Source: Nitrosomonas sp.
Lineage (GTDB): Bacteria; Pseudomonadota; Gammaproteobacteria; Burkholderiales; Nitrosomonadaceae
DNA length: 64,000 bases
NCBI GenBank assembly: GCA_024281675.1
Contig: JAMXAG010000009.1
Location: 1 to 64,000 of the forward strand
Direction of reading: 5' to 3'
Both the position numbers and the translations under genes were made by a program. Below, piece by piece: positions 1 to 64,000 of this stretch (positions are counted from its first letter, which is position 1; each line of letters opens with the position of its first letter). Under the pieces are notes generated by a model that saw only the letters and a list, made by a program, of their open reading frames with translations, was not told the origin of the DNA and searched no databases.

Positions 1-56
1 AAAAACAACCTGATGAACTTGCTAATGAACTATGGCAAATCATCAGATATTATTAA
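1..56 (+). CDS. IS1595-family transposase, C-terminal fragment
   Basis: Reading from base 3, the last 17 codons encode a peptide ending LANELWQIIRYY and stop at TAA 54-56. This is identical to the C-terminus of the complete transposases at 59826 and 63330. It is partial only because the window begins inside the gene; nothing here suggests that the gene itself is broken. Confidence 0.9.
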   Translation, partial: KQPDELANELWQIIRYY

Positions 57-74
57 CTCTGATAGTCTAGAGCC
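1..74 (+). mobile_element. Right end of an IS1595-family element (cut by window start)
   Basis: Only the last part of the element is in the window: the 3' end of its transposase gene followed by a terminal inverted repeat ending in GTCTAGAGCC at base 74. The tip matches, in reverse complement, the GGCTCTAGACTA tips of the copies at 59808 and 63291. The first 58 bases are identical to the last 58 bases of the window, so this copy and the one at the right edge are in the same orientation. The left end and left flank lie outside, so its target duplication cannot be read. Confidence 0.9.
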
Positions 75-171
75 ATACAAAATATGTAAGGTTGTTAAAG
101 TTAAAAATTTTGGGCTAGAGAAATCCTTCCTAAGTTTCTGCTAGCCCAGATTTTCGTTGTTAATTTCGGAT

Positions 172-804
172 CTAAATTCTTATTCTTCTTTTATTGTGCT
201 TGGTAAATCCGAAAATTAAACCTAAGCCTATCAGTAACATTGCATAGGTTTCAGGTTCCGGTACGGGACTTACGGGACTGATATTGGTAAAAAGGAAAGA
301 TTCGTCGTTATAATCAAGATCGCCTCCCCCGTAGATATCTTCAAATCCAATATATGTTCCAGCCGGAATGTGTTGAGCGGAATCTCCGTTATAAGAAGCC
401 GAATAAATGTGATTGGCATGATCGGCATTTTGGGATGTGTCTGAAGACCATGTATGTCCTGTATCAGATACATTTAATTGGAATGTCAGCGTATCTCCTG
501 CATTTACGTGTCCAAAAACGACATAATCACCAAAATTAGAAGTGTGGTTATTAAGCAAGCCAGATGATGATTCCGGAGTAATAACACCGTTTACCAACAA
601 TGAGACTGTATTCGTATAAGCTGCCGAGCTTCCTAAAAAATAAGCACCAATTTCTCCAGTGGCTGTGGCGGTAAAAGTATAGGTTTGTGTATTAACTGAT
701 CCCATATCAGGATATGAAACAAAATCTGCTTTTGCAGTAAATACTGAAAATGGGTTGGTTAGCAAAACAAGCGTAAGTGATATAAATTTGAACAGTTTTT
801 GCAT
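172..804 (-). CDS. PEP-CTERM exported protein with DUF4114-like domain
   Basis: A 210-residue secreted protein. It has an N-terminal signal peptide (about residues 1-27, ending in AKA). The middle is Ser/Thr/Asn/Gly-rich, with an acidic stretch near residues 155-172 (FEDIYGGGDLDYNDESF) typical of DUF4114 domains. The C-terminal sorting signal comprises a VPEPETYAM box, a hydrophobic helix and a basic KHNKRR tail. Known PEP-CTERM proteins are processed by exosortase (EpsH) and linked to exopolysaccharide or biofilm. No exosortase is in the window, so it must be encoded elsewhere. A GGAG motif lies about nine bases before the ATG. The molecular role is unknown. Confidence 0.85.
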   Translation of the reverse strand: MQKLFKFISLTLVLLTNPFSVFTAKADFVSYPDMGSVNTQTYTFTATATGEIGAYFLGSSAAYTNTVSLLVNGVITPESSSGLLNNHTSNFGDYVVFGHVNAGDTLTFQLNVSDTGHTWSSDTSQNADHANHIYSASYNGDSAQHIPAGTYIGFEDIYGGGDLDYNDESFLFTNISPVSPVPEPETYAMLLIGLGLIFGFTKHNKRRIRI

Positions 805-1059
805 GGTATATCTCCAGAGGTCAATTAATGGAAAAATGAAATATTTGCTTCTTGAGAGATATCTTACGGATTAAGGTTTAATTACCCTAGGTATGGATGT
901 GCTAGATTTTGCTAAAAGATATCCTAGTAATGTACTAGATGTTTAGTCCCACGATGAAGGATGTCCTAGATTTATGTAAATGGTGTTTAGTAGTGGTGAG
1001 GGATTCTCTCCTCGAATTGAATAGTAAACTTGGGCGGATTCAAGAACCAACTGCAACAG

Positions 1060-1302
1060 TTAATGCTTAATAGCGATTTTGGCGAGTTTCATATTATGTA
1101 GGAGCTCAGTGTAAACCTCTACCAGTGATTGGAACCCGAGCGATTTTCTTGGTCGCGTATTTAGGCTCCATGCGATACCATCCAGCTGTTCTTGAATGTA
1201 AACAGACAAATCTGCTCCTTTGGGCAGGTATTGGTGCAACAGTCGATTAGTGTTCTCGTTCAATCCTCGTTGCCATGGACTATGTGGATCGCAGAAATAA
1301 AC
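1060..1302 (-). pseudogene. IS30-family transposase remnant (C-terminal part)
   Basis: Translated on the minus strand, this stretch reads VYFCDPHSPWQRG and then NENTNRLLHQYLPKG, with TRPRKSLGF further on. These are the conserved C-terminal motifs of IS30-family DDE transposases, including the catalytic Glu of the NENTN region. An in-frame TGA (1303-1305) lies just upstream, and the N-terminal two thirds, including the first catalytic Asp, are absent. No clear terminal inverted repeats were found around it. It is a dead fragment, probably cut by rearrangement beside rdgC. Confidence 0.85.
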
Positions 1303-1353
1303 TCAGAAACAATCTGTTAGTCTGGAGCCTTAAAATTCCAGAAAATAGAATTC

Positions 1354-2244
1354 TTACGATGATCGGCCTTCGCCACCTAGTGCTTCGATTAGATCGGAAA
1401 TGAGTTGACTGGCTTCGGCTGTCATCAGTATAAAATCACTGGCAAATAAATCTTCATCGCTTTCGTTAGATTCCCTAAGGATATCTTGGGGCGCTATACG
1501 GCGAATTTGCAGATTGTCGTATAACACAAACGATATTTTGTCCTGCCAGGTCAAAGCCAGTTTGATGACTCTTTTGCCTACTCGAATGTGCCGTGACGCT
1601 TCTTCCGTGCTCAATTCGTGGTGTGTATAACGAATCGTGGCTTTTTCATCGCTCATGCTTTGTAGCTCACAATCACGATCGATGGTAAAAACTGATGATA
1701 AATCATCACCCGATAGCCATCGTGTCATTGCCGTAGCGGGGGAGGTTTTGGTTTCCAAAGGCGCTAAAGCAATACTGTGCATCGCCTTTAGAAAAGCTTC
1801 GACGAATTCATCGGCTTTACTTGGGCTGGTCGTATCAATGATTAAGCGATTATTAACTGCATCAATCCAAGCGTATGTTTTATGTCTTTGCGCGAATGCG
1901 CGGGGTAGTAATTCAATCAGTGTTGCTTCTTTGATATCGCGAACTTGTTTTTTCCCAGGTTTGTATCCTTGCATGTGCTGTATGTTTGTAATCCGCTCTT
2001 TGGCATGTTGATTCACAATAGAGACCGGTAACAATTTTTTTTCTGTCCCCAGCGCGATTAGCCATTGCTGTCCCAAGGTATAAACAAAATTGCTATGTTC
2101 TTCATGCGGTTGAACCCAACCACGGCTTTGCATTTCTGTTTGCATGCAGGCTTGCAATGGGGATTGTGAAATGGCTTCTTCGAGTTCGTTTAGCGTAATA
2201 TTTCCACTGGTAATGCGATAGACTAGTAAGTTACGAAACCACAT
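1354..2244 (-). CDS. rdgC: Recombination-associated protein RdgC
   Basis: A 296-residue protein of the usual RdgC length, starting MWFRNLLVYRI as in Proteobacterial RdgC proteins. The family forms a ring-shaped dimer that coats DNA and restrains RecA-promoted strand exchange; it acts on the nucleoid. The internal stretch with GYKPGKKQVRDIKE and the acidic C-terminus fit the family. The gene stands alone, diverging from the DUF2007 gene across a 40-bp gap, with an IS30 fragment just downstream. It is complete, and the start is the only sensible one for the conserved N-terminus. Confidence 0.95.
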   Translation of the reverse strand: MWFRNLLVYRITSGNITLNELEEAISQSPLQACMQTEMQSRGWVQPHEEHSNFVYTLGQQWLIALGTEKKLLPVSIVNQHAKERITNIQHMQGYKPGKKQVRDIKEATLIELLPRAFAQRHKTYAWIDAVNNRLIIDTTSPSKADEFVEAFLKAMHSIALAPLETKTSPATAMTRWLSGDDLSSVFTIDRDCELQSMSDEKATIRYTHHELSTEEASRHIRVGKRVIKLALTWQDKISFVLYDNLQIRRIAPQDILRESNESDEDLFASDFILMTAEASQLISDLIEALGGEGRSS

Positions 2245-2284
2245 AGCATTTTTCTTATTTTGTTAATAATTTTATTAATTTGGG

Positions 2285-2593
2285 ATGAAAAAAATATATT
2301 CAGCCAATGATTTAATAGAGGCGCAAATCGTGCTTAACTTGCTCGAGCATGCTTTCATTCCGGCAAGATTATTCAATCAATACGCGCAAGGGGCAGCAGG
2401 GGATATACCTTTTGTTCATGCTTATCCTGAGGTGTGGATTATAAGGGATGAAGATTATGAACGCAGTAAACGCGTGGTGCAATCATATGAGCAAGCAACG
2501 GCTAAAACAAGTAATATCTATTGCCAGCAATGCGGTGAAGAAAATCCTGCTAATTTTCAGTTGTGTTGGAAATGTGATGCGGGACTAGAATAA
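2285..2593 (+). CDS. DUF2007-type putative signal-transducing protein with zinc ribbon
   Basis: A 102-residue cytoplasmic protein. Residues 1-70 match the DUF2007 pattern (start MKKIYSANDLIEAQIVLNLL, later PEVWIIRDEDYERSKRVV). This small alpha/beta fold is annotated as a putative signal transducer and has no proven function. The C-terminal tail carries two CxxC pairs (CQQC and CWKC, about residues 79-97), likely one zinc ribbon. It diverges from rdgC and lies 113 bp upstream of nadB in the same direction, so the two may be cotranscribed. Confidence 0.75.
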   Translation: MKKIYSANDLIEAQIVLNLLEHAFIPARLFNQYAQGAAGDIPFVHAYPEVWIIRDEDYERSKRVVQSYEQATAKTSNIYCQQCGEENPANFQLCWKCDAGLE

Positions 2594-2706
2594 CATTGCA
2601 ATCCTCCATTGTTCTCAATTTTAAAACATACCGGCTTAATCACATACCTAGCTGCTTTACAATAGTAGTTTTAAAAGCGCAGAATTTATAAATTAACACA
2701 ATCGAT

Positions 2707-4314
2707 ATGTCGAACCATTATTTTGAAACACTGATTATTGGCAGCGGATTAGCCGGACTTACACTGGCATTACGTTTAGCAGATCATCAAAAAATCTGTA
2801 TTGTTACTAAGCAAACCATCAATGCTGGTGCAAGTGGCTGGGCACAAGGCGGCATTGCTGCGGCTTTATCGGATGATGATTCCGCTATCAAGCACGTTCA
2901 AGATACTTTAATTGCCGGCGCTGGATTATGTGATGAAAACGCTACACGCTATGTTGCTGAAAGTGCGCCGTCAGCCATTCGATGGCTGATAGAGCAGGGT
3001 GTTGATTTTACTAGAAACACTGCACATAAAACTGGCTATCACCTGACACAGGAAGGTGGACATAGTGTGCGGCGAATCATTCATAGCGGTGATGCAACAG
3101 GCAATGCGGTACAGAAGGTTTTGATACAGAAAGTAGTGGCGCATCCCAATATCACAGTGTTTGAGCATCATATTGCAGTAGATCTAATTACCAGTGATCG
3201 TTTGAGTATCGCCATACCTAACCATGAAAGGCGTTGCTCGGGAGCTTATATTCTTGATAAGCAAAAAGACCGAGTTGTTACTTTCACCGCGCAAAATACC
3301 GTGCTTGCTACTGGGGGTGCTAATAAGGTTTATCTGTATACGACGAATCCGGATACTGCAACCGGAGACGGTATCGCAATGGGTTGGCGGGCGGGTTGCA
3401 AAATTACTAATATGGAATTTGTGCAATTTCATCCGACTTGTCTTTATCATCCGCATGCCAAATCGTTCCTGATTAGTGAAGCGGTTCGGGGCGAAGGTGG
3501 ACTTTTGAAATTGCCCAATGGTGAGCGTTTCATGCCTTGGCATGATGCACGCGCTGAACTAGCGCCACGCGATATTGTGGCGCGCGCCATCGACTTCGAA
3601 ATGAAAAAAAGAGGGTTGGATTGCGTGTATTTAGATATTTCACATAAACCAGCGGATTTCCTCAAATCACACTTTCCAACAATTTATGCCCGTTGCTTAG
3701 AACTTGGCATAGATCTTACCCAAGAATCCATTCCCGTTGTTCCGGCTGCTCACTATACCTGTGGTGGTGTTGCTACGGATAAATATGGCAGGACAAATTT
3801 AAACAATCTTTACGCTATCGGCGAAACGGCGCACACCGGATTGCATGGCGCTAATCGGCTTGCCAGTAATTCTCTACTCGAGTGCCTAGTGTTTGGCCAT
3901 TCTGCTGCAGGCGATATCATGAATCAACAAGGTAATTTGCTTCCTAAGTTACCTGATTGGGATGAAAGTCGTGTAACAGATGCCGATGAAGAAATCGTCA
4001 TTGCACATAACTGGGACGAACTGCGGCGATTCATGTGGAATTACGTCGGAATAGTCCGCACTACTAAACGCTTGCGGCGTGCCCAACGTAGGATCGAGTT
4101 ATTACGTGAAGAAATCAATGAATACTATGCGAACTTTCGCGTCACCAGCGATCTTTTAGAGCTCAGGAACCTCGTGGATGCTGCTGATTTAATCGTGCGT
4201 AGCGCCATATTACGCCACGAAAGCCGTGGTCTGCATTTTAGCAAGGACTACCCGAATACTTTACCGCTTGCTGAGAATACAGAGTTAAATAAAAATTGCA
4301 TCGATCAGCAGTAG
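2707..4314 (+). CDS. nadB: L-aspartate oxidase
   Basis: Oxidises L-aspartate to iminoaspartate with FAD, the first step of de novo NAD synthesis; NadA then condenses the product to quinolinate. The protein is 535 residues, close to the E. coli enzyme. An FAD-binding [14 protein letters not shown] motif is at residues 12-25, [11 protein letters not shown] near 43-53, the HPTC active-site region near 244, and [15 protein letters not shown] near 379, with the C-terminal helical domain complete. It stands apart from nadA/nadC, which are not in the window. Confidence 0.96.
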
Positions 4315-4556
4315 AAGTAATGTTGGCGATCAAACCTATAGCAAATAATGCATAGGGAAACGACTTCGCGGTCGGATCACAAAGGATTTCGCGCAATAAC
4401 TGTAGATTCTTAATCATTGTATTGAGCTTTGATTGTTAGAATTGCTTGGTTGTTTTGTGTATATTTATGCCTGCATGCTCGCAGAAAGGTGTAGGTAATG
4501 CTAATAAATTACACACTAATCTATTATAAAAACTTGTTCGAGCATAACTGAAGCAG
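4315..4556. other. Noncoding spacer between nadB and the IS200-like element
   Basis: No open reading frame, RNA gene or T-tailed hairpin was recognised. Together with the left arm of the insertion element it forms a gap of about 320 bp without a gene. The composition is AT-rich. Confidence 0.5.
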
Positions 4557-4564
4557 TTAAATTA

Positions 4565-4583
4565 CCTCCGGCAAAGCCGGAGG
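4565..4583. repeat. IS200-like right-end hairpin
   Basis: CCTCCGGC-AAA-GCCGGAGG, an 8-bp perfect stem with a 3-base loop. It lies downstream of the transposase stop. Two further short hairpins follow at 4596-4610 and 4622-4638, the last overlapping the tnpA stop codon and likely ending its transcript. Confidence 0.85.
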
Positions 4584-4636
4584 CTTATTGGGTGAACGCC
4601 TCAAAGGCGTCCTAAACCATGAGCCGCCCAAGGCGG

Positions 4637-5068
4637 CTAAACATCTAATTTCATTTGATCGTAGCGCTCATCCTCTTGCTCTTGGTTGCGGATATATGCT
4701 CTGACTATCTCTTCATCAAGCCCAACCGTCGAAACAAAATACCCTCGAGCCCAAAAAACCTCACCAGTAAAATTCTTTACTCGACCTCCAAAGCGCCTCG
4801 CTATCGTAATTGCACTTTTCCCTTTGATATACCCCATTACGTTCGATACTGCATATTTCGGCGGAATACTGATGCACATGTGCACGTGATCCGCCATAAT
4901 GTGTCCTTCTACAATCTTCGCTTCCTTGTGTCCTGCAAGTTCGTGGAATATCTCGCCCAGATGCTTGCGCAACGCCCCAAATATCCGCTTCTTACGTTTC
5001 TTCGGAATGAATACCACATGGTACTTACAATCCCATCTTGTGTGAGTCAAACTCTGATACTCTTTCAT
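4637..5068 (-). CDS. tnpA: IS200/IS605-family Y1 transposase TnpA
   Basis: A 143-residue single-strand DNA transposase of HUH type. The HUH motif is visible as HVHM (about residues 61-64), preceded by HIMAD. The nucleophile is most likely the Tyr in AYIRNQEQ near residue 125. It cuts and rejoins the element's ends as single strands and inserts without duplicating the target. Length and motifs are complete, so it is probably active. Near its stop codon the DNA forms a GCCGCC/GGCGGC hairpin. Confidence 0.93.
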   Translation of the reverse strand: MKEYQSLTHTRWDCKYHVVFIPKKRKKRIFGALRKHLGEIFHELAGHKEAKIVEGHIMADHVHMCISIPPKYAVSNVMGYIKGKSAITIARRFGGRVKNFTGEVFWARGYFVSTVGLDEEIVRAYIRNQEQEDERYDQMKLDV

Positions 5069-5140
5069 CTTGAATCTCCTTCTCTTGGTCGAGATAGAAG
5101 ATTCTCAATGACCGCCGTATAGGTCAAACCACCGTGAGTC

Positions 5141-5159
5141 CCCCGGCAAAGCCGGGGGC
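5141..5159. repeat. IS200-like left-end hairpin
   Basis: CCCCCGGC-AAA-GCCGGGGG, an 8-bp perfect stem with the same AAA loop as the 4565 hairpin; only the two outer-middle pairs differ. It lies upstream of tnpA and is the expected left-end recognition hairpin. It may also block read-through into the transposase gene. Confidence 0.8.
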
Positions 5160-5204
5160 TTACCTCACTGAGTTAAAAAGACAAATAAAAACAGGAAAAT
5201 CATC

Positions 5205-5543
5205 ATGCAAACTTGCTACAAACGATTCATACTTTCGCTAGTACTATTGACTACGTTATTCATGTTAACTGGGTGTGAGAATTATGCCGAGAAAACCCAT
5301 AAATCTTGGGTACCGCCACCTTCCGCTCCGGTCTATGACGATTCCACCATCTATGCCAGAATCATGGCTGCAATACAATCTGATCCTACTTTGCAAGGAA
5401 GTAATATTGAAGTTAAAGTAACCGAAGGAAATGTATCGCTGACGGGGTTTGTTATTAATGAAGATCAACTTACACGCGTGAATATGCATAGTTGGATCAT
5501 TGATGGTGTAAAAAAGGTTGACAATCAAATTGTGAAAAAATAA
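5205..5543 (+). CDS. BON-domain lipoprotein
   Basis: A 112-residue envelope lipoprotein with a signal sequence and lipobox LTGC (Cys24). A single BON domain occupies about residues 46-112: DSTIYARIMAAIQSDPTL, then VKVTEGNVSLTGFV, ending with the typical KVDNQIVKK. BON domains bind phospholipid or other envelope components; OsmY and DolP are known examples with two copies. Here only one is present. The IS200-like element lies directly upstream and may separate the gene from its original promoter. A strong terminator follows. Confidence 0.85.
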   Translation: MQTCYKRFILSLVLLTTLFMLTGCENYAEKTHKSWVPPPSAPVYDDSTIYARIMAAIQSDPTLQGSNIEVKVTEGNVSLTGFVINEDQLTRVNMHSWIIDGVKKVDNQIVKK

Positions 5544-5576
5544 TCGGTGATTACGCTGATAGCTGCAATGAAACGA

Positions 5577-5612
5577 GGGAATATGCGGGTTGTCCGCATA
5601 TTCCCTGTTTTT
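5577..5612 (+). terminator. Rho-independent terminator after the BON lipoprotein gene
   Basis: A 12-bp perfect stem (5577-5588 with 5594-5605, arm GGGAATATGCGG) with a five-base loop is followed by TGTTTTTT. It ends the BON gene and may also serve the convergent gene at 5634 from the other side. Confidence 0.9.
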
Positions 5613-5633
5613 TGGATTTCTAGCTAGCTATTT

Positions 5634-6788
5634 CTATTGCACGCAAGAAGTATAAGTGCTTGGACAGGTAGTGCTTAATCCGCCGGCAGTTCGGTCTTTT
5701 TGTGCACTCCAGTTGAGCATCTCGAGTACTTTTTGATAGTACTTAGGATCGCGTGTCCAGAAAACGTAATTGGCTTTTAAATCATCTCTCAGAAAATTAA
5801 GTAATTCAGTTACAGTAGGTTCATGTCCGGAAGAATCATTTCTAGTATTTTCGTAATTATGGTGCATAACTGTAGGAGCTAACGGTATAATTCCTGAAAG
5901 TTTTGGATAATATGTGTATACGCCCGGGGGGGTATATTTTGTTCCCGGTGTCAATAATCCAGGTTCTTCAAGGTATGTGTCGGGATGACTAAGACCGCCC
6001 CCCATTTTCTTTAAAGTTTCTACTAATGGGGCAATAATCGGTCTCGGATAATTTACTGATTGCATCACCATGGTATTGGGAAAGGCTTTGCGAGCTTCTT
6101 GTAATACGATGTATAAGTTTTTATAGAAATCGTTAGTCTGAGTGCTCGTTACGGGATTCAATGGGGTACCCAAAGCTGTTTCAGACATTCCGATGCCTTC
6201 AAAATAAGGATGAGTGTTGTAACGTTTCCCAAGAGCGCGATATAACTCGGATAAACGATCACGAACCAGAGGGTTCCACATTTTCAAGTTTTCACCTTTA
6301 GGTTTGCTTTCACCATAGTGTGCAAAAGTAAAAATGCCCCCATCATACTCAGCACTTCTTAAATAAGTTGGAACATAGGTTGCTGAATTCACGCTAAAAG
6401 ATTTTGTTTGAATCATAATGACCAAACGTTTATTACGCTTTTGTAATTCCGCTAAATGCTTATCAATTGTTGCAAAATTATATTGACCCTTTGCGGTTTC
6501 AATGTCTCCCCACATATAACGAACTTGGATTCCTTGTAATGCTGGCGTATTTGTTAAATCTTTATATACTGCATCCATCATGTATTTAGGGTTGTTTTTT
6601 GCTCCGCCTAAAAGCTGATAGTAATGCCCGGGATGCCATTTAACTCCATCAGCGGCATGGATAATTCCTGAAGAAAACAGCAATGTGAAAATAAATATTG
6701 TTATAAATGCTATCTTAAGTTTATAATTAAAACCGTGAGGGGCCATCGCTAATGGGATAGTGGATGGAGACTTGAAGTTGGTTATCAT
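5634..6788 (-). CDS. Secreted TIM-barrel-like protein under c-di-GMP riboswitch, paralogue A
   Basis: A 384-residue exported protein with a signal peptide (hydrophobic core about 24-44, cleavage near IIHAA). The layout resembles a clan GH-A glycoside hydrolase: GQYNFATIDKHLAEL (barrel helix 1), RLVIMIQTKSF, then YFEGIGMSETALG, where Glu203 could be the acid/base. HPDTYLEEPG with Glu274/275 is a candidate nucleophile region, and FWTRDP near 343 is also present. The C-terminus has two Cys (TCPSTYTSC) that probably pair. No named family was recognised. The protein at 7627 shares roughly half its residues. The start is fixed by AAGGAGGAA eight bases before the ATG. A class I c-di-GMP riboswitch lies in the leader. 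Polysaccharide binding or cleavage is inferred, not shown. Confidence 0.75.
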   Translation of the reverse strand: MITNFKSPSTIPLAMAPHGFNYKLKIAFITIFIFTLLFSSGIIHAADGVKWHPGHYYQLLGGAKNNPKYMMDAVYKDLTNTPALQGIQVRYMWGDIETAKGQYNFATIDKHLAELQKRNKRLVIMIQTKSFSVNSATYVPTYLRSAEYDGGIFTFAHYGESKPKGENLKMWNPLVRDRLSELYRALGKRYNTHPYFEGIGMSETALGTPLNPVTSTQTNDFYKNLYIVLQEARKAFPNTMVMQSVNYPRPIIAPLVETLKKMGGGLSHPDTYLEEPGLLTPGTKYTPPGVYTYYPKLSGIIPLAPTVMHHNYENTRNDSSGHEPTVTELLNFLRDDLKANYVFWTRDPKYYQKVLEMLNWSAQKDRTAGGLSTTCPSTYTSCVQ

Positions 6789-6796
6789 AGAAATAA

Positions 6797-6830
6797 TTCC
6801 TCCTTAATGGTAGTAACAAAAAAGGAAGAA
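6797..6830 (-). promoter_or_regulatory. Possible Shine-Dalgarno-sequestering hairpin (expression platform)
   Basis: In the minus-strand transcript UUCUUCCUU (6822-6830) can pair with the ribosome binding site AAGGAGGAA (6797-6805). This gives nine consecutive pairs including one G-U, across a 16-base loop. It would hide the start region of the gene at 5634. Placed after the c-di-GMP aptamer, it is a plausible translational switch. Which ligand state frees the site cannot be decided by eye. Confidence 0.55.
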
Positions 6831-6904
6831 CTGCATTAGTACGCATCAGGGTCGTTTCTTGGAAGCACTAAAACAATACGGTGCTTATGAATCGAATGCG
6901 CTCT

Positions 6905-6979
6905 TGGCAGTCCTGCCATCATAGGGGGTTAGCCCGTTAGATCAGTGACTTTGCGCCCTCCGCTTTCGCAGAGTTTGCC
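6905..6979 (-). promoter_or_regulatory. Cyclic-di-GMP class I (GEMM) riboswitch aptamer
   Basis: Read on the minus strand, the segment opens with GGCAAAC. A GC-rich hairpin with a GAAA tetraloop follows (CTCTGC-GAAA-GCGGAG), then the hallmark GCGCAAAGTCA strand, a second hairpin with CTAACGGG, and a closing GGACTGCC that pairs with the opening GGCA. These are the conserved parts of the GEMM-I aptamer: P1, the tetraloop helix and the CGCAAAG joint. It sits 116 bases before the start codon of the secreted protein at 5634, in the same orientation. It should therefore couple that gene to c-di-GMP. Confidence 0.87.
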
Positions 6980-7147
6980 TTTTTAATACAACATCAATGT
7001 TTAATTGATAAATTTCAGTTGTATCTTAAGCAAGCATAAAATCTTAAATAGGCATTAACTCAAAAGATCATTTAATCAAAATGCCGCTTTGCATTGATCA
7101 ACTACGCAACATCTGATAAGTTTTCTGTTGTCTGCTGATACCTATTT

Positions 7148-7197
7148 CTCAGAATGCAATGACCTATCACATTCTGAGCTATCATATTAGCTGATAG
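7148..7197. repeat. Two adjacent inverted repeats in the divergent gap
   Basis: CTCAGAATG (7148-7156) and CATTCTGAG (7170-7178) form a 9-bp perfect inverted repeat. CTATCA (7179-7184) and TGATAG (7192-7197) follow at once. The motif CCTATCA/TGATAGG recurs in the cluster. The 838-bp gap between the two paralogous secreted-protein genes otherwise holds only the riboswitch leader and AT-rich DNA. A regulator site is possible; no T-run supports a terminator. Confidence 0.5.
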
Positions 7198-7626
7198 GAT
7201 GTCGGCTCTAGGGTGTGAAAAATAGGGAAAATATGGGTCATTTTAGAATGATCTTAGGAAGTTGAAGTGGGTTTGGCTGCATGATTTAAAAGCTTTGGGT
7301 CGTGAGATATGTTATTGATTATGAATAATAATATACTCATGCTAAGTTGCTTGAGGCGAGCTCGATTAGGTATGCTTTAACCATTTTGAATGCTTATTAA
7401 AAAAGCAGAAAGAGTTGATGCAATAGCTACCAATAAATTCATTGTTACTTCGATAGATTTAGAGGTGCTTATTAAAGTAGGATCATTGATTACTAATTAA
7501 TTAGTGACGTATTTTCTCAGATGTGCGTATTGAAAATTCAATTAATTCTACCGTCCAAAAAAGATTCAGATTTTGGTTTATTTTGTTTCGATCAATTGAT
7601 TATTAGGTAAATTATATTTCTCAAAG

Positions 7627-8727
7627 ATGATCACGCATACCCGGAAGTGTTCCTTTTGGAAATCAATGTTGATTCTAGTCATTGTACTCATCCCTTTTCA
7701 AACAGTCTTTGCAAGCGATGGTGTTAAATGGCATCCAGGGCACTATTATGCAACGATGGGGCACGGCAAAAATAATCCTGCCTATATGAAAAATGTTTAT
7801 GTGGAACTTGAACAAACACGTGCGCTACGGGGATTACAAGTTCGATATGCTTGGGCAGAATTAGAGGTTTCTGAAGGGGTATATAACTTTGCACCCATCG
7901 ATGCTATTCTTAATGAATTAGCAAAAAGAGGAAAACGTCTTTTTATTCTGATACAAACAAAATCGTTTAATCTGAACTTTAAATCTGTGCCGGATTATTT
8001 AAAAGCCGAAAAATATGAGAATGGCACCTACATTTTCGTGACTTACGGAGAGAAAAAACCAAAAGGTGAAAATATTAAATTATGGAACCCATTGGTTCGC
8101 GACCGTTTGATTGCCTTGTTTCGAGCACTTGGGGAGCGTTACAATGCACATCCTTATTTTGAAGGGATCGGATTACCCGAAACGGCGCTAGGAGAACCAT
8201 TAGCAAAATTTACCACAACTGAAACAGATCAATTTTTTGCGAATCTTCTGGCTGTGCATCAAGCAATGCGCCAATCCTTTCCCAACACTGTTACATTACA
8301 ATCTGTCAATCATCCTAGATCAATTCTCAAATCATTTACAGATAGAATGAAAACAATAGGAACGGCACTAAGTGGACCAGATATTTTTCTTGAAGACCCA
8401 GCGATGAATGCGCCAGAAACCAAAAATACCAGTAAGGGAATTTATCATTATTATCCGGAGCTTTCTGGAATTGTTCCGATAGCACCTTCTGTGATGCAAT
8501 CCAATTACGCAATGACACAGCACAATAAAGAGACTAGAGAACCTTCAATTCACGAATTACTTTCATTTGCGAAAAATAATTTGAAAGCTAATTATATTAT
8601 TTGGACTCGGGAGCCCAAATATTTTTCTAGATTGTTGCAGGTTTTAAACGAGCCGGACCAGACAAGAGAACCTTCAGGCGGGCTAATAGCAACTTGCCCA
8701 AAAGCGTTTAGATCATGTAAGAATTAA
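7627..8727 (+). CDS. Secreted TIM-barrel-like protein, paralogue B
   Basis: A 366-residue paralogue of the protein at 5634, divergently transcribed. It has a signal peptide (core about 13-29, cleavage near VFAS). It shares DGVKWHPGHYY, GLQVRYAWAE, LIQTKSF, KPKGEN..WNPLVRDRL and HPYFEGIGLPETALG, where Glu185 matches Glu203 of paralogue A. A C-terminal Cys pair (TCPKAFRSC) is also shared. No c-di-GMP aptamer is visible in its own 5' region and the ribosome binding site is weak, so the two copies look differently controlled. The fold is inferred as a glycoside-hydrolase-like barrel; the substrate is unknown. Confidence 0.72.
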   Translation: MITHTRKCSFWKSMLILVIVLIPFQTVFASDGVKWHPGHYYATMGHGKNNPAYMKNVYVELEQTRALRGLQVRYAWAELEVSEGVYNFAPIDAILNELAKRGKRLFILIQTKSFNLNFKSVPDYLKAEKYENGTYIFVTYGEKKPKGENIKLWNPLVRDRLIALFRALGERYNAHPYFEGIGLPETALGEPLAKFTTTETDQFFANLLAVHQAMRQSFPNTVTLQSVNHPRSILKSFTDRMKTIGTALSGPDIFLEDPAMNAPETKNTSKGIYHYYPELSGIVPIAPSVMQSNYAMTQHNKETREPSIHELLSFAKNNLKANYIIWTREPKYFSRLLQVLNEPDQTREPSGGLIATCPKAFRSCKN

Positions 8728-8758
8728 TAATTTTCTCTTGATTTCAATGAAAATTATT
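8726..8758. terminator. AT-rich bidirectional terminator candidate
   Basis: AATAATTTTC (8726-8735) pairs with GAAAATTATT (8749-8758), a 10-bp stem with a 13-base loop. It lies between the convergent ends of the secreted-protein gene and purC. Runs of T occur within the stem on both strands, so it could work both ways, although the stem is weak in GC. Confidence 0.5.
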
Positions 8759-8778
8759 CAATATAGATACAAAAATTT

Positions 8779-9672
8779 TTAGTCACTGGTTAGCAAGCGT
8801 AAGGCTTCTTGATATTTCTCCATCGTTTGTTTTAGAACCTCTTCCGGTAGTTCGGGTGCGGGTGCTTTTTTGTTCCAATCTTGTTGTTCTAACCAGTCGC
8901 GTACGAATTGTTTATCAAAACTCGGTGGATTTTGCCCGGTGCGATATTGATCGGCAGGCCAGAAACGTGATGAATCAGGTGTTAACACTTCATCAATCAA
9001 ATAAAGTTGACCTGCGTTATCAAGACCAAATTCAAATTTGGTGTCTGCAATGATAATGCCGCGTTGCATGGCATAGTCCGCTGCCTCAGAATATAACTGG
9101 ATGGCTTTTTTGCGTACTAATGCAGCCAGTATATCGCCCAATTTTTCTTCAACAACTTCAAAAGTAATGTTTTCATCATGTGTGTCAGCGGGCGCCTTGG
9201 TGGAAGGCGTAAAAATAGCGCCATCAGGTAGTTTTTCTGCTAAATCCAACCCAGGATGAATTGGAATGCCACAAATCGCACCGGTTTGTTGATAGTCTTT
9301 CCATCCGGAACCGACCACATAACCTCTTACGATAGCTTCAATCGGCAATGGTTTTAATCGGCGAATAACAAATGCACGATCATGCACTTGATGTCGTTCG
9401 TTTTCGGCTACTACTGATTCAGGATCAATAAGTGTTAAATGATTAGGCAATATGTGTGCAAGTTTCTTGAACCAGAAGGCCGATAATGCAGTGAGAATTT
9501 TTCCTTTGCCAGGAACGGGAGTGGGCAGAATTACATCAAATGCGGATAAGCGGTCCGTTTGAACGATTAATAGATACTCTTCATTAACAAAATAAATATC
9601 TCTAACTTTGCCGCGATGTACCAGTGGTAGGCTTTGAATCGTACTTTTAAATAAAGTGTCGGAGGCTGTCAT
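8779..9672 (-). CDS. purC: SAICAR synthetase
   Basis: Phosphoribosylaminoimidazole-succinocarboxamide synthase joins CAIR and aspartate with ATP in purine synthesis. The 297-residue length fits the longer (yeast-like) form seen in many Betaproteobacteria. Motifs include [10 protein letters not shown] near residue 19, [18 protein letters not shown] near 40-57, [16 protein letters not shown] near 112 and [16 protein letters not shown] near 227. Its ATG overlaps the purK stop by four bases, so purE-purK-purC form one operon read from the minus strand, with translation probably coupled. Confidence 0.97.
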
Positions 9673-10823
9673 GTATTTTGGTTTAAGTTAAGGCTGTTTT
9701 TAATGGTAATAGCTTGCTGCAATGCGGTTTCTAAGGAGTTATTTAGAATCGTGAAATGTCCCATTTTGCGGCCTGGCCGCGCTTCGGTTTTTCCATACAA
9801 GTGCAATTTCGCCGAAGGATGTTGCAGTACGTGACTCCAATTCGGTTTACCGTTATGCCACAAATCTCCCAGCACATTGACCATTGTGGCAGGTGTATGT
9901 TGCGTGGTTTCACCAAGCGAGAGCCCACATAATGTTCGAACTTGCTGTTCAAATTGCGAAGTGATGCAAGCATCTAGAGAATAATGTCCGCTGTTATGTG
10001 GGCGCGGGGCAATTTCGTTGATGAGTAATTCATTATTGGTTAAGGTTGATACAAAAAACTCCACACACAAAACACCACGATAATCGAGTTTCTCAGCAAT
10101 CTGGCAAGCTGTCATTTGTGCATGATTAGCTAAGGATGTTGGAATACGCGCTGGAACAATGCTGATGTCAAGAATGCCATTGACGTGTTGATTTTCTGAG
10201 ACTGGGTAAGTTTTAACTTGTCCAGTCGCACTTCTAGCAACCACAACAGAAACTTCTAAAGTCAACGGTATGAGTTTTTCTAGAACACAAACAGAATGAT
10301 TCAATGCTTCGAAAGCTAACTTAAGATCAGTTACATTTTCAACGCGTTTCTGTCCCTTGCCATCATAGCCAAACTGACTGACTTTTAGTATGCCTGGCAA
10401 GTAATTACTCACGTTTTGTGTTAACAAATCTTCGGCATGTCGAATAACGCAATAGGGTGCAATTGCAAAACCATTTGCTGCCAGAAACTGTTTTTCAGTA
10501 ATTCGGTTTTGCGCTGTGCGGACACTTATTGCATCAGGGCTGATTAGGCAATGAACAGACAGCGTTTCCAACACATCGGCAGAAATGTTTTCAAATTCGG
10601 TAGTTACCGCAACACATTGGTTGCTGATTTTTCTTAACGCCGATTGATCGGTATAGTTTGCGCAAATAAAATCGTCTGCAATGCGTCCAGCCGGACTATC
10701 CGGTGATGAATCCAATACTGTTACAAGATAACCCATTTCCTGCGCAGCCGTTACAAACATACGGCCCAGTTGACCGCCGCCCAGCATGCCGAGCATGGCA
10801 CCAGGCATTATCTTGCCGTACAT
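9669..10823 (-). CDS. purK: 5-(carboxyamino)imidazole ribonucleotide synthase
   Basis: ATP-grasp enzyme that carboxylates AIR with bicarbonate to N5-CAIR, the substrate of PurE. The protein is 384 residues. The N-terminal Rossmann-like motif is [12 protein letters not shown] (about 12-23). The ATP-grasp core includes [13 protein letters not shown] near 150, [16 protein letters not shown] near 180 and [28 protein letters not shown] near 250-277. Its start overlaps the purE stop by one base (TAATG) and its stop overlaps purC, a tight operon. An internal Met at residue 6 is an alternative start. Confidence 0.96.
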
Positions 10824-11356
10824 TATTTTAAATCAACAGTCAGCACGGATTCGGCTTGTTTTTGTCGGTATTGATTGAGCCGTGCGCTCATCTCACTATT
10901 GTTATTCGCTAGCAACGCAACAGCAAATAACCCGGCATTAGTTGCGCCGGCTTCACCAATAGCAAATGTGGCAACCGGGACACCTTTTGGCATTTGTACA
11001 ATAGAGAGTAATGAATCAACGCCTTGTAGGTATTTTGAATTAACTGGAACACCCAGCACGGGGAGCGTTGTTTTTGCTGCAATCATGCCAGGCAGATGCG
11101 CTGCGCCCCCTGCGCCAGCGATAATGCATTGAATGCCACGCGCTTTTGCTTGTTCGGAAAATTCAAACATCAAATTAGGCGTGCGGTGTGCTGAAACAAC
11201 TTTCACTTCGTAATCGATACGAAATTCTTTCAGAATATCAACGGTATGATGCATGACTGGCCAATCACTTTTGCTGCCCATCACCACACTGACAGAGGGC
11301 TTGATCACACGTTTTTCATCTGTGGAAGAAATTAATGATAGATTTTTATGGGCCAT
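10823..11356 (-). CDS. purE: N5-carboxyaminoimidazole ribonucleotide mutase
   Basis: Converts N5-CAIR to CAIR, downstream of PurK. VVMGSKSDWPVM marks the N-terminal phosphate-binding loop. VVSAHRTP carries the catalytic His, and AGAGGAAHLPGMIAAKT the second active-site loop. The start was placed at ATG 11356 rather than nine codons upstream, because AAGGA lies just before it and the protein then has 177 residues, close to the family norm. It is the first gene of purE-purK-purC. Confidence 0.95.
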   Translation of the reverse strand: MAHKNLSLISSTDEKRVIKPSVSVVMGSKSDWPVMHHTVDILKEFRIDYEVKVVSAHRTPNLMFEFSEQAKARGIQCIIAGAGGAAHLPGMIAAKTTLPVLGVPVNSKYLQGVDSLLSIVQMPKGVPVATFAIGEAGATNAGLFAVALLANNNSEMSARLNQYRQKQAESVLTVDLK

Positions 11357-11557
11357 TATTTTCCTTATTAAAAATACAGCCAAATATTTGTCAGTTGTTT
11401 ATTAATGTTTGTTGCTTGGTAATTTTATTGGATTCACTTTAACCAGAAGCATAATTGGTATTATACTAGATGGATTACAATTGATTTCTTTCAATCACTA
11501 GACTTACAACAATTCAAACTGATTTTTCTTCATTTTAACAACACTATAGATAGTTTT

Positions 11558-11989
11558 ATGAATTTTCAGCGCGGTAAACAAAATGATGAGCCGGAAATCA
11601 ATTTAGTACCTATGATTGATGTTTTGCTGGTAATTTTGATTTTTCTCGTAGTGACGACGACCTATTCAAAATTTGCACAATTAGAGATCAATTTGCCACA
11701 GGCAGGCATTGAAGAAGTCAATGAGAATACTGAAAAGCCAAATACGATCGATATCACCGTAAGTGCGACGGGAGAATATACCATTAACTTAACACCCATT
11801 AAATTTATCAGCATCGAAAGTTTGCGCGACGCATTGCAGGTTGCTGCGCAAAACATGACCGATCCATTCATCATCATAAACGCTGATGCAAAAGCAGCAC
11901 ACCAATCCGTCATTACAGTCATGGAAGCCGCTCGCTTAGCTGGACATAGTAAAATTACGTTCACTACAGAAACAAGCCCGCAAGAATAA
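11558..11989 (+). CDS. exbD: ExbD/TolR-type biopolymer transport protein
   Basis: A 143-residue inner-membrane protein with a single N-terminal transmembrane segment (about 20-38). It carries the family motif EINLVPMIDVLLVILIFLV, including the Asp needed for proton-driven motion. The periplasmic domain (about 45-143) has the usual FIINADAKAAHQSVITVMEAA. It normally works with ExbB and TonB to energise outer-membrane receptors; two TonB receptors occur in this window. No exbB is adjacent: the upstream neighbour is the divergent purE and the downstream one is sodB, so the gene is an orphan here. Confidence 0.92.
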   Translation: MNFQRGKQNDEPEINLVPMIDVLLVILIFLVVTTTYSKFAQLEINLPQAGIEEVNENTEKPNTIDITVSATGEYTINLTPIKFISIESLRDALQVAAQNMTDPFIIINADAKAAHQSVITVMEAARLAGHSKITFTTETSPQE

Positions 11990-12092
11990 ACTAATGCTAC
12001 TTAGGTTTTTTCATCTAGTTTGACTAACTAATGGATTACTGTTTTAACTATGAATGACATTCAGAAAATCGGTTTTTTATAAGGAGAAAATA

Positions 12093-12734
12093 ATGTCCAA
12101 TTACAATTTTGATAATTTTTCTAAGACTGCACAGTCCGGCTCACAATACATTCTAGCACCATTACCCTATGCTAATAATGCACTTGAGCCTGTAATATCT
12201 GCGAATACTTTGAGTTTTCACTATGGCAAACATCATAAAACCTATGTTGATAACTTGAATAATCTGGTTGCAAATAGTGATCTGGCAGGTAAATCTCTCG
12301 AAGAGATTATCAAAGCCTCTGTTGGACAGGCTGACAAGGCAGCGATTTTTAATAATGCTGCACAAGTTTGGAATCACATGTTTTATTGGCACAGTTTGAA
12401 GTCTAATGGCGGTGGTGAGCCGACAAGTACATTGAAACAAAAAATTGAAGCTTCATTTGGTAGTGTAGATGCCTGCAAGAAAGAATTTGCACAAGCTGCT
12501 GTTACTCAATTCGGTAGCGGTTGGGCTTGGTTAGTGGTTGATGGTGGGAACATTACTGTTGCTAAGACCAGTAATGCTGAATCACCAATCACCAAAAATC
12601 TCCGCCCACTATTGACCATTGATGTATGGGAACATGCCTATTATCTTGATTATCAGAATCGTCGTGCTGATTATGTGAACACAATATTGGATAGGTTGAT
12701 TAACTGGGATTTTGCTGCAGCCAATCTCGGATAA
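12093..12734 (+). CDS. sodB: Superoxide dismutase (Fe/Mn type)
   Basis: Disproportionates superoxide in the cytoplasm. The protein is 213 residues with the metal ligands in place: [14 protein letters not shown] (His1), NHMFYWHSL (His2) and [19 protein letters not shown] (Asp and His). The sequence [13 protein letters not shown] resembles the iron enzymes. The start at 12093 follows AAGGAG, whereas the longer reading from 12054 lacks a ribosome site. It has a slightly longer N-terminal leader than E. coli SodB. Thirteen bases later hisG begins, but functional linkage is not implied. Confidence 0.95.
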
Positions 12735-12746
12735 GATTCTAGTTTT

Positions 12747-13391
12747 ATGACGGATATCACCATCGCCTTATCAAAAGGGCGAATTTTTGAAGATACTGCG
12801 CCGCTGCTTAAGTCGGCCGGAATCATTGCTAGCGACGATCCGGAATCATCACGCAAGTTGATTCTGTCCACCAATCGTGCCAACGTTCGATTGATCATTG
12901 TGCGAGCTACGGATGTGCCAACTTATGTGCAATATGGTGCGGCCGATCTCGGCATCGCGGGTAAGGATGTATTATTGGAACACGGTGGAGCAGGGCTTTA
13001 TCAACCGCTGGATTTAGATATTGCACGCTGTCGTCTAATGGTGGCCGTGCCCGATGGATTTGATTATGAATCTGCAGTACGGCAAGGCGCACGACTACGT
13101 GTGGCTACGAAATATGTCAAAACTGCGCGGGAACACTTTGCTAACAAAGGTGTTCATGTTGATTTGATCAAATTATATGGGTCGATGGAGTTGGCGCCTT
13201 TGGTTGGATTAGCCGATGCGATTGTTGATTTGGTATCTAGCGGTAATACGCTGAAAGCTAACCACTTAAAAGCAGTGGAAGAGATCATGCCGATTTCGGC
13301 AAGGTTGATTATTAATCAAGCGGCACTGAAACTGAAAGCTAAATCGATTCAACCTATTTTAGATGCATTTACTGAAACGGTTAAAAAATAA
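12747..13391 (+). CDS. hisG: ATP phosphoribosyltransferase, short form
   Basis: Catalyses the first step of histidine synthesis (ATP + PRPP). At 214 residues this is the short form (HisG-S). It lacks the C-terminal regulatory domain and depends on HisZ, which is not in the window. Motifs are [11 protein letters not shown] at the start, [12 protein letters not shown] near 69 and the PRPP loop [18 protein letters not shown] near 153-170. hisD follows after about 20 bases, so the two form part of a his operon whose remaining genes lie elsewhere. Confidence 0.96.
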
Positions 13392-13413
13392 CAACATACG
13401 TATTTATTGCTCA

Positions 13414-14715
13414 ATGATGGTGCAAATAGCGCAACTCAATTCAACCGATGCTGATTTCCAACAAAGTCTTGACAAACTATTGGCTTTTGAAAACGCACAG
13501 GATGATGCAATCGATGTCACTGTCGCCAAGATTCTTGCGGATGTTCGTAGTTTAAAAAATAGTGCATTGATTGAATACACCAATCGTTTTGATCGGCTTT
13601 CGGTCAATGCTGCGCAGGATTTGGAATTAACGCATGATGATTTGCAACGCGCTTTAACGGCCTTGCCGATTGAGCAACGCACAGCACTACAGCAAGCGGC
13701 TGACCGGATCCGTAACTATCATGAAAAGCAGTTGTTAGCTTCGTGGCAATATCAGGACGGGAATAGCCTATTAGGCCAGAAAGTGACGCCGCTTGATCGG
13801 GTTGGTTTATACGTTCCCGGAGGTAAGGCCTCTTATCCTTCCTCAGTGTTGATGAACGCCATTCCAGCCAAAGTTGCCGGAGTCAAAGAACTCATTATGG
13901 TGGTGCCTACGCCGGATCGGGAAAGAAATGATATGGTCTTGGCTGCTGCAGCAATCAGCCAAGTGGATCGTGTGTTTACCATTGGCGGTGCGCAAGCGAT
14001 TGGTGCTTTAGCGTATGGTACGGAAACCATACCGCAAGTCGATAAAATTGTCGGTCCAGGCAATGCTTATGTGGCTGCTGCCAAACGGCGCGTTTTTGGT
14101 GTCGTCGGGATCGATATGGTCGCTGGCCCTTCTGAGATCTTAGTGATATGTGACGGTAAAACCAATCCTGATTGGATCGTGATGGATTTATTTTCTCAAG
14201 CCGAACATGATGAAATGGCGCAGTCGATCTTGCTATGTCCCGATCAAGCGTTCTTACAGCAAGTCATGCAGGGTATTCAACGGTTGCTACCGGAAATGCC
14301 TCGGCAGCAGATCATCCGTGCATCATTGGAAAATCGAGGTGCTTTAATTCAAGTACAAAACTTGGATGAAGCATGCGAAATATCCAATAAAATTGCGCCT
14401 GAGCATTTGGAGTTATCGATTGATCAAGCAGAAAAGTGGCTTGATAAAATCCATCATGCAGGAGCTATTTTTATTGGCAAAAACACCTGCGAAGCTTTTG
14501 GCGACTATTGTGCGGGACCCAATCACGTACTACCGACTTCCCGTACCGCCCGCTTTTCCTCACCGCTTGGCGTGTATGATTTTCAGAAACGGAGTAGTTT
14601 GATACAGATAGGGCTGCAAGATACCGCTAAATTAGGTGGAATTGCTTCGATCCTGGCTCATGGTGAAGGCTTGCAAGCTCACGCACGATCAGCAGAATAT
14701 CGTTTTAAAGATTAG
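13414..14715 (+). CDS. hisD: Histidinol dehydrogenase
   Basis: Oxidises L-histidinol to L-histidine in two NAD-dependent steps, with zinc. Motifs include [28 protein letters not shown] (split around residues 114-141), [13 protein letters not shown] and [11 protein letters not shown]. The zinc and catalytic region is [17 protein letters not shown], and APEHLELS and [15 protein letters not shown] follow. The start is taken at the Met-Met pair (13414), because the reading from 13363 overlaps hisG. The ribosome site is weak, which suggests coupling to hisG translation. The protein is then 433 residues, the normal length. Confidence 0.96.
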
Positions 14716-14763
14716 TGGTACAGTTGATTTGGTTGAATTGCACTTCAATATTGATCAGTTGTA

Positions 14764-15561
14764 ATGATCACTTCTCGTCAGCACCCACTGATTAAGCACT
14801 TAATCAAACTGGAAGAATCAGCGCATTATCGCAGAGAAGCGAATTTGACACTGCTTGATGGTTTGCATTTGATACGAGCGTATCAAGCAGCTTGGGGGTT
14901 CCCTGAGCAAATCGTTGCCAGCGAATCCTATCTTCAACATTGCAACAATCCAAAAAACTTACATGAACTTTTGGGTGTTACTCTGCCAAAGATTGCGGTT
15001 GTAAGTGATGCGCTGATGCGGGTAGTTTCTCCGGTTAAAACACCCACAGGCATATTAGCAATCATTGCCAAACCGATGGTAGAGGAGATTTACGATAACT
15101 TCGCGGAAGACTTTGCCCTGCTGCTAGAAAACATTCAAGATCCTGGTAACCTCGGTTCTATTTTACGTTCTGCTGCTTCGGCTAATGTTAGTAACGCTTA
15201 TTTATCGAACAATTGTAGTGATGCTTGGTCACCCAAAACATTACGTGCAGGTATGGGAGGGCAATTTTTTTTAAATATCTATGAAAATAGTAACTTAGTT
15301 AAAATTGCCCAAGACTTCCCGGGGCAAGTGATTGCTACTTCGCTTACCGCAACAAAAAGCCTTTTTGATATTTCATTACGAAGTCCAGTTGCTTTTGTGT
15401 TCGGCAATGAAGGTAGTGGGGTATCTTCTGAATTACTGCAGCAAGCTGATGAGATTATTAAGATTCCAATGCTTGGTAAAACCGAATCATTAAATGTAGC
15501 CGCAGCAGCTGCGGTTTGTATGTTTGAGAAAGTAAGGCAGGGCAAATACTGTTGCAGATGA
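14764..15561 (+). CDS. TrmH/SpoU-family RNA 2'-O-methyltransferase
   Basis: A 265-residue SPOUT methyltransferase using S-adenosylmethionine. The N-terminal substrate-binding part reads HPLIKHLIKL and LLDGLHLIRAY. The three conserved motifs follow: NIQDPGNLGSILRSA (motif 1, about 122-136), FVFGNEGSGVS (motif 2, near 214) and IPMLGKTESLNVAAAAAVCMFE (motif 3, near 237-258), which forms the trefoil knot. The target (rRNA or tRNA) cannot be told from the sequence. It follows hisD by 48 bases on the same strand. Confidence 0.9.
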   Translation: MITSRQHPLIKHLIKLEESAHYRREANLTLLDGLHLIRAYQAAWGFPEQIVASESYLQHCNNPKNLHELLGVTLPKIAVVSDALMRVVSPVKTPTGILAIIAKPMVEEIYDNFAEDFALLLENIQDPGNLGSILRSAASANVSNAYLSNNCSDAWSPKTLRAGMGGQFFLNIYENSNLVKIAQDFPGQVIATSLTATKSLFDISLRSPVAFVFGNEGSGVSSELLQQADEIIKIPMLGKTESLNVAAAAAVCMFEKVRQGKYCCR

Positions 15562-15633
15562 CAAGGTTGGTGCTAAATAATGCCTCAGTGTATGATACGT
15601 GGCTTTTATCTATTTGTAACTTTCGGAGTATTC

Positions 15634-15981
15634 ATGAAGATTTATTTTTTACTAATTACTTTGTTGATGTTTTGTTCATTCAATGTCATGGCGTTGCACC
15701 ATGAACCGCAAGGCGAGGAAAATACGCAATTATCCAATGACAACAGCTCGGCAAAAAATGAAGGTGTGGTGGTTGATGTGATTGATACAACGGGTTACAC
15801 CTATATGGAGCTGGAAAATGCGGGAGGGCGTTTCTGGATTGCTGCACCTACTACGCAGGTCAAGAAAGGCGATCGTATTCGCTATGTGAAAAACATGACG
15901 ATGAGCAACTTTACCAGCAAAACGCTGAATCGCACATTCACTACCTTAATTTTTGTGACGTCCACAGAAATCAAAAAATGA
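15634..15981 (+). CDS. NrfJ-like exported protein
   Basis: A 115-residue periplasmic protein with a signal peptide (about 1-20). The mature region has VVVDVIDTTGYTYMEL, RFWIAAPTTQVKKGD and a conserved-looking NFTSKTLNRTFTTLIFVT. This pattern resembles the small beta-barrel proteins annotated NrfJ or GW/OB-like in nitrite-reductase contexts; the resemblance is from memory of the motif. The start at 15634 follows GGAG at proper spacing, while the longer upstream reading lacks one. No nitrite reductase genes are nearby. Function is unknown. Confidence 0.7.
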   Translation: MKIYFLLITLLMFCSFNVMALHHEPQGEENTQLSNDNSSAKNEGVVVDVIDTTGYTYMELENAGGRFWIAAPTTQVKKGDRIRYVKNMTMSNFTSKTLNRTFTTLIFVTSTEIKK

Positions 15982-16011
15982 AAAACAGAAGTAATAGGTT
16001 TAGTTGGTTAT

Positions 16012-16062
16012 GAGTATCCGCTATAAGAATAATATGTAATTTCTTGGTCTGATCGGATACTC
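16012..16062. repeat. 9-bp inverted repeat between convergent genes
   Basis: GAGTATCCG (16012-16020) and CGGATACTC (16054-16062) are perfect inverted copies separated by 33 bases. They lie between the converging ends of the NrfJ-like gene and sdaA. The loop is long and no T-run follows, so a terminator role is doubtful. Confidence 0.4.
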
Positions 16063-16084
16063 CTCGAATTTCCAAAAAAACTGC

Positions 16085-17464
16085 TCAACATTCAGTTACG
16101 CTAACGGCTAACCCTCCCAATGAAGTTTCTTTGTACTTTACCGACATTTCCAATCCGGTTTGCTTCATTGCTGCGATGCAGTTATCAAGTGACATGAAGT
16201 GTTGACCATCTCCACGTATAGCAAGCGACGCAGCGGTATAAGCTTTGATTGCGCCAAAACCGTTGCGCTCAATACAAGGCACCTGAACGAGGCTGCCGAC
16301 CGGATCGCAAGTCATTCCCAGATGATGCTCTAATGCGATTTCGGCGGCATTCTCGATTTGTTCTGTGGAGCCGCCTTTGACAGCACATATACCTGCAGCT
16401 GCCATTGCCGAAGCGGAGCCTACTTCGCCTTGGCAACCCACCTCCGCTCCTGAAATTGAACTATTGTGTTTGATTAATCCGCCAATCGCACCCGCTACCA
16501 GCAAAAAATCACGCACTTGTTCGAGAGTAATACCTTCATGTTTAACTAAATAATAGATGACTGCTGGTATAACACCCGCTGCGCCGTTGGTCGGAGCGGT
16601 AACGACCATATGGCCGGCAGCGTTTTCTTCATTTACAGCCATTGCGTAAGCACAAAGCCAATCGTTCATGTTGGCTTTGTCTGGTTGGTTTTGTAGTTGC
16701 TGATATAAAGCAACTGCGCGACGTTTAATATTGAGCCCGCCCGGCAATCTTCCTTCTGTGATCAATCCTTTTTCCAAGCAAGTACGCATGGCATCCCAGA
16801 TCGCATCGAGACCTTGATTCAGTTCTAATTCACTCATCCGCTCTTGCTCATTACTGCGCTTCATAAGGCTCACCGAATACTTACTATCGAATGACATTTT
16901 CATCATTTGGTTGGCACTTTCAAAAGGGAAACCGCACGACTGTGCTGGTTCAATTTTAAGAGGCGCAACAATTTGACCAATTTCAGCAATGGTTGAAATA
17001 AAACCGCCACCTATCGAGAAATATGTTTCGCTAAGTAACGTTTTACCCGTGCCATCGAGCAACTGAAAGATCATACCGTTAGGGTGTTCGGGAAGTGGGT
17101 CGCTACGATCAAAAATGATGTCTTCTACAGGATTGAAATGGATCAATCTATCGTTATCGGTACGAAAAGAACTCTGTTGCCAAAGTTCTTGAAAAAGCGT
17201 GTTGACATCCACTTTTGCCAAAGCTTGTGGAGTATGTCGATACATACCTAAGGTAACAGCTCGATCCGTTGCATGACCTTTACCGGTAAAAGCAAGTGAC
17301 CCTCGTAATGTACAGCGCACGTGAAGAAAATCGGAAACTGCGTTGCTGGAAGCAAATTTTTCCAGAAGATCACGGAAATTCTTGGCTGCCACCATCGGAC
17401 CCATAGTGTGTGAACTGGATGGACCAATACCAATTTTGAAAAGATCAAGCGTACTAATAAACAT
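16085..17464 (-). CDS. sdaA: L-serine ammonia-lyase (iron-sulfur type)
   Basis: Deaminates L-serine to pyruvate and ammonia using a 4Fe-4S cluster. The 459-residue protein combines the beta and alpha domains in one chain, as in E. coli SdaA. It begins [24 protein letters not shown], has [16 protein letters not shown] near 55, and carries the catalytic-domain motifs [37 protein letters not shown] and [20 protein letters not shown] with the cluster cysteines. It stands alone, with a 326-bp gap separating it from the divergent GGDEF-EAL gene. Confidence 0.96.
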
Positions 17465-17790
17465 ACAATAGCAACCTGTGAATAAAGTAAAAAAGCGTAC
17501 TCAGAAAATTTACTGCTTACTTCTGAATTATTATGAAAATGCGGATTTTACCGCAATGTAACTGAGATGTACGAAAAGGAGTAGCGTTTGTTTAGCTTAA
17601 ACTTAAAGCAACTGTCCCAGTTAAATCGGCTATTGTAACTTTGACTATGTATTGTTAGAAGATAGTTAAGATTTTTTTATGTAGTTGTTAATTAAATATA
17701 TATGTTGTGTTAATCTCATCTGCTGCATACTGCTGTAATAGATATATTCGGGATAAGCTTTTAATCACATACAAGGATGAATGCTTAACG
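17465..17790. other. Divergent intergenic region sdaA / GGDEF-EAL gene
   Basis: AT-rich spacer of 326 bases holding the promoters for both genes. A reading frame continuous with the downstream gene extends up to 17707, but it lacks a ribosome site. No riboswitch, repeat or RNA gene was recognised. Confidence 0.5.
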
Positions 17791-20685
17791 ATGAAACCAG
17801 ATTTGGATCACTTACTCAATCAACATTCCGCTGATTTTGAGGTGCGTGATAAGCGTTTTGATGATTTTATCAAAAGTGTTCCTGGTGTTGTTTTTGAGTT
17901 TTGTGTTGATGAAGAGAGACATCGATCATTACCTTTTATTAGTGAAGGTGTTGCTGATTTGATTGGTTATTCCGCAGCTGAATGTATGGCCAATGTAGAA
18001 ATTATTTTTGATAAGATTTCTCCAGAATTTATTCCAGCTTTAGAAGCTTCCATGGAAAATTCTTTAGAGAGATTAGTACCGTGGATTTATGAGTATCCTA
18101 TTGAAACATCAAGCGGCGAAAAATGGATATGGAGTTATTCTATCCCGCAACGCAATAAAAATGGAGTGACTTGTTGGCGTGGCGTTATTGTTGATATCAC
18201 CCAACAAAAAAATATTGAAAAAGCTTTGCGCGACAATGAGCAGCTTTTTCGCAGCGTAGCAGAGGTGGCACCCATCGGTATCTTTCGAGCCGATGCCACA
18301 GGGGAATATGTTTACGTGAATGAACGGTGGTGTGAAATTGCTAATATGTGCGATGAAATGGTGTTGGGATCCGCGTGGATTAACTGCGTTCATCCCGACG
18401 ACAGGAAGCGTGTTATATCTGAATGGCGTAATACCGTGCAGCAACAAAGGCAATTTGTCTCGGAATACCGATTTCAAACTCAGCAGCAAAAAATCAAATG
18501 GATCGTTGGTCGCGCGCAAATCGAGCGTGATCGCCGAGGAAATGTGCTGGGTTATGTAGGTACTATTGCGGATATTACCGACCGGAAGATGAAGGAGGTA
18601 GCGTTGGCCGAGTCTCGTAATCTCCTGGAAACGATTATTGATACAGCTCCCGTTCGAATTTTCTGGAAAGATAATGAATTAAACTATATCGGTTGTAACT
18701 TGGCTTTTGCTAAGGATAATGGGGCGGAATCGATGCAGCAAATTATTGGTAAAAATGACTATGATTTGCATTGCAAAAAGCATGCAGATATTTATCGAAC
18801 TGATGACCGCCAGGTAATTGATACAGGCCTGTCAAAGTTAGCTTATGAAGAACCTCGTAATTCGCCCGATGGAAGAATTCTGTGGCAAAGAACATCGAAA
18901 GTACCGTTGCGGAATCACCACAATGAAATTATTGGTGTGTTGGGAACCTATCAGGATATCACTAAAGAAAAACATACCTACGATTCGATGCGTTTGGCTG
19001 CAACCATTTACCAATCGAGTAACGAAGCGATTATGGTAGCCGATGAAAATGATTTGATTATACAAATAAATCCAGCTTTTACACGAATGACAGGGTATAC
19101 CTTGACGGATGTTCAAGGTAAAAGTCCGGAGTTTTTGCGTTCTGATTGCCATGATGCCGATTTTTATCAAGAAATACGCCGAACACTTTTTAACGATGAT
19201 CATTGGCAGGGTGAAATCTGGGATAAACATAAAGACGGTACGCTGCATGCAAAATGGGTCAGCATTAGTGTGATTCGCCACAAAGATAATCGCATTCATT
19301 ATTATGTATCGCAATTTACCGATATCACCGAAAAGAAAAAGAAAGATGAACTGCTTTTGTTCCAGGCGAATTACGATTCGCTGACTGGATTACCGAATCG
19401 TAATTTATTTAAAGATCGGCTCGAGATGAAAATCCAAGAATCCCGGAAGAATGGTTCATTGCTGGCATTATTGTTTCTGGATTTAGACCATTTTAAAGAT
19501 ATCAATGACACCTTGGGTCATGATAAAGGCGATGAATTATTAAAACAAGTTGCTATCCGCATCAAGGGTTGTATTACGGAGCAGGATACCGTAGCCCGTT
19601 TGGGGGGGGACGAGTTTGCCGTAATTTTATCAACGATCGTTGATCGTACGCAGATCAGATTGATCGCGCAGAATATTATCCAGAGTTTGAACGAGCCTTT
19701 TAACTTTGATCGCAGCCAAACGGATTATTATATTTCGACCAGTATTGGGATCGTATTTTATCCAGATGATGGCATGCAGATGAAAACGCTGATGAAGCAC
19801 GCCGATCAAGCGATGTATGCTGCGAAGCACGAGGGACGTAATCGTTTTTCGTATTTTACCCCGTCCATGCAACGCGAAGCGCATGAAAAAATGATATTAA
19901 TTCGTGACTTGCGTCAGGCCATCGAGAAAAATGAGTTGCAAGTGTACTATCAACCGATCATCGATTTGTCGAGTGGCCGTTTTGTGAAAGGGGAAGCGTT
20001 GGTGCGTTGGGATCATCGGCGTAGAGGGTTAGTTAGTCCAGCCGTTTTTATTCCGCTGGCGGAAGAGAGTGGTTTGATCTTAGAAGTGGGTGACGCTGTA
20101 TTTAAACATGTCATTGCATTGATTCAGCAGTGTTCTGAGAGGTGGGGGTATGATGTGCAGATCAGCGTCAATATGTCACCGCTACAGTTTAAATTTATGA
20201 ATAAATTTAGCTGGTTAGAAGAACTGGAACGGCTCGGATTGCCAGGTAACTGTATCAATGTTGAAATTACCGAAAGTCTTTTATTAAAGGATTCATCGGT
20301 CGTTCAAGAGCATCTACTCGAGTTCCGCAATAATGGTATTGAAGTATCGATCGATGATTTTGGTACGGGTTTTTCGTCATTGTCCTACCTCAAGAAGTTT
20401 GATATTGACTATTTAAAGATAGATCGGACTTTTATTAATCAATTGATGGAGAATGAAACCGACCGTACTTTGGTCGAGGCGATTATTGTGATGGCGCATA
20501 AGCTCAATATTAAAACTGTTGCAGAGGGAGTTGAAACAAAAGCGCAACAGGAATTATTAATGCATCTCGGATGTGATTATGGACAAGGTTTTTTATATTC
20601 GCAGCCCGTTAAGGCAAAGGCGTTTGAGAAATTATTGATGGATAACAATAATTATATATTTTTGCCCAAACACTTTGCACATTAA
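17791..20685 (+). CDS. Four-PAS diguanylate cyclase / c-di-GMP phosphodiesterase
   Basis: A 964-residue sensor enzyme of cyclic-di-GMP turnover. The N-terminal half has four PAS/PAC modules (about 20-150, 150-270, 270-395 and 395-530), each ending in a PAC-like motif such as GVIVDITQQK or YVGTIADITDRK. The GGDEF domain follows with an intact RLGGDEFAVIL near residue 604. The EAL domain has EALVRW near 734, NMSPLQF, DDFGTGFSSLSYLKKF, KIDRTFI and EGVET, so both activities look possible. No transmembrane segment is evident, so it is probably cytosolic. The start at Met 17791 is chosen by similarity of length; AAGGA lies 13 bases upstream. Other frames upstream exist but lack support. Confidence 0.93.
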   Translation: MKPDLDHLLNQHSADFEVRDKRFDDFIKSVPGVVFEFCVDEERHRSLPFISEGVADLIGYSAAECMANVEIIFDKISPEFIPALEASMENSLERLVPWIYEYPIETSSGEKWIWSYSIPQRNKNGVTCWRGVIVDITQQKNIEKALRDNEQLFRSVAEVAPIGIFRADATGEYVYVNERWCEIANMCDEMVLGSAWINCVHPDDRKRVISEWRNTVQQQRQFVSEYRFQTQQQKIKWIVGRAQIERDRRGNVLGYVGTIADITDRKMKEVALAESRNLLETIIDTAPVRIFWKDNELNYIGCNLAFAKDNGAESMQQIIGKNDYDLHCKKHADIYRTDDRQVIDTGLSKLAYEEPRNSPDGRILWQRTSKVPLRNHHNEIIGVLGTYQDITKEKHTYDSMRLAATIYQSSNEAIMVADENDLIIQINPAFTRMTGYTLTDVQGKSPEFLRSDCHDADFYQEIRRTLFNDDHWQGEIWDKHKDGTLHAKWVSISVIRHKDNRIHYYVSQFTDITEKKKKDELLLFQANYDSLTGLPNRNLFKDRLEMKIQESRKNGSLLALLFLDLDHFKDINDTLGHDKGDELLKQVAIRIKGCITEQDTVARLGGDEFAVILSTIVDRTQIRLIAQNIIQSLNEPFNFDRSQTDYYISTSIGIVFYPDDGMQMKTLMKHADQAMYAAKHEGRNRFSYFTPSMQREAHEKMILIRDLRQAIEKNELQVYYQPIIDLSSGRFVKGEALVRWDHRRRGLVSPAVFIPLAEESGLILEVGDAVFKHVIALIQQCSERWGYDVQISVNMSPLQFKFMNKFSWLEELERLGLPGNCINVEITESLLLKDSSVVQEHLLEFRNNGIEVSIDDFGTGFSSLSYLKKFDIDYLKIDRTFINQLMENETDRTLVEAIIVMAHKLNIKTVAEGVETKAQQELLMHLGCDYGQGFLYSQPVKAKAFEKLLMDNNNYIFLPKHFAH

Positions 20686-20691
20686 TTTTGA

Positions 20692-21354
20692 TCAATGATG
20701 TTGATTGGATATCAAAAAAATATTCTCATGCAATCGACTCAAACCTCTCTCTTGAAAACGTGGATTTTGTAGCAGAACATCGTATTGTGCCAACAATTCG
20801 ATATGGTCATATGAGTGGTAGCTTGTTAAGACTTCCTGCGGTGTTACAGCAAAGGGTGGCCCGGACATTTCCGAATCTGGATAGTCGAGTGTGATCAGGA
20901 GAATGGGGGAATTTTTCGGTAAAATCGTTAATAAATGATTGATATACCGCTTACGTATTTCAGGTGGAAGCGCGATAAGCGCGGCGCGGTCATAAACGGC
21001 TTGTACATGCTGTACATGTCCTTCTTGTAGGTCGAAGAAATCACCACATAAAATCTGTAAGCAATCGTGTTCTAGCTGAATGAATGGGGCAAGTTCGGCC
21101 CGTATGGGAGGTAGATTATTTTCTTGGAAAAAAGACAGTGCGGCTGAACTGCTCAATTCAACCCCTAAAACAGCCAGTCCTTGTTGATGAAGCCAAAGCA
21201 TATCATGGCTTTTGCCACACATCGGTACAAATACCTCACTGCCGGACGGTATGGCGAGGCGATGCCAGTATTTTTGTAGATAAGGATTAATATCGGTTTG
21301 ATGAAAACCAATTTCCTTGCGATCCCAGCGATCGAGCCAATATGTTTTATCCAT
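20692..21354 (-). CDS. tpm: Thiopurine S-methyltransferase-like protein
   Basis: A 220-residue SAM-dependent methyltransferase. The start YWLDRWDRKEIGFHQTDINPYL is the TPMT signature. VFVPMCGKSHDMLWLHQQG (about 42-60) and VLGVELSS form the SAM site, and VYDRAALIALPPEIRKRY follows near 119. Bacterial members methylate thiopurines and can act on selenite or tellurite; the natural substrate here is unknown. The gene converges on the GGDEF-EAL gene with six bases between the stops. Confidence 0.93.
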   Translation of the reverse strand: MDKTYWLDRWDRKEIGFHQTDINPYLQKYWHRLAIPSGSEVFVPMCGKSHDMLWLHQQGLAVLGVELSSSAALSFFQENNLPPIRAELAPFIQLEHDCLQILCGDFFDLQEGHVQHVQAVYDRAALIALPPEIRKRYINHLLTILPKNSPILLITLDYPDSEMSGPPFAVTPQEVLTSYHSYDHIELLAQYDVLLQNPRFQERGLSRLHENIFLISNQHH

Positions 21355-21649
21355 TTTATGATTTTACCAGCTTGTTCGAATCACGGGGATTTGCGTCAAT
21401 CGATAACTTGCAGGCGTATGATCATAACATGTGCATTTTTATTTTATGTCTACCCGGCTTAAAAATATAAATTTTGTTATCGCTCGCTTGCTTAGGTGGC
21501 TGATGTGCACCAGCATTGCTCGTGCCATTAATTTCCCAATATCGGAACAATCCACAAATTGAGACGGCGACCTTGCACATCCTTGAGAAAAATTGCAAGA
21601 TGCCCACTGTTACCTGGAAATAGCCTTTCAATCATTTTAGGATTTTACT
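21355..21649. other. Divergent spacer tpm / phoR
   Basis: About 295 bases. A 69-codon minus-strand frame (21422-21631) has no ribosome site and no recognisable similarity. No RNA or repeat was identified. phoB, the usual partner upstream of phoR, is not here. Confidence 0.45.
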
Positions 21650-22951
21650 GTGTCCAATATTTGGAAACGTTTTATTTATATTGTTTTGATTACGCTGTTT
21701 TTTAGTGGGATTTTTTGGGGGATTTTTGGTGCGGCGTTTGCCTTGCTGTTGTTTGGTGTGACGCTATTTTGGATCGCATTACACCATGTTTCGCATCTGG
21801 TTGCGCTGGAACGTTGGTTATTATTGCCCAAGCAAGTTTCCGCCAATATTCCGGCCGGTAGCGGCGAATGGGATGATGTGTTTGCGTATTTGGCCCGTTA
21901 CGTGCGCCAGCATAGTCAGAGCCAGGAATTGCTGAGTCTGGCGCTAGAACGCATGCGCAATGTGACGGCCGCCATGCCAGATGGTATTGTCCTGTTGACT
22001 GAAAACGATCGGATTGAATGGTGTAATCCGGTTGCGGAAGATCATCTAGGAATAAGCTTGGCGCTTGATTCAGGGCAACAAATTACGCATTTGGTGCGAC
22101 AAGTTCCGTTTGTTGAATATTTATTGGTACGTAATTTCACCAAGCCATTAATTTTGAACCAAACACGCCGACGGCATAAAAGTGTTTTTTCCTTGCAATT
22201 CGTACCTTATGGCTTCAATCAAAAATTACTCATTAGCCGCGACATTACCCGCTTTGAGAAGCTTGAAACGATGCGCCAAGATTTTATCGCCAATGTTTCA
22301 CATGAATTACGCACGCCGCTTACGGTAATCAGTGGTTTTCTTGATACCTTGACGCATGAGGAAACCACACCGGATTTTGACAAAAGGGCTTTGGCGTTGA
22401 TGTCGGAACAAGCAATCCGTATGCAATCTCTGGTAGAGGATCTGTTGGTTTTGTCGCGTTTGGAGAATGAGCAAAACAAAATTAATGAAACGATCATTAA
22501 TGTAGCTGATTTACTCAGCGAGATTCTACGCGGTGTAGAATCACTTAGTACCGAAAAGCATCTGATTAAATTGGATATTGCGACACAAAGCCAGTTACTG
22601 GGTAGCGAAACAGAATTGCGCAGCGCGTTTAGTAATTTGATTAATAATGCTGTGCGTTATACGCCAGAGAGCGGTGAGATCAGTATTCATTGGCAGGAAA
22701 AGGATGGCCAAGGCGTATTTTATGTACAGGACAGTGGTATCGGCATCGAAGCTCAGCATATTCCCCGCTTGACTGAGCGTTTTTATCGGATTGATACCAG
22801 CCGCTCGCGGGAAACCGGGGGAACAGGGCTCGGGCTAGCAATCGTTAAACACGTCGTGAATCGGCATGATGCACGTTTGCAAATCACCAGTGAGATTGGT
22901 AAAGGAAGCCGCTTTACGATTGTTTTTCCAGCTAAACGATTAGTTGCGTAA
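21650..22951 (+). CDS. phoR: Phosphate-regulon sensor histidine kinase PhoR
   Basis: A 433-residue membrane sensor kinase with two N-terminal membrane helices (about 8-26 and 27-46). A short charged region and a PAS domain with PDGIVLLTENDRIEWCNPVAE (about 107-127) follow. The His-kinase phosphoacceptor is FIANVSHELRTPLTVISGF (His near 215), and the ATPase has NLINNAVRYTP, DSGIGIE and TGGTGLGLAIVKH. The PAS and VSHELRTPLTV pattern fits PhoR of Proteobacteria. It begins with GTG after AGGA. PhoB and pst genes are not adjacent, so the response regulator is inferred to be elsewhere. Confidence 0.88.
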   Translation: MSNIWKRFIYIVLITLFFSGIFWGIFGAAFALLLFGVTLFWIALHHVSHLVALERWLLLPKQVSANIPAGSGEWDDVFAYLARYVRQHSQSQELLSLALERMRNVTAAMPDGIVLLTENDRIEWCNPVAEDHLGISLALDSGQQITHLVRQVPFVEYLLVRNFTKPLILNQTRRRHKSVFSLQFVPYGFNQKLLISRDITRFEKLETMRQDFIANVSHELRTPLTVISGFLDTLTHEETTPDFDKRALALMSEQAIRMQSLVEDLLVLSRLENEQNKINETIINVADLLSEILRGVESLSTEKHLIKLDIATQSQLLGSETELRSAFSNLINNAVRYTPESGEISIHWQEKDGQGVFYVQDSGIGIEAQHIPRLTERFYRIDTSRSRETGGTGLGLAIVKHVVNRHDARLQITSEIGKGSRFTIVFPAKRLVA

Positions 22952-23036
22952 GCGAAAGTATCCTAGCAAGTGTTGAAAAACGATCTGCGTTGCATTACCT
23001 TCCTCGAAAACGTTTCTCAATGGGTTTTTGCTAAAG

Positions 23037-23885
23037 TTAAGATTCAGCTTTTTCGGGCGTCGCTTTTAAAATCTTTTGTAGCGGCTTGACCAATAACGAC
23101 AAGCCAAATAACAACGTGCTGAATAACACGATGGTGGTGCCCGAAGCGACATTAAAAACGTAACTCAGATACATCCCGATAATGCCGGAAAAGGTACCAA
23201 TCAGTGTGGAGTAAATCATCATTTTGCTAAAACTGTCGGTCAAAATCCGCGCGGTGATGGCGGGTGCGATCAGCGTTGCGGCGACCATTGTGACACCGGT
23301 CACGTTGAGTGAGGCGATGACCGCGAGGGTGAGTATGATTGAAAACAGCAGTTGCACCGATGCGGTTCTAATGCCTGATACGTGCGCCGCTTCTTGATCG
23401 AATGTCGAGAAGAGTAGGGCACGGTAGGAAAAAAACAAAGTAATGAAGGTGACAACGGTGACGATGCTAATGATGATCAGGTCATTGTCACTGATTCCTA
23501 AAATATTGCCGAACAAAGCTGCTTCGAAATTTTGCTTGAAATTGCGCAATTTACTCACGATGGCAACACCCAATGCAAACATTGCGGTCGTGACAATGCC
23601 GATGGCTGCATCGAGTTTGATTTTGTTGTTTTGAGTGATTTTGTTAATGATCAGTGCGGCGGCTAATCCCATGGCGCATGCACCCGCATAAAAATTCATA
23701 TTCAGAGTGAATCCCACAATCGCTCCACCGATCGCGGCATGCGATAGTCCGTGACCCACGTAGCTCATGCCCCGCAACACCACGTATACGCCAATTAACC
23801 CACCGGTTGCGCCCACTAAACTGGCAGCTAACAGGCCACGAAGAAAAAAATCATATTGCAGCGGTTCAAGCAAAAATTCCATCAA
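23037..23885 (-). CDS. Zinc/manganese-type ABC transporter permease, putative nickel role
   Basis: A 282-residue ABC-3 family inner-membrane permease (ZnuB/MntB/TroC type) with about eight hydrophobic segments. It carries the motif GMSYVGHGLSHAAIGGAIVG (about 34-53), a hallmark of this group. Its start lies next to the ATPase stop, so it is the last gene of the three-gene operon. Sequence alone would suggest zinc or manganese. Two NikR-type operators at the operon's 5' end and nikR nearby point instead to nickel; this is inference. Confidence 0.88.
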   Translation of the reverse strand: MMEFLLEPLQYDFFLRGLLAASLVGATGGLIGVYVVLRGMSYVGHGLSHAAIGGAIVGFTLNMNFYAGACAMGLAAALIINKITQNNKIKLDAAIGIVTTAMFALGVAIVSKLRNFKQNFEAALFGNILGISDNDLIIISIVTVVTFITLFFSYRALLFSTFDQEAAHVSGIRTASVQLLFSIILTLAVIASLNVTGVTMVAATLIAPAITARILTDSFSKMMIYSTLIGTFSGIIGMYLSYVFNVASGTTIVLFSTLLFGLSLLVKPLQKILKATPEKAES

Positions 23886-24728
23886 TTATGGCTGATCCAT
23901 AAACTGCAAAGGAGTGGCGTGAGCAATCAACAAGTGCCCTTCATGTTTTACGATGACAATATCTCCACCATACGTTTTGGCAAGGATTTCGTTGGTGAAT
24001 ATATCGTGCGGGCGGCCTTGTGCGATGACGCCTTTATTGAAACAAATCACCCAAGGTAGATGCGAGGCTACGGCATTCAGATCGTGCGTGGTCAGTAAGA
24101 TGGTAATGCCTTCGCAATTCAAGCTGCCTAACAGATGCAATATTTCGTGTTGTGTCTTGATATCAACGCCCGAAGTGGGTTCATCAAGAATCAGAATCTT
24201 CGGATTGCTGATCAAGGCGCGTGCTAAGAAAGTACGCTGACGTTGGCCGCCGGAGATTGCGAGAATGTGCTGTTTCAAGCAACTACTGACATCAAGGCGT
24301 TCGGCCAGATCGTAAATTTGATGGCGCTCATGTTTTGTCAACCAAGGCAAAATACGGCCATTGGTATAAAGCCCCATGGCAATGACTTCCTCAACCGTGA
24401 CAGGAAAATTCCAATCGACGCTACCCAGTTGTGGCACATACCCAATGATTCCCGGCTTGATTTTTTCAACGGCACGACCATTCAGTTCGGCTTTGCCGCA
24501 AGTCACCGGGTGCATGCCCATCAGGATTTTAAGCAGCGTCGTTTTACCGCAAGCGGTAGGGCCTACGATACCGGCAAATAATCCATGCGGAATTTCTAAT
24601 GAAAGGTTCTGGAATAATGAATGTTCGTAACCTGCGGTGATATTGCAGAGGCTAACGGCTGAATGCGATGGTGTGTCAGAATCGATTATTGCTTGCATCG
24701 ATGTTCGAGGTACAAGTTGCGTTTCCAC
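23886..24728 (-). CDS. Metal ABC transporter ATP-binding protein
   Basis: A 280-residue ATPase of the ZnuC/MntA type. Walker A reads GPTACGKTT (about 56-64), where the usual small residue is Ala-Cys. The Q-loop is YVPQLGSVDWNFPVTVEEV, the signature is ISGGQRQR near 159, Walker B is ILILDEP and the switch is TTHD. The C-terminal 35 residues extend beyond the core. Its 5' end overlaps the binding-protein gene by 53 bases, or less if Met 11 is used, so translation is coupled. It powers uptake with the adjacent permease and binding protein. Confidence 0.9.
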   Translation of the reverse strand: METQLVPRTSMQAIIDSDTPSHSAVSLCNITAGYEHSLFQNLSLEIPHGLFAGIVGPTACGKTTLLKILMGMHPVTCGKAELNGRAVEKIKPGIIGYVPQLGSVDWNFPVTVEEVIAMGLYTNGRILPWLTKHERHQIYDLAERLDVSSCLKQHILAISGGQRQRTFLARALISNPKILILDEPTSGVDIKTQHEILHLLGSLNCEGITILLTTHDLNAVASHLPWVICFNKGVIAQGRPHDIFTNEILAKTYGGDIVIVKHEGHLLIAHATPLQFMDQP

Positions 24729-25650
24729 CCAGCGCTTGCGTCATGATCGCCATATTGTTCGTCATCATGCCGATGAAAGAATCGATAGGAGGGGCAGGCA
24801 ATTCATCGTCTGAAAGTTGATCGATAAATTGCACATTGGCTTCACGCGCAATCTGCTTCATGATTTTGCTGGGAAAAACATCCGAGCCAAAAATGGCCGG
24901 TACACCGGCTTGCTTGATCTGTTTGATGACACTCATCACTTCTTGCGGTGCAGGTTCAGAGAAATCTGACGGTTGGATGGCTGCAATGACGGTCATGCCA
25001 TAGCGCGGTGCGAAATAAGCAAATGAGTCATGATAAGTTACCAACTTGCGATTCTTTTCAGGAATCGTTTTAACACAAGCAAAAATGGCTTGATCCAATT
25101 TTGTGAGTTTAGCGAGATAGGTTTCGGTATTTAAGAAATATTGTTCTTGATGCTTGGGATCCAACTCGCTCAGACTATCTCGGATGATTTCAGCATATTG
25201 CATCACCAATTGGATGTTCAACCACAGATGCGGATTGGGATGCCCATGCTCACGCGGGAAACTGAAGTCGTATTGCCAGTCTTCTTCCTTCAGTGTGCGG
25301 TTGCCCAATTGTACAACGCGCGTTGCGGGTTTCTTTACTTTTTCAGCCAATTTCAAAGTCGGCAACTCAAGGTCAAGGCCGTTGGCGATGATCAAGTCGG
25401 CCGCTTGTAGTGTTTTGATGTCGGATGGAATGGGTTCGAAAGTGTGCGAGTCAACACCGTCTGGAACTACACCAATGACATCTATATAAACCCCGCCAAT
25501 ATTTCGCACCATGTTCGTGATGGGGGCAACAGTTGTGATGACCGTGAATTTCTTGGGATGCTCCGAAGCAAAGACTTGCTTTCCTAGCGCCAGTGAGATG
25601 AATACTGTGACGAAAAAAAAGAGTAATAGGTAACGATTAGGAGTTCTCAT
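24676..25650 (-). CDS. Metal ABC transporter substrate-binding protein (ZnuA/TroA type)
   Basis: A 324-residue periplasmic protein, first in the operon. It has a signal peptide (about 1-28) and the cluster A-1 fold: VAPITNMVRNIGG, then DSHTFEPIPSDI (first His), NPHLWLNIQ (second), YHDSFAYFAPRYG (third) and a C-terminal acidic loop DQLSDDELP. Only a short HGHPNPH replaces the long His-rich loop typical of true ZnuA. It would deliver a divalent metal to the permease at 23037. Nickel is proposed because of the NikR operators upstream; zinc or manganese cannot be excluded. Confidence 0.88.
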   Translation of the reverse strand: MRTPNRYLLLFFFVTVFISLALGKQVFASEHPKKFTVITTVAPITNMVRNIGGVYIDVIGVVPDGVDSHTFEPIPSDIKTLQAADLIIANGLDLELPTLKLAEKVKKPATRVVQLGNRTLKEEDWQYDFSFPREHGHPNPHLWLNIQLVMQYAEIIRDSLSELDPKHQEQYFLNTETYLAKLTKLDQAIFACVKTIPEKNRKLVTYHDSFAYFAPRYGMTVIAAIQPSDFSEPAPQEVMSVIKQIKQAGVPAIFGSDVFPSKIMKQIAREANVQFIDQLSDDELPAPPIDSFIGMMTNNMAIMTQALGGNATCTSNIDASNNRF

Positions 25651-25702
25651 AGGTTTTTATTTTTTCTGTCGAGCCTTATAGCAGGCTATTTTACACAAGT
25701 TT

Positions 25703-25729
25703 GTATGAAGAAAAATTTATCTTTCATAC
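25703..25729. promoter_or_regulatory. NikR-type operator 1
   Basis: GTATGA (25703-25708) and TCATAC (25724-25729) are the exact half-sites of the E. coli NikR operator, here separated by 15 bases rather than the 16 of the nik promoter. The site lies closer to the divergent metal ABC operon, in the gap shared with the TonB receptor. nikR itself is encoded 2.3 kb away, so nickel-dependent repression is likely. Confidence 0.75.
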
Positions 25730-25751
25730 AAAATCACGATACACTCAGTGC

Positions 25752-25778
25752 GTATGAAGTTTTTTATATAGTTCATAC
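25752..25778. promoter_or_regulatory. NikR-type operator 2
   Basis: GTATGA (25752-25757) and TCATAC (25773-25778), again with a 15-base spacer, 49 bp from operator 1. It lies closest to the TonB-receptor gene. Repetition of the same half-sites at the same spacing makes chance unlikely. Confidence 0.75.
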
Positions 25779-25846
25779 CAAGAATGTTTTTACAGTATAA
25801 AAAGCTTCAGCTTATTGAATTGTCAGTAAATAGAAGATTCGTTTTG

Positions 25847-27916
25847 ATGCCAAAAACAACAAAAAAAGAATTTATAGCAAGTGGCAGTACCGTACTTTTA
25901 TCGCTGGGGATGGCAACAATCGTTCACGCCGCAGGCGTGCCAACACTGAATGAAGTCGTCGTAAAAGCCAATTCCAAAGAATTAATCGGAACCGCCAATT
26001 CTGCAAATGAAGGGACCGTTCTCAAGCGCCAATTAGACGCGCGTACCGTCTATCGTCCGGGAGAATTGCTCGAATCGGTGCCTGGATTGATTGTTACGCA
26101 GCATAGCGGTGAAGGAAAAGCGAATCAGTATTTTTTGCGAGGATTTAACCTGGATCATGGCACGGATGTGCGCATTTCTGTTGATGGCATGTTGGTTAAC
26201 CAACGTTCGCATGGACACGGCCAAGGCTGGGCGGATACTAATTTTATTATTCCAGAGTTAATCGGCGGTTTGCAGTATATGAAAGGCCCCTATTATGCAA
26301 GTCAGGGTGATTTTTCTTCTGCGGGTGCTGTCAGCTTGAATTATCTGGATAAATTACCGCAGGGGATTGCGACCTATGGATTGGGTCAGCAAGGATTTAT
26401 GCGCGGATTGGTAGCCAAGTCTCATGAAGTCGGTGCGGGAAACCTTCTGTATGCATTCGAGTTGTTGACTAAAGACGGGCCTTGGGTTAAACACGAGGAT
26501 TATAAGAAATTCAATGGTGTATTACGTTATAGTCAGGACAATGGGTCGACCAAATTTAATATTACCGCGATGGGGTATGGTGCGAAATGGAATGCAACCG
26601 ATCAAATACCTCAAAGAGGTGTGGAGAGTAGCTATGTTCCACGGTTAGGATCAATTGATCCTAGTAGTGGTGGTGAAACGCATCGTTTTAGTCTCTCGGG
26701 TGCGCTGCAACATGCCAGTCGTTTCGGTATGACGCATATCAATTTGTATACGCTGCATTCAAACTTGGCGCTATTTTCCAATTTTACGTATTTCCTGGAT
26801 GATCCGATCAATCGCGACCAGTTTTCACAAGTGGACAAACGTTTTCAATCGGCCATGAATGTTAGCCATTCATGGATCAACAAGGTGGCTGGCTTAGATG
26901 TTGAAAACACCGTCGGTGTACAATTTCAGAATGACGTGATTGATAATGGGCTGTTAAGCACAAAAGAACGCCGTACTTTATCAACGACGCGGAGTGACCA
27001 TATCAACCAGAACAGTGTCGGGTTGTTTTATCAAAATAGTATTCAGTGGTTGGAAAAGCTTCGCACGGTAGCCGGTGTACGCTCGGATTATTATTGGTTT
27101 GATGTTACCAGTCACTTGAATAAAGAAAATTCCGGCAATAGTTACGACAGTATGACCAATCCTAAGCTGGCTGTAATTTTGGGTCCATGGGTACAAACCG
27201 AGTTTTATTTTAACTATGGCAGCGGATTCCACAGCAATGATGCACGTGGAACTACCACCAAAGTAGATCCTAAAACCGGTGATTCGATCAATCCGGTCCA
27301 TCCGTTGGTGCGCTCAACAGGGTATGAAGTGGGTCTGCGCTCTGCGATTATTCCGGGATTGCAGGCTTCATTTGCGTTATTTCGTTTGGATATGGCTTCT
27401 GAATTGCTTTTTGTCGGCGATGCAGGAACGACTGTAGCCAGCCGTCCCAGCCAGCGTGAAGGTTTTGAGGTGTCGGCGTTTTATATGCCTAAGGATTGGC
27501 TCACCATCGATGTGGATTACGCACTCGCACTCGCACGTTTTAGCGATTTCGATCCGGCTGGTAATCATATTCCTGGCGCCATTAATGGGGTAGGGAAGCT
27601 GGCAGTTTCGGTTGACAATATCGGTCGCCTATTTGGTAGTATGCAAGTCCGTTATTTTGGTAAGCGCGCGCTCATCGAGGATAATAGTGTGCAATCAGAT
27701 AATACCGTAACACTCAATGGGCAAATCGGATACAAAATCAGCAACAATGTTCGAGTCATGCTACAAGGATTTAATTTATTGAACACACATGCGCACGCAA
27801 TTGATTATTTCTATACCTCCAGATTGCCGGGAGAGCCGGCTGGGGGTGTGGCAGACAAACATTTTCATCCGATTGAGACGCGTTCATTTCGGGTGAATAT
27901 AGTGGCCAATTTTTAG
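25847..27916 (+). CDS. TonB-dependent outer-membrane receptor, putative nickel uptake
   Basis: A 689-residue outer-membrane receptor: signal peptide (about 1-28), TonB box-like NEVVVKA, then the plug domain (LESVPGLIVTQHSGEGKANQYFLRGFN, DVRISVDGM) and a 22-strand barrel ending in aromatic NIVANF. Met 25847 is preferred over 25784, because the latter would abut operator 2 and precede the signal peptide by 21 residues. It carries His-rich stretches (RSHGHGQGW, HAHAIDYF) that could face metal. Control by NikR operators and divergence from a metal ABC operon suggest import of nickel chelates; the ligand is unproven. ExbD is in the window at 11558. Confidence 0.88.
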   Translation: MPKTTKKEFIASGSTVLLSLGMATIVHAAGVPTLNEVVVKANSKELIGTANSANEGTVLKRQLDARTVYRPGELLESVPGLIVTQHSGEGKANQYFLRGFNLDHGTDVRISVDGMLVNQRSHGHGQGWADTNFIIPELIGGLQYMKGPYYASQGDFSSAGAVSLNYLDKLPQGIATYGLGQQGFMRGLVAKSHEVGAGNLLYAFELLTKDGPWVKHEDYKKFNGVLRYSQDNGSTKFNITAMGYGAKWNATDQIPQRGVESSYVPRLGSIDPSSGGETHRFSLSGALQHASRFGMTHINLYTLHSNLALFSNFTYFLDDPINRDQFSQVDKRFQSAMNVSHSWINKVAGLDVENTVGVQFQNDVIDNGLLSTKERRTLSTTRSDHINQNSVGLFYQNSIQWLEKLRTVAGVRSDYYWFDVTSHLNKENSGNSYDSMTNPKLAVILGPWVQTEFYFNYGSGFHSNDARGTTTKVDPKTGDSINPVHPLVRSTGYEVGLRSAIIPGLQASFALFRLDMASELLFVGDAGTTVASRPSQREGFEVSAFYMPKDWLTIDVDYALALARFSDFDPAGNHIPGAINGVGKLAVSVDNIGRLFGSMQVRYFGKRALIEDNSVQSDNTVTLNGQIGYKISNNVRVMLQGFNLLNTHAHAIDYFYTSRLPGEPAGGVADKHFHPIETRSFRVNIVANF

Positions 27917-28002
27917 GGGTTTCTAGGATTAACAGTTATTATTCTGTGTTAGTTAAAATGAACTTCTTTTTTCATCGCTAAGGATTAATTCAAGGAAGAG
28001 AT

Positions 28003-28470
28003 ATGGAACGATTTACCGTTTCAATGGATGAAGAGCTTTTTGAGCAGTTTGACAAAATCGCCAGTGACAGGGGTTATGATAATCGCTCCGAAGCGATTCG
28101 TGATTTGGTGCGGGAATATCTGGAAGCTTCTCGCCTGCAAAAAGACAACAAAGGTTATTGCATCGCTACTTTGACCTATATCTATAATCATCATGAGCGG
28201 GATTTGGCAGCATTAGTGACATCTTCCCACCATGAACATCATGACATTACACTATCCAGCATGCATGTGCATATGGATCACGATAATTGCCTTGAGGTCG
28301 TGATTTTGCGCGGCGCCATTCAAGATGTACGGTTCTTTGCTAACAAAGTGATCGCCAAAAGCGGCGTTCGCCACGGTAAATTACATATTGTGCCGATTGA
28401 AGTGTCGGAAGCTTCTCATCCACATGCCAACAATGCGCATAAGCATACCCATAGCAGTCCACGAACATAG
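28003..28470 (+). CDS. nikR: Nickel-responsive regulator NikR
   Basis: A 155-residue metal-sensing repressor. Residues 1-45 form the ribbon-helix-helix DNA-binding domain (MERFTVSMDEELFEQFDKIA, then RSEAIRDLVREYL). The ACT-like domain contains the nickel ligands in HVHMDHDNC (about 88-96), with a His donor just upstream in SSHHEHHD. A His-rich C-terminal tail (HPHANNAHKHTHSS) extends beyond the usual family length. AAGGAAG precedes the ATG. It follows the TonB receptor by 86 bases and likely controls it through the two operators at 25703-25778. Confidence 0.95.
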   Translation: MERFTVSMDEELFEQFDKIASDRGYDNRSEAIRDLVREYLEASRLQKDNKGYCIATLTYIYNHHERDLAALVTSSHHEHHDITLSSMHVHMDHDNCLEVVILRGAIQDVRFFANKVIAKSGVRHGKLHIVPIEVSEASHPHANNAHKHTHSSPRT

Positions 28471-28505
28471 TAGGCCATTGAAAAACTATCTGTATTGCCG
28501 AGGTG

Positions 28506-29735
28506 CTACCATCCCGCCAAATAGGTGTTCATCAGACTGGAAGAACTTCCATAAAGCTCGGCAATGCTATGGCGGTCAAACCTTAATTTTCTTAATTTTA
28601 CTGGGTTCGTAGGCAATATTTCTTTGGTTTCAAAATTAAACTGAATCAATGGCGTGACATGGTGGGCATTAATATAGAGATCGCCAGATTCATCTGCATT
28701 GGAAACCGGATCGTGAATGTCTGCAATGACGTGAATGAGTTCGGCGATTTTTTCTGCTGGCAGTGTAATCGTGTAGGTATCAAAAAAATCATCGGGAACG
28801 GGAGAGGAATTGAATGCAAAAGCTTCTAAACCTAATGTTGCTCCGACGGCTTGCGCGAGTCCACCGCCAAGCGAATGGCCTGCCACAATAATTTTAGTGC
28901 CTGGATATCGATTGATTACATCGAGAGCAAAGTTGAAAGCGTGTTTAAATTGATCGCTAACAGTTCCCGTCGCGATGGCGGTATCCGCTGTGACATCGCG
29001 GAGGAAATTCTCGGTCTCTTTGAGTGAACAGGGAAAATCACAGGTTTCTGTGCCACGAAAAATCAGTGCGATTTCTTTGGGATTGGTATTCTGATTCTCG
29101 TAGAGACCTGCATCCATGCCGGAGCTTCTACTTTTGGTTTCGATTAAATTCCAAGTGCCCACCGTAGTATTATCAAAGTCATACACTAAGTCGGCCAATT
29201 GCATATAAGGCAGGGAACGGCCAAGTAGGTCCGCTGCTCGGCGCTCTTCGGGAGCTAACATGCCAAAAGGTTTCCAGTCTCTACCTGCAACATAATCGGG
29301 GTTGATGTAGATAGAAACCTGGTTAAGCTGAAAGATTGTTTCGCTAATATCGGGCATGAGGCTAAGGCTGACATGATAACGCTCAGTACCAAATTGTTTT
29401 GGGATATCAATTTTGGGCATATTCAAGATGCCGGTTGCCGATGTAAATGTTGGGCTATGTGGCTCAGCAGGCATGTTATCCAGTTCAATGCCAGTCAACA
29501 GGAATTGATTGCTTAGTTCTGGATTGCCGCTACCTAACCATTGCAATGTGCCTTTATAAATATTGGAATCATTGGGGTCGATCATGGCTACTTTTTGTAA
29601 ACAAACTAAGCTCATGGTATCCAGATAGCTTGCGGGTACTATCGATTTCGAACACTCTTCCGATAGTGCGTAGGTTACAGAAGCGACAGAGAATAGGCTA
29701 ACAAAGCTAATAAATTTTGCTGCAGCAAGTTTCAT
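28506..29735 (-). CDS. Secreted lipase, class 3 type
   Basis: A 409-residue exported protein with a signal peptide (about 1-24). It has an alpha/beta-hydrolase lipase domain with the nucleophile elbow GHSLGGGLAQAVG near residue 285. ALIFRGTE near 226 forms the oxyanion-side strand, DIHDPVSN near 340 a candidate Asp, and FDRHSIAELYG near the end a candidate His. This order fits the fungal-type class 3 lipase family; the lipid substrate is unknown. It converges on nikR. The gene upstream on the same strand encodes a CNP1-like lipoprotein. Confidence 0.85.
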   Translation of the reverse strand: MKLAAAKFISFVSLFSVASVTYALSEECSKSIVPASYLDTMSLVCLQKVAMIDPNDSNIYKGTLQWLGSGNPELSNQFLLTGIELDNMPAEPHSPTFTSATGILNMPKIDIPKQFGTERYHVSLSLMPDISETIFQLNQVSIYINPDYVAGRDWKPFGMLAPEERRAADLLGRSLPYMQLADLVYDFDNTTVGTWNLIETKSRSSGMDAGLYENQNTNPKEIALIFRGTETCDFPCSLKETENFLRDVTADTAIATGTVSDQFKHAFNFALDVINRYPGTKIIVAGHSLGGGLAQAVGATLGLEAFAFNSSPVPDDFFDTYTITLPAEKIAELIHVIADIHDPVSNADESGDLYINAHHVTPLIQFNFETKEILPTNPVKLRKLRFDRHSIAELYGSSSSLMNTYLAGW

Positions 29736-29801
29736 AGTAATTGAGTATCCGGTAATTTGAATAACGCTATGTTTTTCAAGAAAGTTTTTCTGTGTCGGTG
29801 A

Positions 29802-30314
29802 TCAGCGAGGCATACTCGAATGAAAACCTGCTTTTAACGCGCGAATAGCGTCTTCACTGTTTCTGACTATTTGTCGGTTCGGGCAAAAGATATTTTTGGC
29901 TAGTTCTCTCTGTGCGTAAAACTGCCTAACATAGGTTAGCTTCTCCCATTCTGATACACGTGGTTCTGCCCAAGTTTTGTCATTGCGTCCGAGTGCGTAA
30001 AGTTTTCTTTCAGTGGTCGCACAGCGGATTCCTTCATAACTGATATTTAAAGCACCGGAGGAAGATTTGACGACTAAACTGAATCGGATCACGCCATCTT
30101 CAACAACATTGATAGAAGCGGGGTCAATGAGGTACTGATTGCCGGTAATGGCACCGCCCGCATCGAATTCCAACAAATTGCTGGTATCGGGATAAGGTGG
30201 CAATTGCGTCGCGCGTTCGACCCAAGTCTTTTCGTCTTCAAATTGGTCTTTGAATGTTTTGTTGGCGCAAGCAGCCAATGTCAAACAACAGATCAATATG
30301 ACGAGTAATTTCAT
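29802..30314 (-). CDS. CNP1-like family lipoprotein
   Basis: A 170-residue predicted lipoprotein with lipobox LAAC (Cys16), matching the CNP1-like family (KTWVERATQLPPYPD, EFDAGGAITGNQYLIDPASI, ISYEGIRCATTERKLYALG). The function is not known. It overlaps the DUF3501 gene by four bases, so it belongs to the rubrerythrin cluster operon. The family often sits beside DUF3501 and the Fe-S protein in Betaproteobacteria, by recall. Confidence 0.85.
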   Translation of the reverse strand: MKLLVILICCLTLAACANKTFKDQFEDEKTWVERATQLPPYPDTSNLLEFDAGGAITGNQYLIDPASINVVEDGVIRFSLVVKSSSGALNISYEGIRCATTERKLYALGRNDKTWAEPRVSEWEKLTYVRQFYAQRELAKNIFCPNRQIVRNSEDAIRALKAGFHSSMPR

Positions 30315-30901
30315 GTTTCAACTAGGTCGTTTAACAGGGAGGTACGCGTATCGCCTTGGATGCTGTCGACTGTCACAGAATAAGCCGGGTGAGTAACACC
30401 CATACTCAGCGTTGCATTTTGATGCAAAGCAAGGATCATTTCAGGGGTGAGTTCAAAGCGCAGAAAATGTACAGAAGAAGTCTTATCGGAATTTTCACGC
30501 TCGATATCCTCGTCAGCAATCGCGAATACTGCAGCGGATTCACCTACCTTGACCCATACCTGGTCTTCGATACCCACCATGTCCGCTAATTTCTGGGCAC
30601 GTTCAGCCGGATCCGGGTATTCGATCATCATCGTAACTTTCCAGTTGTGCCCATCCGGGATCAATGGCGTATAAGTTTCGAGTTCGTGGTTGATTTCCGC
30701 TTCTTGAAAAATACGCTCAGCAAATAGCATTTCCTGAATTTGATACCGTATGGTCAATGCATCTTCAAAAATCAGCGAAATATTTCCCCCTAAAGCCACT
30801 TTACGGGGTTTTTTGTGCGCCATGACCTGATTTCGAAAATCATTGCGCACTTTGGCATACGCTTCTAATGTCAATAAGCTGTCTCGGGTAACGGTTTTCA
30901 T
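30311..30901 (-). CDS. DUF3501 family protein
   Basis: A 196-residue cytoplasmic protein of DUF3501. Recognisable parts are VALGGNISLIFEDALTIRYQIQEML (about 36-60), AEINHELETYTPLIPDG near 67-83, and HFLRFELTPEM near 144. No catalytic motif is evident. It overlaps the upstream Fe-S protein gene by four bases, and the downstream CNP1 gene likewise. Tight coupling suggests a complex or pathway with the Fe-S protein and rubrerythrin. Confidence 0.85.
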   Translation of the reverse strand: MKTVTRDSLLTLEAYAKVRNDFRNQVMAHKKPRKVALGGNISLIFEDALTIRYQIQEMLFAERIFQEAEINHELETYTPLIPDGHNWKVTMMIEYPDPAERAQKLADMVGIEDQVWVKVGESAAVFAIADEDIERENSDKTSSVHFLRFELTPEMILALHQNATLSMGVTHPAYSVTVDSIQGDTRTSLLNDLVET

Positions 30902-32316
30902 GTTTTTTCCTCGGAAGCATGCGTTTGCGCAGACAAAACTTGCAGTCCTGGAATGGCTTGTTGATTGTCGTCATAACCATAAGCCATGCGTAGTAAACTC
31001 AGTGGGTGCAATTTTTGCGCTGTTTTATTACCGCCGTTTTCGCACATGCCTTGTTCAATATGACGTGCCGCTATGGCGCAGTCGGAGCTAATATAATCCG
31101 GTTTGGGGGTGGCCATTTGTTTGAAAACCGGGCGGCCGATTTTCATCGAGTCTGCAAAGTATTCACTTTTCACGCCCCAAGTACCATCATGCCCGGAACA
31201 CCGTTCTACCGTAGTGATCGTTGTTCCTGGGATCAATTGCAACACATCGCGCGTTTTTTTGCCGATATTTTGTACCCGTTGATGGCAGGGAATGTGATAC
31301 GAAACATTGTTCAATGGTTGTTTGAAATCCGTTTTGAGCAGCTTGTCTTGATGTCTGAGCAATAGGTATTCAAATGGATCAAACATGGCAGCCGCAACGG
31401 TTTGTACCGCAGTATCCTCAGGAAACAATAGCGGGAGTTCCTGTTTGTACATTAAAACACAAGAAGGAATCGCAGAAATAATGGCATAACCTTGTTGTGC
31501 AAATTTCAAGAGATGCGGGATATTTCGATTTTTCAGTGCTTCTACCGCCGGTAAATCGCCTAATTCGAGTTTTGGCATACCGCAGCATGCTTCTTGTTCC
31601 ACTAAACACGTTGAAATCTCATTATGCGCAAGGATTTGCAGCAAATCATGGCCAATACCAGGTTCGTTGTAATTAACATAGCAGGTTGCATAAATCGCTA
31701 CTTTTCCGGGTGTTTTGTTCCCATCTTTTACTGTGTAATTAGCATCCGGTTGTGCATGGGAACGAAATTGATGTGCTGTGTATTCGGGAAGTTTTCTGTC
31801 AGCATGTATGCCTAACGTGCTATCCAATACCTTACGAGCAAGTGGCGCATTGTTTAACGTGTTAACGATTGGCGCGACAACTGGATTGGCATTGATTTTT
31901 CCCAATAAGTCGGTATTGGATAATAACTTGTCGCGAAAACCAGCACCGGATTGCTGATATTTAACCGCTTTGGCACGTAGCATGAGATGTGGAAAATCTA
32001 TGTTCCATTCATGCGGTGGTACATATGGGCATTTGGTCATAAAACACATGTCGCACAGGTAGCAGTGATCGACTACTTCCTGATAACGATGTTTATCAAC
32101 ACCATCGATTTCGCCCGTTGAACCTTCATCAATCAAATCAAAGAGGCGTGGAAAAGCTGTACAGAGGTTGACGCACCGGCGACAGCCGTGGCAAACATTA
32201 AACACACGTTCCATTTCCTGTTGCAATTTTTCTGAATCGTAGAAATTTGCATTTTTCCAGTCTAATGGGTGACGCTTAGGGGCTTCTAAACTACCTTCGC
32301 GAGATGCCATAGTCAA
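30898..32316 (-). CDS. Fe-S oxidoreductase (GlpC/HdrB-like)
   Basis: A 472-residue iron-sulfur protein with two 4Fe-4S motifs: CHGCRRCVNLC (about 39-49) and CYLCDMCFMTKC (near 86-97). Two CCG-type domains include EACCGMPKLELGD near 241 and a C-terminal CSGHDGTWG / SSDCAIAARH. The architecture resembles GlpC and heterodisulfide-reductase HdrB/D proteins, which pass electrons to or from quinones or thiols. With rubrerythrin upstream it may supply electrons to peroxide reduction; this is inference from gene order. A hairpin between this gene and rubrerythrin may modulate read-through. Confidence 0.88.
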   Translation of the reverse strand: MTMASREGSLEAPKRHPLDWKNANFYDSEKLQQEMERVFNVCHGCRRCVNLCTAFPRLFDLIDEGSTGEIDGVDKHRYQEVVDHCYLCDMCFMTKCPYVPPHEWNIDFPHLMLRAKAVKYQQSGAGFRDKLLSNTDLLGKINANPVVAPIVNTLNNAPLARKVLDSTLGIHADRKLPEYTAHQFRSHAQPDANYTVKDGNKTPGKVAIYATCYVNYNEPGIGHDLLQILAHNEISTCLVEQEACCGMPKLELGDLPAVEALKNRNIPHLLKFAQQGYAIISAIPSCVLMYKQELPLLFPEDTAVQTVAAAMFDPFEYLLLRHQDKLLKTDFKQPLNNVSYHIPCHQRVQNIGKKTRDVLQLIPGTTITTVERCSGHDGTWGVKSEYFADSMKIGRPVFKQMATPKPDYISSDCAIAARHIEQGMCENGGNKTAQKLHPLSLLRMAYGYDDNQQAIPGLQVLSAQTHASEEKT

Positions 32317-32346
32317 TGATTTTTTAGGCAGAAGTATTTTCTAACT

Positions 32347-32383
32347 GTAAGATTCGTCGAAAGGGCATTTCAACGAATCTTAC
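32347..32383. repeat. 11-bp hairpin between rubrerythrin and Fe-S genes
   Basis: GTAAGATTCGT (32347-32357) pairs perfectly with ACGAATCTTAC (32373-32383), with a 15-base loop. There is no T-run after it on the minus strand, so it more likely protects the 3' end of the rubrerythrin message or partly terminates transcription. Confidence 0.55.
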
Positions 32384-32393
32384 GTGTGGTTAA

Positions 32394-32415
32394 TAATTAC
32401 TGGAATTAGTAATTA
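32394..32415. repeat. 8-bp AT-rich hairpin at rubrerythrin stop
   Basis: TAATTACT (32394-32401) and AGTAATTA (32408-32415) flank a six-base loop and overlap the rubrerythrin stop codon. Together with the GC-richer hairpin beyond it, it separates the first gene from the rest of the cluster. Confidence 0.45.
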
Positions 32416-32832
32416 ATCGGTCAAGCCATCCAATGCACGTTGAAAGCGATTGGCATGCGAACGTTCAGCTTTGGCTAAGGTTTCAAACCAATCGGCAATT
32501 TCATCAAAGCCTTCTTCACGAGCGATTTTAGTCATGCCAGGATACATATCGGTATATTCATGTGTTTCACCGGCAATGGCGGTTTTTAGATTATCGCGTG
32601 TTGGACCAAAACTCAATCCTGTCGCTGGATCTCCACAAGTTTCAAGATATTCCAAATGGCCATGAGCATGCCCAGTTTCACCTTCGGCAGTAGAGCGGAA
32701 TACAGCGGCGACATCATTTTGTCCTTCCACGTCAGCTTTAGCAGCAAAATATAGGTAGCGGCGATTGGCTTGCGATTCACCCGCAAATGCGGCTTTTAAG
32801 TTGGTTTCAGTTCTAGATCCTTTGAGTTCCAT
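32413..32832 (-). CDS. Rubrerythrin (ferritin-like domain only)
   Basis: A 139-residue di-iron protein of the rubrerythrin type. The ligand residues appear in [15 protein letters not shown] (about 15-29), [16 protein letters not shown] near 48-63, [15 protein letters not shown] near 86-100, and [15 protein letters not shown] near 116-130. It lacks the C-terminal rubredoxin domain, so it needs an external electron donor; the Fe-S protein downstream is a candidate. Such proteins reduce hydrogen peroxide. A well-placed GGAGAAATAATT precedes the start. Confidence 0.93.
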
Positions 32833-33186
32833 AATTATTTCTCCTTTTTGAATGAATAATGCAGTATCTTTTCGATTTTTTGTTATGCATATTTAAAATA
32901 TACTCAGAATGACGAAAGAAAGCGAAAGTGCTGGATGATATGTGTGTTGCAACAACATTAAATAACTACAGCAGTAGCACCAATCTTTCTAGCCTTTCTT
33001 TGAGAGCGCACCAGTATACATGTTAATCCATGTGAAAAAAGACTATCGAAGGGATTGGAAATTGTCAACTGCTATCTCAGTTATCGGAAATGAAAATAAT
33101 GCAATGAAATGGAAGCAGTTCAGATAGCTCTGATTGATTATTCATAGCTAGTCTTTTTGAAAGTATCTTTATGTAGAGGAGCCCAT
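32833..33186. other. Intergenic region upstream of the possible cassette gene
   Basis: About 354 bases without a reading frame of note. It must hold the rubrerythrin promoter on one side and that of the orphan gene on the other. No GTTRRRY integron core site could be found here, so the left border of the putative cassette is not visible. Confidence 0.5.
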
Positions 33187-33573
33187 ATGCCAATAGCCAA
33201 AATTACATTCAATAGCCTTATCCAAGATTCTCAGGAGTACGGGAGCGATGATCAGCACATGATTTCGAGAGCTTTCTTTTCAATAGAAATAGACGGAAAT
33301 GAAGCAATTGAGAGTTATGTTAGTATAAAGCAAACAGTTGGAACTGATTTTGAAACAGCGTCCCTTGAGGTTTCTCGACCGTATGGATATAGTGGTCCTT
33401 TCAACTACACGGCTTTCCGTCAAATAGTCGAATCTTATTATCGTGGCTTGGTTGGCAAAGGCGGATCTGGAATTTCTATCAGTGGTGAAGGCAATATTAG
33501 AATGCTGGATAATCGTTTTGGAAAGAGGGTTGTGTGCGAGATTGAGGTCAGTAAAGAGAGTCCTACTTGGTAA
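33187..33573 (+). CDS. Hypothetical protein, possible integron-cassette gene
   Basis: A 128-residue protein of unknown family. It has no signal peptide and no membrane segment. Features are ISRAFFSIEIDGNEAIESYVSI, then SRPYGYSGPFNYTAFRQIVE, then a Gly-rich GKGGSGISISGEGN and a C-terminal RVVCEIEV, suggesting a compact beta-rich fold. The start follows AGGAG five bases before the ATG; a longer reading lacks it. An attC-like inverted repeat begins ten bases after the stop, as in mobile gene cassettes. The neighbours (rubrerythrin, xthA) are core genes, so it looks inserted. Confidence 0.65.
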   Translation: MPIAKITFNSLIQDSQEYGSDDQHMISRAFFSIEIDGNEAIESYVSIKQTVGTDFETASLEVSRPYGYSGPFNYTAFRQIVESYYRGLVGKGGSGISISGEGNIRMLDNRFGKRVVCEIEVSKESPTW

Positions 33574-33581
33574 AACATAAC

Positions 33582-33636
33582 AAAACACCAACGGGATAGC
33601 ATTAGTACTGCACATTAACTCCAGCGTTAGGTGTTT
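33582..33636 (+). repeat. attC-like site (putative integron cassette recombination site)
   Basis: The right arm contains GCGTTAGGTGTTT with the core GTTAGGT (33626-33632), matching the integron consensus GTTRRRY. The left arm AAAACACCAACG (33582-33593) is its reverse complement apart from one missing base. The centre is short (about 30 bases) and its inner arms (GGGATAG versus TTAACTCC) pair only partly. The whole is shorter than most attC sites, so it may be a degenerate site. It lies just after the orphan gene's stop. Confidence 0.5.
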
Positions 33637-33833
33637 CCATTATTAACCGAACGAAATATGTTTGAAATTAAATCGGTCTGCTTTTCTGATTATTGTGGTG
33701 ACCGGAAATCATCAGCTGCCATTTCCCTCAGTACGTGAAGCTGCCTTACCATAACCACTGAAGTCGTTTTCTTTAGTGGGCAGCGTACCTCAAGATACAG
33801 ATTAATAATTGAATCGGAGTTTCTTTAAAACTT

Positions 33834-34607
33834 ATGAAAATTGCAACCTGGAACGTCAATTCACTTAAAGTGAGATTGCCGCATGTCATAGATTGGCTAA
33901 CCAGTTGTCAGCCTGATATCTTATGCTTGCAAGAAACAAAGCTAATCGATGACAATTTTCCGCATGACGAAATTCGCGCACTTGGTTATCACTGTTTGTT
34001 TAGTGGACAAAAGACCTATAACGGCGTAGCGATTTTAAGCCGGCAAGCGGGGAGTGATAAAGTTTCTGATATCCCACAGTTTTGCGATGAACAAAGGCGA
34101 GTCATTGCCGCCACGTATGGTGATTTTCGGGTCGTTTGCATCTATGTACCCAACGGAGAATCGGTGGAGTCACATAAGTATCAATATAAATTACAATGGT
34201 TAGATGCGCTTAAAGGCTGGCTAGAACAAGAATTGTGCCAATATGATCAACTGATCGTATTGGGTGATTTTAATATTGCACCGGAAGATCGCGATGTCCA
34301 TGACCCGGAAGCCTGGCGTGACAAAGTGTTATGCAGTGAACCAGAACGCGATGCTTTTAAGCGTTTGCTGAATATGGGATTGCAGGATAGTTTTCGTTTG
34401 TTTGATCAAGCTGAAAAATCCTATACGTGGTGGGATTATCGTATGATGGCTTTTCGTTTGAATCGAGGATTGCGGATCGATCATATTTTAATCAGTGATG
34501 CATTGGCTAAAAATTGCGTAGCTTGTACTATCGATAAGCAGCCGCGAAAACTAGAGCGACCTTCGGATCATGCGCCAGTCACCGTTGAAGTTGCTGTTAA
34601 GGGGTAG
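33834..34607 (+). CDS. xthA: Exodeoxyribonuclease III
   Basis: A 257-residue AP endonuclease and 3'-5' exonuclease for base-excision repair. Motifs are MKIATWNVNSLKVRLPHV (Asn7), DILCLQETKLID (Glu34), VCIYVPNGESVES near 101-113, VLGDFNIAPEDRDVHDP near 144-160 and SDHAPVTVEV (terminal Asp-His). All catalytic residues are present. Its 3' end overlaps the convergent DUF4124 gene by 11 bases. Confidence 0.96.
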   Translation: MKIATWNVNSLKVRLPHVIDWLTSCQPDILCLQETKLIDDNFPHDEIRALGYHCLFSGQKTYNGVAILSRQAGSDKVSDIPQFCDEQRRVIAATYGDFRVVCIYVPNGESVESHKYQYKLQWLDALKGWLEQELCQYDQLIVLGDFNIAPEDRDVHDPEAWRDKVLCSEPERDAFKRLLNMGLQDSFRLFDQAEKSYTWWDYRMMAFRLNRGLRIDHILISDALAKNCVACTIDKQPRKLERPSDHAPVTVEVAVKG

Positions 34608-35082
34608 TTTTCGTAGATTCTTGTTTTTTTTCGGTTAGGCTCTGCATTTCACTACGCAATGCGCTGAGATTCTTTTCTCGGGCCTGTATTTCTTGTCGGA
34701 GGTGTTCGACTCGATCGAGATATCGTTGATAATTACGTTCACTACCTAACCGATCGGGAACGCCATCCTTGTATTCGTCTTTGACTTCGTTCAAGCGTTT
34801 TTCTTCTTCAGTGATTTTGCTTTGCAATTGACTACGTTGTTCTTCAAATTTCATTGATTCCCTACGTTGCATGATGCGTTCATCGATGCCGCTGGAATTT
34901 GTCGAGGGTGGCATGACTACAATGGGCGGCAGATCAAGCCGTTGCGCATTAGTGGAGGGAATATTGGAATAAGTGACTTTACCGTTCTGATCAACGTGTT
35001 TGTAAATGCCAGCTTGTGCCGTGTTAATCAGCAGAATAAAACCAATCGATAGACAGAATAGGGGAAGTTTGTTTTTTAGCAT
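34597..35082 (-). CDS. DUF4124 exported protein
   Basis: A 161-residue secreted protein: signal peptide (about 1-24), then the DUF4124 domain (GIYKHVDQNGKVTYSNIPS) and a long charged coiled coil (about 70-160; KFEEQRSQLQSKITEEEKRL). DUF4124 is a small envelope-associated domain of unknown function, common in Betaproteobacteria. A related gene lies 34 bases upstream on the same strand, so the pair is likely cotranscribed and arose by duplication. Confidence 0.85.
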   Translation of the reverse strand: MLKNKLPLFCLSIGFILLINTAQAGIYKHVDQNGKVTYSNIPSTNAQRLDLPPIVVMPPSTNSSGIDERIMQRRESMKFEEQRSQLQSKITEEEKRLNEVKDEYKDGVPDRLGSERNYQRYLDRVEHLRQEIQAREKNLSALRSEMQSLTEKKQESTKTTP

Positions 35083-35115
35083 GGCACCTATTGGATCGTG
35101 AACGGCATTTAAAAG

Positions 35116-35574
35116 TTATAACCTGGAAAGTTCTTTTTTTAAAGCAGAAATGTTTCGTTGATGCAGAAATAGTTTGCTTTTAAGCTGTGCGATTTTACCG
35201 TCTTGAAGGTTATCATTACTCTGACTGATTTGCGATAACGATTGCTTGGTATCGGAAAGCAGTTTGTTTTCACTATGCAACTCTTTTTCCAGGATTTGTC
35301 GCCGCGTTCCATCACGTTCTTTCTGGGCATTGCTTTTAATGCTGGGTGCGCTGATTGGTTTTTGGGTTACGGTTACGGTATTCGCAGTATGAGTGTTGGC
35401 ACTCCCAGAAAAAGAAGCAAGATTGATTTTTTGCGCATTACGCGTCGGACGATTGGTAAAAGTAATATTGCCGTCTTTGTCGACCAGCTTGTAAATTTCT
35501 TTTCCAGCGACTGTAACGGATGTGAACCCCAAAAGCACTGTTACGAAAATGACAGATAAATTTCTGATTCTCAT
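35116..35574 (-). CDS. DUF4124 exported protein, second copy
   Basis: A 152-residue paralogue of the protein at 34597. It has a signal peptide (about 1-23), DUF4124 motif EIYKLVDKDGNITFTNRP, a Ser/Thr-rich linker (about 55-80) and a C-terminal coiled coil (LEKELHSENKLLSDTKQSLSQ). The two copies differ mainly in the linker. The gene sits downstream of glnA on the same strand, separated by about 130 bases. The function is unknown. Confidence 0.83.
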   Translation of the reverse strand: MRIRNLSVIFVTVLLGFTSVTVAGKEIYKLVDKDGNITFTNRPTRNAQKINLASFSGSANTHTANTVTVTQKPISAPSIKSNAQKERDGTRRQILEKELHSENKLLSDTKQSLSQISQSNDNLQDGKIAQLKSKLFLHQRNISALKKELSRL

Positions 35575-35705
35575 ATCGTTTAATGAAGATTCTATGAGTT
35601 AGTATACCTACAACGTCAATATATCAATTTTTTCTTGAATGTAAAGTAAAAAGTAGTAAAAGGAAACTTCCTGATATTACAACATTTAAAAATGTTAATG
35701 ATGTA

Positions 35706-37115
35706 TTACAAACTATAATACAGTTCAAATTCAACGGGGTGCGTGGTCATACGCAAGCGTGTGACTTCTGCCATTTTAAGTTGGATGTAAGCATCAATCA
35801 TGTCATTGGAAAAAACACCGCCCCGCGTCAGGAAATCGCGATCTTTGTCTAAACAATCCAGTGCCTCGTCTAATGAAGCGCAAACATTTGGCACTTTGGC
35901 AGCTTCCTCAGGCGGTAAGTCATATAGATTCTTATCCATCGGATCACCAGGGTGTATTTTATTTTGAATGCCATCTAACCCAGCCATCATGAGCGCGGTG
36001 AAAGCTAAATAAGGATTGGCTATTGGATCGGGAAAGCGTACTTCAACGCGCCGTCCTTTAGGGCTACTGGTATGTGGGATGCGAATAGCGGCCGAACGGT
36101 TGCTGGCTGAATAGGCTAAATTGACAGGTGCTTCAAAACCGGGGACTAAGCGTTTATAAGAGTTGGTGCCGGGATTGGTAATAGCGTTAAGCGCTTTGGC
36201 ATGTTTCAGAATGCCACCAATATAGTAAAGTGCCAATTCGGACAAACCTGCATAACCATTTCCCGAGAAAAGATTTTTGCCATCTTTCCAAATAGATTGA
36301 TGTACGTGCATACCGGAGCCATTATCACCGACAATCGGTTTAGGCATAAATGTGGCGGTTTTTCCATATGAATGCGCTACATTGTGCACGACATACTTCA
36401 GTATTTGACTCCAATCGGCGCGTTTGACCAAGGTATTGAAGTTTGTGCCAATTTCGCATTGTCCTGCAGTAGCGACTTCATGGTGATGAACTTCCACGCC
36501 AATACCCATTTCCTCTAAGGCAAGGCACATGGCAGAGCGGATATCTTGCAGCGAATCAACGGGTGGTACGGGAAGGTAACCACCTTTTACAACGGGGCGG
36601 TGGCCGGTATTGGCGTTATCGTATTTGTTACCGGAACTCCAGGCTGCCTCTTCGGATTCGATTTTTACCGAGCATCCCGACATGTTGATGTTCCAACGGA
36701 CCGAATCAAAAATAAAAAATTCTGGTTCTGGACCAAAGTAAGCTACATCACCGATGCCAGTTGATTTTAAATAGGTTTCTGCACGCTTGGCGAGTGAACG
36801 AGGATCGCGGTTGTAACCTTTTCCATCAGCGGGTTCAACCACATCACAGGTGATGAATAGGGTAGGTTCGTCCATGAATGGATCCATGTTGGCCGTATCC
36901 GAATCCGGCATCAGCAGCATATCAGAAGCTTGAATACCTTTCCAGCCACCGATCGAAGAACCATCAAACGGATGACCATCCTCAAATTTATCGACATCAA
37001 ACGTGTGTGCGGGTACGGTAATATGGTGTTCCTTACCATTCGTGTCGGTAAAACGCAGATCAACAAACTTAACGTCATTGTCTTGAATTAATTTCAAAAC
37101 ATCAGCTACAGCCAT
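35706..37115 (-). CDS. glnA: Glutamine synthetase, type I
   Basis: Assimilates ammonia into glutamine with ATP, a dodecameric cytoplasmic enzyme. The protein is 469 residues: [14 protein letters not shown] near 19, [16 protein letters not shown] near 50-65, the metal-site [12 protein letters not shown] near 127, [10 protein letters not shown] near 262, and the adenylylation loop NLYDLPPEE (Tyr near 396), so GlnE-type control is expected. The start is taken at the ATG after GGAG (37115); a TTG four codons upstream is less likely. An extended -10 box lies 56 bases ahead. No NtrC-type site was confirmed. Confidence 0.97.
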
Positions 37116-37170
37116 TTTTCTCTCCAAAGAGCATTGTGCAATGCATTCAACAAAGAATTAAAAACGTATG

Positions 37171-37179
37171 ATTATACCA
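37171..37179 (-). promoter_or_regulatory. Extended -10 promoter element of glnA
   Basis: On the minus strand the bases read TGGTATAAT, an extended -10 (TGn-TATAAT), about 55 bases before the glnA start. No good -35 hexamer is at the standard distance, which extended -10 promoters do not need. Confidence 0.5.
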
Positions 37180-37385
37180 GTACGCCAGCGTAAATGATTT
37201 GCATGCGTATCATTCTGCACAATAACATTGTAAAAGCCGTCTTTTTATTGCATAAAATTGGGACCGTAGCAAATAGAGTATTGTAAGATCGCAAACAGAT
37301 GAGCAGTAAATTGTGCGGCTCTGGATTGCCATTAAACCGTTGCATCGTTGAATTGGAAGAACAATAGTGTTTGAATTTTGCCCGA

Positions 37386-38903
37386 ATGTCCAAAGCGCTT
37401 AGTATTCTCAATAAGGTTTTTGGTTATTCGTCCTTCCGTGGGCAACAAGCGGAGGTAATTGACTATGTTGCCGCAGGTGGAGATTGCCTGGTTCTTATGC
37501 CGACCGGTGGTGGAAAATCACTGTGTTATCAGATTCCGGCTTTGTTGCGTCCGGGTGTTGCGATTGTTGTTTCTCCCCTCATTGCATTAATGCAAAATCA
37601 GGTTGCTGCGCTGAATGAAATGGGTGTGCGTGCTGTGGCATTGAATTCATCGTTGCTGTTCGAAGAAGCCGCACGAATAGAACAACAGTTGTTAGCGCAG
37701 CAATATGACCTATTGTACGTCGCGCCAGAACGTTTGCTGACACCCCGATTTTTGCGCCTTATTGAACAGATGCCCATTGCATTGTTTGCCATTGATGAAG
37801 CCCATTGTGTTTCACAGTGGGGGCATGATTTTCGTCCTGAATATAGCCAGCTATGTGTGTTGCATCAACGCTTCCCTTCGGTTCCGCGTATTGCTTTGAC
37901 TGCCACGGCTGATCTGGATACGCGCCAAGAAATCATCGAGCGGCTGGGATTGAAAGATGCCAGGGTTTTTATCGATAGTTTTGATCGCCCCAATATTCGT
38001 TATCAGGTAGTCGATAAATCCAACAGCCGTATGCAATTGTTGAATTTTATCCAATCTCAACATGCGAATGAAGCTGGAATCGTATATTGTGCTTCACGTA
38101 AAAAGGTTGAGGAAATTACTGCATGGCTGGTTGATCAAGGTATGCGCGCAGTCGCCTATCATGCCGGCATGGAAATGTTGCAACGTCAGTTAAATCAAGA
38201 AAAATTTTTGCAGGAAGAGGGAGTGGTCATGGTGGCGACCATCGCTTTCGGGATGGGAATCGACAAACCAAATGTACGTTTTGTCGCGCATCTGGATTTG
38301 CCAAAAAGCATAGAAGGTTATTATCAGGAAACGGGGCGGGCGGGTCGCGATGGTCACATGGCCAACGCTTGGATGGCATATGGATTGAATGATGTCATCC
38401 ATCGTCGCCGTATGATCGAAGAATCCCAAGCACAATTCAAATTTAAGCAAGTTGCGGTGCAGAAATTGCAAGCGATGTTAACGCTATGCGAGACCACTAC
38501 ATGCCGGCGTTTACAAATGCTGCATTATTTTGGTGAGAATACGGTAGCCGAGTCGTGTGGAAATTGCGATGTTTGTTTGAATCCTCCGCAAGTATGGGAT
38601 GCGACGATTGCCGTACAGAAGGCGCTTTCATGTGTTTATCGCACTGGGCAGATGTTTGGCGTCGGACATTTGGTGGATGTTTTGCGTGGCAATTTAACCG
38701 CGCATGTCAAAGAATGGCAACACGATACCTTAAGTACTTTTGCGATTGGTGAAGACTTACCCGGAAAAACCTGGCGGTCAATATTCCGTCAACTGGTCGC
38801 ATTGGGATTATTGACGACCGACAGCGAAGGTTATGGTGCCTTACGCCTTACTGAGGCTAGTCGCGTGGTGCTGAAAGGGCGGCAAGCAGTGTATTTGCGT
38901 TAA
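37386..38903 (+). CDS. recQ: ATP-dependent DNA helicase RecQ, HRDC-less
   Basis: A superfamily 2 3'-5' DNA helicase. The protein is about 505 residues: [15 protein letters not shown] (Q/zero motif), [15 protein letters not shown] (Walker A), [19 protein letters not shown] (DEAH plus aromatic loop), ALTATAD, and [12 protein letters not shown] (motif VI). The RecQ zinc domain has [12 protein letters not shown] and CGNCDVC, followed by the winged helix. The sequence ends at [10 protein letters not shown], about 100 residues shorter than E. coli RecQ, so it lacks the HRDC domain. The start is ATG 37386 or TTG 37371; the upstream GGAAGA spacing favours the TTG. Confidence 0.94.
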
Positions 38904-38999
38904 GATAGGGCGTGTAAAAGACATTTATATATCAAGTTCCTGTATAAATTAATGGCTATAAGCACAATAAATTTTACAGTCGTGATGGCATGGGCTGAA

Positions 39000-39398
39000 T
39001 TATCGGTGATTGTTCCGGCTTGACGAGTTTATTTTTATTTCTTCAATAATTTGCGCGTCTTCAACCATATTAGATTGTTTAGAGTGAACGGATGATGTGG
39101 CATCGCTCCAATCTTCGTCAGCGTATTCTTTAGAACGATTGAATTGGTTATATTTTCTACGTAACCACCAGAATCGTGTGCCTATGAAGGTGGCAGCCAC
39201 GGCAATCAAAGCTAGGAATGCGGCAAAAAAGAAGAAACCGACCATGGTCATCACGATGACGACAGGGATCAGTAGCGCATAAGTAATCCAGTGATTAGCA
39301 GAAAAAATGGGGGTACGCCCGGTTGTGTTGGTTCCAGAATCATGAGTATTATTACTCAGTATTCTGTGGATGATAATTCTTTTTGGATCGTGGTTCAT
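39000..39398 (-). CDS. Small membrane protein of unknown function
   Basis: A 132-residue protein with a hydrophobic hairpin or one long membrane segment (about 38-75, ALLIPVVIVMTMVGFFFFAA then ALIAVAATFIG). A basic WWLRRKYNQFNRS patch and a charged cytoplasmic tail follow. The family is not recognised. Its start overlaps the pepP stop by four bases, so it is translated in the pepP operon, after pepP. Linkage to the aminopeptidase may be only transcriptional. Confidence 0.65.
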   Translation of the reverse strand: MNHDPKRIIIHRILSNNTHDSGTNTTGRTPIFSANHWITYALLIPVVIVMTMVGFFFFAAFLALIAVAATFIGTRFWWLRRKYNQFNRSKEYADEDWSDATSSVHSKQSNMVEDAQIIEEIKINSSSRNNHR

Positions 39399-40720
39399 TG
39401 CATTAACTCCTCTATGTCAGCGATGGTTTTAGGTGCTGCTGCGGTTAATATATTATGGTCGCTTGCAGTCACAACAACATCATCCTCTATTCGAATACCA
39501 ATATTCCAGAAATGTTCCGCAACGTTGTCATCTGCTCGAATGTAACATCCGGGTTCTACCGTCAATACCATGCCCGGCTGTAATGCGCGCCATGCGCCGC
39601 GTTGCTTATATTGACCCGCATCATGTACATCCATTCCTAGCCAATGCCCAGTGCGGTGCATGTAAAAACGTTTATAGTCCTCAGATTCTAGCACGGCATC
39701 GAGACTGCCATGACATAGACCTAAATCGATAAAGCCTTGCGCTAAAACTTGCAGTGCTGCTTGATGAGGTTCATTCCATAGATTTCCTGGTTTTACTTGT
39801 GCAATGGCAGCGGCCTGTGCATTTAACACCAGTTGATAAACATCCTTCTGCGCTGCAGAAAATTTTCCATTGATTGGAAAGGTGCGGGTAATGTCTGAAG
39901 CATAGCCGTGTAATTCACACCCGGCATCGATCAATAACAAATCACCGGATTTCAATTCCGCAGTATTTTCGACATAATGTAATACACATGCATTGGCGCC
40001 GCCGGCAACGATCGATGTGTAGGCTGGAAAACGGGCGCCTAGCCGATTGAAGGTGTAAAGCAACTCGGCTTCGATTTCGTACTCGTACTTATCTGGTTTT
40101 GTTATTTGCATGGCGCGCTGATGCGCTTGTACGGAAATATTGGCAGCTTGCTGCATCACCTGCAGTTCTTCACTGCTCTTGATCAAACGCATTTCATCCA
40201 GAATAACACGGCAATCCGTGATTTTTTCTGGTGCTGTCACGCCAGTGCGGATTTGATCACGAACTTGATTCATCCAGCCGATTATTCGCTGATCCCAGGA
40301 GGAATCATGTCCTAGTGCGGTATAAATAACAGGTTGATCCGCGAGCAAGGTGGGCAGTATTTCATCCAATTGCGTAACCGGATAGGTTTCGTCAAAATTA
40401 AAGGCTTCTTTGGCTGCTTCAGGACCATAGCGGTATCCATCCCAAATTTCCCGCTCTTTATCTTTTGCGCGGCAAAATAGAATATGTTTTTCTGGTACTT
40501 TGTCTGTTTTTGCAACGATGACCAGTACCGCTTCTGGTTCGGAAAAACCGCTCAAATAATAGAAGTAGCTATCACAACGATACGGATAGTGTGCATCACG
40601 ATTGCGTATTCGTTCTGGTGCTGTCGGAATGATCGCGATTCCCGTTTGCATATGCTGGGAAAACAATTGACGACGTTTGAGATAAGATTGAATAGGTATC
40701 GTGAATGTTTGCATAGTCAT
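39395..40720 (-). CDS. pepP: Xaa-Pro aminopeptidase
   Basis: A 441-residue M24B metallopeptidase that removes an N-terminal residue before proline. The pita-bread domain carries the two-metal ligands in LLIDAGCELHGYASDITRTFPI (two Asp), HRTGHWLGMDVHD (His), VLTVEPGCYI (Glu) and GIRIEDDVVVT (Glu). The N-terminal domain (1-170) has the RNRDAHYPYRCDSYFYYLSGF motif. Cytoplasmic, probably. murU lies 21 bases upstream on the same strand; the small membrane protein gene overlaps its end. Confidence 0.95.
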   Translation of the reverse strand: MTMQTFTIPIQSYLKRRQLFSQHMQTGIAIIPTAPERIRNRDAHYPYRCDSYFYYLSGFSEPEAVLVIVAKTDKVPEKHILFCRAKDKEREIWDGYRYGPEAAKEAFNFDETYPVTQLDEILPTLLADQPVIYTALGHDSSWDQRIIGWMNQVRDQIRTGVTAPEKITDCRVILDEMRLIKSSEELQVMQQAANISVQAHQRAMQITKPDKYEYEIEAELLYTFNRLGARFPAYTSIVAGGANACVLHYVENTAELKSGDLLLIDAGCELHGYASDITRTFPINGKFSAAQKDVYQLVLNAQAAAIAQVKPGNLWNEPHQAALQVLAQGFIDLGLCHGSLDAVLESEDYKRFYMHRTGHWLGMDVHDAGQYKQRGAWRALQPGMVLTVEPGCYIRADDNVAEHFWNIGIRIEDDVVVTASDHNILTAAAPKTIADIEELMQ

Positions 40721-40741
40721 TAATCTAAGTGAATGGATCGT

Positions 40742-41479
40742 TTATGATTGTGCCTGCACTTTCAGGTGATTGTCCAATTGTTGCAGGCGTTCTGGAGTAC
40801 CCACATCAATCCACCGGCCAGAAAAGTATTCCCCGGTTACCTGGTTGTTTTGCATCGCTTGGCGTAACAGCGGCGCTAATTTTGCGGCTTCGCCTGGTGC
40901 TACGGTATGAAAAATTTGCGATTGGTACAGGCCGATACCACTAAACGTAAGCTTCTTTGTTCCGACCGAGGTAACATATTCATGCTGTAAAAAAAAATCG
41001 CCTTCCGGATGGTGCGCGGGATTATCTACCAAAATAAGATGCGCTAATCTTTGCTTTGCTTGTGTTTGCATGGTATCTAATGTGGCGCGCAGTGGCGCAT
41101 AATCAAATTCGCAATAAATATCGCCATTTACTACTAGGAAAGGCATTGTTTGTTGAGGGTTGGTGAGTAAATGCATCGCGTTGACAATACCGCCGGCTGT
41201 TTCTAGTACTAGTGTTTCCGGTGAATAGTGAATACGAACACCGTACTGATCGCCATTTCCTAAAGCCTCTTCGATCATCGTGCCGAGATAGGCATGATTG
41301 ATGACAATATCCATAAATCCTGCACGTGCTAGATTAAAAATTTGATATTCGATCAATGCGTGCTTGCCAGCTTTGAGCAGTGGCTTAGGCAAATTATCAG
41401 TCAATGGGCGCATGCGCTTCCCTTGCCCAGCCGCCAGGATCATCGCACGGTAAGGATTGTGGTTAGAACGTGTAGCCAA
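40742..41479 (-). CDS. murU: N-acetylmuramate-1-phosphate uridylyltransferase-like nucleotidyltransferase
   Basis: A 245-residue sugar-1-phosphate nucleotidyltransferase: MILAAGQGKRMRPLTDNLPKP (phosphate-binding loop, about 13-33), FLVVNGDIYCEF (catalytic Asp), GRWIDVGTPERL. MurU converts MurNAc-1-phosphate to UDP-MurNAc in the cell-wall recycling route that bypasses fosfomycin-sensitive MurA. The assignment rests on the adjacent kinase gene amgK, which is upstream with a 17-base overlap; without it, the protein would be called only a mannose-1-phosphate guanylyltransferase-like enzyme. Confidence 0.85.
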   Translation of the reverse strand: MATRSNHNPYRAMILAAGQGKRMRPLTDNLPKPLLKAGKHALIEYQIFNLARAGFMDIVINHAYLGTMIEEALGNGDQYGVRIHYSPETLVLETAGGIVNAMHLLTNPQQTMPFLVVNGDIYCEFDYAPLRATLDTMQTQAKQRLAHLILVDNPAHHPEGDFFLQHEYVTSVGTKKLTFSGIGLYQSQIFHTVAPGEAAKLAPLLRQAMQNNQVTGEYFSGRWIDVGTPERLQQLDNHLKVQAQS

Positions 41480-42467
41480 TTTTCGATTCTGGGATTACAG
41501 GGTGTAATTCATCGAACAAACTTAACAGCGGTCTTAGCTCGTGATAGCGATCACAGGTTTTTTGCAGATAGTCCAACACCAGTGGCATGTCATTGAGATA
41601 ATTAGATTTATCGTCACGGTAATTGAGTCGGGCGAAAATGCCCAATATTTTTAAGTGGCGTTGTACGCCCATCCATTCGAAATCTCGGTAGAAAGCTGAA
41701 AAATCGGTTGTTACAGGCAAATTTGCTTGGCGCGCTTTTTCCCAATAGCGGATTGCCCAATCGAGAATGCGTTCTTCACCCCAACAAATGTAGGCATCTT
41801 TTAATAAGGATACCAAATCATAGGTAATTGGGCCAAAAACTGCATCTTGGAAATCAATGATGCCGGGATTGGGTGAGGTTACCATGAGATTGCGCGAATG
41901 ATAGTCACGATGGACTAACACTTTAGGTTGGGCAAGATTGTTTTGTAGGATTTGATTAAAAATATTTTCTAGCATTGCTTTTTGCTTCGTAGACAAATCA
42001 GCTTGTAGATGTTTGGCAATGTACCAATCGGGAAATAAGTTTAATTCTCTACGCAACAATGTTTCATCGTAATCCGGCAGATTGGGTGCTTGTGATGATA
42101 ATTGTATTTTGACCAATGCATCAGTAGCATCACTATATAACTGATTGGCTTGATCGTCTTCTTGCGTCAGTATTTGCAGATAAGTTGTATGGCCAAGATC
42201 TGAAAGCAGTAAAAATCCTTGCGCTAAATCGTATGACCATACTTTGGGTACATGCACTCCGGTTGCTGCAAGCATGTTGGCAACTTGTAAAAATGGTTTG
42301 CAATCTTCTTGCTGGGGGGGAGCATCCATGACTATCCAGGTTTTGCTATCCAGAAAAATACGGAAATAACGGCGGAAGCTCGCGTCTGCGGATGCTGGTT
42401 GTAAAGTAAAAATTTTTCCTGGAAATTGCGCTTTAAGCCAGTTTTCTAATAGATGTTGACGTTCCAT
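41463..42467 (-). CDS. amgK: N-acetylmuramate/N-acetylglucosamine kinase AmgK
   Basis: A 334-residue aminoglycoside-phosphotransferase-fold kinase. Motifs are ASFRRYFRI near residue 29, VLVHRDYHSRNLMV (Brenner-like catalytic loop, Asp near 186) and GIIDFQDAVFGPITYDLVSLLKDAY (metal-binding Asp, near 205). The family phosphorylates the anomeric carbon of MurNAc, the step before MurU. The two genes overlap by 17 bases, so this is a standard recycling operon. It starts beside a 180-bp gap facing ubiK. Confidence 0.88.
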   Translation of the reverse strand: MERQHLLENWLKAQFPGKIFTLQPASADASFRRYFRIFLDSKTWIVMDAPPQQEDCKPFLQVANMLAATGVHVPKVWSYDLAQGFLLLSDLGHTTYLQILTQEDDQANQLYSDATDALVKIQLSSQAPNLPDYDETLLRRELNLFPDWYIAKHLQADLSTKQKAMLENIFNQILQNNLAQPKVLVHRDYHSRNLMVTSPNPGIIDFQDAVFGPITYDLVSLLKDAYICWGEERILDWAIRYWEKARQANLPVTTDFSAFYRDFEWMGVQRHLKILGIFARLNYRDDKSNYLNDMPLVLDYLQKTCDRYHELRPLLSLFDELHPVIPESKIGYTF

Positions 42468-42653
42468 GAGTGTATCTTATTGGGTAATAAATATGAGGAA
42501 AGGTAAAAGAATCATCAAATAAATTTTAATGTTCAAAACTGACATGGCAGAATAGGCCATCCATAACAATAGATTATGGAATTTTATCACGGTGACCTAT
42601 GGCTAATGTACGATATTGGTATATCAGCATGATGGGAATAAAGGAGAATGTTA

Positions 42654-42947
42654 ATGTTAAATAAAAATGTGATCGATGAAATCAACGCCAAAGTAAGCGA
42701 AATTTTTCATAACAGCCCTGTAAAAGATATTGAGAAAAATATCAAGGTATTATTATCAGGCGCCTTTACTCGCCTTGATTTGGTCACGCGCAATGAATTT
42801 GAGATCCAGCAGGAAGTCTTACAACGTACTCGTGAAAAATTAATCATCCTTGAAGCCAAAGTCGCTGCATTGGAAGAAAGATCGAGACAATCAACATCAC
42901 ACTCTGCAGATGCAGATAATGTAACAGAAATACGGCCACATCAATAA
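42654..42947 (+). CDS. ubiK: Ubiquinone biosynthesis accessory factor UbiK
   Basis: A 97-residue small coiled-coil protein of the UbiK/YqiC (BMFP) family, which helps assemble the soluble Ubi complex for coenzyme Q. The core reads FTRLDLVTRNEFEIQQEVLQRTREKL, then ILEAKVAALEER, the predicted trimerising coil. The second ATG (42654) is chosen because AAGGAG is seven bases before it, while the first ATG is only one base away. comM follows 77 bases later, a common pairing. Confidence 0.9.
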   Translation: MLNKNVIDEINAKVSEIFHNSPVKDIEKNIKVLLSGAFTRLDLVTRNEFEIQQEVLQRTREKLIILEAKVAALEERSRQSTSHSADADNVTEIRPHQ

Positions 42948-43024
42948 CGCGCGTATCAGCCAAGTTTATTGCAAAATTAACATTAAACCTGCCAATATCA
43001 AACTATTTGCAGGTGTAGCGTTCC

Positions 43025-44536
43025 ATGTCACTTGCTGTATTATATAGCCGGGCCTTATCCGGCATGAATGCACCGTTAGTGACGGTTGAAATTCACATCG
43101 CTAACGGATTGCCAAGCTTTACGATTGTCGGTCTTCCTGAAACAGAGGTCAGAGAAAGTAAAGACCGTGTCAGATCCGCATTACAAAACTCCCACTTTAA
43201 AGTCCCTGCACAACGGATTACTGTCAATTTAGCTCCGGCTGATTTACCTAAAGAAAGCGGTCGGTTCGATTTGCCAATTGCACTAGGCATTTTGGCGGCT
43301 ACTGGGCAAATTCCTAAAGAACAATTGGATCAATATGAATGGGCCGGTGAATTAGCTTTAACTGGAGAATTGCGTCCGATTCGGGGTGCTTTGGCAATGA
43401 CTTATCATGCTTCTCAGTCTGGACGGAACTTTGTGCTGCCTGAGCAAAACGCGGCTGAAGCGGCACTGGTAAAAAAGGTCACCATTTACGCGGCGCAATC
43501 ACTGTTACAAGTATGCGCGCATCTAACTAAACAAAGATTGCTACCCGTTTTCCAAAATACCGCAGACAATGAGGTTGCTACTGGGAATCAATATTTTCCC
43601 GATTTTGAGGATATCAAAGGGCAAGTGCACGCTAAACGTGCTTTGGAGATTGCAGCTGCAGGTCGGCATAATATTTTGATGACAGGCCCGCCAGGTACTG
43701 GAAAATCCATGATGGCAGCACGTTTCCCCGGAATTCTACCACCGATGACCGAAGACGAAGCATTGGAGTCAGCGGCGATACAATCACTAAGCCACGGGAG
43801 CTTTAATATTGCTGAATGGAAACGCCGCCCTTTTCGTGCGCCTCATCACACGGCATCAGGAGTTGCATTGGTCGGAGGTGGTAGTCATCCACGCCCGGGA
43901 GAAATCTCGCTTGCCTTGCATGGTGTACTATTTTTAGACGAATTTCCTGAATTTGATCGTAAGGTATTGGAGGTGTTACGCGAACCGTTGGAATCAGGAA
44001 AAATTACGATTTCCCGCGCAGCGCGTCAGGCGGAATTTCCCGCCGATTTCCAGCTAGTCGCTGCTAGTAACCCGTGTTTCTGCGGCTATTTAGGCCACCC
44101 ATCAGGCAAATGTCAATGTACTCCTGACCAAATTGCGCGTTACCGTGGAAGGATTTCCGGTCCGCTACTGGATCGGATCGATATACAAATCGAGGTGCCA
44201 GCAGTACCGCAGGAAGAACTTATGCGCCAGAATGTGATGGGTGAGAAAAGTAGCGTAATCCGGACACGTGTAACGGAATCACATCAACGGCAATTGGCAC
44301 GGCAGGGCAAAACTAACAATCGCTTGGGTGTCAAAGAAATCGATCAATATTGTACTCTCGATACGGTCAGTGAAAACTTGCTGAAACAAGCCATCAGCCG
44401 TTTGAACCTATCTGCACGCGCATATCATCGTATTCTAAAAGTCGCACGAACGATTGCGGACTTATCGGGTGTTGAGAAAATTAGCAACCAGCATATTGCC
44501 GAAGCAATTCAATACCGAAGGCTGGATAAACAATAA
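43025..44536 (+). CDS. comM: ComM/YifB family Mg-chelatase-like ATPase
   Basis: A 503-residue AAA+ protein: N-terminal domain with TVEIHIANGLPSFTIVGLPE (about 20-39) and LAPADLPKESGRFDLPIALG near 69, Walker A GPPGTGKSMMAARFPGILPP near 219, LFLDEFPEF (Walker B) near 302, AASNPCFCGYLGHP with zinc-like Cys near 342, and C-terminal SARAYHRILKVARTIADL. ComM forms a hexameric helicase aiding branch migration in natural transformation. No other competence genes are in the window. Confidence 0.93.
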   Translation: MSLAVLYSRALSGMNAPLVTVEIHIANGLPSFTIVGLPETEVRESKDRVRSALQNSHFKVPAQRITVNLAPADLPKESGRFDLPIALGILAATGQIPKEQLDQYEWAGELALTGELRPIRGALAMTYHASQSGRNFVLPEQNAAEAALVKKVTIYAAQSLLQVCAHLTKQRLLPVFQNTADNEVATGNQYFPDFEDIKGQVHAKRALEIAAAGRHNILMTGPPGTGKSMMAARFPGILPPMTEDEALESAAIQSLSHGSFNIAEWKRRPFRAPHHTASGVALVGGGSHPRPGEISLALHGVLFLDEFPEFDRKVLEVLREPLESGKITISRAARQAEFPADFQLVAASNPCFCGYLGHPSGKCQCTPDQIARYRGRISGPLLDRIDIQIEVPAVPQEELMRQNVMGEKSSVIRTRVTESHQRQLARQGKTNNRLGVKEIDQYCTLDTVSENLLKQAISRLNLSARAYHRILKVARTIADLSGVEKISNQHIAEAIQYRRLDKQ

Positions 44537-44643
44537 TAGGCAATCCATAACAATAATGATTTAGAGATGGCAACACTATTCGGAAATGCTTAAAGCCAAG
44601 TCTCGCCACGGGCAATCAATCTTAATCATACTTAATGGCAATT

Positions 44644-46791
44644 TTAGAAAATGATGATCTTTACACGTAGTCCGCCAAACACATTGAGAGGAGGGCCTGG
44701 TTCATAAAAACGACCGAGTGCAGCATTAATACGTGTGTTGGCATTATAAGGTGCATCGAACAGGTTATTGATACCGAGAAAAATGGCACCTTCAAGCCGG
44801 TTACTTTTGGTTTCCCACCCTAGTAATAATTGCCCTAAATTGTAGGCGTGGTTGTTTGCCGTGTTGATATCGTTGACAAAAAAATGACCGACGCGATGTA
44901 CATGAAGCTGTCCGAAAAAACCAAAAGGGTGCGTGTATTTAACTAACCCTTCCCAGCGATGGGCGGGGATTCCGGGTAAATTATTCCCTTTTAAATTGGT
45001 TTCATTGATGGCATATTTTTCAAATTCGAAATTAGAATACGTATAGCCAACTTCAGCATGCAAGCCTTGCCATTGCGGAGTTACTAAGCGCGTTTCAATA
45101 CCAATTCTCCGTGATTGACCCGCGTTACGGAAAAATGCGCGGCCCGGTGAAGAGGGCAATTCGAATGGCGTGATTTCATCCCAGGTACGAATAAAAAATG
45201 CCGCCGTGTCATATTGGAATCCAGCGATACTGCCACGTAATCCCAATTCGTTACTTAGTGATGTTTGCGTGTTCAAATTGGGGTTGAATCCACCTCTGCC
45301 AGCGGGATTATTCAATAACTCTGTCGTCGTAGGGGCCTCAAAAACTGAAGCAATATGTGTATACGCTTGGTGTTGCGGAGTGAGGTGATAAACCATGCCT
45401 GCTGATCCGCTGGCTTGCGATACCACTCGAGATCCCGATTGATTTCCATCCGTTTGGTACTGATCTTTGATTTGATAGTGCAGCCAATCCCAGCGGCCAC
45501 CGATGATCACGTCTAGTTTATCGCTGACGTTCCATTCATTACGGAAGAACGGCCCAACGCTTTGCACGCGCTCGATTTGGTTTAAATTGATAACTCCTCG
45601 AACCCCAAAGTTGTTATTGAAGCGCTGCCGGTCATCGTTTTGCATGCCGTAATCTATGCCGGCTAGAAACCGGTTGGGTCGCTGAAATAACAATCCGTCT
45701 GAAGTAAATTGCAAAGCTAAGCCGCCTACCCAACGGTCAAATTGTACCTGTCCACCGTCCATAAACGGTTGGCGGCTCTGAAAATCGCGGTGCGACCAAT
45801 GGGCGGCAAGCGATATTTCTTTGCCAGCAGTAGGTTTGACGCGAAAACGCGCGCCCATTTCCTCCTGTCTGATTTCTTCACCGGCATTGAATTGTATGTT
45901 TCTCGCAGATGCTTGCCTGGGATTGGCCTGCACTTCGGCGGCGGTCAGCGCGCCGGCATCTTTTGACAAAGGTGAATAAAATTCACGGAACACCAACATC
46001 AAATCCGACCGATCACTGGTCTGAAAATTTAATTTGACTTGTGAATTTGTATTTTGCATTGCGCTGTGGTCGCGCCAGCCTTCTTGCTGCAAATGCGATC
46101 CAAATACCGTGTAGGAAAATTTCCCCAGTCGCCCACCCATGAATAATTCGGATTTTAGATAACCGTACTGACCGAATACCTGGCGTGGCATGATGACAAA
46201 TTTTTCGGATGGTGCTTCGCGTGTGGTAATGTCGATCAAGCCGCCAGAAGCATTGCCATATAGCGCAGCCGAAGGGCCGCGAACGATATCCATGCGTTGA
46301 ATCAACGAAGGATCGATTGAGTCCAATTGCGTTTGTCCGTCCGGTAAGGTTTGGGGAATACCATCGACACGCATTTGTATGCCCCGCACACCAAAGGGCG
46401 AACGTGCGCCAAAGCCGCGAATCGCGATGCGGAGATCTTGCGCAAAATTAAACTGATTTTGGAAAAACACTCCCGGCGTATTCCGGGCAAATTCATCCAA
46501 CGTTGCACCCGGTTGGTATTCTTGCTGGGGATAGCGATTGATTTGCGTAATGCTGTTCGGAATCTGCATTGGTGAGCGATCACTTCGTGTCGCCGTTACA
46601 TTGATCGGATTGAGTATGACTGGCTCAGCATTGCTATTAGTATTGGATGCAAGCACAGGTAAGCTAGCGAAAAACCAAATAACGATGATTTTGAAATTCG
46701 ATTCGCGGTGACATCGCCAGCGGTTATGAGGATTCAGTGCATCGCATGAGCTGCCCTGAAATACTGTACGAGTTAGGGGTATTTTTTCCAT
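44644..46791 (-). CDS. TonB-dependent siderophore-type receptor
   Basis: A 715-residue outer-membrane receptor: a long charged N-terminus (about 1-32) precedes the signal hydrophobic core (IIVIWFFASLPVLA), so the annotated start may be extended, but no in-frame start lies closer. Plug motifs are PNSITQINR near 78, RIAIRGFGARSPFGVRGIQMRVDGIPQTLPDGQ (about 122-154) and RGPSAALYGNASGGLIDI. The barrel ends FGGLRVKIIIF. It resembles FecA/iron-chelate receptors of the AOB type; the ligand is unknown. A TIR remnant lies in its leader. No Fur box was seen. Confidence 0.87.
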   Translation of the reverse strand: MEKIPLTRTVFQGSSCDALNPHNRWRCHRESNFKIIVIWFFASLPVLASNTNSNAEPVILNPINVTATRSDRSPMQIPNSITQINRYPQQEYQPGATLDEFARNTPGVFFQNQFNFAQDLRIAIRGFGARSPFGVRGIQMRVDGIPQTLPDGQTQLDSIDPSLIQRMDIVRGPSAALYGNASGGLIDITTREAPSEKFVIMPRQVFGQYGYLKSELFMGGRLGKFSYTVFGSHLQQEGWRDHSAMQNTNSQVKLNFQTSDRSDLMLVFREFYSPLSKDAGALTAAEVQANPRQASARNIQFNAGEEIRQEEMGARFRVKPTAGKEISLAAHWSHRDFQSRQPFMDGGQVQFDRWVGGLALQFTSDGLLFQRPNRFLAGIDYGMQNDDRQRFNNNFGVRGVINLNQIERVQSVGPFFRNEWNVSDKLDVIIGGRWDWLHYQIKDQYQTDGNQSGSRVVSQASGSAGMVYHLTPQHQAYTHIASVFEAPTTTELLNNPAGRGGFNPNLNTQTSLSNELGLRGSIAGFQYDTAAFFIRTWDEITPFELPSSPGRAFFRNAGQSRRIGIETRLVTPQWQGLHAEVGYTYSNFEFEKYAINETNLKGNNLPGIPAHRWEGLVKYTHPFGFFGQLHVHRVGHFFVNDINTANNHAYNLGQLLLGWETKSNRLEGAIFLGINNLFDAPYNANTRINAALGRFYEPGPPLNVFGGLRVKIIIF

Positions 46792-46851
46792 GCCACGAAA
46801 TCGGCTTGTACTTTATTCAAGGCTGCCCATCGTTGTTGAGAATCTGCTGTT

Positions 46852-46959
46852 TCAACGGCGGCGATCAATGACAATATCGTCGTGATCTTTGAGTTGTGTT
46901 TCAAGCTGGTTAATCTGCGGTAGATCATCTCGAGCATAGCTTAGAAATACCTTGGGCAT
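46852..46959 (-). pseudogene. TIR-domain gene remnant (N-terminal 35 residues)
   Basis: The minus strand encodes MPKVFLSYARDD, then LPQINQLETQLKDHDD, a clear match to the start of a TIR/TIR_2 domain (VFLSYARDD plus the following helix). It stops at TGA after DRRR, so the domain's catalytic and BB-loop regions are missing. It lies just upstream of the TonB receptor gene, same direction, with no ribosome site. It looks like a decayed or truncated signalling/defence gene. Confidence 0.6.
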
Positions 46960-47286
46960 GGGGGCAGGAGCAAGCGCTGTTTATTAATAGGTTAAGATTT
47001 AAGATACACGGGAAATGACTATACGGGGAGCTAAAATCAAATGTCAACTTTACTTAAATAAAATGCGTTTCATAATGGAGGAGGCGGCTGATCAAGAGGA
47101 TTTTACGAGGCAAATTCCCCTTTAAATAACAAAAACTATTTAACCAAGCAAGGTTGGCACGGCATTTTTTCAGGATCTGTTGGGATAGAGCTATTTGGGT
47201 TAGCGGTGTTTATAGTAAAATCTCGTTTCGCTTGTTAAAATTCAAACTATTAGAAAACTGATTATATTATTAATTTAGGATTGTTC
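46960..47286. other. Spacer before the aminotransferase gene
   Basis: About 325 bases with no coding sequence or repeat that could be recognised. It holds the promoter for the downstream aminotransferase, whose AGGA ribosome site is at its end. Confidence 0.5.
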
Positions 47287-48504
47287 ATGAATACCGAAGA
47301 TTTTCGTCCCGAAAAAGCAGTAAAAATATTTATGCCACCTCAACGCGTACTCATGGGCCCCGGGCCTTCCGATACGCACGCGCGCGTACTGAATGCGATG
47401 GCACGGCCGACACTGGGTCATTTGGATCCGGTTTTTACCGAAATGATGGAAGAAATCAAAGAATTGATGCGTTATGCCTTTCAAACTAAAAACCGCATGA
47501 CTTTCCCCGTTTCTGGCCCTGGATCAGTCGGTATGGAGATGTGTTTTGTCAACATGATTACCCCAGGCGATAAAGTGGTTGTGTGCCGGAATGGCGTGTT
47601 TGGTGGTCGCATGATCGAAAATGTCGAGCGCCACGGTGGTGTTGCGGTTGTCGTTGATGATCCTTGGGGAGAACCTGTTGATCCGCAAAAAGTTGAAGAT
47701 GCCTTGAAAAAAAATCCCGATGCCAAAATTGTAGCGTTTGTACATGCAGAAACATCCACGGGTGCTTCTTCTGACGCTAAAACATTGTGTGAGATAGCCC
47801 GTCGATATAACTGTTTAACCATTGTTGATACAGTTACTTCATTGGGAGGTACACCGATCAAAGTGGACGAATGGGGTATTGATGCGATTTATTCAGGTAG
47901 CCAAAAATGTTTATCGTGTCCGCCTGGATTGTCACCCGTAAGTTTTTCTGAACGTGTTACCGAGCTCGTTAAAAATCGCAAACAGAAAGTGCATAGCTGG
48001 TTCATGGATATCAGTTTGCTGTTGAACTACTGGGGGTCTTCGACACGTACTTATCATCATACTGCGCCAACCAATGCGTTGTATGGTTTGCATGAAGCGC
48101 TATTAATGTTGGCCGAAGAAGGGCTTGAGCATTCTTGGGCGCGCCATCATCGCAACTATCTAGCTTTGAAAGCCGGATTTGCGACCTTAAATATGCAATA
48201 TGTGGTGAAAGAACCGTATCGCTTACCGCAATTGAATTCAGTTTTTGTGCCGGCAGGTATTGATGAGAAAGAAGTCCGACGTCGCTTGTTGGATGATTTT
48301 AGCCTTGAAATCGGCGCCGGATTGGGAGATTTTTCCGGTAAGGTATGGCGTTTTGGTTTAATGGGTACATCCAGCAGAATTGAAAATGTCATGTTTTGTT
48401 TGAATGCTCTCGAGTCAGTGTTTGCGGCGATGGGTGCAAAAGTCGAGCGTGGTGCCGCTGCTTCGGCTGCGCATCGTGTTTATGCTGAAAATCCTATGGC
48501 GTAA
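47287..48504 (+). CDS. Class V aminotransferase, serine-glyoxylate type
   Basis: A 405-residue PLP enzyme: LMGPGPSDTHARVLNAMARPTLGHLDP (about 19-45), SGPGSVGMEMCFVN near 77, VFVHAETSTGA near 148, the PLP-Asp region TIVDTVTSLGG near 177, and the PLP-Lys in YSGSQKCLSCPPGLSP near 202. Closest known types are alanine/serine-glyoxylate aminotransferases, which in ammonia oxidisers and methylotrophs serve glycolate/glyoxylate recycling. Start at ATG 47287 after TAGGA. No serine-cycle neighbours are present, so the role is inferred. Confidence 0.88.
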   Translation: MNTEDFRPEKAVKIFMPPQRVLMGPGPSDTHARVLNAMARPTLGHLDPVFTEMMEEIKELMRYAFQTKNRMTFPVSGPGSVGMEMCFVNMITPGDKVVVCRNGVFGGRMIENVERHGGVAVVVDDPWGEPVDPQKVEDALKKNPDAKIVAFVHAETSTGASSDAKTLCEIARRYNCLTIVDTVTSLGGTPIKVDEWGIDAIYSGSQKCLSCPPGLSPVSFSERVTELVKNRKQKVHSWFMDISLLLNYWGSSTRTYHHTAPTNALYGLHEALLMLAEEGLEHSWARHHRNYLALKAGFATLNMQYVVKEPYRLPQLNSVFVPAGIDEKEVRRRLLDDFSLEIGAGLGDFSGKVWRFGLMGTSSRIENVMFCLNALESVFAAMGAKVERGAAASAAHRVYAENPMA

Positions 48505-48617
48505 TTCAACAGGGAGTTATTACAACTTCAGCATGTTTTTGCTTGTCTTCTGATTTTTAGTCAGATGAGCATTTTAATTCTACTGAGCAATCACTAAAAT
48601 CCAGCTGGATACTATGT

Positions 48618-49619
48618 ATGGCTATGGATTTATTTCAAAGAACGATAGTGGCGATGCTGCTATCGTTCGTAGTGGCTTATGCTATTGACTATTGGTTGAT
48701 CAATGGCAGCAAAAAATGGGGGCAATGGGGATTCGATCATCCGAATGCACGCTCTCTCCACGTAGCACCCGTTTCTCGTCTCGGTGGAATCGGTTTGTTT
48801 TTAGGGGTATTGACCAGTTGGTCGTTTTTTTCGCTAGCTTTACCCAACATGGTTTGGATCGGGCTGTGTTTGTTATTGATTGTGTCAGTGCTCGATGATA
48901 TCAAGGGTTTACCGGTCTGGTTTCGTTTGTGCTTACATAGCTTTGTCGCTTTGAGCTGTGCGTTCGATCTGTTTTTTTCTGGGGGCGGATATTTTTCAGT
49001 GATAATTGGTACCGCTGCCATTGTGTGGATGATTAATCTCTACAACTTTATGGATGGCTCGGATGGTTTGGCGGGAGGCATGGCTGTAATTGGGTTTGGC
49101 AGTTATGGTTTGTTTGCCTATTGGGCAGGATATGAGAATTATGCCTTAATTAATTTCTCGGTTGCGGCTGCAGCATTGGGTTTCTTAATCCACAATTTTT
49201 CCCCGGCACGTATTTTTTTGGGGGATGGCGGTGCAATTCCTTTGGGCTTTTTAGCAATAGTAGTAGGGGTTCTGGGATGGAAAGAAAGTATCTGGCCGCT
49301 GTGGTTTCCATGGTTGATATTCTCACCTTTCATCGTAGATGCTACAGTTACTTTGCTCAAACGTGTATTTCGTGGTGAAAAAATTTGGCAGGCGCATCGA
49401 CAGCATTATTATCAAAGTATGGTGCAAAATGGTTTCGGTCATCGTAACACTGCGTTATGTTGGTATGGTGTAATGCTTCTGGCTGGTATCAGTGCGGTGT
49501 GGGCTGCACAGCAAGACAGTTCTGTGCAACGCGTGACTTTGATCGCCTGGAGTACCATTTATCTGATGTTGTTATTTATTTTCGAATCGACACAAAAATT
49601 CCGCGGCAATCGAGGGTAG
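48618..49619 (+). CDS. WecA-like undecaprenyl-phosphate glycosyl-1-phosphate transferase
   Basis: A 333-residue polytopic membrane enzyme with about ten hydrophobic segments (polyprenyl-phosphate N-acetylhexosamine-1-P transferase family, glycosyltransferase group 4). Conserved parts are VSVLDDIKGLPVWFRL near 94, NFMDGSDGLAGGMAV near 142-156, and FLGDGGAIPLGF near 199, which hold the Asp residues for magnesium and nucleotide. It starts a lipid-linked surface glycan. The next gene, beginning one base past its stop, makes a nucleotide-sugar precursor. Confidence 0.88.
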   Translation: MAMDLFQRTIVAMLLSFVVAYAIDYWLINGSKKWGQWGFDHPNARSLHVAPVSRLGGIGLFLGVLTSWSFFSLALPNMVWIGLCLLLIVSVLDDIKGLPVWFRLCLHSFVALSCAFDLFFSGGGYFSVIIGTAAIVWMINLYNFMDGSDGLAGGMAVIGFGSYGLFAYWAGYENYALINFSVAAAALGFLIHNFSPARIFLGDGGAIPLGFLAIVVGVLGWKESIWPLWFPWLIFSPFIVDATVTLLKRVFRGEKIWQAHRQHYYQSMVQNGFGHRNTALCWYGVMLLAGISAVWAAQQDSSVQRVTLIAWSTIYLMLLFIFESTQKFRGNRG

Positions 49620-49620
49620 T

Positions 49621-51489
49621 ATGTTCATCAGCAAAATAGATATTCGTACGATCATTGCTTTTATGCATGATATTGTCGCAGTTGGCTTCGCTTGGTGGCT
49701 CGCCTATCTATTTCGTTTTAATTTTGACATCCCTTCGTCGGTTTCAGTGATACTAATCAGTACACTTCCATGGATTGTGTTAACCCAAACCAGTTTTTTT
49801 TTATGGCTTGGGTTGTATCGAGGGGTCTGGCGCTATGCGAGTTTACCTGACGTCAAACGCATCGTCATTGCGGTATTAACGGGAACGTTATGTGTCTTGG
49901 CAATGCTAGGATTCCTGGATCAACTGCAAAATATTCCTGGCTCAGTCGTTGTATTGGCTCCTCTATTACTACTACTCATCATGGGGAGTAGCCGCCTTAT
50001 CTATCGTGCTTGGAAAGAACGCCGCCTCTATAGCCTGGAGAATTACGAAGCCAAATTGGTGTTAATCATAGGTGCAGGCCGAACCGGCATTAACTTGGCA
50101 AAAGACTTAGCCAGAAGCCGGGATTGGCATGTTGTGGGCATGCTCGACGATGATTCGCGAAAATTTGGTGCGCGCCTTCAAGGTGTTCGCGTGCTTGGTA
50201 AGATTAAGGAATTACCCGAATGGGTGCAAAAACTGAATGTGGGGCATGTCATTATCGCTATACCCTCGGTGTCTCATCGCATTTATCGTCAAGCGCTGGA
50301 GATGTGTTCGGGAGCGAGGGTAAAAGTCATGACGGTACCATCGTATTCAGATTTAATTAGTGGCAAGGCTGTCGTATCGAAAATTCGCGAAATTGAATTG
50401 GATGATTTGCTCGGCAGAGAACCGGTGGTGCTGGATAATGATGGACTACATGAGTTATTGTCAGGGCAAGTCATTTTGGTCACGGGTGCGGGGGGATCGA
50501 TTGGATCTGAATTATGTCGACAGCTAATGGTTTTTAATCCTGGCCGAATTGTATTTGTAGAGCTAAACGAATTTGCGTTGTATAACGTCCAGGAGGAATT
50601 TTCCGCGCGTTTCTCAAAAGAACAATTAGCCTTCGTCATTGGTGATATTAAGGATCAGGCACGAATGACGGAATTATTTTTACAATTCCGACCCTCGGTT
50701 GTTTTTCATGCGGCAGCCTATAAACATGTACCGTTGATGGAAGAAGGTAATGGCTGCCAAGCGCTGCTGAATAATGTTTTGGGAACCTACATCGTAGCCA
50801 AAATTGCGCAGAACTTCGGAGTAAAAAAGTTCGTTTTTGTTTCTACTGATAAGGCGGTGAATCCAGTCAGTATTATGGGAGCGAGCAAACGTCTTGCCGA
50901 AATGGTATGTCAAGCATTGCAGCAATCGAATGATCTTAGCAAAGATATTGGGAAAACCTGTTTCGTGATGGTCCGGTTTGGCAATGTTTTAGGAAGCACC
51001 GGCAGTGTCATTCCAAAATTTCGTGAGCAAATTGCCAAGGGAGGGCCGATTACCGTGACACATCCCGATATGACGCGCTATTTCATGTCTATCCCCGAAG
51101 CGACACAATTGGTACTGCAAGCAGGGCTCATGGGAGGAACGGAAGGCGGTGGGGAGATATTTGTTCTGGATATGGGGAATCCGGTAAAAATCGTCGATTT
51201 GGCCAATGATCTGATTCGTCTTTCTGGATTGACGGAAGAAGATATTCATATTGAGTTTACTGGATTGCGTCCTGGTGAAAAAATTCATGAGGAACTGCTG
51301 TCGACGCATGAAAATACTTTACCTACTCCACATGAGAAATTGCGCATTGCGCAAGCCAGACAGGTTGACGAAGAATGGTTAGAAAATTTATTGGCTTGGT
51401 TGATAAGTGTAAAGGTTCTTGATGATGTTGAGGTTCAAGAGCATTTGGCGAAATGGGTACCTGAGTACACGTATCGAAAGCTTGGTTAA
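49621..51489 (+). CDS. Membrane UDP-sugar 4,6-dehydratase (CapD/WbpM type)
   Basis: A 622-residue protein with four N-terminal membrane segments (about 1-120). A CoA/NAD-like Rossmann segment (LIIGAGRTGINLAKDLA near 144-160) and a C-terminal short-chain-dehydrogenase domain follow: ILVTGAGGSIGSELCRQL near 285-302, FVSTDKAVNPVSIMGASKRLAEM near 412-434 and FGNVLGSTGSVIPKF. Met-Gly-Ala-Ser-Lys in place of YxxxK gives the Ser-Met-Lys triad typical of WbpM/FlaA1. It makes a 4-keto-6-deoxy sugar nucleotide for polysaccharide or O-antigen. No further glycosyltransferases are in the window. Confidence 0.92.
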   Translation: MFISKIDIRTIIAFMHDIVAVGFAWWLAYLFRFNFDIPSSVSVILISTLPWIVLTQTSFFLWLGLYRGVWRYASLPDVKRIVIAVLTGTLCVLAMLGFLDQLQNIPGSVVVLAPLLLLLIMGSSRLIYRAWKERRLYSLENYEAKLVLIIGAGRTGINLAKDLARSRDWHVVGMLDDDSRKFGARLQGVRVLGKIKELPEWVQKLNVGHVIIAIPSVSHRIYRQALEMCSGARVKVMTVPSYSDLISGKAVVSKIREIELDDLLGREPVVLDNDGLHELLSGQVILVTGAGGSIGSELCRQLMVFNPGRIVFVELNEFALYNVQEEFSARFSKEQLAFVIGDIKDQARMTELFLQFRPSVVFHAAAYKHVPLMEEGNGCQALLNNVLGTYIVAKIAQNFGVKKFVFVSTDKAVNPVSIMGASKRLAEMVCQALQQSNDLSKDIGKTCFVMVRFGNVLGSTGSVIPKFREQIAKGGPITVTHPDMTRYFMSIPEATQLVLQAGLMGGTEGGGEIFVLDMGNPVKIVDLANDLIRLSGLTEEDIHIEFTGLRPGEKIHEELLSTHENTLPTPHEKLRIAQARQVDEEWLENLLAWLISVKVLDDVEVQEHLAKWVPEYTYRKLG

Positions 51490-51530
51490 TTTGATAACGT
51501 ACAAACTAACCAGGGTGTCGGTAGCATTTT

Positions 51531-52013
51531 TTATTCTGATTGTTTTTGTGGTTCTTGCTTGGTTCTGAAACTGTCATAAATCATCAGTGCCGTGCCGATA
51601 AAAATTGCTGAATCGGCTATATTGAAAGCTGGCCAGTGGTAAGTTCCGACATAGAAATCGAGAAAATCTATGACATGGCCTAACATAATGCGGTCGTATA
51701 GATTGCCGATGGCTCCACCCAGTATCAAGCTCAATGCCCAACAGAACAGTTTCTCGAGTTGATATTTGTTGAGTAAAAAGATAATGACGATTGCCGCAAT
51801 ACTTGCAATACCTGATAAAAACCAGCGTTGCCAACCCGATTGTTCACTCAAAAAACTGAATGCAGCACCTGGATTGTAAGTCAGAACTAAATTAAAAAAA
51901 CTGGTTACTGGAATTTGTTCGCCAAATTGCAACGTTGATTCGATCCAATATTTGCTCACAAGATCAAGCGCTAGCACGAAAAAAGCAATTCCTAAGCTGA
52001 TGTAGAGCTTCAT
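51531..52013 (-). CDS. lspA: Signal peptidase II
   Basis: A 160-residue inner-membrane aspartic protease that cleaves prolipoproteins. It has four membrane segments. VLTYNPGAAFSFLSEQSGW (about 43-61), GGAIGNLYDRIMLGHVIDFLDF near 99-120, and FNIADSAIFIG near 131-141 carry the two catalytic Asp residues. It is the third gene of ribF-ileS-lspA. The window holds several lipoproteins that would be substrates (5205, 29802). Confidence 0.96.
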   Translation of the reverse strand: MKLYISLGIAFFVLALDLVSKYWIESTLQFGEQIPVTSFFNLVLTYNPGAAFSFLSEQSGWQRWFLSGIASIAAIVIIFLLNKYQLEKLFCWALSLILGGAIGNLYDRIMLGHVIDFLDFYVGTYHWPAFNIADSAIFIGTALMIYDSFRTKQEPQKQSE

Positions 52014-52091
52014 GATTTAATTTTTAGTAAATAACAAAGTTAGGAAAATATCACCGAAAAATCATAGTGAATTACGTAAATGGCCTGTAAT

Positions 52092-54893
52092 TCAAGCGTA
52101 GTGACGTTTTTCACCCGGACCGTATAGGTTGGTGATGCAGCGTTCGCAAATCGTGCTGTGTTCAGGATGTTGGCCAACATCCTGGCGGTAATGCCAGCAC
52201 CGCTCACATTTCTGATCACTGCTGGCGGTCACCGTAATTCCTTCGAGCGTTTTATCATCGACATACTGTAATTTAACCTCGGATACAATTAGCACAAAGC
52301 GTAAGTCATCTTGCAAGGAATGCAAAAGTTCAAAATCTTCCTGGCAAGCATGAATTTCAATGGTAGCGGCGAGAGAAGAACCAATTTCACCTTTTGTACG
52401 GACATCTTCCAATTTCTTAAGTACCTTGGCACGTAACGTACGAATGCTTTGCCAGCGTTGTTGTAATTCACTGACGTCATATTGTTGCGGGAAAACATGC
52501 CATAACTGAAGCAGTACACTGCCTTCCGTGTCGCCTGTAAGGTGTTCCCAGGTTTCTTCAGCGGTAAAACTCAAAATCGGAGCAAATAACCTAACTAAGC
52601 TATGTGCAATATGATACAGCGCAGTTTGTGCGGAGCGGCGTGGCAAGCCATGGGTTGCTGATGTGTATAAACGGTCTTTAAGTATATCCAAATAGAATCC
52701 ACCCAAATCTTCCGAACAAAAGTTGTGGAGTTGGTGTACTGCTTGATGAAACTCATAATGCTGATAGCTTTGTGTTAGATTTTCTTGTAAAGCCACGGTT
52801 AATGCCAGCATATAGCGATCGATTTCAAGGCAATCATCGGTTGGAATTGAATCTTTTTCAGGATTAAAATCGGTGAGATTGGCCAATAAGAAGCGTAGCG
52901 TATTGCGAATACGTCGATAGCTTTCTACCACTCGCTTGAGAATTTCTTCGGAGATGGAAAGTTCACCGGAATAATCCGTTGATGCCACCCACAAACGCAA
53001 AATATCCGCGCCTGAGGTATCCATGACTTTCTGCGGTGCAATGACATTGCCTTTGGATTTGCTCATTTTATGGCCCAAACCATCGACGACAAATCCGTGC
53101 GTTAACAAAGCGTCGTAGGGCGCACGACCATTCATCGCGCAACTGCTCAATAAAGAGGATTGAAACCAACCACGGTGTTGGTCGGAGCCTTCGAGGTATA
53201 AATCAGCCGGAAATTGTAGTTGCGAGTTGGTAGCGATGACAGTCGCGTGGGTGGTACCAGAATCGAACCAGACATCCAGTGTATCGGTCAGTTTTCTATA
53301 GTGATCGGCATCACTACCAAGCAATTCGGATGGATTTAACGCAAACCATGCTTCAATACCGTGCTGTTCAACTTTTTGCGCAATTTGCTCCAGCAATTCC
53401 AGAGAACGAGGGTGCATTGCATGGGTGTCTTTATGCACGAAGAAAGTCATCGGTACGCCCCAATTGCGTTGACGGGAAACGCACCAATCCGGGCGGTTTT
53501 TGATCATTGCTTCCAGGCGTGCGCGCCCCCATGTGGGATAGAAAGCCGTTTGGTTTACAGCTTGAATCGCCAATGTACGTAAATTCTGATCATTTTGGTG
53601 ACCATGTTGATTCATACCGATAAACCATTGCGGGGTGGCGCGAAAAATGATCGGCGTTTTGTGTCGCCAGCAATGCGGGTAACTGTGCTCAATTTTCTTC
53701 AAACAAAACAAGTTTCCGTTGGTTTTCAATGTATCAATCACAACATCATTGGCTTTCCAAACGAATAATCCACCGACCAATGGCCAGGAATCGATGAATT
53801 TGCCATTGCCATCGACTGGGCTATCACTCGGTAGGCCATAGTTTTGACCAACAAAATAATCATCGAGACCATGTGCCGGAGCAGTATGCACGAGACCCGT
53901 GCCGGCCTCTAACGTAACATGCTTGCCGCAAATGATTGGTACCGTTCGCGATTCAAAAGGATGATGGAGGACAAGGTGTTCTAATTGCTGCCCTTTGCAT
54001 GTGGCTAATGTTTCACCGCTTAATTCGTAGCGTTGCAAGCAGGCTTGTTTGAGTTTATCGGCGACGATCAGAAAACCGAGGGGCGTTTGTATCAATGCAT
54101 ACTCAAGATCAGGATGAACGCTGACGGCCTGATTGGCGGGAAGTGTCCATGGAGTAGTCGTCCAGATAATGACGTAGATTGATGTTTCTGCGGCAACCGA
54201 AACACCAAAAGCATCATTGAACAAGTTCAGGTTGGTATCTGCATTGGATAGCTGAACAGCAAATCCAACATCAATTGCAGGTGATGCCTTGTCCTCATAT
54301 TCAACTTCTGCTTCAGCGAGGGCTGAGCCGCAATCGATGCACCAGTTGACAGGTTTCTGACCCTGGTAGAGATAACCATTTTGATAAATTTGTCCCAGGC
54401 TACGGATAATGTCCGCTTCGGTTTTAAAATTCATGGTTAAGTAAGGATTGTCCCAATCGCCTAATACGCCAAGGCGGATGAAGTCAGCTTTTTGGCGTTC
54501 GATTTGTTCTTTAGCGAAAGCTCGGCATAGCTGGCGAACTTTATCAGCTGGCAAATGTTTGCCATGTTTTTTTTCGATCTGGTGCTCGATCGGTAACCCG
54601 TGGCAATCCCATCCGGGAACATATGGTGCATCAAATCCCGCTAAGGTTTTACTTTTTATGATAATGTCTTTGAGTATTTTATTGACGGCATGTCCGATAT
54701 GAATATCGCCATTGGCATAAGGCGGACCATCGTGTAAAACGAACTTGGGGCGGCCTTGGCTCGCTGTGCGAATTTTTTGGTAAAGGTTCTTTTTCTGCCA
54801 TGCACGTAACATTTCCGGCTCACGGTTTGCGAGATTGGCACGCATTGGAAAAGGGGTATCCAATAAATTGAGAGTTTGCTTATAATCAGTCAT
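52092..54893 (-). CDS. ileS: Isoleucyl-tRNA synthetase
   Basis: A 933-residue class I aminoacyl-tRNA synthetase, full length. It has the HIGH motif ([20 protein letters not shown] near 57-76), an editing domain with [14 protein letters not shown], the KMSKS loop ([13 protein letters not shown] near 616), and a C-terminal zinc finger ([13 protein letters not shown] and CERCITNL). It forms the middle gene between ribF and lspA, a standard proteobacterial order. Confidence 0.97.
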
Positions 54894-54914
54894 GAAAGAT
54901 CAACATTCGATAAT

Positions 54915-55889
54915 TTAAGAAGCATTGCACAACCTGCTGGCATCGATCGGTTGTGTGAGGAAGAATTTCTTGGCTTGATCGACATCTAGTTTGATTTTTT
55001 CGGTAAGCGTTGCAAGATCAGAGAATTTTTCCTCGTCGCGTAGTTTATACAAAAAATCGACTTGTAACTGTTTTCCATAAATATTTTGCTTAAAATCGAA
55101 TAAGTGAACTTCCAGTAACAATTGACCATTTTCATACACTGTGGGCCGCACGCCTAAACTGGCAACGGCTGGCAAGACGGTCGTTGGTGAGGTATCAACA
55201 GCGCCATGTACTGCCACGGCAAAGATGCCAGTTAACTTTGGCCGATGACGATGAATTGCGATATTTGCGGTAGGAAATCCAATTTCTCGTCCTAATTGCT
55301 CGCCCTTGATGACGCGACCAGTTAGGCTATAAGGTCTGCCGAGATATCTCTGGGCTGTTGTAAGATCGCTATCAGCGAGCGCTTGACGAATCGAAGTACT
55401 AGAAACACGTTTGCCGCCTATCAGTATGCTTGGCATCGCTTCAACTTCGAAACCATGCTGTATAGAGTGTGCTTGTAGCATTGAGAAATCACCTTTGCGC
55501 CCAGCCCCAAAACGGAAATCATCCCCTACTAATAACCACTTAACGGCCAATTGTTGGGCTAAAATTTGACTGATAAATTGTTCTGCGGTGATTTTGGCAA
55601 AGCTTTTTGTGAAACGATATGTATGTGTGTAGTCCACGCCCAATTGATTCAGCATGAGTAATTTTTCACGCAAATAGGTCAAACGTACGGGCGCATGATC
55701 TGGGGTAAAAAATTCCCTTGGATGAGGCTCAAAAGTCATGACGCAAGCAGGAATATCCAAATTTTTAGCAACTTGCTTTAACCGACGTAAGATAGCCTGA
55801 TGACCCAAATGGACACCATCAAAATTACCGATAGTCAATGCAATCGGTGTGCTACAGCGCGCGAACGACCTTCGCCAAGTATGGTACAT
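54915..55889 (-). CDS. ribF: Bifunctional riboflavin kinase / FAD synthetase
   Basis: A 324-residue enzyme that makes FMN and then FAD. The N-terminal nucleotidyltransferase has TIGNFDGVHLGHQAIL (about 19-34), FEPHPREFF near 54, LLVGDDFRFGAGRKGDF near 113, and SSTSIRQALADSD near 171. The C-terminal kinase has GRPYSLTGRVIKGEQLGREIGFPTANI near 185-211 and the metal-binding part LLLEVHLFDF. It opens the operon ribF-ileS-lspA. Confidence 0.97.
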   Translation of the reverse strand: MYHTWRRSFARCSTPIALTIGNFDGVHLGHQAILRRLKQVAKNLDIPACVMTFEPHPREFFTPDHAPVRLTYLREKLLMLNQLGVDYTHTYRFTKSFAKITAEQFISQILAQQLAVKWLLVGDDFRFGAGRKGDFSMLQAHSIQHGFEVEAMPSILIGGKRVSSTSIRQALADSDLTTAQRYLGRPYSLTGRVIKGEQLGREIGFPTANIAIHRHRPKLTGIFAVAVHGAVDTSPTTVLPAVASLGVRPTVYENGQLLLEVHLFDFKQNIYGKQLQVDFLYKLRDEEKFSDLATLTEKIKLDVDQAKKFFLTQPIDASRLCNAS

Positions 55890-56202
55890 AATCAGGGATT
55901 GATAAAAAACAAATGGCCAGCAAATTAAAAAGATGTTGATTTTAGCTTGCGCTCAGCCATATGGTCTAGAATCTCTTAGCAAGACTGTATAATTTTTTAG
56001 CCATTGTTGCGTTTTATTGAAAATATTTTGAAGTATGCTATCCGTGAATGAGAATTTTCTTATAGAGACAAACATTATTATTTCTTACAGAAGATATGGA
56101 TTCGGATTGAATCATAAGATCTATACGCAACAAAAATTATTGAAGAATCAGATAACAATTTATTTTGTTTTACTATAATCACATTTTGATATTACACAAT
56201 CT
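55890..56202. other. Divergent gap ribF / serralysin-like gene
   Basis: About 313 AT-rich bases. No recognisable small gene, RNA or operator could be found. It must contain the ribF promoter and that for the protease gene, which lacks a clear ribosome site. Confidence 0.45.
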
Positions 56203-57735
56203 ATGCCAACTCCTTTGACTTCAAGTGCTGTGACCTCGGTGAATTTCGTCAATGTCAATACGATTGATTCATTACTAACGGGTAAGCGCTGGGTTAATCC
56301 ATTAATTTCATATAGTTTTCCGAATCGTGAAAGTTGGTGGTCGACTGATGAGAGCTTAGGTTATGGCGCACAATTGGGTATTGGCGAACCGTGGCAAATT
56401 GAAACGGATTGGCTGACTAGTAACGATCAAGTTAATTTTGAACGTGCATTACAACAATGGGCCAATGTCGCCAATGTCGCGTTTACCAAAATAATTGAGA
56501 CCGCAAATGAAGTTGGTGATATTCGCGTTGCTTACACCAAAGACTCAGATGAATTGACTTTGGCTTGGTCTTATTTGCCGGGCAGTAGTGTCCGATCCGG
56601 AGATATTTGGGTGAATACTTTAGGATTATTGAATGCCCAAGATTGGAACCCTGGCACGATTTCTTTTGAAACGATATTGCATGAAATTGGCCACACACTG
56701 GGCCTTAAACATCCTTTTTATAATTCGGATAAACCCGATACTGCAACATTGCCAACATCGCTTGATAGCATCATCAACACATTGATGAGCTATACCTACA
56801 AAGACCTAGAAGGAGTGGAAGGCAATGAATTCTCGTTCCATCCGACCACGCCGATGGTGTTAGACATCGCTGCAATTCAATATATTTATGGCGCTAATAC
56901 CAGTTTTCATAGTGGTAACGACACGTATCGCTATAGCGATACCGGTACATACCATGAAGCACTCTGGGATGCGGGTGGCATCGATGCCATTTTATATTCC
57001 GGGGCGGCACCTACTTTCGTCAATCTTAATCCTATACATGGCTCTTTTATCGGTCAACCTGTGTTCGTGCAATCCAATGGTGTGAATGTAGGAAAACCTG
57101 TTCCAAATATGTGGATTGCGAAGGGAACAATAATAGAAAATGCTATTACCGGTACGGGTAATGACATATTGATCGGAAATGGAATCGCTAATTTATTGGA
57201 CGGTAACTTGGGGATTGATACCGTTTTAATATCTGCCAATCTAGCGCAGTATGCTGTCAATAAAGTTGCCAATCAAAGTTATGATGTTACCGAAAATAGC
57301 AATACGAGCAATCAAGATCAACTCAACAGTATCGAGCGTCTGGTGTTTAATGACGCTAAGCTAGCACTAGATTTGGATGGCCATGCTGGCAGGGTAGCCA
57401 AATTGTTAGGTGCGGTATTCGGTGCTTCATTTGTTTCAAATCAAGAATATGTCGGTATCGGGTTGATTGAAGCTGATCGGCTTGAATATCAGCAGCTTGC
57501 TGATTATGCGCTCAGTGCGAGGGGTTTTACGAATCATGAAAAATTAGTTACCGTATTGTGGGCGAACTTATTCGGAAATGTGCCTTCTGAAATAGAAAAA
57601 TCACCTTACATCAAAATGCTCGATAATGACGAAATATCAACGGGTAGCTTGACAATCATAGCAGCGGAAAGCACCGTAAATTTGCAAAATATCAATTTGA
57701 TTGGATTGACTGAGAGTGGCATCGCATACATTTGA
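56203..57735 (+). CDS. Serralysin-like M10 metalloprotease with C-terminal DUF4214-like region
   Basis: A 510-residue protein with no signal peptide, as expected for a type I secreted toxin or protease. The zinc motif HEIGHTLGLKH (about 164-174) and Met-turn TLMSYTY near 193 are intact. A Tyr ligand nearby is plausible. One calcium-binding RTX-like unit (GTGNDILIGNGIANLLDG) is near 316-333. The C-terminus (about 390-490; AKLLGAVFGASFV, LEYQQLADYALSAR, KLVTVLWANLFG) resembles DUF4214 domains seen in secreted Proteobacterial proteins. No T1SS exporter genes are adjacent. Confidence 0.85.
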   Translation: MPTPLTSSAVTSVNFVNVNTIDSLLTGKRWVNPLISYSFPNRESWWSTDESLGYGAQLGIGEPWQIETDWLTSNDQVNFERALQQWANVANVAFTKIIETANEVGDIRVAYTKDSDELTLAWSYLPGSSVRSGDIWVNTLGLLNAQDWNPGTISFETILHEIGHTLGLKHPFYNSDKPDTATLPTSLDSIINTLMSYTYKDLEGVEGNEFSFHPTTPMVLDIAAIQYIYGANTSFHSGNDTYRYSDTGTYHEALWDAGGIDAILYSGAAPTFVNLNPIHGSFIGQPVFVQSNGVNVGKPVPNMWIAKGTIIENAITGTGNDILIGNGIANLLDGNLGIDTVLISANLAQYAVNKVANQSYDVTENSNTSNQDQLNSIERLVFNDAKLALDLDGHAGRVAKLLGAVFGASFVSNQEYVGIGLIEADRLEYQQLADYALSARGFTNHEKLVTVLWANLFGNVPSEIEKSPYIKMLDNDEISTGSLTIIAAESTVNLQNINLIGLTESGIAYI

Positions 57736-57822
57736 GATATGGTAAAAACAACCTCTGCTAACTGAAATATTTTATCCTAAATTTTTTCTTAGTGTTCATA
57801 AGCGGTTTCTTGGGTTAAATTA

Positions 57823-57840
57823 CCTTCCGGCAGCCGAAGG
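57823..57840. repeat. Solo IS200-type end hairpin
   Basis: The sequence around 57815-57845 reads TTAAATTACC then a bulged stem CCTTCCGGC/GCCGAAGG, then CTTA. It closely follows the right end of the IS200-like element at 4557 (TTAAATTACC, CCTCCGGC/GCCGGAGG, CTTA). No transposase accompanies it, so it is a leftover end or an unrelated REP-like derivative. It lies between the protease gene and a broken transporter gene. Confidence 0.6.
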
Positions 57841-57889
57841 CTTAGATTTTAAGATAGTATCCAAATGTCACGCTACATTGTGATATGAG

Positions 57890-58430
57890 CTAGGGTACTA
57901 AAAAGTAACACACTGTATTAATCACAAAGATTCCAATAAAGTTGAGCACTAGCCCTTCACGCGCCATATACGCAATGGGAATCTTGCCTGTGCCAAAAAC
58001 GATCGCATTGGGTGGCGTGGCAACCGGTAGCATAAATGCGCAGCTGGCACTCATTGCGGCAGGGCAGAGGGGTACCATCAATAGGGCAGGATCAAGTCTC
58101 GCAGCCAATGCTACAACCGTAGGCAATCCTCAGTAACAATGGTAATGCAATTTTTTTGTCCTGGTTTTGATCGATCACTGCTAACCCCAATGGTAGCATC
58201 ATCAATGCCGTTGCCGTATTGGAAATCCACATACTCAACGTGGCACACGCACAGATAAACCCGAATACGATACGCTGGCTGGTATCACCCCCGATCAAAT
58301 TTACTAACGGAAGCGACGGAGTTTTCATCGTTGTTGTACAAAATCGAAGATTTTCGCGATGTGCGTTTAAAATAAAGTCGGGAGTATGATTGCCAGGATT
58401 AGAGTTATCGTGATTTGAATAAAAAACCAA
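57890..58430 (-). pseudogene. Broken DASS-family (SLC13) anion symporter
   Basis: Two minus-strand frames carry pieces of a divalent-anion:sodium symporter. The upstream piece (58092-58430) has SMWISNTATALMMLPLGLAV and [18 protein letters not shown], the first SNT motif. The downstream piece (57890-58126) has DPALLMVPL and [18 protein letters not shown], the second motif and C-terminus. The roughly 200 residues that normally separate the motifs are missing, and the two parts are in different frames. The N-terminus is also missing. It is clearly non-functional. Confidence 0.85.
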
Positions 58431-58674
58431 TTATGTTTAGGCTGATGGCGTCATAGCGATGGTGCGTTGAGATTCTGGAAGGCTTTAACCAAGCTTCTCC
58501 GGCCGGAAACTAATCAGCAGCGCTGTGATGGGTACATAAGATTGCCAAAAGCCATGCAATTCAAGATTAAAGAAGTGCATGCATAAATCTGACAACTAGA
58601 AACTCGAGGGGGGAAGCTCGGGTATCAAATTTGTTAACGCTATTAATAGTAGTTTTTTGTAAAAGACGAAGAAA

Positions 58675-58703
58675 TTGACGTTTATGGCCCAAGAAGGTAT
58701 AGT
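58675..58703 (+). promoter_or_regulatory. Sigma-70 promoter for the tRNA cluster
   Basis: TTGACG (58675-58680) and TATAGT (58698-58703) are separated by 17 bases, near-consensus -35 and -10 boxes. tRNA-Pro begins 12 bases after the -10. A GC-rich run follows the -10, as in stringently controlled stable-RNA promoters. Confidence 0.8.
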
Positions 58704-58714
58704 GACGGCTTTCT

Positions 58715-58791
58715 CGGGGTGTAGCGTAGTCTGGTAGCGCGCCTGGTTTGGGACCAGGATGTCGGGAGTTCGAATCTCTCCACCCCGACCA
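58715..58791 (+). tRNA. tRNA-Pro(UGG)
   Basis: 77 bases with encoded CCA end. Acceptor CGGGGTG pairs with CACCCCG; the anticodon stem CCTGG/CCAGG holds TTTGGGA with anticodon TGG; the T arm is GGGAGTTCGAATCTCTC. First of three tRNA genes in a row behind a good promoter. Confidence 0.96.
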
Positions 58792-58829
58792 GTTTTTCAA
58801 AGCCTTAGTATTTAGGAAAGCTCGACTTA

Positions 58830-58906
58830 GTGCCCGTAGCTCAACCGGATAGAGCACCAGCCTTCTAAGCTGGGGGTTACAGGTTCGATTCCTGTCGGGC
58901 ACGCCA
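58830..58906 (+). tRNA. tRNA-Arg(UCU)
   Basis: 77 bases with CCA. Acceptor GTGCCCG pairs with CGGGCAC; the anticodon stem CCAGC/GCTGG encloses CTTCTAA with anticodon TCT; the T loop is GTTCGATTC. It follows tRNA-Pro by 38 bases. Confidence 0.96.
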
Positions 58907-58969
58907 TAAAGGCAATATCGTAAATTAATTATTCATTTGCCAATACAGGCGATTTTTTCGTTTCTTATG

Positions 58970-59045
58970 GTGGCTGTAGCTCAGTTGGTAGAGTCCCGGA
59001 TTGTGATTCCGGTTGTCGTGGGTTCGAGTCCCATCAGCCACCCCA
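58970..59045 (+). tRNA. tRNA-His(GUG)
   Basis: 76 bases with CCA. Acceptor GTGGCTG pairs with CAGCCAC; the anticodon loop TTGTGAT has anticodon GTG. The base before it is G, and the discriminator is C, so the extra G-1:C73 pair required by HisRS is present (or 58969 is the processed 5' end). Confidence 0.96.
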
Positions 59046-59377
59046 CATTGTAGAAACTAGGATCCATAAAGAAGCCCTTTATCTTTATAGAAGGGAGCAA
59101 AGTGTTACTCATTTGTATCTCGAACCTCTTATTCAATTTCCGTATAATTTATAGTTATATGACGAAGTATAAAAATCTTTGTTTGTAAGATAAAATAGCC
59201 AGTTAAATTTATTCTCAAGAAAGTTTGCCATACGTTAAACGTTGTTGTCGAATTGTTAACGCTATTTTAATTAAATGTCTATGAATTGAACAATAATAAC
59301 TTGTTATATAATAATAATTATTTTGTTACTATTAAATTCTTTTTTAACATTGAATCAAAATTAGGAGCCTAAAAATT
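59046..59377. other. Leader region between tRNA-His and dksA
   Basis: About 330 very AT-rich bases. A weak CCCTT/AAGGG inverted repeat lies at the start and could end the tRNA transcript. The rest is presumed to hold the dksA promoter. Nothing else could be recognised. Confidence 0.45.
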
Positions 59378-59803
59378 ATGTCGCAAGAGTTGCAAATAAA
59401 GCATATAACTTCCTATGAACCAGAAGTGGGTGAAGAGTACATGAGCGCTCGGCAGTTGATGTATTTTCGCAAAATGCTGGGAGATATGAAGACTGAGCTC
59501 AGTAATGATATTGATCGCGCTGTGCATACGATGCAAGATGACGCAACTGTATTTGCCGATCCCAATGATCGGGCTAGTCAAGAATCGGATATGACACTTG
59601 AATTACGCAGTCGCGATCGAGAAAGAAAACTTATTAAAAAGATCGACGAAATTATTGGTAAGATAGAATCAGGCGATTATGGCTATTGTGAAAGTTGTGG
59701 AATCGAAATTGGTCTTAGGAGGCTTGAGGCGAGGCCGACTGCCACCTTATGCATTGACTGTAAAACACTCGATGAAATAAGAGAAAGGCAGATCGCAAAA
59801 TAA
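59378..59803 (+). CDS. dksA: RNA polymerase-binding transcription factor DksA
   Basis: A 141-residue stringent-response factor that enters the RNA polymerase secondary channel and works with ppGpp. It has the coiled-coil with Asp tip (FADPNDRASQESDMTLELRSRDRERKL, DPNDRA near 52-57) and the zinc finger CESCG with CIDC in the C-terminus. Ribosome site AGGAG is upstream of the ATG. An IS1595-family element is inserted four bases past its stop codon. Confidence 0.95.
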   Translation: MSQELQIKHITSYEPEVGEEYMSARQLMYFRKMLGDMKTELSNDIDRAVHTMQDDATVFADPNDRASQESDMTLELRSRDRERKLIKKIDEIIGKIESGDYGYCESCGIEIGLRRLEARPTATLCIDCKTLDEIRERQIAK

Positions 59804-59807
59804 TTAA

Positions 59808-60533
59808 GGCTCTAGACTATCAGAGTTAATAATATCTGATGATTTGCCATAGTTCATTAGCAAGTTCATCAGGTTGTTTTTTCCAACGCCACTCAGATTC
59901 TTTTAAATGCAGCGCAAAGTTAACCGACACACCGTTAAACTTTGCCAGCCGCCGCTTGGTAAAACTCCAAAACGATTCAATACCGTTAATATGGCAATGC
60001 CCATCCCGAGCAAATTCATTATCACCATGAGATACACGAAAATGCTTGGAATATCCTACATCTACCAAACCATTGTAACCGCGCCAACCATCACTATAAA
60101 TGACACTTTCAATGGATACTTTACCCAGTATCACCGCTTGTAAAGTCAGTCGCTTACAGTCTGACACTATTTCGGTATATACCCTGCCATCTCGCTCAAA
60201 CACACCAAATACAGGTTGCTTTAGTGTACCGCGACCGCGCTTGAGTTTGCCATGATAACCACGTTGCCGTTTTCCACCAAAATAGCTTTCATCAACTTCC
60301 ACTTTGCCTAACAGCTTGTCTTTAAGGGCAGTCTGATGGTTATAGATTACTTGCCTGAAAATGCCATACCAACGATTAATCGTGTTACGATTTTTACCTA
60401 TCAGCAGAGCTGTTTTGCTGGCAGGTATATCAATGCAAAAGCATTGAATTATTTTTTTAATGTAATAGTCGCTTAATTTACTGTTTCTTAACATCTTACT
60501 AGACTAACAGATCGTGTCTGCTAGTCTAGAGCC
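59808..60533 (-). mobile_element. IS1595-family (IS1016-like) element, complete
   Basis: A 726-bp element bounded by imperfect inverted tips GGCTCTAGACTATCAGA and GGCTCTAGACTAGCAGA (one mismatch in 17). It is flanked by a 7-bp direct repeat TAATTAA (59801-59807 and 60534-60540), the probable target duplication. It carries one transposase gene on the minus strand and is inserted between dksA and pnp. The protein is identical to that of the copy at 63291, so the expansion is recent. Confidence 0.95.
59826..60494 (-). CDS. IS1595-family transposase (ISXO2-like DDE)
   Basis: A 222-residue transposase with the ISXO2-like catalytic domain: VEVDESYFGGKRQRGYHGKL (first Asp, near 71), VIYSDGWRGYNGL (second Asp, near 130) and HINGIESFWSFTKRRLAKFNG (Asn/Lys triad, near 165-185). 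The N-terminal part is a small helix-turn-helix-like region (GKNRNTINRWYGIF). No accessory gene occurs. Intact and likely functional. Confidence 0.95.
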   Translation of the reverse strand: MLRNSKLSDYYIKKIIQCFCIDIPASKTALLIGKNRNTINRWYGIFRQVIYNHQTALKDKLLGKVEVDESYFGGKRQRGYHGKLKRGRGTLKQPVFGVFERDGRVYTEIVSDCKRLTLQAVILGKVSIESVIYSDGWRGYNGLVDVGYSKHFRVSHGDNEFARDGHCHINGIESFWSFTKRRLAKFNGVSVNFALHLKESEWRWKKQPDELANELWQIIRYY

Positions 60534-60566
60534 TAATTAATTATAATTTTTCCAAGTTCTATATGA

Positions 60567-62690
60567 TCATGACTCTTTGATTTCAGATTCCGAATCCACA
60601 GCAGTTTCCGGTAGGATTACTTTCATACTCAAACGCAATCTTCCTTTATCATCTGCTTCCAATACCTTAACGCGAATTTGCTGTCCTTCACTCAAGTGAT
60701 CAGAAACATTGTTAACATGTTCACTTGCGATTTGGGAAATGTGTAAAAGTCCATCTTTTCCAGGTAGGATGCTAACGATGGCGCCGAAATCGAGTAATTT
60801 TAGGACGGTTCCATCATAAATCTTTCCAACTTCAACTTCTGCAGTGATGTCTTGAATTTTCTTTTTAGCAAGTTCTCCACCCTCTGCATTAACACAGGCG
60901 ATAGTGACTTCTCCGCTATCACTGATATCGATTGTAGTATTGGTTTCTTCAGTCAGTGCGCGAATAACCGCTCCGCCTTTACCAATAACGTCGCGAATTT
61001 TTTCTGGGTTGATTTTAATTTTAATAATACGTGGTGCATGGACTGAAATATCTTCACGTGTTGATGGTAAAGCTTGCTTCATGATTTGTAATATATGCAT
61101 ACGACCTTCCTGTGCTTGTATCAGGGCAGCATGCATGATTTCTTTGGTAATGCCTTGTATTTTGATATCCATTTGTAGTGCGGTAATACCTTTTTCCGTA
61201 CCGGCAACTTTAAAATCCATATCACCTAAATGATCTTCATCACCCAAGATATCTGTAAGCACTGCAAAACGGTTGCCTTCTTTAATGAGTCCCATTGCAA
61301 TACCTGCAACATGTGCCTTAAGTGGTACACCGGCATCCATTAATGCGAGGCATCCGCCACAAACTGAAGCCATTGAACTGGAGCCATTCGATTCGGTAAT
61401 TTCTGATACAACGCGCAACGAATAACCAAATTCTTCTGGTGAGGGTAAAACTGCTACAAGCGCACGTTTTGCAAGGCGCCCATGGCCAATTTCTCGGCGC
61501 TTTGGGGTTCCAACCCGACCTATTTCACCGGTAGCAAACGGTGGCATATTGTAGTGCAGCATAAAGCGATCATTATAATCACCTTGTAAGGAATCAATTT
61601 TTTGTTCATCACGAGCTGTTCCTAATGTAGCTACTGCGAGCGCTTGTGTTTCTCCTCGAGTGAATAATGCTGAACCGTGTGTGCGTGGTAATACTCCATT
61701 ACGGATTGTTATAGTTCTAACATTGCGGGTGCCTCGTCCATCAATACGAGGTTCACCATCTAAAATTTGATTGCGGACAATTTTTGATTCGAGTGCAAAA
61801 AAAGCTTCTTTAAAAACTTGTATGCCAGGTTGATTATCAGCGCCAATTCCTAATTCTTCTGCTACACGTTGACTAATTGCTTCAATGGCTTCCGAGCGAA
61901 TTTGTTTTTGTTTTATTTTGAAAGCTTGTCGTAAATCATTTTCAACCATACCTGCTAATTTCTCTTGAAAAGCGGTGTCTTTTTCTGGCGGAGTCCAGTC
62001 CCAAGCAGTTACTCCTGCTTCATCTGCAAATTCATTGATGGCATTAATGACGCTCTGCATTTGTTCGTGTCCAAAAGTTACTGCACCAAGCATAACTTCT
62101 TCAGACAATTCCATGGCTTCGGATTCAACCATTAAAACTGCTTGCTGCGTACCAGCTACAACAAGGTTTAGTTGCGTATCTTTGAGTTCAGAGGTTGCCG
62201 GATTGAGCACATATTGATTATTAATGTAACCGACGCGAGCTGCTCCTAATGGGCCATCAAATGGTATGCCCGAGAGTATAAGTGCAGCTGAAGTTCCAAT
62301 GATGGATGGAATGTCTGGATCGACTTCAGTATCGGATGATAAGACTGTAGCAACAATTTGTACTTCGTTATAGAAGCCTTCTGGAAAAAGAGGACGAATA
62401 GGGCGATCAATCAACCGGGAAGTCAGTGTTTCCTTTTCCGACGGACGGCCTTCGCGCTTAAAGAAGCTTCCAGGTATTCTGCCTGCAGCATAGAATTTTT
62501 CTTGATAGTCAACAGTTAATGGAAAAAAATCTTGTTCTGGTTTTGCGTTCTTTGCACCGACTACGGTTACGAGTACAACGGTATCATCCATCGTAACAAC
62601 AACTGCACCATGTGCTTGTCTCGCAATTTCACCTGTTTCTAATGTAAGTTGATGACGTCCGTAGGTAATACTCTTTTTGATAGATTTCAA
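60567..62690 (-). CDS. pnp: Polyribonucleotide nucleotidyltransferase
   Basis: A 707-residue trimeric 3'-5' phosphorolytic exoribonuclease of the degradosome: two RNase PH domains ([19 protein letters not shown] at the start; [29 protein letters not shown] near 325-353), the [19 protein letters not shown] near 434, then KH ([21 protein letters not shown]) and S1 ([31 protein letters not shown]). Normal operon mate of rpsO, 147 bases upstream. IS copies lie on both sides of the pair. Confidence 0.97.
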
Positions 62691-62837
62691 TTAACAATCC
62701 TTTTTATTGAATGCTCTGAGTGATGGTGCATTAAGCCATTGAATAGCAAAACCAGTCATTACTGGAAAGAACAAGTCTTTTAATTCGCCGTTTGCTTGGT
62801 TAAATAGGTTGATTCATATAAAAATTTAAGTAATAAC

Positions 62838-63107
62838 TTACTTACGCAAACCAAGGCGCTCAATTAAAGTTTGATACGTACCGGCATTGCTTTGCTTTAG
62901 GTAGTCCAGTAATTTTCGGCGTTTGCCAACCATACGTAATAGACCTCGGCGAGAGTGATGGTCTTTAGCATGAACTTTAAAATGCTCAATGAGATCATTG
63001 ATTCGATTCGTTAAAAGTGCAACCTGAACCTCAGGAGATCCGGTATCACCATTAGCTCTTTGAAAATCTCGTACGATCTGGGCTTTTTGTTCAATTGTGA
63101 TTGACAT
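62838..63107 (-). CDS. rpsO: 30S ribosomal protein S15
   Basis: An 89-residue 16S-rRNA-binding protein, starting [16 protein letters not shown] with [18 protein letters not shown] and [20 protein letters not shown]. The longer reading from 63134 is set aside, since GGAG lies upstream of the ATG at 63107 and 89 residues is the normal size. pnp follows on the same transcript. An IS1595-family copy begins 180 bases upstream, beyond a possible promoter. Confidence 0.97.
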
Positions 63108-63151
63108 AATCAGTTGTTTCTCCAACATTACCAATATAAAGAAAAAACGGA

Positions 63152-63181
63152 ATTTTACTCCTTAAAGTTACGCTTGTCCAA
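63152..63181 (-). promoter_or_regulatory. Possible rpsO promoter
   Basis: On the minus strand TTGGAC (63176-63181) and TAAAAT (63152-63157) are separated by 18 bases, a moderate -35/-10 pair 45 bases ahead of rpsO. Its presence on the rpsO side of the IS copy suggests that insertion did not remove the native promoter. Confidence 0.4.
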
Positions 63182-63290
63182 ACCAGATCTAGTACGGGAT
63201 CAAACATAATCCGACTTCAATGCAAATTATCATGACGAATCGATGTTATTAAACTTAAAAGTGCTAGAGTTAAACTAGAAAATTTTTTAT

Positions 63291-64000
63291 GGCTCTAGAC
63301 TAGCAGACACGATCTGTTAGTCTAGTAAGATGTTAAGAAACAGTAAATTAAGCGACTATTACATTAAAAAAATAATTCAATGCTTTTGCATTGATATACC
63401 TGCCAGCAAAACAGCTCTGCTGATAGGTAAAAATCGTAACACGATTAATCGTTGGTATGGCATTTTCAGGCAAGTAATCTATAACCATCAGACTGCCCTT
63501 AAAGACAAGCTGTTAGGCAAAGTGGAAGTTGATGAAAGCTATTTTGGTGGAAAACGGCAACGTGGTTATCATGGCAAACTCAAGCGCGGTCGCGGTACAC
63601 TAAAGCAACCTGTATTTGGTGTGTTTGAGCGAGATGGCAGGGTATATACCGAAATAGTGTCAGACTGTAAGCGACTGACTTTACAAGCGGTGATACTGGG
63701 TAAAGTATCCATTGAAAGTGTCATTTATAGTGATGGTTGGCGCGGTTACAATGGTTTGGTAGATGTAGGATATTCCAAGCATTTTCGTGTATCTCATGGT
63801 GATAATGAATTTGCTCGGGATGGGCATTGCCATATTAACGGTATTGAATCGTTTTGGAGTTTTACCAAGCGGCGGCTGGCAAAGTTTAACGGTGTGTCGG
63901 TTAACTTTGCGCTGCATTTAAAAGAATCTGAGTGGCGTTGGAAAAAACAACCTGATGAACTTGCTAATGAACTATGGCAAATCATCAGATATTATTAACT
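63291..64000 (+). mobile_element. IS1595-family element, cut by window end
   Basis: Begins with the inverted tip GGCTCTAGACTAGCAGA at 63291 and continues identically to the 59808 copy read in reverse, so about 16 bases of its right end lie beyond the window. The orientation is opposite to the 59808 copy and the same as the fragment at 1-74. Left flank ends TTTTTTAT; the target duplication cannot be confirmed. Confidence 0.93.
63330..63998 (+). CDS. IS1595-family transposase, second full copy
   Basis: A 222-residue protein identical in every residue to the transposase at 59826, including the DDE-type motifs (VEVDESYFGG, YSDGWRGY, HINGIESFWS). It is complete, ending at TAA 63996-63998, and lies in the opposite orientation to that copy. 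Confidence 0.95.
   Translation: MLRNSKLSDYYIKKIIQCFCIDIPASKTALLIGKNRNTINRWYGIFRQVIYNHQTALKDKLLGKVEVDESYFGGKRQRGYHGKLKRGRGTLKQPVFGVFERDGRVYTEIVSDCKRLTLQAVILGKVSIESVIYSDGWRGYNGLVDVGYSKHFRVSHGDNEFARDGHCHINGIESFWSFTKRRLAKFNGVSVNFALHLKESEWRWKKQPDELANELWQIIRYY

Follow-up and report, generated by a model that had tools for sequence, protein, structure and literature searches.

The closest described relatives of the RNA considered here are c-di-GMP riboswitches of class I (GEMM-I). In Cd1, the switch of the flgB operon of Clostridioides difficile, an antiterminator pairs with the ligand-binding C87, and the outcome is a transcriptional OFF switch (PMC9262584). In the same species zmpI, whose product is a protease that releases surface proteins, is negatively regulated by a class I c-di-GMP switch (PMC6366702). 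The Vc2 aptamer of Vibrio cholerae contacts its ligand through G20, A47 and C92 (PMC4744006). We compare with these systems an aptamer of the same class in Nitrosomonas. What is added is which way it probably switches and by what mechanism, what its target is likely to be, and an arrangement of promoter, aptamer and platform that is probably shared across the genus and precedes secreted enzyme-like genes of more than one kind.

The aptamer and the gene behind it

The DNA analysed is a stretch of 64,000 nt, called the window below. A first-pass annotation had placed a GEMM-I aptamer on its minus strand on the strength of GGCAAAC, a GAAA loop and GCGCAAAG. All three are present in the leader, and a covariance-model search agrees with the class: RF01051 matches 6989-6903 over all 87 of its positions with 78.9 bits (E 7.5e-14; gathering score 35 bits), and a local scan gives the same aptamer with E 1.3e-15. 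The span originally proposed, 6797-6979, stops a little before the 5' end of the RNA, which lies at 6989. At gathering score this is the sole cis-regulatory Rfam match within the 64 kb, and it is the only RF01051 match across the 2.81 Mb assembly. The overall stability of the 231-nt leader is unexceptional (z -1.67; 15 of 200 shuffles are at least as stable).

In the RF01051 alignment the GAAA tetraloop is found on P2. By our own numbering, with which G11 in PMC9262584 agrees, the Vc2 residues G20, A47 and C92 would correspond to model positions 11, 38 and 83. In the window these are G (6979), A (6952) and C (6907), and among the 150 family aptamers listed the same letters stand in 148, 150 and 149, respectively. 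As far as its sequence goes, the window aptamer is a typical representative of a riboswitch class already known, and c-di-GMP binding is predicted.

If the RNA sensed another dinucleotide instead, 3',3'-cGAMP would be the obvious example, being sensed by GEMM-I variants in Geobacter (PMC8835794). The position that guides ligand selectivity is the equivalent of position 11 (PMC9262584), and the G found there in the window and in nearly all of its relatives argues against such a ligand, as do the many genes for c-di-GMP turnover domains in the genome (18 GGDEF and 14 EAL matches). We hold a ligand other than c-di-GMP to be very improbable. Two of the 150 family aptamers listed, L147 (G058:C26:40607-40693) and L209 (G123:C39:5007), have A rather than G at position 11. 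Such an A, we presume, marks aptamers of the cGAMP type. About 11 kb from the riboswitch, an open frame at 17707-20685 (plus strand) has one GGDEF and one EAL domain (G000:C11:19366 and 19903), and its product is likely a c-di-GMP turnover protein.

Features of the riboswitch locus in the window
Feature	Positions	Strand	Basis
GEMM-I / c-di-GMP-I aptamer	6903..6989	-	RF01051, model positions 1-87
Expression platform, aptamer to start codon, 114 nt	6789..6902	-	sequence; platform can be aligned across 56 leaders
Anti-Shine-Dalgarno UUCUUCCUU, helix ii 5' arm	6822..6830	-	sequence; 2/100 shuffles as strong
Shine-Dalgarno AAGGAGGAA, helix ii 3' arm	6797..6805	-	sequence
Aptamer 3' segment AGGACUGC, helix iii 5' arm (anti-anti-SD)	6907..6914	-	duplex energy, folding, shuffles
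GCAGUUCU, helix iii 3' arm, overlaps anti-SD	6827..6834	-	duplex, conservation, folding by length
GCGCAU, helix iv 5' arm	6896..6901	-	predicted folds; partner AUGCGU 6846-6841
AUGCGU, helix iv 3' arm	6841..6846	-	predicted folds
Regulated gene, predicted 384-aa secreted glycoside-hydrolase-like TIM-barrel protein	5634..6788	-	ORF; profiles; AlphaFold model
Divergent paralogue, 53% identical, without own aptamer	7627..8727	+	comparison, aptamer scan

The product of the regulated gene had been called a secreted protein of unknown function. This can be narrowed, with the help of profiles and an AlphaFold model, to a secreted, likely glycoside-hydrolase-like TIM barrel, its activity being a prediction; we assign it to no named glycoside-hydrolase family. 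With Pfam Glyco_hydro_42 (PF02449) the protein scores 18.7 bits, short of the gathering score of 21, and its paralogue 21.2; with NCBIfam GH35_fam (NF051902) it scores 25.8 bits against a curated cut-off of 500. The model (pLDDT 87.6) resembles beta-amylase and the barrels of GH35 and GH42, and has the TIM-barrel fold of GH14, GH35 and GH42. In such barrels the catalytic carboxylates are expected behind strands 4 and 7. By our own strand count E203 follows the fourth barrel strand, and in a set of 32 sequences its conservation is at least 90%. After the seventh strand come N311 and Y312, with no conserved acid directly there; the sixth is followed by D270, for which conservation again reaches at least 90%. 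PslG has a profile similarity to the target of only E 0.5 and is absent from the best 50 structural matches listed, which is no argument against kinship.

The target had also been considered unusual for this riboswitch. Literature searches, with subscription papers and preprints outside their scope, indeed returned nothing that links a c-di-GMP riboswitch with a glycoside hydrolase, and nothing on c-di-GMP riboswitches in Nitrosomonas. Within the family, however, this is the commonest downstream gene (43 of the 150 aptamers listed). In the genome of the window one of three copies of the target has an aptamer; no second or degenerate aptamer was found for the paralogue at 7627 or for the third copy, on contig 27. 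A search for a sigma-70 promoter of the window gene gave four matches on both strands against 4.0 expected by chance, and none is called. Two neighbours may be mentioned: a gene for an IS200-like (Y1) transposase, which lies downstream of the target (4637-5068, minus strand) and, nearby, one for a PEP-CTERM protein (172-804, minus strand).

Competing helices and the predicted direction of the switch

The hairpin proposed to sequester the Shine-Dalgarno (SD) sequence withstands closer inspection. In helix ii UUCUUCCUU and AAGGAGGAA form nine contiguous pairs, one of them U.G, with the SD 8 nt from the ATG at 6788. The complement is worth -12.9 kcal/mol, a strength reached by 2 of 100 dinucleotide-shuffled versions of the window leader, and the hairpin recurs in relatives. 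The translational mode suggested for the switch also holds computationally, since no terminator-like site lies in 6600-7700, where 0.7 would be expected; this speaks against transcription termination for the window gene. What had been overlooked is a third helix, helix iii, in which, according to predicted energies, the 3' strand of the aptamer can pair with the 5' half of the anti-SD. AGGACUGC and GCAGUUCU give a duplex of 8 bp and -11.2 kcal/mol, matched in 3 of 100 shuffled platforms, and the C at 6907, the equivalent of the ligand-pairing C, sits inside its 5' arm.

The aptamer with its SD-hairpin platform recurs before two unrelated gene families of Nitrosomonadaceae. Among the 150 leaders listed, 61 fit our SD-motif rule, and removal of five with a differing anchor or spacing leaves 56 with a common platform: 42 before glycosidase-like genes, 13 before lyase-like genes and one without a called gene. 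The proximal pairs of helix ii form in 55-56 of the 56, the distal four in 54. Helix iii joins aptamer positions 77-83 (GGACUGC) with GCAGUUC just before and within the anti-SD; its pairs form in 54-56 leaders at six positions and in 50 at position 81, a count that is conditional on the platform side because the leaders were selected partly by the anchor motif.

Some of the changes in these helices are paired and occur in separate sequences. In helix ii a C-G to U-A change gives the SD AAGGAAGAA in two leaders, and CCUU/AAGG has become UCUU/AAGA in two leaders. In helix iii a U-A to C-G change at position 81 is seen in two leaders, both of which lose the pair at position 83. With their own partners the strands of helix ii score -11.14 against -10.74 with permuted ones (19 of 2000 permutations as good), those of helix iii -9.84 against -9.51 (61 of 2000). 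Helix iii is nearly invariant, so that its support from covariation is thin. An unrepaired C.A mismatch at position 81 occurs in six of the 56 leaders, which are the upstream members of tandem arrangements. Pairs of tandem aptamers stand before one gene in six genomes (L237, L238, L235, L244, L246, L242). In the upstream aptamers position 81 is C. Each of them belongs to a unit with a platform and an SD of its own, in which five or six codons separate a start from a stop, rather like a relic of a lost gene.

A looser rule found the start in 119 leaders. In this wider set the best complements of the aptamer 3' strand and of the SD are no more than 12 nt apart in 41 of 42 glycosidase-like and 13 of 13 lyase-like leaders, and in 17 of 24 subtilase and 4 of 9 PEP-CTERM leaders. 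No more than 5 of 100 shuffles match the SD complement in 38 of 42, 11 of 13, 10 of 24 and 0 of 9 of the same four groups. By that measure helix iii beats its shuffles in just 15 of 42 glycosidase-like and 6 of 13 lyase-like leaders; the idea that it is significant in each leader taken alone is rejected. Some subtilase leaders of another genus of the family carry a G+C-richer platform, for example GGUUCCGCCUCC with GAGGAGGAAC, which appears from its letters to be a further set of paired changes. An SD hairpin is rejected for the leaders of the 295-aa PEP-CTERM proteins, none of the nine scoring above chance; since they lack it, they probably switch differently and use a different platform. C in place of G at position 12 is seen in 17 of the 150 family aptamers listed, among them those shown for the 295-aa PEP-CTERM protein (for example L213, L214, L215 and L217).

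Folding of the window leader at increasing transcript length suggests an order of events. Before the anchor emerges, the aptamer helix P3 has a probability of 0.33-0.93 (0.92 at 153 nt, 0.83 at 159). From 165 to 189 nt helix iii rises from 0.87 to 0.99 and P3 falls from 0.10 to 0.00-0.01, the end values being those of lengths 171-189. From 195 nt, with the SD out, helix ii reaches 0.98-0.99 and P3 returns to 0.81-0.82. Across the 56 leaders P3 exceeds 0.5 before the anchor in 34, helix iii averages 0.81 in the middle stage (above 0.5 in 49), helix ii averages 0.79 in the final stage (above 0.5 in 50), and at full length helix iii exceeds 0.5 in three. At equilibrium and without ligand the full-length window RNA has helix ii at 0.98 and the SD unpaired at 0.01. 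Forcing helix iii costs 3.4 kcal/mol in the window leader and leaves the SD unpaired at 0.44; the cost averages 2.6 across 55 leaders, in seven of which it is zero, and the unpaired SD there goes from 0.08 to 0.39. All these energies leave out the ligand and tertiary contacts.

Vc1 is activated by c-di-GMP, and the direction of the present switch cannot, therefore, follow from its class alone. The arrangement of the helices is more informative. Predictions and conservation point to an SD hairpin that is compatible with the folded aptamer and to an excluding alternative helix, as expected of an OFF switch. Helix iii uses both the aptamer 3' strand and the anti-SD, which makes the folded aptamer and a free SD mutually exclusive. 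The ligand holds P3 and position 83 and can favour only helix ii over helix iii, which again predicts OFF. Since the equilibrium fold hides the SD even without ligand, control has to be assumed kinetic, exerted before or as ribosomes load. Taken together, we find it fairly probable that this is a translational OFF switch, decided co-transcriptionally, which controls the secreted glycoside-hydrolase-like gene.

On this model, if no ligand is present, GCAGUUCU, the 5' half of the anti-SD, would capture the aptamer 3' strand AGGACUGC, the ligand-pairing C included, as it emerges. The aptamer would be broken, the SD that is made later would be only weakly held, and a ribosome could bind. If c-di-GMP is bound, the aptamer would retain its 3' strand, the free anti-SD would pair with AAGGAGGAA and translation would be blocked. 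Because the product is secreted and resembles glycoside hydrolases, low c-di-GMP would then lead to the release of a matrix-modifying enzyme. Probably the switch shuts off secreted matrix-degrading proteins at high c-di-GMP in relatives within the genus too.

Could the same aptamer and platform make an ON switch, for instance through an unseen partner of the anti-SD? Switches of class I can have either sign, Vc1 being an activating one (PMC4744006), and V. cholerae has two with opposite signs, neither of which acts by termination (PMC6366702). Yet the sole conserved competitor that we found for the pairing of anti-SD and SD uses the aptamer 3' strand and is excluded when ligand is bound, so we take an ON switch to be unlikely. 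Another suggestion is that the hairpin simply keeps translation constitutively low, and that the aptamer acts otherwise (through mRNA stability or Rho access) or is weak in vivo. The equilibrium folds, which conceal the SD irrespective of ligand, would suit such a situation. It is harder to reconcile with the co-occurrence of aptamer and platform in 56 leaders, with some of the paired changes, which keep the hairpins, and with key aptamer positions that are near-invariant in 150 copies; we give this possibility little credence. An OFF switch by way of helix iii is the reading that we retain below.

Distribution in the family and a possible cassette

Of 125 genomes of the family, 98 have an RF01051 match and 36 encode the target protein, one genome having as many as 14 copies. 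Each of the 43 aptamers before target homologues is upstream of its homologue, at a distance of 108-499 nt from the part that was matched. The protein copies served by these aptamers number 37 among the 150 listed (of 178), in 27 of the 32 genomes compared. We picked downstream frames mechanically, clustered them and ran Pfam on one member each of eight groups. Among the 150 matches listed, the glycosidase-like gene is thus the commonest behind the aptamer in this family, followed by S8 subtilases (32), the 295-aa PEP-CTERM proteins (15), polysaccharide-lyase-like proteins (13), right-handed beta-helix proteins (8) and others; for two matches there is no open frame close enough. On a tree of 80 homologues the presence of the aptamer (26 rows) takes 11 changes, whereas shuffled labels take 22; branches with good support force nine of the 11. 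Aptamer presence is clustered on the tree, yet it has been gained or lost many times. Homologues of the target at 45-49% identity also occur in nitrite-oxidising Nitrospira (L123, L126, L128-L130, L133-L136) and in Niabella of the Bacteroidota (L131); no aptamer was found near them at 10 loci, within the available flanks. Transfer among biofilm partners is one reading of their presence there.

Upstream of many of these aptamers there is a further element, TGGCAY-N5-TTGC with GG-N10-GC, which we take to be the -24/-12 consensus of sigma-54. Such a site precedes the aptamer in 25 of 42 glycosidase-like and all 11 lyase-like leaders scanned, and in none of the 32 subtilase or 15 PEP-CTERM leaders; letter shuffles attain its score in about 1% of cases. 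It ends 11-24 nt before the aptamer, mostly 15-16 (as in L264, L266 and L265), so that, judging by its position, it would start transcription at the edge of the aptamer. Counted by homologue locus, 18 of 26 aptamer-bearing loci have the site against 0 of 53 aptamer-less ones, one locus with too short an upstream sequence being excluded. Of the 17 glycosidase-like leaders without the site, 12 belong to tandem aptamer pairs and four stand before the window gene and the three relatives closest to it. The window aptamer has no GG-N10-GC match in the 80 nt or the 200 nt upstream; a gene for RpoN is present in its genome.

Similarity between the gene groups extends beyond the platform as well. The coding sequences of glycosidase-like and lyase-like genes are identical at 0.56 of bases 4-18 (shuffled 0.36) and 0.38 of bases 19-33 (shuffled 0.29); identity stays above shuffled for roughly the first ten codons and is near background after about 60 bases. 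A weaker pattern of the same sort is seen against subtilases (0.52 against 0.33, 0.32 against 0.25). Upstream of the aptamer, glycosidase-like and lyase-like leaders are alike for about 40 bases and then fall to background. Between glycosidase-like and subtilase leaders shared upstream sequence is rejected, as the comparison is at background throughout.

A speculative suggestion can be made on how such a pattern might have arisen. A portable cassette, consisting of a sigma-54 promoter, the aptamer from whose 5' edge transcription starts, the SD-hiding platform and about the first ten codons, may have been placed repeatedly before unrelated genes for secreted depolymerases in ammonia-oxidising Nitrosomonas. 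If so, these genes would form a regulon whose expression requires both an active sigma-54 activator and low c-di-GMP, amounting to biofilm release run by RNA, of which the window gene would be a member without the sigma-54 part. We put this forward tentatively and would sooner bet against it than for it.

Comparison with known switches

Nitrifier biofilms underlie wastewater treatment. The RNA described here offers a testable link, in a single molecule, that would connect c-di-GMP in Nitrosomonas with secreted proteins of glycosidase-like, protease and lyase-like kinds, and the occurrence of one platform before different genes provides a natural series for studying how riboswitch cassettes spread.

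The predicted target shares the TIM-barrel fold of GH14, GH35 and GH42 enzymes and has weak profile similarity to GH42, GH35 and PslG. It differs from GH42 and GH35 in falling below the curated cut-offs, and by our strand count a conserved acid is not seen at one of the two usual catalytic positions.

As to the RNA, the window aptamer resembles Vc1 and Vc2 in its class, in its Gram-negative host, in a mode other than termination (PMC6366702) and in its ligand-contact residues (PMC4744006). The likeness is one of aptamers, and Vc1 activates gbpA, unlike what we predict for the window gene. With the ZmpI switch the proposal shares its biological logic, since in both low c-di-GMP would favour release; organism, enzyme and mode are different, ZmpI being controlled transcriptionally. 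In its proposed mechanism the locus comes close to Cd1. Both have a class I aptamer, in both an alternative strand takes the ligand-binding C and would break the pocket, and in both aptamer and OFF hairpin can coexist (PMC9262584). The OFF hairpin of Cd1 terminates transcription and serves flagella, whereas that of the window is predicted to hide a Shine-Dalgarno sequence before a glycosidase-like gene. If the OFF reading is correct, Nitrosomonas would possess a conserved translational counterpart of the Cd1 switch.
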